IMG/VR virus record: IMGVR_UViG_3300028388_003667
Location: 1-23,071 of that record
Source: a virus
Reading direction: 5' to 3' (one strand)
DNA: 23,071 nt
Positions 1 to 23,071 of the stretch are shown in pieces. Under the pieces are notes generated by a model, which saw only the letters and a program-made list of their open reading frames with translations, made no database searches and was not told the origin of the DNA. Positions within the stretch are counted from its first letter, which is position 1. Each line of letters begins with the position of its first letter. The position numbers and the translations under genes are program-made.

Positions 1-768
1 CCAGTCGGTCGAGCCGAGGTAGGCATCGAGGATCGCCTCCATTTCGGAGCCGGTCATTTCGGTACCCGGAGAGAAGGAAACCACGACGAGGATGTCTCCC
101 GCGGTGGCTCCCGATGTCAGGGTGATCGTGCCGCTGTTCGTCTCGGTGTAGTCCGACCCGTTCACCAGCATGACGCCGTTCAGCCAGACCACCGTGTTAC
201 CCGCCGCGTAATCCAGCGTCGCGGCGTTGTCGTCAGCTCCCGTAAAGACGGTTTGGCTCGCTGTGGCCGTGAACTCGAAGAAACTGAGGACGACGCTGTC
301 GGCTGCGTCCCGGATCGCCTGCGTCTCGTCCCGGTAATTCTGCGCCTGCGTGGCCGCTCCGCTGGCCGAGGAGGCCGAGGAGGAAGCCGCTGAGGCCGAA
401 TCCCCCGCATTGGTCTCCGAGGCGCTGGCGGCGGCCTCTGAGCCCGCTGCGGCGCTTGCAGAGGCGTCCGCTGCCGCGACCTTGTCGTCGATGTTCCCGA
501 TCTGCGTCTCGGTGTCGAAGTGCGCCTTCGTCACCACGTCCTGATCGTCCACGGGGTCAGCGACGTTGCTGATCCTCTTTCCGCGCGCCGAGACCGTCCC
601 GTCGAAGACCTCCTGGATGACCCGCTCGTCGAACTCCTGCATCCGGGCGTAGAGGCGGTCGACCTCCTTGTTGACTGCCGCCTTGTCGAGATCGGCGCTC
701 GTCGTGCGGATGGAGGGAGAGAAGGCGGGTGGCAGCCCTTGCCGTTCACTTTGCACAAAATCGCTCAT
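1..768 (-). CDS. Tail fibre protein, N-terminal part (runs off window)
   Basis: Open from an ATG at 768 to the window edge, giving 256 residues of a longer protein. The start overlaps the stop of the upstream gene (ATGA) and has a GGAG ribosome site 7 nt upstream. The first ~80 residues include a GKRISNVADP-like stretch, typical of T7 gp17-type fibre N-termini that attach to the tail. Residues ~95-145 are an Ala/Ser-rich linker. After that comes a compact beta module with the hallmarks FTATASQTVF, LNGVML and GDILVVVSF, common in short-tailed phage fibres. The receptor-binding C-terminus lies left of base 1. The position as last gene of the structural operon fits a fibre. The family assignment is from memory of these motifs; the attachment role is inferred from T7. 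Confidence 0.85.
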   Translation of the reverse strand, partial: MSDFVQSERQGLPPAFSPSIRTTSADLDKAAVNKEVDRLYARMQEFDERVIQEVFDGTVSARGKRISNVADPVDDQDVVTKAHFDTETQIGNIDDKVAAADASASAAAGSEAAASASETNAGDSASAASSSASSASGAATQAQNYRDETQAIRDAADSVVLSFFEFTATASQTVFTGADDNAATLDYAAGNTVVWLNGVMLVNGSDYTETNSGTITLTSGATAGDILVVVSFSPGTEMTGSEMEAILDAYLGSTDW

Positions 769-2261
769 CGGTCCACTCCGGCATATCGGCGCTCTATGCC
801 CTCCACGGCGTTGTCGAAGAGGCCGTCCAGCGCGAAGTGATTGGAGAACGGCAGCGCCCATCGGAAGCGCCTCGGGTCGCCTTGCGCCGCCCCCTGAACC
901 GCGTTTCGCGCGACCGAAGGGCCTGCCCCGGCGAGGTTGAAGGCCGCGTCCGCCAGCGACACGTCTTGCTGGCCCCGGCGCATTTCCCACGGGAACGGGT
1001 TCTGCCCCGTGGTTCCGATCGCCGTGCCCTGCGCGAGGTGGCTGTACTGCGGAAGCACCCCCATGATCCCGGACTGGTCGATGGCCCGGCTCAACCTGTC
1101 TCCCGGCCCCATCTGGTCCCATGCGTAATCCGGGCTGCGGATCATCGAGACCATGTAGCCAAGGCCGACGAGGGCAGCGATGCCTCCGAGCTTCTGCGCG
1201 GAGGGCTCGTCCAGACCGGCGATGAGGATCTTGTTCGTCGCCGCCATGCCGTAGTTCCAGTACGCGAAGGGCAGGTTCATGAATCCGGATTGGACCCTCC
1301 AGAACTGGCCCACCTTCTCAAGCCCCAGCCTCTCCGCGTACTGGTCGGCGCGTCCCCCGGCCTTTATGAAGAAAACCCCGTCCACGATGGTCGGCTTGTC
1401 GGCCGCGGTGGCGAGGAGGATCGTGTTCTCGTTGCCCTGCCGGATCGCGGAACGGAAAGTCCGCACGAGGTTCTCGTCTCCCCATGCATCCGTGTTCGCG
1501 AGCCAGCCGCCGTTCACTTCCTCGACCGGCTGCTTCGCCATTGCCTGCGCCGTCTCGTAGTCGATCCCGAAGCGCGCGAGATCGGCCAGAACGTCCGGCG
1601 GGGCCTCCCGCCCAAGGTCGCCCACGATCATGATCTTCTCGACGGTGTCGGAGACCCGGAGACCGGCATCGAGGTCTTTCAGGATGCTGGTGACGGGGGC
1701 CAGACCGTTGAGGAGGAAGTAGCGGTTTGCCAGCGTCGTCATGCCCCTCTCGAAGACGGTGCCCGCGTTGCTGTCAATCCCGATGTCGGCGTGGCGGGAG
1801 AGAGCCCCGCCCATGATGATGTCGAGGTTCGCGCCCGCGCTGCGCATTTCCTTCGCCCCGGCCTTGATGACCTGGCTCAACTCCGCATCGAGCTGGCCGA
1901 AGGCGGCCTGCATGGTGCGGGATAGGCCGTGGCGCATTGCGACCGTGCCGATCTCCTGCATGGCCGGCAGGGCCGACATGCCCATGAAGGCCAGCTGCGA
2001 CCAGTTGCGGAGCTGCGTGGCGACCCTGTTGTCCCAGCGGTTCGGGTCGCGGATGACGCGGTTCGTCACCCGGTCCTTCATGTGCAGAAGATCCCGCTCT
2101 ATCAGCGCCCAATGGGCGTCGAAGTCCGATTCCTTCCCCAATGAGGTTAGGTTTTCCTCCCCCTCAATGCGGGCCATCACTTTGCCTGCCGCGCTTTCAT
2201 CCACCAGTCCTGAACAGCGAACGCATGTCCCATGCCGCTTTTTCAAGGGCTTTCCATTCAC
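765..2261 (-). CDS. Internal virion protein gp16-like, C-terminal part (frame-split)
   Basis: This is a 498-codon frame opening at a GTG (2261), but that start is probably not used. Its first ~20 residues look unlike coding sequence, there is no good ribosome site, and it overlaps the preceding frame by 65 bases. From about residue 25 it reads as a convincing core-protein C-terminus, with KDRVTNRVIRDP, an RNWSQLAFMGM-like helix, several Ala/Gly-rich amphipathic helices and a basic, aromatic end. Such C-termini in T7 gp16-type proteins form part of the ejected DNA-translocation tube. The stop overlaps the tail fibre start. It most likely completes the protein begun at 5935, needing a +1 frame change between about 2261 and 2199. 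Whether this fragment is made alone, fused or not at all cannot be told from the sequence. Confidence 0.7.
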   Translation of the reverse strand: MNGKPLKKRHGTCVRCSGLVDESAAGKVMARIEGEENLTSLGKESDFDAHWALIERDLLHMKDRVTNRVIRDPNRWDNRVATQLRNWSQLAFMGMSALPAMQEIGTVAMRHGLSRTMQAAFGQLDAELSQVIKAGAKEMRSAGANLDIIMGGALSRHADIGIDSNAGTVFERGMTTLANRYFLLNGLAPVTSILKDLDAGLRVSDTVEKIMIVGDLGREAPPDVLADLARFGIDYETAQAMAKQPVEEVNGGWLANTDAWGDENLVRTFRSAIRQGNENTILLATAADKPTIVDGVFFIKAGGRADQYAERLGLEKVGQFWRVQSGFMNLPFAYWNYGMAATNKILIAGLDEPSAQKLGGIAALVGLGYMVSMIRSPDYAWDQMGPGDRLSRAIDQSGIMGVLPQYSHLAQGTAIGTTGQNPFPWEMRRGQQDVSLADAAFNLAGAGPSVARNAVQGAAQGDPRRFRWALPFSNHFALDGLFDNAVEGIERRYAGVDR

Positions 2262-3714
2262 TCTCTTTAAACGCTCCTCGACTTTTTAGAGCATGGATTG
2301 CTTCATGGTTCAGTGTCGCGAGCGGATTTTTGAGATTTGGATTTATGAAAATCGTGTTGAGTTCTTTTGAGAACCCTCCATTTTTTCCGGCTCTTGTCTC
2401 GGCCTCTACGATAACATCGGCCAAGCCCAGCTCACGAAGTCTTTCCCTCGCCTTCGTGAGTATTTCTCGACTCAGCTCTACACCGGCCGCAGGGTTTTCG
2501 CTTTCATCTACCCTTGCTTTTGCCCTTGCCATCGCCTGATCGAAGCTTCTTCGGGTCTTTTCAATTCTCCCTCCTGCTATTCTTTTCGCCTTCTCCCACA
2601 TCTCCCTTTCCGCGCGCCGGGCGACCATCATGGCGTCCATAAAGCCGTCCGGGCCGCTGACCCCGTCCATCGGCCGCCCGAAGGTCCGGGCGAACTCGAT
2701 CGCCGGGGCCATGCGCGCCTCGTAGAGAGCGCCTACCCGGAGCGGGTCGGTGACGATGAAGTCGTCGAGGCCGTTGCCGTTCGGTCCTTCTCTCAGGAGG
2801 TGGCTGTTCGGGATGTCGAACTGGCGCTTCCGCCCAAAGGTCGGACGGTTGGCCTCGCGCAGCGTCGCCAGATCGGCGGGCTCTGCCTCCTCGAGGATTG
2901 TTTCGAGGATCTCGTCCGCCCGCTTCTCGATGTCCTCGGGTCGGGTGGACGCCTTCTCCCACTCGAACTTGGACTTCGCCGGGGCTGCGTCCCACTGCCT
3001 TTGCAGGGCGGCGAGGCGCTCGTCGAGGTTCGGCCCTCCCTGCCGCCGAAGGGTGTTCATCTTCATCGCGATCTCGTCGCGGCCTTCCTTGAAGACCTGC
3101 ACCCAGGGCTGGCGCACCATCCACGGCTTGATGATGTTTTCCTTGAAGTTTTCCCTGTTCGCGCGGATGGCGTCCTTGTTCCAGACGCGGGTGAAATAGT
3201 CCTCGGAGGGCTCGTTCGCGCGCGCCTGGAGGTCGATTTTCATCTCCTCGATCTTTGTCTCCGCCTCCGAGATTTCCTTCTTGAGCCTTTCGGCTTCCAT
3301 CCCGCGAGAGAGGATGCCCTGACCTTTTGCTCTCAGGTCTTTGCGCATCCGTTCCTTCGCCTTCTTGGCTTTCTCGCTCCTCGCCTCTCCGAAGTTGTCG
3401 ATTCGCCCCTTGAGCTCGGCTTCTTCCCCGGTCATCCGCGCGGCTTCCTTTTCCCTCTGGGAGAGCTGGGTGCGAAGACGGTTGAGGTTCTCCTCCTCCC
3501 GGATGATCCCTGCCCGGAAATTCTGGTTCGACTGGATGACGCCGTACTCGCGGGCCGGGCCCTCGAACTCCGAGTAGAAGCCCCGGATTGCCTCGGAGAG
3601 CTCGTTGACTTCCCCGATCTCGTCCCTGACTCCGGTGATCATCGCCTTGGTCGCGCGGGAGCGGAACTCGGCCACGGTAATCGCGGGCTCGCCGTTTGCC
3701 CGGTTCTTCTTCAT
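2197..3714 (-). CDS. Internal virion protein gp16-like, middle part with HEXXH protease-like module (frame-split)
   Basis: This 505-codon frame has an in-frame ATG at 3714 with an upstream AAGGAG. Convincing coding extends further upstream in this frame (ALYEAEGAAYEKYLGF, ~3806 to 3759), so the ATG need not be the true beginning. Residues ~85-180 are Lys/Glu-rich and coiled-coil-like. Residues 470-474 are HEAIH (bases 2293-2307), the zinc-metallopeptidase HEXXH signature, in a LATLNHEAIHAL context often seen in large phage virion polyproteins. A third zinc ligand is not obvious before the frame ends 31 residues later at a TGA. The last ~120 codons are much AT-richer than the rest of the operon. 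It probably belongs to one protein with the frames at 5935 and 2261. Peptidase activity is an inference from the motif alone. Confidence 0.65.
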   Translation of the reverse strand: MKKNRANGEPAITVAEFRSRATKAMITGVRDEIGEVNELSEAIRGFYSEFEGPAREYGVIQSNQNFRAGIIREEENLNRLRTQLSQREKEAARMTGEEAELKGRIDNFGEARSEKAKKAKERMRKDLRAKGQGILSRGMEAERLKKEISEAETKIEEMKIDLQARANEPSEDYFTRVWNKDAIRANRENFKENIIKPWMVRQPWVQVFKEGRDEIAMKMNTLRRQGGPNLDERLAALQRQWDAAPAKSKFEWEKASTRPEDIEKRADEILETILEEAEPADLATLREANRPTFGRKRQFDIPNSHLLREGPNGNGLDDFIVTDPLRVGALYEARMAPAIEFARTFGRPMDGVSGPDGFMDAMMVARRAEREMWEKAKRIAGGRIEKTRRSFDQAMARAKARVDESENPAAGVELSREILTKARERLRELGLADVIVEAETRAGKNGGFSKELNTIFINPNLKNPLATLNHEAIHALKSRGAFKESEWKALEKAAWDMRSLFRTGG

Positions 3715-5935
3715 CTCCTTGTTCCAGCGGAGCCCCAGCGCCGAGGGGTTCTCTCGGAAGCCGAGATACTTCTCGTAAGCCGCCCCCTCTGCCTCGTAGA
3801 GTGCGGAACTCTTCCAGCCGATCTTTCGCGGCCATGTCCGCCTTCAGGATCGCGGCGTTCTCCGCTGCGACGTCCTCGGGGTTCCGCGCCGCCCTGAGCG
3901 CGTCGGCTCCTCCGATCTCGGTTTCGAGCAGGCGCTTGAACTCGACGTCGTCGCGCGCCCTTGCGGCCATTTCCACGGCCTTCCGAACGAAGGCTTCGGC
4001 CTCGTCCACGTCCTTGAACGCGGAGGCGTTGACTCTCATCCGGCCCACCGGGCCCTCGACGCCATCGGCACGGCCTACCTCGATCTCGTTGCCTTCGTCC
4101 ATCGCCTTTTTGAGGGCATCCCGGTCGACGACGATGTTGCCCTCGGCATCGACCTTGGCCGCGTTCACCGGCCTCCTGTTCCAGCCGGCGTTCACCGTGC
4201 CCCGGTTCTCAACGCTGACGTAGCGTTTCAGGTTGGCGGTCTTGCCCGCCTGTTCCGCGCGGGACGCGGCGTAGGCAATCTCGTACTCCATCAGCTCGTT
4301 GGCCGATGTCGCCGGTGTGCCGTGATCGCCGGACTGCCAGCGTTCGAGGATGCGCTGCTCGTCGACGACCATCCTCCCGCCGCGGATCGCCACGCCGCGC
4401 GAGGCTTCTTCGTCGGTCAGCCCGACGAGACGGTTGTTCGAGCCCTGCATTTCGACGCGAGCTTTCACGCCGCCGATTTCGATCTCTCCCGAGGTCTTCC
4501 CGAGACCGCGCTCGAGAGCGACTTCGCGAAACGCCTTTTCGATCAACTGCCGCCTTGACGCCCGGCCCCCTGCCACGCCGAAGACGCCGCCGAGAAAGCC
4601 CCCGAAGGCGGTTCCCGCACTCACACGCATGAGGCTGTCCGCGGGGCTCGACATGGGGTCGAGGCTCGACCGGAGGCCCTCAGCGGGGATTTCGTAGGCC
4701 GCGACGGCTGTGCCGGTGGCGAGAGCAGACCGGGCGAAGTTTGCCCCGCCGCTGCGAAGGGCAGAGAAACCGATCGCTCCGGGGATCGCCAGGGAGACCA
4801 GCGTGTCGGGATTTGCCATCCCGCCGAGGAACTGCGCGCTGAAGAACTCCGATTCCGAACGCCGCCTCGATCTCTGCTCCTCGCGCCGGAAGGAGAGCAT
4901 CAAGGCATCGTAGTGCTCTTTCGAGCGCGCCTCGACAAAGTAGCGCCAGTGCCTTTCGAGGCCGTCCGCCTTTGCCTGCTCGACGGGGTCGAAGGAAGGG
5001 TCCCATGTGTGCTTGTTCGCTTCAGCCTTTCTCTGCATGTCACGGACGATGAAGCTGTCTGTCAGCTCGTCGACGAAGGTCTGAGACCACGACGGCGGAG
5101 CGACCGCGCCTCCCCCGGCGCCGGTTCTCGTGTTGTAGTCGACCGGCCCGCCCGGATCGGGATAGTCGTCCGGGCCGAGCTCACCGTCGTTTGAACCATC
5201 CGGCCACAATCCTTGCCGCGAGACGGAGGGCTTGTCCCACGGCGGCTTGTAGTCGATCTGCCCAAGAGGCGTGTCGTGCTGCTCTGCCATGCGGTTCCGC
5301 ATTCCCCCGAAGAGGTTGCTGGCTCTTCCCCGCATGGCCCCGGGAAAATTTGGCACGTCCGCCCCAGGCGTTCCGGTCGGCGCGAAGGCCGTGACGTCGA
5401 AGTTGGCGGGATCGGCCAGTGCGCCGTAGATCGCGTCCATCGACGTGTGCGCGGTCGACCTGTTGGAGCCCACGCCGCCGTAGTAGGCCTGTCCGGGCTG
5501 TATCCGCCGGCCGCGCGCGTCGTAGGTCGCCTTGAGGACCGGCAGCGAGGCCCATTCCTTGGCGAGGTTCGTGCCGAAGTCCTCGGTGGACATGCGCCCG
5601 GCGAGCCAGTCGTCGAGGCCGCGCTTGCGCAGAAGCCCGACCGCCAGCCGGTCCTGCGTCTCCTCGTTGAAGACGTCATCGAGGCCGACCGTGCCCTTCC
5701 TGACCTCCTCGGCCAGCGTGGTCTCGATCACCTGCAAGGCCCCGACCGCTTCGGAGTCGTACTTGTGGTCGATGCTTTTCTGCCACTTCAGGATTTCGCC
5801 CACGGTCATCTGGGTGATGGGCTTCGGCGGGTAGTCCGACCGACGGATCTTCCCGTAGATCACGTCGTAGTCCACGCGGCCCCCGTTCTCGGCACGGTAG
5901 ATCGTGTCGAGGAGGCCTTTAACCTGCTCGCTCAT
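2561..5935 (-). CDS. Internal virion protein gp16-like, N-terminal part with lysozyme domain (frame-split)
   Basis: The ATG at 5935 overlaps the upstream stop (ATGA) and has GAGG 7 nt upstream. Residues ~5-135 resemble lambda R-type transglycosylases. There is a candidate catalytic Glu16 in RAENGG, then YDVIYG, an AVGALQ segment and EWASLP at 127-132. This would open peptidoglycan locally during DNA injection. Residues ~370-460 hold Gly/Ala-rich hydrophobic stretches suited to membrane insertion. Authentic coding runs to about base 3825 (~residue 704). Beyond that the frame stays open to 2561 only as Arg/Gly/Pro-rich out-of-frame sequence, while the true protein continues in the next frame (+1). 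The join may be at the AAA of GCG-AAA-GAT (3824-3826) or the G5 run at 3783-3787. Domain names come from recalled family patterns. Confidence 0.75.
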   Translation of the reverse strand: MSEQVKGLLDTIYRAENGGRVDYDVIYGKIRRSDYPPKPITQMTVGEILKWQKSIDHKYDSEAVGALQVIETTLAEEVRKGTVGLDDVFNEETQDRLAVGLLRKRGLDDWLAGRMSTEDFGTNLAKEWASLPVLKATYDARGRRIQPGQAYYGGVGSNRSTAHTSMDAIYGALADPANFDVTAFAPTGTPGADVPNFPGAMRGRASNLFGGMRNRMAEQHDTPLGQIDYKPPWDKPSVSRQGLWPDGSNDGELGPDDYPDPGGPVDYNTRTGAGGGAVAPPSWSQTFVDELTDSFIVRDMQRKAEANKHTWDPSFDPVEQAKADGLERHWRYFVEARSKEHYDALMLSFRREEQRSRRRSESEFFSAQFLGGMANPDTLVSLAIPGAIGFSALRSGGANFARSALATGTAVAAYEIPAEGLRSSLDPMSSPADSLMRVSAGTAFGGFLGGVFGVAGGRASRRQLIEKAFREVALERGLGKTSGEIEIGGVKARVEMQGSNNRLVGLTDEEASRGVAIRGGRMVVDEQRILERWQSGDHGTPATSANELMEYEIAYAASRAEQAGKTANLKRYVSVENRGTVNAGWNRRPVNAAKVDAEGNIVVDRDALKKAMDEGNEIEVGRADGVEGPVGRMRVNASAFKDVDEAEAFVRKAVEMAARARDDVEFKRLLETEIGGADALRAARNPEDVAAENAAILKADMAAKDRLEEFRTLRGRGGGLREVSRLPREPLGAGAPLEQGDEEEPGKRRARDYRGRVPLPRDQGDDHRSQGRDRGSQRALRGNPGLLLGVRGPGPRVRRHPVEPEFPGRDHPGGGEPQPSSHPALPEGKGSRADDRGRSRAQGANRQLRRGEERESQEGEGTDAQRPESKRSGHPLSRDGSRKAQEGNLGGGDKDRGDENRPPGARERALRGLFHPRLEQGRHPREQGKLQGKHHQAVDGAPALGAGLQGRPRRDRDEDEHPSAAGRAEPRRAPRRPAKAVGRSPGEVQVRVGEGVHPTRGHREAGGRDPRNNPRGGRARRSGDAARGQPSDLWAEAPVRHPEQPPPERRTERQRPRRLHRHRPAPGRRSLRGAHGPGDRVRPDLRAADGRGQRPGRLYGRHDGRPARGKGDVGEGEKNSRREN

Positions 5936-6333
5936 TCATAGTCCTCGTCGATCAGTTGCATGATGATCCTCCGCGCGTCGCCCTCCTGGCCGCGCAGGTA
6001 GGCGTCCCAATATCGCCTCTGGACGTCCGCCATCGGCCCCTCGGGGTCGGCGTTGAGAACGCTCATCAGCGCGCTGGAGTAGCGCGCCTCGTCGATCCCG
6101 AGACGGGAGAACTCGTTGCGGGCGTCCCGGACGTCCTGAAAGTCAGCCCGGATGTCGAGCGTCTGCTCCAGCGGGAACAGCTTGCCGGTATGGTCCTTCA
6201 TCCAGACCCGGTAGGTCGGCGGAAAGCCCGTGCCCCGTTCGGGAACCAGCTTGTAGTCGCGCCCCGGCTTGAACAGATCCCAGCCGGTATCGAAGCCGGT
6301 GGCCCTGAGAATGTCGGGCTCCTCCGAGATCAT
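5932..6333 (-). CDS. Small structural-operon protein of unknown function (133 aa)
   Basis: The start is the ATG at 6333, which overlaps the TGA of the gp15-like gene (ATGA). A longer reading back to 6453 would add an Arg-rich tail that is only the shadow of the upstream gene. The protein begins MISEEPDIL, has aromatic/Gly motifs (GFDTGWDLF, KPGRDYKLVPERG, YRVWMKDHTG) in its first half and a helical, acidic second half ending QLIDEDYE. No family is recognised. It sits between gp15-like and gp16-like core proteins and is coupled to both by 4-base overlaps, so a role as a minor virion or ejection protein, or an assembly chaperone for the core, is a reasonable guess only. Confidence 0.75.
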   Translation of the reverse strand: MISEEPDILRATGFDTGWDLFKPGRDYKLVPERGTGFPPTYRVWMKDHTGKLFPLEQTLDIRADFQDVRDARNEFSRLGIDEARYSSALMSVLNADPEGPMADVQRRYWDAYLRGQEGDARRIIMQLIDEDYE

Positions 6334-8039
6334 CCGGGGGCGTATTCCGACCTCTCGACGCCAAGCATCGCGCCGCTTTCCGAAAACCTCCCCTCCATCG
6401 CGGCACGGGTCATCGCGAGGCTGTCTTCGAGGCTGTTGTCGGTTCTCAGCCACGTCTCAAGGAGCGTGGTCGCCATCCCCATCTGGCGCTCCCCCATCTC
6501 GATGTCGGACATGTTGGTGCCGATGAGCCTTCTCAGCTCGCCCTGTGCGGTCTCCTCGGTGATCCGGGTGTCTCGTCCCCACTCGCGGTTCTTCCTGTTG
6601 AGGAGGTCTGCGAGCTGCTCGTCGCCCCAATCCTGCCCTTCCAGTCCGTCCATGAGCCTGAAGGCTTCGCCAATGCTTTCGCTGGCAACGCCGCCGAAGC
6701 CGTGAAGCGCGGAGGCCAGCTCCATGACTTGCTGAACCCGCTCGGGAAGATCCCCGGTCATGTCGCGAACCTCGCCCCTGTTGTTGGGGCCCTCTTTCAG
6801 GTCGCGGTAGAGGAGGAACAGGTCAGCCGCTTCGTCCGAATCCCTGTAGGTGTCCAGCCGCCTGAACGCCTGCTCCAGCGACGTCGAGAGGTAGCCCACG
6901 TCTTTCGTGCGGCGCACGAGCCGGTGGCGCTGATCGGCGTTGAGGCCGAACCAGTCCTGCCACTGCATGGGCCTGCGCTGGCCGTCGGCCTCCAGCCCGA
7001 TGTCGTTTGCGTAGATGAGGTCGAGCGTGGCCTGCCGCTCTTTCGACTTGGTGGTGACGCCCTGCACCATGAGCGTCATGTCAGCGGCGGTCTGGTCCCT
7101 CTGGCGGATCGCCGTCGCCCTCTGGTTCGACGCGCTGAGGTACTGTCCCAGCCTGTCCGCCGCCACGGCGGCCATTTCATAGGACGGCTCGCCCGTGCGC
7201 GGATCTTCGAAGTATTTCATCAGCTCGGGGTCGCGCCCGCTGTTGAGCCGCTCGATCAGGCTGGCGATTTCCGCCGGGTCGTCCGAGTTGACGAGATCGA
7301 GGTCGCGGATCAGGCGCGCCGCGCCCACCTCCGCCCACAGTCCCCGCGCCAGCTCTTCCTTCTGGCCGGGCGTCAGGATGTGATCCTGGGCGTCGAAGAT
7401 GAAATCGAGGCTCTCGGCCATCGTCCGGGCGACGTCGTCGTTGCCGGCCCAGACCGCGTCGAGCGCGCGGTCCCGCCAGTTGTCGGTCATCACCGGGATC
7501 TGGCTGGTTTGGGTGGCGTCGGCCACTTGCGCGACGCGCCGCCCTATGGACAGCCCGGCGTCGACCATTTCGCCCTCGACCAGCCGGTCGAAGACACCCG
7601 CGTACTCGTCGGGAAGGTCCATCGCCATCCCGGCAATCCGGTCCTCGACATCCCGCTGGAACGCCTCGGGGTCGTACATGTTCGCGTTTTCGGCGTCCCT
7701 GATCTGCGCGCGGATCGCCGTTTGCAGCGCGTGGGTGTAGTGCTGCTCGATATTCTGGTTGTAGACCCGGGAGGCAATCCGGCCCATTCGGCCCTCGAGA
7801 TCCTCGGGTAGCTGCGGGAGGCCGTTGGGCCCGGTCGAGAAGACAGCGGCCTTGGCGAGGGCCTCGCCCTCCTCTGCGGCGGTCTGCGCCATGATCTGGC
7901 CGTAGTCGGCGGCGAGCCGGGCCATCATCTGGCCGTTCTGCTCCAGCACTCCGGTCAGCGGCGAAGTGTCTGCCGGTCGCCCACTCGGTGCGGCACGCCC
8001 TCCCGTCTGGACTCTCTCCCTGACCCTCGTGACCGGCAT
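6330..8039 (-). CDS. Internal virion protein, gp15-like (569 aa)
   Basis: The ATG at 8039 shares a base with the previous stop (TGATG) and follows AAGAGGAG at 9 nt spacing, a strong site embedded in the end of the upstream gene. The protein is almost entirely helical, rich in Ala, Gln, Arg and Asp, with no signal peptide or transmembrane segment. An N-terminal Pro/Ser tail (~25 residues) leads into repeated helices such as QMMARLAADYGQIM and RIASRVYNQNIEQHY. Size, composition and position between a gp14-like and a gp16-like protein match the gp15-type ejection protein, which in T7 forms the periplasmic part of the injection conduit. No catalytic motif is visible. The assignment rests on order and character, not on a diagnostic motif. 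Confidence 0.72.
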   Translation of the reverse strand: MPVTRVRERVQTGGRAAPSGRPADTSPLTGVLEQNGQMMARLAADYGQIMAQTAAEEGEALAKAAVFSTGPNGLPQLPEDLEGRMGRIASRVYNQNIEQHYTHALQTAIRAQIRDAENANMYDPEAFQRDVEDRIAGMAMDLPDEYAGVFDRLVEGEMVDAGLSIGRRVAQVADATQTSQIPVMTDNWRDRALDAVWAGNDDVARTMAESLDFIFDAQDHILTPGQKEELARGLWAEVGAARLIRDLDLVNSDDPAEIASLIERLNSGRDPELMKYFEDPRTGEPSYEMAAVAADRLGQYLSASNQRATAIRQRDQTAADMTLMVQGVTTKSKERQATLDLIYANDIGLEADGQRRPMQWQDWFGLNADQRHRLVRRTKDVGYLSTSLEQAFRRLDTYRDSDEAADLFLLYRDLKEGPNNRGEVRDMTGDLPERVQQVMELASALHGFGGVASESIGEAFRLMDGLEGQDWGDEQLADLLNRKNREWGRDTRITEETAQGELRRLIGTNMSDIEMGERQMGMATTLLETWLRTDNSLEDSLAMTRAAMEGRFSESGAMLGVERSEYAPG

Positions 8040-8530
8040 CAGCCCATGCTCCTCTTGAAGTAGTCCATCCGGCTCTCATCCTTGAGGCGGTTGTCCTCGT
8101 ACATCATGTCCGCCTTCTTCAACGTCCCGACCGCCGTCATCGCCCCGGAGAGGAAGGCCGCGCGGGAGTTGATCTTCCCCTGGATTTTCGCCATCGCCGC
8201 CTCCGCGCGCGCCGCCGACTTCTGGCTGTTCAGGTTCGTGTTGATCGCCTCGATGTTCTCCCGAAGGTTCTCCCGGTTGCCCTTGAGCACCGCCGAGAAG
8301 CTCTCGGGATCGAGGCCGGTGATCGCCATGGAGGCGATGTTCTTCCGGGCCATTTCCTCGAAGTCGCGGCGAAGGCCGGTCTCCGCGTCCCGCGCGTCCG
8401 CGGTCGCGAGGATCGTCCCGACTTTTATCATGCCCGCCTGGTAGTCGGCCTGCGCTCTCTGGTTTGCGCTTTCAGTGATTCCGCCGAGAAACGAGCTTCC
8501 GGCGCTGACGAGGGAGAATGGATCGCACAT
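8039..8530 (-). CDS. Internal virion protein, gp14-like (MCDP family, 163 aa)
   Basis: The ATG at 8530 has GGAGCG about 8 nt upstream and begins 12 bases after the tail tubular B stop. The protein starts MCDPFS followed by a short Ala/Gly/Ser-rich hydrophobic segment (~residues 7-20), then becomes helical, with GITESANQRAQADY and many Ala/Arg/Glu heptad-like stretches. Short-tailed phage core proteins of the gp14 class commonly begin MC(D/E)P plus a small hydrophobic segment. In T7, gp14 forms the outer-membrane portion of the ejection channel. The same opening is found in the 84-aa gene at 15905-16159, and the first 14 bases spanning the start are identical (ACATGTGCGATCCA versus GCATGTGCGATCCA, differing only at base 1). 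Confidence 0.75.
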   Translation of the reverse strand: MCDPFSLVSAGSSFLGGITESANQRAQADYQAGMIKVGTILATADARDAETGLRRDFEEMARKNIASMAITGLDPESFSAVLKGNRENLRENIEAINTNLNSQKSAARAEAAMAKIQGKINSRAAFLSGAMTAVGTLKKADMMYEDNRLKDESRMDYFKRSMG

Positions 8531-8542
8531 GCTCTGCGCTCC

Positions 8543-10813
8543 TCAGAAGTAGACGTTCATGGTGATGGCCCTCATCCCGAAGAAGCCCGGCTTGTCGTCC
8601 TCCATCAGGAGAGCGACCTCGCGGCCCCATTCCCCGATGTGATATTCCCGCCATTCGTCCACAGGGATCGCGGGACCGAGAAACTCGTAGTCGGTCGCGT
8701 CGAGAACTTCCTCTCCCGCGATCGTGCCGATGGTGGTCGTCATCCAGTGGACCTCGGCGGAGACGAGGCGCTGCATCTTGCCCGCCTTCGGGCCCTGTCC
8801 CGACGCCGCGCGCGGGGGAGACATTTCCATTAAGAACGGCATGTTGATCCCGGTGACGAGTTCGGCGGCAGGAGCGTCGAGCAGGATTGGCGCTCCCGCC
8901 GCCGCCTCCCCGCCGTACGTGCCGTCAAACACGTAGGAGACGGGTTGGTCCGTCCACGGCAGGGTCCAGCCGCTGGAGATCGGGGGGTCTGCCGTCTCGA
9001 CGCGCATGGCATCGAGCTCCGGCAAGGTGTCGTCGTCGACGAAGCGAAGGATTTCGTAGGTTCCGCCGATCAGGGCGCAGGCGTAGAGATCCCCGCCCAG
9101 GGTTGCGACGGAGCAGAACTTGTTTTCGCCCTCCAAGACCCAGCTCATCCAGCCGAAGCTGTCGTCCGACCGGGAGGCGTGCAGGACGAGAAGCCTGCCG
9201 CCCGTCTCGTTGCACCAGATCGCGTAGGGCATCGCCTCGCTTCCGGAGCCGGGGTAGAGCGTACTGTCACGCGGGTTTTTCACCCAATCGCTGATCGGTA
9301 TCGAGACGTCGTCCGCGCTGTAGCCCCCGGTGGAGTTGGGGCGCATTTCCCGGAGGCGCTTTCCGGTCTCGTCGACAAAGAAGACGCCGCCGTCGAAGAC
9401 CCGCGCAGTGGTGTAGGCCGCGCCGTGCTTGGTCCCGGAGGAGAGCACCCGGATGTTCTCCTGCCAGACCGGGTTCTCGGGGTTGCCGGGGACGAAGAAC
9501 TCGCCGTCCTCGGTCATCACGATCAGGTCTTGCTGGGAGACAAGATTGACGATCCGCCCGCCGTCGCCCACGCCGTAGAGCTGGATTGCGTCCGCCGGCC
9601 CGCCCTCGCCGGGGTCGAAGTTGTAGAGATCGTTCGGGGCCGAGGCCCACATGCCATCAGGGACCGACGCGGTCGAGGCCAGCCAGAGACGGCCCTCGTG
9701 GAAAGCCGCGGTCTGAGGCCAGCCGCGCGTCTCCGAGAAGACCTGCTCTTTCACCTGAAAGATCGGATCGACCCGGAAGCACAGCACGTCCGACCCGCCG
9801 AGAAGCGCGTCGTTTGTGGCGTTCACGTTCGCGATGATCTCGAAGTGATCGGCATCGACGATCCGCTCGACGGTATAGGTCGCTGCCGTTCCGCTGGGGG
9901 CGCCGTCATGGACAGGGGCCCCGGTCAGAAGACTCGACATCTCGTCGCTCGTCTCCGTGCTCAGTCCGGCGATGAAGACTTCGTCCCCGCGCTTCAGCTG
10001 GTGGTTGAAGTAGGCGACCTCCACCCGGTTCGAGCCTTTCCTGACCCAGAACGGATTGACTTCGAGCTTCTTGGCGACGTCGCGGTAGACCTTCACGTCG
10101 GCGGTGGTCCCGTTCGTGACAGCCGTGATCTCGATTTCCCCGTCGAGGAGGCGGAATCTCTGCCCGACATGGTCGGCGGTGAAGAAGCTCTTGTTCGACG
10201 TGACCGTCCCCGTACCCGCCGCCAGATTGCCCGCCGCCTTCCCGGTCGCGGTGACAAGGTGGGTGCCGATGCTCGTCGCGGCCCCCTCCGAGGTGTAGAT
10301 CGTCAGGTCGAAGCTCAGGTCTTCGTCGAAGACGCGGAACGGGGCCTTCAGCCGGGTCAGGTCTTGCGTCTTCTCGGGCGTCCAGTCTGTCTGGGCCGTG
10401 ACCCCGACTTCCGGGACCGTCAGCTCGACCGGCACATTCGTCCCGTCCAGCGTCAGGATCGTCTCGCCGTAGGTGACGAAGTCGACGAACCAGAGCGACG
10501 TGCTGTCCCACGGCCTGCTCCGCGTGCTGATCACGCTTCCGTCGGGTTCCCTGACCCGCATTTCCCCGTCGAGGAACAGAACGAGGTACTGGCGGGCATT
10601 GTTGATGGCCCAGGGCTCGATCCGCGCGAGGCCTCCTGCGTCGAACTTGTACTCGGTGCCCCAGCGGCGGCGAATGGTGCCGTCCGCCAGCACCATCATG
10701 TTCTCGGCGTCGCGCACGGAGGCGGGGTAGGCTTTCGTGTCCTGACGGACTCTCAGGCCGCCCTTTACCCGACCGAAGCGGAAGTTGGATCGGAAGTCGT
10801 GGAGGCTCGGCAT
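8543..10813 (-). CDS. Tail tubular protein B (gp12-like, 756 aa)
   Basis: The ATG at 10813 directly follows the TAA of tail tubular A, with GGGGG in the preceding gene as ribosome site. The N-terminus (NFRFGRVKGGLRVRQDTKAYP, then AENMMVLADGTIRRRWGTEY) is the recognisable opening of gp12-type nozzle proteins, whose family usually starts by describing a 'gg...R.D...Y..g...leN..v...G...rR.Gt' pattern. The remainder is beta-rich with Trp/Tyr/Asp repeats, consistent with a propeller-like fold. At ~750 residues it is close to T7 gp12 (794). The protein would form the distal nozzle of the short tail, contacting tail tubular A and the fibres. The gene is intact, with a normal codon pattern. Confidence 0.9.
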   Translation of the reverse strand: MPSLHDFRSNFRFGRVKGGLRVRQDTKAYPASVRDAENMMVLADGTIRRRWGTEYKFDAGGLARIEPWAINNARQYLVLFLDGEMRVREPDGSVISTRSRPWDSTSLWFVDFVTYGETILTLDGTNVPVELTVPEVGVTAQTDWTPEKTQDLTRLKAPFRVFDEDLSFDLTIYTSEGAATSIGTHLVTATGKAAGNLAAGTGTVTSNKSFFTADHVGQRFRLLDGEIEITAVTNGTTADVKVYRDVAKKLEVNPFWVRKGSNRVEVAYFNHQLKRGDEVFIAGLSTETSDEMSSLLTGAPVHDGAPSGTAATYTVERIVDADHFEIIANVNATNDALLGGSDVLCFRVDPIFQVKEQVFSETRGWPQTAAFHEGRLWLASTASVPDGMWASAPNDLYNFDPGEGGPADAIQLYGVGDGGRIVNLVSQQDLIVMTEDGEFFVPGNPENPVWQENIRVLSSGTKHGAAYTTARVFDGGVFFVDETGKRLREMRPNSTGGYSADDVSIPISDWVKNPRDSTLYPGSGSEAMPYAIWCNETGGRLLVLHASRSDDSFGWMSWVLEGENKFCSVATLGGDLYACALIGGTYEILRFVDDDTLPELDAMRVETADPPISSGWTLPWTDQPVSYVFDGTYGGEAAAGAPILLDAPAAELVTGINMPFLMEMSPPRAASGQGPKAGKMQRLVSAEVHWMTTTIGTIAGEEVLDATDYEFLGPAIPVDEWREYHIGEWGREVALLMEDDKPGFFGMRAITMNVYF

Positions 10814-11428
10814 TTAGACCCCCAGCCCGGCCCGCCTGCGCCGGATGAACAGTTTCGTGTCGATCCGGCTCGGCGTGCGCCCCTGCGCGTCCCGGCTCTG
10901 CGCGCGAAGGATCTTTTTCTCCCCTTCGCTCTGGAAGTAGGCTGCGGTGCGCTCGTCTTGCGTGAGCGGCATGGCGAGAGCGCCAGCCAGCGTCAGGATA
11001 AAGGCACGGCGGAAGTAGGCGGGCCACTGGTCCGGGCCGACCGTCGCGGAGATCTCCGCCTCGACGGTGTCGGTCGAGCTCTCGGGGGTGAAAGTGGCGA
11101 TGCGGTCCTCGAACCGCTCGAACAGCACCTTCTGCTCGCCCTCGTAGACGGTGATGACGTTCAGCGTCCCGGCCGGGATCTGGTAGAGGCTTTCGTAGGG
11201 GGCCGGGGCGGGATCGACGAGGCGGGTCAGCTCCGCCCTCTGGCGCGTGAACCGCCACGGGTAGCTGCCGAGAACCTCTTCGAGGATGTTCGTGAAGTTG
11301 GTGTTGAGGGTGCGGGCTGCGAGAGACGTCTCGTCGAAATTCGAGATCGGCTTTATGCCGAGTTCGGCAAGCGCCGCGTTGGCAACCGTGACCGTGGACG
11401 TGGACGCTGCGAGCGGCGTTGCGGGCAT
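10814..11428 (-). CDS. Tail tubular protein A (gp11-like, 204 aa)
   Basis: The start is the ATG at 11428, preceded at 6 nt by AAGGGGAG. An in-frame TTG at 11446 lies inside that ribosome site region and is not needed. The protein opens with a Thr/Ser stretch, then VANAALAELGIKPI and SLAARTLNTNF, with SYPWRFTRQRAEL near residue 60. These are the classic landmarks of gp11-type gatekeepers: an early helical 'N.AL..lG...I' segment and a 'pW.fa..ra.L' core. The length matches T7 gp11 (196). It forms the adaptor ring between portal and nozzle. Its stop abuts the tail tubular B start with no spacer, so the two are translated together. Two hairpins separate it from the capsid gene. Confidence 0.9.
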   Translation of the reverse strand: MPATPLAASTSTVTVANAALAELGIKPISNFDETSLAARTLNTNFTNILEEVLGSYPWRFTRQRAELTRLVDPAPAPYESLYQIPAGTLNVITVYEGEQKVLFERFEDRIATFTPESSTDTVEAEISATVGPDQWPAYFRRAFILTLAGALAMPLTQDERTAAYFQSEGEKKILRAQSRDAQGRTPSRIDTKLFIRRRRAGLGV

Positions 11429-11447
11429 GTCTGTCTCCCCTTGCAAA

Positions 11448-11472
11448 GAGGGGGGCCGACATGGCCCCCCTC
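11448..11472 (-). terminator. Hairpin between capsid and tail tubular A, possible partial terminator
   Basis: A perfect 10-bp stem, GAGGGGGGCC with GGCCCCCCTC, closes a 5-nt loop (11458-11462). Read on the minus strand it is followed by only TTT before the ribosome site of tail tubular A, so a strong intrinsic terminator is unlikely. A leaky stop or mRNA-end stabiliser that makes capsid mRNA more abundant than downstream messages, like T-phi after T7 gene 10, would suit its place. Confidence 0.6.
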
Positions 11473-11509
11473 GCCACCGCTACGGGCTGCCACCCGCTAC
11501 GGCATTCGA

Positions 11510-11538
11510 CGCTGACCCCTCCCCATAAAGGGTCAGCG
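11510..11538 (-). terminator. Second hairpin immediately after the capsid stop
   Basis: A 9-bp perfect stem, CGCTGACCC (11510-11518) with GGGTCAGCG (11530-11538), has an 11-nt loop. On the minus strand it starts 5 bases after the capsid TGA and has no following U-tract. It may protect the 3' end of capsid mRNA or act with the hairpin at 11448-11472 as a pausing site. No gene fits in the 115 bases between capsid and tail tubular A. Confidence 0.5.
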
Positions 11539-11543
11539 CCAAC

Positions 11544-12398
11544 TCAGGTGATCGCCGGCTGCGGCGAGAGCGAGGACGACACGAATGCGCCCTTGTCCTC
11601 GATGATGACCGCGCCCATCGAGAGCTTCGAGACTGCGGCGTAGGCCGACATCGTGTTCTCGTAGCTCCAGGTGGTTTCCGGCTCCTTGTTCACGCCATGA
11701 CCGACGATGGAACGGTGCCACGCGAGGTTGGTGGCGACGTTCGCCGTGTTGCCGTCCGGCGTAGACCAGCTGATGTTCGGCAGCGGGAACCAGACGCAGC
11801 CCATCCACATCTTCGCGGTCATGCCTCCTTTGAAGGGAAGCGCATCCGCGCCGATGTAGTCGGCGTTGGCAAACTCGGAGACCTGCAGGAACTGCGACCA
11901 TGCGTAGGGGTGCAGGGCGACGAACCGCTGTCCGTCGTCGGGCACCTCGTTGATCATGAACTGGTTCACGATCCGCATCGCGTGGCCGTAGCCGAACGCC
12001 GCCGTCGCGTCTCCAAGGTCACCAGCCTCCGCGCCGGTCTCGATCGCGCCGAGAATGACGTTGTCCATGTAGGACGCCATCGCGGCAACGTGAGAGCGGG
12101 CGTGCGCCTGCCGCTCGTCGATGTTCTGCTTGAGCAGGTCAAGCTCATCGACGGCGGTCGGGACGTAGCGGTCTGCCATCGTCACCGAGACCTTGGAGTG
12201 GTCGGGGGCTTGGAACGTGTGCGTCCCCCGGCGGGTCTTGGTCTGCGTGGTCACGGTTCCGAACTTCTGGAACCATGCAGTCGACCCCTGGACGACGCCC
12301 TTTCGCGTCATGCCCATGAGGCGCGAGCCGAACTGGCGGAAATTCAGGTGAACGTCCGCGTTGTACTGCTCGATGAAACTTTCGTCGATATCGGGCAT
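11544..12398 (-). CDS. Major capsid protein (284 aa)
   Basis: The ATG at 12398 has AAAGGAG at 8 nt spacing, the best ribosome site of the operon, as expected for the most abundant protein. The sequence contains FIEQYNADVHLNFRQFGSRL at the N-terminus, DRYVPTAVDELDLLKQNID in the middle, and a C-terminal half with VALHPYAWSQFL and GMTAKMWMGCVWFPLPN. This pattern matches the HK97-fold capsid proteins of short-tailed phages (phage_capsid_2 type, recalled). It is shorter than T7 gp10 but normal for that group. It follows scaffold and gp13-like genes and is followed by two hairpins. No internal frameshift producing a minor capsid form is evident at its 3' end. Confidence 0.85.
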   Translation of the reverse strand: MPDIDESFIEQYNADVHLNFRQFGSRLMGMTRKGVVQGSTAWFQKFGTVTTQTKTRRGTHTFQAPDHSKVSVTMADRYVPTAVDELDLLKQNIDERQAHARSHVAAMASYMDNVILGAIETGAEAGDLGDATAAFGYGHAMRIVNQFMINEVPDDGQRFVALHPYAWSQFLQVSEFANADYIGADALPFKGGMTAKMWMGCVWFPLPNISWSTPDGNTANVATNLAWHRSIVGHGVNKEPETTWSYENTMSAYAAVSKLSMGAVIIEDKGAFVSSSLSPQPAIT

Positions 12399-12470
12399 CG
12401 AAGTGCTCCTTTGAGGGTTTACTCGGGTTCGCCGGGTATTCCGTCAGAAGGAGCTGGAAGCGGGTGTTCC

Positions 12471-12980
12471 CTAGTGGGGCCGCGCCTCCTCTTCCGGGCC
12501 GTCTCGCCGCACATCGAAGAGTAGCGGCTTGCCCGGATCATTATCGGGTCGTTTTAGTATGTCAAACCCTATCTTGTGGAGCCACCGCTGCCGTTCCACC
12601 ATATGTGGTGGCACCATGTTCCCGAGGAAGACCGGGAAGTGCGGCTTCCAGACCTTCACCATGTCCCGGCACAGCCGAGTGTTCTCGACCGGGTGACGCT
12701 CCGCCGCCTGCGTTCCGATAAACCAGATCGCGGCCGATCCCGGTCGCCCGGTAGGGATCGCGCCGCCGAGTCCGAGAAGCTCGTCTTCGAGCCACGCCGC
12801 CCAGATCGTCGCGAGTCCCTTTGCCCCGAGAATTGCCCATTTGGGCGTCCAGCCGGGCCTGTAGATGCCGGTGTGGCACGCCATCCACCGGACCTCGTGA
12901 AAGTCGGACTCCCGGATGTTCTCGACGAGGTAGTCGATCTCGTAGAGCGAGGCCGGGAGGATCTTGGAAAGCCGCCGCAC
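12471..12980 (-). CDS. gp13/DUF2833-like GNAT-fold internal protein (169 aa)
   Basis: The chosen start is the GTG at 12980, two bases after the stop of the 54-aa gene. A reading back to 13103 would add 41 Gln/Gly-rich residues that are the out-of-frame shadow of that gene. The protein has a GNAT-like layout: an N-terminal strand/helix with YEIDYLVENIRESDF, an Ala-rich core (TIWAAWLEDELLGLGGAI), a GTQAAERHPVENTR helix and a C-terminal ERQRWLHKIGFDI segment equivalent to the 'R.l.k.GF' end of acetyltransferases. The T7 gp13 family (DUF2833) shares this fold and sits among structural genes. Acetyl-CoA-binding residues are not clearly preserved, so catalytic activity is uncertain. It lies between scaffold and capsid rather than after the tail genes. 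Confidence 0.65.
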   Translation of the reverse strand: MRRLSKILPASLYEIDYLVENIRESDFHEVRWMACHTGIYRPGWTPKWAILGAKGLATIWAAWLEDELLGLGGAIPTGRPGSAAIWFIGTQAAERHPVENTRLCRDMVKVWKPHFPVFLGNMVPPHMVERQRWLHKIGFDILKRPDNDPGKPLLFDVRRDGPEEEARPH

Positions 12981-12982
12981 CC

Positions 12983-13147
12983 CTACCGCTTGTCCCGGCG
13001 CACCTTGCTCGAGGTCCGCTTCTTCGGCTTGCTCACCTTGCCCGGCCCCTTGGACTTGGCGTTGGCGATGCTCGAGTAGGTGTTGTTGCTCGCGGTGTCC
13101 CACGCTCTAAGGCGCTGGTCCATATGAGTTTTCGGGCCCTTGGCCAT
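12983..13147 (-). CDS. Small basic protein (54 aa), unknown
   Basis: ATG (13147) to TAG, beginning 3 bases after the scaffold stop. AAAAGAGGAAG, at the scaffold 3' end, supplies its ribosome site. The product starts MAKGPKTHMDQRLRAWDTAS and ends in a Lys/Arg/Ser tail (KPKKRTSSKVRRDKR), giving a strongly basic protein. The downstream GTG gene begins two bases after its stop. No family is recognised. Small basic proteins between scaffold and capsid could help capsid assembly or DNA condensation in the head, which is speculation. Two tight junctions and the absence of any better frame in this gap argue it is real. Confidence 0.65.
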   Translation of the reverse strand: MAKGPKTHMDQRLRAWDTASNNTYSSIANAKSKGPGKVSKPKKRTSSKVRRDKR

Positions 13148-13150
13148 GTC

Positions 13151-14050
13151 CTACTTCCTCTTTTCCGGTGGCAGCTTGACGAAGGTGTCCCATGCCGCCT
13201 GCACCTGCGCGGTGTAGGCGTCGTCCTGTCCGTAGCGCGGATCGGCCTGCATCGCCCTGATCTCGTCGCGGCTCATCGGCTTGCCGCCGGTGTTTCCCGC
13301 CCCGCTGTCGGAAAAGACGCCGCTCTCGGAGAGCTTGGAGGACAGACGGTTCATGAACTCGACGCCATCGGCGGTCTGCATGATCCGGTCGATTGTGCCG
13401 TGATCGGCCTCGTCGAACATCTTCGAGGCGAAGCGGTTTGCCGTGTCGATCTTGCCCTGCGCCTCCTCCTGCGATCCGAGTTTCTCGAACTCTGCCGCGG
13501 GGTCCGCGATGGTCTTTGCGTACATGTCGACGAGCTGCTGGAAGCCCTCCGGGGAGACGTTGTTCTCCTTCGCCCATGTGCGGAGGGACTGGTCGAGTTC
13601 CTCGCCCGGCGGATTGACGTTCTCGGGGTACTCGTAGCCGTCGATCTCGTCCGGAACGCCCAGCTCCTTGGCGTAGTTCTCCTTCACTTCCTCCATGACC
13701 TCGGCCTTCAGGTCGTCGGTCTTCTTGGAGAAGCGGGAGAAGAGGTCGTTGTAGGCTTTCGCCTGGTCCTCGACCGTCTTGTACTTGTCCTTCAGCCATT
13801 CGGGCCGGTCGCCGCCCTCACCGTCCTCGCCGCCTTCGCCCGCGCCGCTTTCGCCGCCTTCACCGCCCTCGCCCGCGCCAGAGCCTTCACCCTGCTTCGC
13901 GGGCTGGAAACCCATTTTCGGGCCGCCGTCACCGCCTTCGCCTCCTTCTCCGCCGTCGCCTTGGGTGCCGCCGTCGCCCCCGTCCCCACCTTCACCATCG
14001 GCGGGGGCAAAGAACGGGAACGGGAGGAAGGGAAGGCTCATCAGGTGCAT
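13151..14050 (-). CDS. Head scaffolding protein (299 aa)
   Basis: The ATG at 14050 has GAGAGA just upstream; a second ATG three codons in is also possible. The protein begins with a hydrophobic Leu/Pro/Phe stretch, followed by a ~70-residue acidic Gly tract made of GGEGGDGG-like units. Then comes a helical, acidic body (residues ~80-230) with PEWLKDKYKTVEDQAKAY and VMEEVKENYAKELG, the usual scaffold layout. The C-terminus has a disordered hinge followed by DPRYGQDDAYTAQVQAAWDTF and a basic KLPPEKRK end, which in scaffolds binds the capsid protein. The location just before capsid supports the call. The unusually long Gly/Glu/Asp repeat is low-complexity and may vary in length among relatives. 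Confidence 0.8.
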   Translation of the reverse strand: MHLMSLPFLPFPFFAPADGEGGDGGDGGTQGDGGEGGEGGDGGPKMGFQPAKQGEGSGAGEGGEGGESGAGEGGEDGEGGDRPEWLKDKYKTVEDQAKAYNDLFSRFSKKTDDLKAEVMEEVKENYAKELGVPDEIDGYEYPENVNPPGEELDQSLRTWAKENNVSPEGFQQLVDMYAKTIADPAAEFEKLGSQEEAQGKIDTANRFASKMFDEADHGTIDRIMQTADGVEFMNRLSSKLSESGVFSDSGAGNTGGKPMSRDEIRAMQADPRYGQDDAYTAQVQAAWDTFVKLPPEKRK

Positions 14051-14071
14051 GGGGATCTCTCTTGCTGGAGT

Positions 14072-14377
14072 TTACAGGTTTTCGCCGCGCCTGCGGCGGG
14101 TGTCGAGGATGCCGACGATCCGGCGGCCCCCTTCGAGCATTCGCAGCTCGGCGTCAGACGCGCTCGCGGGCAGAACGACCTGCGTCGTGATGGATTTCAG
14201 GTAGTCGAGGAGAAAGTCGCCGTCCGGGCCGGCGAGGATGCGCGAGATTCGCTGGTCGATCTCGTCTTCCAGGGCCTTCTTGCGGACGAAGCCGTCGACG
14301 CTGTCCTTCGACCGCTCTCTCAGTTCCTCGACCTTCTTCTCGAAGGCTCCGCTCACCCGGCTTGGATCAAGTGTCAC
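14072..14377 (-). CDS. Bbp19-like phage protein (101 aa)
   Basis: The start is a GTG at 14377 whose bases overlap the portal stop (GTGA), a coupled start. The first half is a Lys/Glu-rich helix (EKKVEELRERSKDS). The second half holds GPDGDFLLDYLKSIT and ASDAELRMLEGGRRIVGIL, which matches the short conserved core I recall for Bbp19-family proteins of BPP-1-type podoviruses, normally 65-110 residues and found beside portal and scaffold. Function in the family is not established. Its place between portal and scaffold suggests a role in head assembly or packaging. The remaining 21 bases before the scaffold start hold only a ribosome site. Confidence 0.65.
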   Translation of the reverse strand: MTLDPSRVSGAFEKKVEELRERSKDSVDGFVRKKALEDEIDQRISRILAGPDGDFLLDYLKSITTQVVLPASASDAELRMLEGGRRIVGILDTRRRRGENL

Positions 14378-15903
14378 TGCTCAAGCATTCCCTGCTCTTG
14401 GGCGGCCTGAATCTGCTCAGCCATGTTCTTCATCGCTTCCTTGATGTCCTTGGCGGAGCCGAACAGGTTCTCGTCGAGACCGTTGCGCTCGATCAGCCAC
14501 GGATGGAGGTTTTCGAGGTTGTAGGAGGCCACCGCCACCTGAGGTCCGTAGATCGCGGAACGGACCTGAAAGTCCTGCATGAGACGCTGCACGTCCCGGC
14601 CCTTCTGCGCCTGGGCGAGCGGCGAGGTCGCGACGATGTCGAGCGCCCGGCCCTTGAGCGAGGGAAGCTCGATGTCCTTGCGGTCCTGAAGGATGCGGAG
14701 CGTCCGCCAGATGTAGGGGACGATGAACTCGTAGAAGACCCGTGCGAAGCCCGCGCTCGTCCGGTGCGCGAGGTCGGCCATTCGCTCCGCCACTTCCGTC
14801 GCGGTCGCCGGGGTCTTGTTCGGGTCGGACAGCATGTCGTTGTAGAGCGCCCGCTTGATGTTGAGGCGCTGGTCCTGAAGGACGAGGTCGGAGACGTTGA
14901 AGTTGCCCCCGGACATGTTCACGGGCTGGAGCCCGTCGGTGCCGATGTCCTTGTTCAGGATCGTGCCGGGCAGAAGCTGCACGTTCTCGGAGTTGATCGT
15001 GGCCTCGTTGTCGGTCTGGTAGATGCCGATCATCGCCATCGCGGCGTTCTCGAGGATAAGCTCGACGGTCAGGTTCGTCGTGCGGATCGCGGCAAGCGCG
15101 CGGAGCAGGGGCCCTCGGCCCCAGGTCTCCCCTGCGGCCGCGGCCCAGCGGTATCCGAGAAGCGGCGACGTGCCCTGCCCGGAGAATTTCCGCTGCCGAA
15201 GGATCTCGTTGAAGTCCTTCACCACCACGTAATGGTACGAGGTTTCCACAGGCGCGAAGGGGTCGCGCTTGAGGTACTCGATGACCGTCAGCTCCTTGTC
15301 GCCCTCGTTCTGCGCGGCCTGAAGGCTCCGGGTCGCCGCCTCGGGGATGTCGTAGGTCTCCGCGAGGTCTTCGGCCTTGATGATCCGCCTGCGGAAGAAG
15401 CCGCCAAGGCTGTCGTTCACGTCCCTTTCGAGGAAGAAGTCGGTGATCGGGATGGCCCGGTGCCGGAAGGGGGCCGCGCCTCCACTATCCTCCACGGACA
15501 TGAGGCCAGTCGATATGCAAAGGTCGAACAGGGTCTCGGTCGATTCCTGCGCGAAATTGGAGGCCCAGATTTCCTCGAAGAGAAACTTCTCGATTTGATC
15601 GAGGTCATTGTTCACCGCCTTCTGGTCCCGGGCGTCGATCCCGGAGGAGGCTTGCAGCTTCACGAAGCGGGAGAACGGCGGGAACAGCCCGGCCTGCATT
15701 CGGCTGGTGAACTCGTCGACGGCGTTTGCGCCGGTCTCGTCGAAGATGTCCTCGGCGGCGTTGTTGATCGAGTTGGAGTTGAAGCGCGTCCGGTTCGGCA
15801 TCGTCAGCCGGATCGCGTCGTCGAAGATCGACTCGTGCCGCTGGCGCTCTGTTTCCGCGAGGGCGAACCTCTTCGAGATCGTCTTGGCGTCGAGATCCTT
15901 CAT
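14374..15903 (-). CDS. Portal (head-tail connector) protein, T7 gp8 type (509 aa)
   Basis: The ATG at 15903 follows the preceding stop by one base. The protein has the landmarks of the head-tail connector family (PF12236, recalled): an N-terminal helix with RQRHESIFDDAIRLTMPNR, then FDETGANAVDEFTSRMQAGLFPP and RFVKLQ. It then has GLMSVEDS, QRLNIKRALYND and a Thr-rich TPATATEVAERMADL motif near residue 370, followed by the C-terminal helical wing with IVPYIWRTLRILQDR. The length is close to T7 gp8 (536). Twelve copies would form the vertex ring through which DNA is packaged by the terminase and ejected through tail tubular A. The gene is intact. Confidence 0.92.
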   Translation of the reverse strand: MKDLDAKTISKRFALAETERQRHESIFDDAIRLTMPNRTRFNSNSINNAAEDIFDETGANAVDEFTSRMQAGLFPPFSRFVKLQASSGIDARDQKAVNNDLDQIEKFLFEEIWASNFAQESTETLFDLCISTGLMSVEDSGGAAPFRHRAIPITDFFLERDVNDSLGGFFRRRIIKAEDLAETYDIPEAATRSLQAAQNEGDKELTVIEYLKRDPFAPVETSYHYVVVKDFNEILRQRKFSGQGTSPLLGYRWAAAAGETWGRGPLLRALAAIRTTNLTVELILENAAMAMIGIYQTDNEATINSENVQLLPGTILNKDIGTDGLQPVNMSGGNFNVSDLVLQDQRLNIKRALYNDMLSDPNKTPATATEVAERMADLAHRTSAGFARVFYEFIVPYIWRTLRILQDRKDIELPSLKGRALDIVATSPLAQAQKGRDVQRLMQDFQVRSAIYGPQVAVASYNLENLHPWLIERNGLDENLFGSAKDIKEAMKNMAEQIQAAQEQGMLEQ

Positions 15904-15904
15904 G

Positions 15905-16159
15905 TCAGCCCGGCGCGAAGAAGGATCGGGGGCTGATGCCGGCCGTGTCTGTCGCCATCGTGTTGGCCATCGTGCGGCGCTGCGTGGAGAAGCTGTCCCG
16001 GCGCTGGGCCCGTGTCTTGAGGTCGGCCTTTCGGCGCTCGGCCTGCGCGTTCGCCTCGTTTTTCTTCTGCTGGCGGCGCATGGCCGCCCGCTGCGAGCTG
16101 GCGGAGCTCATCCCCACAACGGAGGTCGCGGCTACAATCATGCTGAGTGGATCGCACAT
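15905..16159 (-). CDS. Small MCDP-type protein upstream of portal (84 aa)
   Basis: The ATG at 16159 has AGGGGGTCAGGG upstream as ribosome site. It begins MCDPLSMIVAATSVVGMSSAS, so it shares the MCDPxS plus short hydrophobic opening with the gp14-like protein at 8039-8530. The remainder is a strongly basic, Gln/Arg/Lys helical tail (RAAMRRQQKKNEANAQAERRK) ending in TAGISPRSFFAPG. It may be a second, shortened gp14-like ejection protein, a head-completion protein or a membrane-associated factor; none is proven. It directly precedes portal, with one base between the stop and the next ATG. The hydrophobic part (~13 residues) is too short for a normal transmembrane helix. Confidence 0.7.
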   Translation of the reverse strand: MCDPLSMIVAATSVVGMSSASSQRAAMRRQQKKNEANAQAERRKADLKTRAQRRDSFSTQRRTMANTMATDTAGISPRSFFAPG

Positions 16160-16368
16160 GTCCCTGACCCCCTACATCTGGTGTGCTTGCCGGGGACTCT
16201 CCACAATATCTTGCGTTGGGTCAAGCCGCGCGCTAATCTCGGCTCACCTCGTTCCAGAGGTCTCGACTGCCAAAGGGACGGGGCGGAAGCAATTCCTCCC
16301 TGTTGGACTTGCCCCGGCCACCGCAAACCGTTCCCCCCAGGTAGCGTCTCGGTGGTCGGGGCCTTTTT
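16160..16368. other. Non-coding gap between large terminase and the small MCDP gene
   Basis: About 209 bases with no convincing gene on either strand. It contains the plus-strand terminator described separately, plus on the minus strand a GGGGC/GCCCC pairing around 16282-16317. A TTGACC (16219-16224) and a TATTGT (16203-16208) are present on the minus strand, but only 10 bases apart, too close for a standard promoter. No tRNA cloverleaf was found. Confidence 0.5.
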
Positions 16369-16370
16369 TT
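16311..16370 (+). terminator. Intrinsic terminator pointing rightward, against the late operon
   Basis: The left arm GCCCCGGCCACCG (16311-16323) pairs with CGGTGGTCGGGGC (16350-16362) over 13 bp with one G-U pair. A 26-nt loop separates them, and C plus seven T (16364-16370) follow. The T-run overlaps the stop codon of the large terminase gene. On the minus strand the same hairpin has no U-tract, so termination is directional, for transcripts moving rightward. No plus-strand gene is visible to the left, so it may limit antisense transcription or end a small RNA. Confidence 0.65.
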
Positions 16371-17940
16371 ACCGAATCCCACGGCTGAGAATGGAGGACA
16401 TCCGCCTCTGCTTGCGTGTCCCGCCCCGGTCGAACACGTTCTGCTTGTACGTCGCCTGCACCTGCGCTTTCTGCGCGAGATCGCGGCCGATCAGGCGCTT
16501 TCCGTAGCCCATCCTCAGCATCATGTAGTGCTCGGCGTCCGCGACGTGGCTGTAGATCGACTTCTTGTCGACCTCCTCCCGGTCGGGGAGGTAGCAGTAG
16601 CCGCCCTTCTTCCCCGCCGCGAGGTAGGTGCAGGAAGGGCTGAGAAAGTATCCGGGCCTGCCGCCGTCGACGAGGGTGTTGATCTGCGTTTGCACCGCCC
16701 CCATCCGCACGTCCGGGTCGTTCGTCCACGCGGGCTTCACGTCGAGCCCCGCCGCCTTGAAGATCTGGAACGGCGTGCGGCCATCGACCTCCGACCGCTT
16801 CTCCGCCGGGTCTCCCGTCAGCACGATCTTGAAGTCGGGGTAGTGCGTCTGGATGTGCTTTTTCAGGATGTCAGCGAACTGGACCGTGTGCGTGTCGCGC
16901 GTCACCAGCTCGTCGAAAATCCGCACCTGCCCCCGAATGTCCTGCCCGAAGCAGGCTGCGGGCGTCAGACCCCAGTCGATCCCCACATGGATGATCCTCT
17001 GCTCGGGGTCGGGCCCGAACGGCTCGGCGGCGACGTGCAGGGTCTCGTTGAAGTCCCGGTAGACAGGGCGGCCTGCGAAGATCCTCCCGATCTTGTTCTG
17101 GAGCATGTTCCTGATCCAATCGCGTGTCTGCCCGTGCAGGAGCCTCTGGTAGTACTCCTCGTCCGTGTACTTGGCGTTCTCGCGCTCGGGATTGTTCCTG
17201 TACCCCTTCAGCACCCCCTCGCCGTCCATGACATCCAGCACTCCCGGCGGCTGGGTGAAGAACTTCCACCCCTCCGGGACCAGCAGCGACATGCGGTCCT
17301 CCTCCGTCATCCAGTCCGGAGGCTCTGCCTGCCCCGACATGATCGCCCACCAGTGCTCCTCGTCCGGCGCGTTCGTGTCCATCACCAGACAGGGACGCCG
17401 TGAGCCGCCCTCGATCTTCCTCGGGTAGCGGGAGAGCCGCGAGATCGCCGCCGTGACGATCTGGCGGTTGATCTCCCGCGCCTCGTTGATGAACGCATGG
17501 GTGAACTCGAAGGAGAGCAGCTTTTTCACGTCCTCCTCCCGGTCGAGGGCGAGGAACCAGACCTCGTTCTCGAGGTTCAGCTCGGGAATCCGCATGTCCT
17601 GGCGGAACGGCGCGCGCCACCGCACCTTCCCGAACTCCTGCTCCGGAAACCACTCCAGCCACGTCTTCATCGTGGTGGTCTCAAGCTGAGGCGTGGTGTT
17701 CCGGATGACGCATTGCCGAACCTTCTTCGGCCCGGTTCGCTCCTCCGGCGGCGTCTCCAGCGTTTCCCCCGCCGCCGCGTTCACCGTGTTGTGCTCAGAA
17801 AGGGCCAGCCGGAACATCTCTATGCAGCAGGCCACCGACTTCCCCGACCCGATCGGCCCCTGTATCCCCCGGACGAAAGACCCGTCTTGCATGAACTCCG
17901 AGAGAACCCGGCCATCCGGCGTGTAGTTGAGAGAGATCAT
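16369..17940 (-). CDS. terL: Terminase large subunit (523 aa)
   Basis: The start is the ATG at 17940, overlapping the upstream stop (ATGA). The longer frame back to 18081 only repeats the upstream gene in another frame. Walker A is GPIGSGKS at residues 28-35. The Walker B-like strand is THAFINEAREI, with Asn in place of the usual Asp before the catalytic Glu. The C-terminal RNase H-like nuclease shows its acidic triad in HVGIDWG, VLTGDPAEKRSEVDG and HVADAEHY. The protein packages DNA through the portal using ATP and cuts it at termini. The short N-terminus before Walker A is a feature of this podovirus group. The C-terminal tail is basic (TRKQRRMSS), as expected for the portal-contacting end. 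Confidence 0.93.
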   Translation of the reverse strand: MISLNYTPDGRVLSEFMQDGSFVRGIQGPIGSGKSVACCIEMFRLALSEHNTVNAAAGETLETPPEERTGPKKVRQCVIRNTTPQLETTTMKTWLEWFPEQEFGKVRWRAPFRQDMRIPELNLENEVWFLALDREEDVKKLLSFEFTHAFINEAREINRQIVTAAISRLSRYPRKIEGGSRRPCLVMDTNAPDEEHWWAIMSGQAEPPDWMTEEDRMSLLVPEGWKFFTQPPGVLDVMDGEGVLKGYRNNPERENAKYTDEEYYQRLLHGQTRDWIRNMLQNKIGRIFAGRPVYRDFNETLHVAAEPFGPDPEQRIIHVGIDWGLTPAACFGQDIRGQVRIFDELVTRDTHTVQFADILKKHIQTHYPDFKIVLTGDPAEKRSEVDGRTPFQIFKAAGLDVKPAWTNDPDVRMGAVQTQINTLVDGGRPGYFLSPSCTYLAAGKKGGYCYLPDREEVDKKSIYSHVADAEHYMMLRMGYGKRLIGRDLAQKAQVQATYKQNVFDRGGTRKQRRMSSILSRGIR

Positions 17941-18389
17941 CTGAGGCCGTGTCTCCTCGCCCGCAACCGGGCCCGGTGCAGCTCCTCCCGCTGCCATTTC
18001 GTGAGAGCCGCCATCACCTTGCGCGGCGCACCCCGGCTCACCTTGTACTCCGCGTGCGTTCCCGGCCCCGACCGGACGCACCAGTACCCGTCCATGTCAA
18101 AGAACCCCCGGTTGATCCCGACCTCCACCCGGAACAGAACCCCGCGTGGAATCCGATCAACCTCCGCCCGGTTGCGCGGCGCCCCCTTCGGCCCCGTCTC
18201 CTCCCGGTGAAACGGAACCTCCTCCGGTTCCGCCTCGGAAGGATAGAGATCGGGATAAAGCCGCCGCATCCGGTCCCGATCCACGACACCGCCAGGCCGA
18301 ACCCCCCGCTCCGCAGGCTTGTTGATCGGAGAGGGCTGAGAACGATCCACAACCGGCCTTGTCTCTATCCTGCGAAAGAAGCCGCTCAT
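17937..18389 (-). CDS. Unknown protein upstream of large terminase (150 aa)
   Basis: The start is the ATG at 18389, overlapping the previous stop (ATGA). A longer frame to 18671 has a Gly/Ser-rich tail that is a shadow of the upstream gene. The N-terminus is MSGFFRRIETRPVVDRSQ. The middle is Arg/Pro/Glu-rich (residues ~20-70). Residues ~75-115 look folded, with GVLFRVEVGIN, GFFDMDGYWCVRSGPGTHAEYKVSRG. The last 30 residues are strongly basic and helical (KWQREELHRARLRARRHG). No family is recognised. Its stop overlaps the large terminase start, so it is co-translated with it. The basic tail suggests nucleic-acid contact, which is inference. Confidence 0.7.
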   Translation of the reverse strand: MSGFFRRIETRPVVDRSQPSPINKPAERGVRPGGVVDRDRMRRLYPDLYPSEAEPEEVPFHREETGPKGAPRNRAEVDRIPRGVLFRVEVGINRGFFDMDGYWCVRSGPGTHAEYKVSRGAPRKVMAALTKWQREELHRARLRARRHGLR

Positions 18390-18709
18390 CCCCAACCCTT
18401 CCGAATGCAGAGACGCCGGTACTTCGCAAGGTTCACGATGTGAATCCGGAGAACATCCCCATCCCCCTCCCAACCCAGAACCTCCGGACCAACCTCCTTC
18501 ACCACCTGATCGACCTCCCGGACACTCCGGCACCCGTTCAACCGATCCCGAATCTCCTGAGCGCGCTCGATCAGCCCCTTGTGGCGCTCCCAAGCCGCCG
18601 CCTCTTCCGCCGTCATCTCCATAACCCAACCAGACATCGGTCGCTGCCCTCCCTCCGTCCAACATGAGCAAAACTCATAATCCCCGCAACAATCTTCAAT
18701 CCGCCTCAT
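18386..18709 (-). CDS. Unknown protein with N-terminal Cys cluster (107 aa)
   Basis: I prefer the ATG at 18709 (MRRIEDCC). The alternative ATG at 18769 lies inside the direct repeats and has no ribosome site, but it is in frame and would add 20 residues. Residues 7-16 hold CC-x5-C-x-C (Cys 7, 8, 14 and 16), a compact cluster that could bind a metal. The rest is helical (MEMTAEEAAAWERHKGLIERAQ), with a REVDQVVKEVGPEVL segment and a basic end (KYRRLCIRKGWG). No family is recognised. The stop overlaps the next start (ATGA). A 13-bp perfect dyad, ACTCGTCACGAGT, sits at 18715-18727, five bases upstream of the start, and could regulate transcription or translation. Codons near the start are AT-richer than those of its neighbours. 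Confidence 0.6.
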   Translation of the reverse strand: MRRIEDCCGDYEFCSCWTEGGQRPMSGWVMEMTAEEAAAWERHKGLIERAQEIRDRLNGCRSVREVDQVVKEVGPEVLGWEGDGDVLRIHIVNLAKYRRLCIRKGWG

Positions 18710-18714
18710 ACTCC

Positions 18715-18727
18715 ACTCGTCACGAGT
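18715..18727. promoter_or_regulatory. 13-bp dyad, operator-like
   Basis: The perfect inverted repeat ACTCGT-C-ACGAGT ends five bases before the ATG of the Cys-cluster gene and adjoins its GAGTGGAG ribosome region. It is more suited to a dimeric protein than to an RNA hairpin, because the loop would be one base. Confidence 0.4.
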
Positions 18728-18748
18728 AACAGCAGAGACCGCTCCAAA

Positions 18749-18856
18749 AACTCCGGGATGCCTTTGCATTTTGTCAGGGTGGGCACAGCAGAACTCCGGG
18801 AGTGCTCTGCATTTTGTCAGGGGGAAACTCCGGGGCCCTTCTGCATTTTGTCAGGG
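18749..18856 (+). repeat. Three 31-bp direct repeats (iteron-like)
   Basis: The unit is AACTCCGGG-N8-GCATTTTGTCAGGG, with an invariant 17-base offset between the starts of its two conserved blocks. Copies lie at 18749-18779, 18792-18822 and 18826-18856. On the minus strand each copy carries ATG-CAR followed two codons later by CCC-GGA-GTT, encoding M-Q-x-x-P-G-V. In copies 3 and 2 this opens mini-ORFs of 9 and 12 codons. In copy 1 it is in frame with the Cys-cluster gene. They lie between the small terminase gene and the rest of the late operon. Confidence 0.85.
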
Positions 18857-18937
18857 TGGGCCGGGTCGCCTGTCACACGCCGACCTGTTTTTCCCCCACC
18901 CCCCCCTGTCACCTGCCTCTACCGAAAAGTTCTCGGC
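18857..18937. other. Non-coding spacer with C/G-homopolymer tract
   Basis: It holds CCTGTCAC twice (18869-18876 and 18905-18912) and a C5-A-C8 tract at 18893-18906, which is G8-T-G5 on the minus strand. The tract is able to pause polymerase or take an unusual structure. No gene is seen. Confidence 0.45.
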
Positions 18938-19396
18938 TCAATCGTCCTCGTGGTCTATCACTTTGGCCGAGTCCACCCCTTGGCCCAGGTTGATGCTCAC
19001 CTGCACGGGTCTTGCTGACCCTGCCTGTTGCGCCTGCCCCTTGCTGGCGTCGCCCATCATCCCGAGCCTTTCGGCCCTTGAGAGGATGGCCTCCGCGGCC
19101 TTCTCCCGGACCAGTTCGCTCTTCGCCTCGAGCAGTCTCTCCTGCGTCTTGAGAGCCCTGCTCACAAGGGTTGCGTAGCTGGATTTTGCCCCGGCGAGCA
19201 CCGCCTTTTGCCCGCGTTCTGACCGTAGGAAGACGCCGAGCGTGTTGCTATTGGAGTATCCTGCTTGCTCTGCGATCTCTTCTGTTGAGAGGTCGCCTTG
19301 TATGTAGAGGTGGATTGCGAGTTGCTGTCGTTGAGTCAGGCCGAGGTCGTCGAACTCTTTGACAGCTGGGAGGTCGCGTGGTTCTTCGGGGGTCAC
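18938..19396 (-). CDS. terS: Terminase small subunit (152 aa)
   Basis: The preferred start is the GTG at 19396, preceded by AGGCGAG at 8 nt and lying 13 bases after the previous stop. A GTG at 19447 would overlap the upstream gene by 38 bases and has no ribosome site. Residues ~21-60 (TQRQQLAIHLYIQGDLSTEEIAEQAGYSN) form a helix-turn-helix, followed by GVFLRSERGQKAVLAGA. This is the usual DNA-recognition domain of phage small terminases. A helical oligomerisation region (~70-115) and a flexible Gln/Gly/Ser C-terminus with an acidic end follow. It recognises the packaging start site and presents DNA to the large subunit. The direct repeats 80 bases downstream are an attractive target. The call is by domain plan and context. 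Confidence 0.78.
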   Translation of the reverse strand: MTPEEPRDLPAVKEFDDLGLTQRQQLAIHLYIQGDLSTEEIAEQAGYSNSNTLGVFLRSERGQKAVLAGAKSSYATLVSRALKTQERLLEAKSELVREKAAEAILSRAERLGMMGDASKGQAQQAGSARPVQVSINLGQGVDSAKVIDHEDD

Positions 19397-19409
19397 TTTG
19401 TGGTCTCGC

Positions 19410-19634
19410 CTAGGACGGAGGGAACGGAGTTCCCGAGGTCTTTGCACGGCATTTGGCTTTTGTCTCGCCTACGGCCACGTCGGGGTCGCTTGCTTTCGCT
19501 TTGCTCTTTCCCTTGAGCGGCGATGGTTGGCCTCCGGCCCCCTTGCCCCCGGTAGAGAGAGGATTTGGCGTTTCTCCGCCTCTGTCAAGTGAAAGATATT
19601 CATGATCTGGCGGGGTTTCATGAGGCTGGCTCAT
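19410..19634 (-). CDS. Unknown Lys-rich protein, first gene of the late operon (74 aa)
   Basis: The ATG at 19634 has GGGGGAG at 8 nt, a strong site, though part of it can pair into a leader hairpin. The protein is hydrophilic and looks disordered: MSQPHETPPDHEYLSLDRGG, then Gly/Pro/Lys-rich segments (PLKGKSKAKASDPD) and a TPFPPS end. No family is recognised and the composition is low-complexity, so the ribosome site and its placement 13 bases before the small terminase start are the main support. A second frame, ATG 19621 or 19603 to TAG 19469, overlaps it and encodes a 44-50-residue basic peptide in frame with the small terminase. Either or both could be used. Confidence 0.5.
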   Translation of the reverse strand: MSQPHETPPDHEYLSLDRGGETPNPLSTGGKGAGGQPSPLKGKSKAKASDPDVAVGETKAKCRAKTSGTPFPPS

Positions 19635-20236
19635 GTTAGCGTCTCCCCCTGAAGGGGGCCGGGCTACTCGGGCTAAAGCCCCGAGCCCCAGCGAGCTGGG
19701 TCTCGGCAATACTGCGAGTATCCCTGACGCGGGACAGGGAGAGGGGGAGGCGCGCTGTCGCCTGCCTTGTCGATTCCCGGGAACCCACTCGTGGGCGGCC
19801 TCACCTCCTCGTCGACGGCCTGTTCCCGGCAATCGTCTGCGTTGGCGACTGAGAGCAGTTGCGCGAGGGCGAACGACCCCACGGCCTTCCGGCCTCTTCG
19901 GGGGTGTTCGCTGAGAGGGCGGTCGTCTCCGACCGGCGATCCCCTGCGTGCCTGCCACCTTGTTCCAAGGCTGGCCTGGCCCTTGGGGCTCGTCGGCCGG
20001 TTCCTTCCTGATCTCTGCCTGGCTGGCGACCAGCACGCACACACACACGAGCTGGATCGTAACCTGCAGTTGGCCTCCCAATTCGCGCCGCCTCAAGGAT
20101 CGCGACTTTTCCCGAGTGAAAAGCCGCGCCCGGGACCAGTCCCGGCTTCGTCCTTGACCCGGCACGAATTGAGACGCGGGGACTTCGCACGATCCACGCC
20201 CGTTGCGTGGGCGCCAATCAGAAACGGAGACACCTG
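19635..20236. promoter_or_regulatory. Divergent regulatory region between late and rightward operons
   Basis: About 600 bases separate the leftward and rightward operons. Open frames exist but have shadow-like composition and no ribosome sites. No clear sigma-70 promoter is visible in either direction. For the leftward side there is a 13-bp dyad ATACTGCGAGTAT at 19709-19721 and three adjacent hairpins. For the rightward side there are stems at 20106-20123 (CTTTTC/GAAAAG), 20130-20145 (CCGGGAC/GTCCCGG) and 20194-20210 (CCACGC/GCGTGG), the last ending 26 bases before the first start codon. A short CA run lies at 20038-20050. Both operons probably start in this region. Confidence 0.55.
19645..19700 (-). 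promoter_or_regulatory. Structured 5' leader of the late operon
   Basis: On the minus strand three hairpins follow one another: CCCAGC/GCTGGG (19687-19700), CTCGGG/CCCGAG (19667-19685) and CCCCC/GGGGG with a 4-base loop (19645-19658). The last one takes up most of the GGGGGAG ribosome site of the 74-aa gene. This could lower translation until the structure is opened. Confidence 0.5.
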
Positions 20237-20473
20237 ATGACCAAGCTAGAGAACATCGCCAGTTACGACCCGACCGACGACATCATCGCCCGGATCGACG
20301 CGGAGCGGGAGTTCCTCCGCCTTTCCGAGAGCCTGATGGAGTACGACGACATCGACTACCAGGACGAGATCGACCGCAGGACATGCGGCTACCCGCCCAA
20401 GCCGCTCCTGACCACGCGGGAGAACCTCAACGCCGAGCTCGAGCTCGTCCTCGACGACACCATCCCGTTCTGA
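20237..20473 (+). CDS. Unknown acidic protein, first rightward gene (78 aa)
   Basis: The ATG at 20237 has GGAG at 7 nt spacing; an earlier in-frame ATG at 20207 has none and falls in a leader hairpin. The protein (MTKLENIASYDPTDDIIARI...) is acidic and helical in its first half, with EYDDIDYQDEIDRRTCGYPPKP in the middle and an acidic ELELVLDDTIPF end. No family is recognised. It is separated from the next gene by 15 bases containing AAAGGAAAG. Small acidic proteins at the front of a phage early operon often act on host enzymes, but nothing here shows a specific target. Confidence 0.75.
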   Translation: MTKLENIASYDPTDDIIARIDAEREFLRLSESLMEYDDIDYQDEIDRRTCGYPPKPLLTTRENLNAELELVLDDTIPF

Positions 20474-20488
20474 AGAAAGGAAAGCACG

Positions 20489-20773
20489 ATGAACCGCAAC
20501 GATTACACCGACCTCCTCGTCGACCTCGAGCGCGCAGGCGACGACATCTCGGGCCTCGTCGAGATCAAGGACCAGCTCGACCACCAGCTGATGGTCCACA
20601 TCGCGGACCTCCGGGAGGTCAAGCAGGCTCTCCGCGAGGCCAAGCGGGGCGAGGCCGCCCTCCGCCGCGCGATCTGGCGCGAGGATCAGAAGATGGAGCT
20701 TCGCGAGCTTCGCCGGAAGATCGCCCAGCGGCTCCCGGCCCTCCCCAAGGTCCAGGTCACGATCACCCGCTGA
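20489..20773 (+). CDS. Unknown coiled-coil protein (94 aa)
   Basis: The ATG at 20489 follows AAAGGAAAG. The protein is almost wholly helical, with long runs of charged heptads from residue ~10 to 85 (DLLVDLERAGDD, DLREVKQALREAKRGEAALRRAI, MELRELRRKIAQR). It ends in PALPKVQVTITR, which may be a short beta strand. It could dimerise as a coiled coil. No family is recognised. A UUCG hairpin lies just after the stop. Confidence 0.75.
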   Translation: MNRNDYTDLLVDLERAGDDISGLVEIKDQLDHQLMVHIADLREVKQALREAKRGEAALRRAIWREDQKMELRELRRKIAQRLPALPKVQVTITR

Positions 20774-20785
20774 CCGGACGACAGG

Positions 20786-20805
20786 CCGGGGCCTTCGGGC
20801 CCCGG
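20786..20805 (+). terminator. UUCG-capped hairpin without U-tract
   Basis: CCGGGGCC, loop TTCG, GGCCCCGG: a very stable 8-bp stem 12 bases after the coiled-coil gene stop. TCAAAAAG follows instead of a U-tract, so processing, 3'-end protection or pausing is likelier than complete termination. Confidence 0.55.
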
Positions 20806-20867
20806 TCAAAAAGACCAGACCCCCAACGAGGGGCGCTTAACCACCTGAACCGAGAAGGAACCAAGAC

Positions 20868-21467
20868 ATGGGTAACGCAATCACCAAGGAAGAAGCCGCA
20901 GCGGTCGAAGAGTTCAAGTCGCAGCGCGAAGCCGAGGCCGAGGCCCGCCGCCTCGCGGAGCGGTCCATCGAGGACGTCTACATCGACGCCTTCACCGGCT
21001 ACACCGAGGGCACCGAGGAGCCGCCGCACCTGATGGAGGCCTTCGCCACCATCGCGGCGTTCTTCCACAACGACGATCCGACGTTCCAAGACGGCGAGAC
21101 CGATCCGAATAACGCTCAGTTCAACCAGAAGGGACTGATGGGCAACCTCTGCCAGCAGGCCGACTGGATGCTCCAGCGCGAGGAGCGCCGTCTCGGCTAC
21201 CTCCGCGGCGCGGTCGGTCGCGCCCAGCGAAACCACCGCAGCGGCGAGATCGACGAGCTGGAGCTCCGCAAGGTCGAGCTGGACTACGGACGCTCGAAGG
21301 CGGTGAACATCCCGATCCTGGAGGACTTCCTCGTCGCCGCCAAGGCCGCCTTCGTGGCTCAGTTCGGAGAAGAATGGCGCCGTCCGGTCAAGGCCGCCCC
21401 GTCCGAGGCGACGGAGCGCGATCTCAACGCGACGTTCGAGAAGGCAGCCGTCAAGCGGCGCTTCTGA
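20868..21467 (+). CDS. Unknown protein (199 aa), last gene before the terminator
   Basis: The ATG at 20868 has AAGGA at 8-9 nt, within a CCAAGACATG context shared with the gene at 22707. Residues 1-35 form a charged helix rich in Ala/Glu/Arg (EEAAAVEEFKSQREAEAEARR). The middle has aromatic and helical segments (AFATIAAFFHNDDPTF, LMGNLCQQADWMLQREERRLGYL), then an AFVAQFGEEWRRPV segment and a basic KAAVKRRF end. No signal peptide, transmembrane segment or catalytic motif is visible. I do not recognise the family. A strong intrinsic terminator follows 9 bases after the stop, so this gene probably closes a transcription unit. Confidence 0.75.
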   Translation: MGNAITKEEAAAVEEFKSQREAEAEARRLAERSIEDVYIDAFTGYTEGTEEPPHLMEAFATIAAFFHNDDPTFQDGETDPNNAQFNQKGLMGNLCQQADWMLQREERRLGYLRGAVGRAQRNHRSGEIDELELRKVELDYGRSKAVNIPILEDFLVAAKAAFVAQFGEEWRRPVKAAPSEATERDLNATFEKAAVKRRF

Positions 21468-21475
21468 TCCACCGA

Positions 21476-21507
21476 GGCTCCCCGGTTCGCCGGGGGGCCT
21501 TTCTTCG
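21476..21507 (+). terminator. Intrinsic terminator
   Basis: GGCTCCCCGG pairs with CCGGGGGGCC (21476-21485 and 21490-21499) in a 10-bp stem with one G-U pair and a TTCG loop, followed by TTTCTTCG. It lies directly after the 199-aa gene and is oriented for rightward transcription. Confidence 0.85.
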
Positions 21508-21699
21508 TGCTTCGCACTCGAGACTCCGTCGGCCGAGAGGATGCCCTCTCGGACTCTCCAGACGAGATCCTCTTCCCCGAGACACAGGCCCCCTTGCAGG
21601 CGGGACAGGCGAAAGACGCGGCTCGGTCGGTCGGTCACTTCGCTCCCTCCCTCCCTCGCACCGCACCAGGGGGAAGCGCCACATACCGGAGAACAACCA
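21508..21699 (+). other. Intergenic region, probable new transcription start
   Basis: About 190 bases between a strong terminator and the membrane protein gene, so the next genes need their own promoter or read-through. Visible are an 8-bp perfect hairpin CCGAGAGG/CCTCTCGG (21533-21552, loop ATGC), short tetranucleotide runs of TCGG (21623-21636) and CTCC (21643-21658), and GGAG before the next start. No standard promoter was recognised. Confidence 0.45.
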
Positions 21700-21960
21700 A
21701 TGCTGACTTACGCGACCATCGCTGCGCTCACCGCGGCCTCGACCCTCATCTTCCTGCGCCGTCTCACGAGCTGGCGCCTCATACTGCGCTACCGCGCGGG
21801 GATCGACGCGATCTTCACCATCGCTCTCTTCGCCGTGTTCGCCGGAACCCTCGGCGGGGCCGTCATCGCTGCAATGGGCGGCCTCATCCTCAGCATCGTC
21901 CTCGGGGCGGGCCAGCTCATCACAAACCTGACCTCCCGCACACACAAGATGTTGAGGTGA
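21700..21960 (+). CDS. Small membrane protein, holin-like topology (86 aa)
   Basis: The ATG at 21700 has GGAG at 8-9 nt. Residues ~2-19 form one hydrophobic helix, followed by a basic loop (RRLTSWRLILRYR). A long hydrophobic region at ~36-76, with GTLGGAVIAAMGGLILSIVLGAG, could span the membrane twice. The end is short and basic. Two or three helices in under 90 residues with a charged tail is typical of holins but also of many early phage membrane proteins that alter the host envelope. There is no adjacent endolysin in view, so the lysis role is only a possibility. The Gly/Ala-rich helices suggest tight packing or oligomers. Confidence 0.75.
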   Translation: MLTYATIAALTAASTLIFLRRLTSWRLILRYRAGIDAIFTIALFAVFAGTLGGAVIAAMGGLILSIVLGAGQLITNLTSRTHKMLR

Positions 21961-22003
21961 GAACCAGAGCCTCATACCATCCCTTGTGCCAGGAGTCGTC
22001 CCC

Positions 22004-22132
22004 ATGACTTTCAAACGCGTTCTCACCACTCCAACGCGGCCCAAGGCCATCTTCGAAGCGGCCACCCAGGCGCAAGCCGCCTTCGACCATCTCGACGCCT
22101 ATTCCCACACCGAACAGGAGCAAGCCGCATGA
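22004..22132 (+). CDS. Very small unknown protein (42 aa)
   Basis: ATG at 22004 with AGGAG at 8 nt, ending in a TGA that overlaps the next ATG (ATGA). The product starts MTFKRVLTTPTRPKAIFEAA and continues as an Ala/Gln-rich helix (TQAQAAFDHLDAY) to EQEQAA. The ribosome site, the coupled stop and the normal codon use suggest it is real. Its 3' end also carries CAGGAG, the ribosome site for the following gene, so it may serve partly as a translational leader. Function unknown. Confidence 0.65.
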   Translation: MTFKRVLTTPTRPKAIFEAATQAQAAFDHLDAYSHTEQEQAA

Positions 22133-22653
22133 GCAAGCGCCGCATACACCCCTCCGCCCATATGCTTGGCACGATGATGATCGCGTTCGGCGTCACTCTC
22201 ATCGCCGGCATCGTCTTCCTGATCTTCTGCAGCCAGCCCGCAGAGGCCGCTCTCGACCCCGTCATCGAGGCGCAAAGCGAGTACTCGCAGTCCGACTACT
22301 GCCACCACCTCGCCGTCATCGGGGCAACGGGTGTTCGCGCCCGCGCAGAAGGCCTCTCTCTCCAAGCCGGGATCGAATGGCATACCGACAGGTTCGGCTT
22401 CGATCCGATGGCCAACGCCATCATGCGGGCCGCTCACTCGGTTCCGCTCAACCCCGATCTCACCATCGACGAAATGGCCAACATTTTCGGTGGCGAGCTG
22501 ATCCAAAAAGCCATGCCTCATCTCTCCGACAGCGAGCGTGAGTTCATCATCTCGGGCTCGACCGACGACGAATGGGATGAAGCCTTCCCCGACGACGACG
22601 ACCATCAACCCGACGAAGCGCAGGAATGGGCCGACTTTGACCCTGACTGCTGA
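22129..22653 (+). CDS. Unknown signal-anchored acidic protein (174 aa)
   Basis: The ATG at 22129 overlaps the upstream stop, with CAGGAG at 8 nt. The N-terminus is basic (MSKRRIH), followed by a hydrophobic helix (residues ~12-34, MLGTMMIAFGVTLIAGIVFLIF) and then CSQPAEA-ALDP, a plausible signal-peptidase site after residue 40 or 41. The exported part has two Cys in view and a helical middle with LTIDEMANIFGGELIQKAMPHL. The last ~30 residues are extremely acidic, rich in Asp/Glu with DDDD. Expected location is the inner membrane facing the periplasm, or the periplasm itself. It might be an envelope or exclusion protein, or a spanin-like factor. No family is recognised and none of these roles is shown. 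Confidence 0.75.
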   Translation: MSKRRIHPSAHMLGTMMIAFGVTLIAGIVFLIFCSQPAEAALDPVIEAQSEYSQSDYCHHLAVIGATGVRARAEGLSLQAGIEWHTDRFGFDPMANAIMRAAHSVPLNPDLTIDEMANIFGGELIQKAMPHLSDSEREFIISGSTDDEWDEAFPDDDDHQPDEAQEWADFDPDC

Positions 22654-22706
22654 TCCTCACCCAGGGGCCGACAAGAGCCCCCATCCCCACCTGAAAGGAC
22701 CAAGAC

Positions 22707-23071
22707 ATGAACGTTCACGTTTCCCCCGACACGGACCAGTCAGTTGTTCGCGATCTCTACAATTCCTGCGTTGCCCTCGAGCGCCACATCTCTGATCTCG
22801 GCTTCATCTCTCCCGAGGTCATCTTCCGCATCAACTGGTGCGGCGAGAAAGGATCTCTCAAGGTGCAGGCCAATGTCACCGATGGCTGGGGCGCTGACGC
22901 CGTCTCTCATTACGTCGACATTGACGACAACTGGAACGTGGAAGACCTTTTCCGCCGCGCCTACGCGGTCGTGAACGGATGGAGCACCCCTCAACAGGTC
23001 CGCGAGGAAAAGTTCCACGCCAAGCTCGGGCGGCTGATCGACGAGGCCCGCGAGATCGGCATCGACGAGGA
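22707..23071 (+). CDS. Unknown protein, N-terminal 121 residues (runs off window)
   Basis: The ATG at 22707 follows AAAGGACCAAGAC. The frame is open to the end of the window. The visible part begins MNVHVSPDTDQSVVRDLYNS, has a beta-rich middle (VIFRINWCGEKGSLKVQANV, HYVDIDDNWNVEDLF) and then helices (RAYAVVNGWSTPQQVREEKF, LGRLIDEAREIG). No known family or motif is recognised. Base composition and ribosome-site style match its rightward neighbours, so it belongs to the same operon. Confidence 0.75.
   Translation, partial: MNVHVSPDTDQSVVRDLYNSCVALERHISDLGFISPEVIFRINWCGEKGSLKVQANVTDGWGADAVSHYVDIDDNWNVEDLFRRAYAVVNGWSTPQQVREEKFHAKLGRLIDEAREIGIDE

Follow-up and report, generated by a model that had tools for sequence, protein, structure and literature searches.

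To our knowledge, the recognition sites of small terminase (TerS) proteins are known in detail for very few phages. In lambda, cosB carries three R sites and is flanked by cosN on one side and the 5' end of terS on the other; a study cited in PMC4856287 (reference 25 there) reports the cut at 47±2 bp from an R site. HK97, whose TerS is oligomeric, requires a single A-tract-containing site of 15 bp that sits 15-29 bp away from the cut (PMC11331095). Pac sites of the P22/SPP1 type lie in or beside terS, that of P22 inside the gene itself, and the cohesive end of P2 (GGCGAGGCGGGGAAAGCAC) consists of a G-run followed by an A-run.

The window analysed here is the whole of a linear 23,071-bp IMG/VR fragment (IMGVR_UViG_3300028388_003667), so searches for further copies within it cover only part of the phage genome. 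Its late genes are carried on the minus strand in the order terS, repeat array, small late genes, terL, portal, scaffold, capsid and tail, and the array occupies non-coding DNA separating terS from the remainder of the late operon. The genes flanking the array are:

18938 to 19447, minus strand: terS, small terminase of 169 aa (PHROG terminase small subunit, E=3.4e-8)
18386 to 18637, minus strand: small late gene following the array, with 18637 as its probable start and a product of 83 aa (GC3 0.72, GGAGGGAGGG upstream of the ATG)
17937 to 18386, minus strand: late gene between terS and terL encoding a GFFDxDGYWCV protein, with homologues in the corresponding position of relatives (42-55%, measured on the C-terminal half)
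16369 to 17937, minus strand: terL, large terminase (PHROG terminase large subunit, E=4.6e-20; 58-69% identity in IMG/VR and Rhodobacteraceae relatives, 56-69% over the phages used for comparison)

The AF2 model of TerS has a helix-turn-helix at residues 39-75 (pLDDT ~90), long helices at 77-127 and a disordered C-terminus. In other TerS proteins the helical region serves oligomerisation. The top Foldseek matches are all weak and comprise the phage protein 2ao9, NV1 TerS and Sf6 TerS. Elsewhere in the window, the stretch of ~760 bp that separates terS from the first early gene on the plus strand (19448-20206) carries no convincing coding frame, and a large internal-protein frame (5935-2561) overlaps a long open frame (3714-2197, open back to 3843) within 2197-5935; the former looks out of frame past ~3,800, suggesting a frameshift, real or from assembly.

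The repeats themselves bear out most of what the first-pass annotation had described. Three precise 31-bp direct repeats stand beside the small terminase gene, all matching the pattern AACTCCGGG-N7-TGCATTTTGTCAGGG with zero mismatches, and the copy spacings of 43 and 34 bases are correct when measured start to start; the fixed offset between the two blocks, given as 17 bases, is actually 16 between block starts (9 + N7). The copies are:

18826 to 18856, minus strand: repeat copy 3, with the putative ancestral core CCCTGACAAAATGCAG, then N7, then CCCGGAGTT
18792 to 18822, minus strand: repeat copy 2, exact 31-bp pattern, candidate extra core
18749 to 18779, minus strand: repeat copy 1, exact 31-bp pattern, candidate extra core

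A search of the rest of the 23-kb window at up to three mismatches yielded no further copy, and none of 100 dinucleotide shuffles reached three matches. All block positions are invariant (24/24) and nearly all spacer positions vary (6/7; Fisher P ~1e-5, a rough figure given that the three copies are related). This pattern points to selection acting on the blocks, within the small sample of three copies in one array. Two extra TGTCA cores, at 18871 and 18907, are present as claimed but have no conserved counterpart in relatives; the plus strand has few TGTCA occurrences (18 in 23 kb), and five within ~140 bp represent a mild enrichment. Coding sequence does not account for the array, as had been stated: the ATG at 18769, which would make copy 1 coding, lacks a Shine-Dalgarno sequence and opens a frame with GC3 of 0.42, and the alternative start at 18637, which has one, is favoured. 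The longer 127-aa version of that gene's frame gave no family match.

Relatives were collected through TerL. The search returned 31 IMG/VR loci, most at 58-69% identity, and four loci in bacterial genomes, three of them from Rhodobacteraceae (family assigned from genus names); a search of 395 host-family genomes gave nothing beyond the two prophages already known. The 31-bp array is absent from all TerL loci; in 26 relatives, an exact search of the DNA ahead of terL likewise gave no copy of the repeat. When the DNA behind terS is read in each relative, a conserved stretch emerges that the first-pass annotation had overlooked: a non-coding element of ~65 bp directly 3' of terS, adjoining the array and located at 18906-18840 on the minus strand of the window. 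On the sense strand it runs from a G-tract through A5, ~20 nt and GACCCG to the core TGACAAAATGCAG. The G-tract is interrupted by one to three bases, and the core reads TATAAAATGCAG or GACAAAATGCAG among relatives. In the window the element reads GGGGGGGGTGGGGGAAAAACAGGTCGGCGTGTGACAGGCGACCCGGCCCACCCTGACAAAATGCAG, and its final part is repeat copy 3, so that copy 3 is the element's right half. The remaining parts are:

18887 to 18906, minus strand: G-tract and A-run, the element's left part (GGGGGGGG-T-GGGGG-AAAAAC), conserved directly 3' of terS in aligned relatives; candidate cleavage region
18862 to 18867, minus strand: GACCCG box, exactly 20 bp 5' of AATGC; GACCC is invariant in 14 aligned sequences

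The geometry of this element is fixed. GACCC and AATGC are exactly 20 bp apart both in the window and in the compared relatives, although L028, which lacks AATGC, gives 21 with the motif substituted for it, and the G/A junction lies 43-47 bp from AATGC throughout. The element is present in every related marine or alphaproteobacterial virus in which the stretch behind terS was readable, just 3' of terS in every locus read, and exactly once in each of the 20 relative records matching the pattern. A TerS-profile search added divergent elements in L120/L121 (E=3e-8) and L123 (E=4e-7), the last with a second, degenerate core 47 bp further on; L033 has a weak look-alike. The relaxed element pattern found no match in BcepC6B, Cronobacter Ss1, Pelagibacter Hodr, VA-RY-3 or Pmp11, neither the region nor the element had a blastn match among named phages, and no description of the element was found in the literature. 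In IMG/VR, the pattern TCCGGG...TGCATTTTGTCA had two single-site matches without an array, which were treated as chance.

The element is also retained in L028, in the Fertoeibacter prophage and, despite different downstream genes, in the Rhodobacteraceae prophages L037 and L038. Between terS and terL, L037 carries glycosyltransferase and sulfotransferase-family genes (4900-10000) and L038 further uncharacterised genes (6500-10000), and the spot beside the element looks like an insertion hotspot. In L028 (contig 3300028423_000593), TerL (3990-6491) is split at Walker A (GPIG/CLAGDA...) by an in-frame insert of ~290 aa that matches a Pfam intein splicing domain at E=8.5e-6, below the curated cut-off. 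The same contig has AT-rich direct repeats (ACTTTACAAATTTACA) at 1841-1885, in the divergent early/late region on the upstream side of terS.

A profile HMM built from 13 relatives, with the window excluded, ties the repeats to the element. Its top match in the window is 18904-18840, which takes in copy 3 (E=1.2e-7, 26.4 bits), and the best score over 200 Markov-shuffled windows is 8.6 bits. The lower-ranked, sub-threshold matches (ranks 2-4) include 18822-18805 in copy 2 (rank 3-4) and 18782-18761 in copy 1 (rank 2-4). A broader profile that adds three divergent relatives, the window still excluded, gives E=7.2e-10 and places copies 1 and 2 at ranks 2 and 4. Because copies 1 and 2 appear among the profile matches, the simplest reading of the repeats is that a family-wide core has gained two additional copies: the core TGACAAAATGCA would be triplicated in the window phage, and the array would be the multiplied right half of the family element. 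Relatives carry one core (L123 with its degenerate second), and the second repeat block (CCCGGAGTT, minus strand) is not evident in them. Conservation in relatives thus holds for the core-bearing element, single-copy and at fixed spacing 3' of terS, and fails for the 31-bp array as such.

Confinement of the array to the window phage would also fit neutral, lineage-specific copies without function, beside a core conserved through overlap with the start of the next gene as an RNA element or translation signal. In several relatives the ATG in AAAATGCAG is indeed the first codon of the next reading frame (MQPKSYLC), and part of the conservation there could be coding. The element is nevertheless kept where that frame is absent or broken (L028, L038 and the window), so coding conservation cannot explain those three. 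As for an RNA element, a covariation check of three predicted pairs found compensatory changes in none, and there is no Rfam match; neutral duplication is at odds with blocks that stay invariant while the spacer varies and with the independent second core of L123. Conservation through coding or RNA, with functionless copies, is therefore judged highly improbable.

Transcriptional control offers another reading, in which the element would act as the one conserved promoter or operator of the late genes that follow terS, and the repeats as operators in tandem to which an activator or repressor binds. In the direction of transcription the element does stand between terS and the remaining late operon, and some relatives have TATAAA at the core. 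In the window and in L032, L056, L090, L120 and L123, however, TATAAA is replaced by GACAAA and the -10-like letters are lost, and no sigma-70-like promoter (-35/-10 hexamers, 16-18 bp spacing) occurs in 18600-20250. Control of this kind leaves the G-tract and the 20-bp GACCC spacing unexplained, and terS itself is upstream of the element. The first-pass annotation had taken copies throughout the genome, upstream of many genes, as the mark of promoter-like repeats. A set of promoters for a phage RNA polymerase does not emerge either: the window holds no copies outside the array, and the four longest relative records (33-40 kb) each contain a single high-scoring element. The presence of just one copy per genome also counts against transcriptional control; a single-copy late promoter or operator remains the strongest rival, although an unlikely one.

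Arrays built on a similar core occur in unrelated phage contigs. Four to six copies of CATTTTGTCA, often ~42 bp apart, are found in L042 (6040-6260), L043 (3995-4275), L045 (1736-2010) and L046 (near 7436-7488), near an HTH_36 gene and, in L043, with DnaD-like similarity. They look like iteron or operator arrays whose core is nearly the same as that of the window repeats. Tandem GCATTTTGTCA was likewise found in nine IMG/VR stretches without any window-phage genes; several of these arrays stand beside HTH_36/DnaD-like genes, and all were treated as unrelated. The position of the CATTTTGTCA arrays upstream of DNA-binding protein genes lends something to transcriptional control, and their spacing next to HTH_36/DnaD-like genes lends something to a replication origin, with the repeats as iterons for an initiator protein or the G-tract and AAAAAC as an R-loop primer site. 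A G-run followed by A5C does stand on the transcribed sense strand, as in ColE1-type origins, a resemblance that serves as a lead only. Against a bidirectional origin, GC skew is monotonic past the element in three long relatives (G019, G025 and G029); the prophage G022 differs, its skew turning close to the element at a point where the genes may change direction as well. Relatives have one core and no iteron set, and the neighbours examined were terS and late genes, with no replication gene identified among them. An origin at this locus is consequently rated very unlikely.

Judged from sequence, the array and the element together are probably the terminase recognition site (cos or pac) of this phage family. 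Such a site is expected to be a single non-coding locus per genome adjoining terS, and this is what the element is. Of the packaging-initiation site that the first-pass annotation had suggested, the conserved, single-copy non-coding element at fixed spacing 3' of terS speaks in favour, and the lack of conservation of the 31-bp array itself speaks against. Analogy with known systems suggests the core as the TerS site and the G-tract/A5 segment as the cut region. The neighbouring gene's product, TerS, taken as an oligomeric helix-turn-helix protein, would recognise the core TGACAAAATGCA on concatemeric DNA, and the GACCCG box, two helical turns from the core, is probably part of this recognition. 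TerS at the core would anchor TerL, which would cut in or near the G-tract/A5 segment ~45 bp away, and packaging would then proceed from the core side toward terL and the head genes. Each of the other two cores comes with a new CCCGGAGTT block and might serve as an extra TerS-binding site, functionally like the three R sites of lambda cosB. TerS binding, the position of the cut, the direction and the choice between cos and pac are what we infer here.

One close likeness is to the R sites of lambda cosB with cosN: three copies, TerS-sized and asymmetric, beside the terminase genes and on one side of a putative cut region, with ~45 bp between G/A junction and nearest core in the window, close to the 47±2 bp reported for lambda. 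The two differ in that the element of the window and its relatives lies 3' of terS and that relatives carry just one core; sequence similarity is not assumed. The single-core state of relatives resembles the HK97 cos site, a single short A-tract site beside the cut region, although in HK97 the site is 15-29 bp from the cut and the window TerS is distant by profile (6w7t, E=0.49). The element shares a place next to terS with P22/SPP1-type pac sites, but adjoins the gene, whereas P22 pac is inside it. The G-run and A-run of the P2 cohesive end resemble GGGGCGGGGGGAAAAAG of the Fertoeibacter element, a low-complexity likeness for which homology is not claimed. Function like that of a terminase recognition site is partly supported; the locus is kept apart from lambda-type cosB, since it stands on the other side of terS and its binding by TerS is a prediction.

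Several observations weigh against packaging. About 25 contigs run intact through the element, which headful packaging from a P22/SPP1-type pac would equally explain, and only L114, a contig added by the TerS-profile search, ends inside the G-tract. This one end among ~26 terS contigs is only suggestive, and a hard-to-assemble G-tract could also cause it. The Fertoeibacter contig also breaks near the element, but the apparent start of an insertion-sequence transposase (recognised by eye) follows ~130 bp beyond it, so this break is no evidence for a DNA end. With spacings of 43 and 34 bp, the copies are not separated by an integral number of helical turns. Whether the core reads GACA or TATA shows no obvious correspondence with the predicted TerS recognition helix; L032 and L016 differ in their cores although their predicted helices are almost identical.

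The locus might represent a packaging site of an undescribed type, with G-tract/A5, GACCCG and an A-tract core between terS and terL, in which some lineages multiply the TerS core from one to three; this wider interpretation is tentative. If it is true, a cut between terS and terL would leave the two genes at opposite virion ends, and the family would form a natural series leading from a single-site ancestor to a multi-site cosB. Its closely comparable phages carry one core, a degenerate second or three, all of a shared type and set at a constant distance from the conserved G-tract, and they bear on the contrast between the three R sites of lambda and the one short site of HK97. The family includes prophages in named hosts (Poseidonocella sp. 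HB161398 and Mangrovicoccus algicola), and the element would offer a sequence handle for locating packaging start sites in uncultured marine phages.
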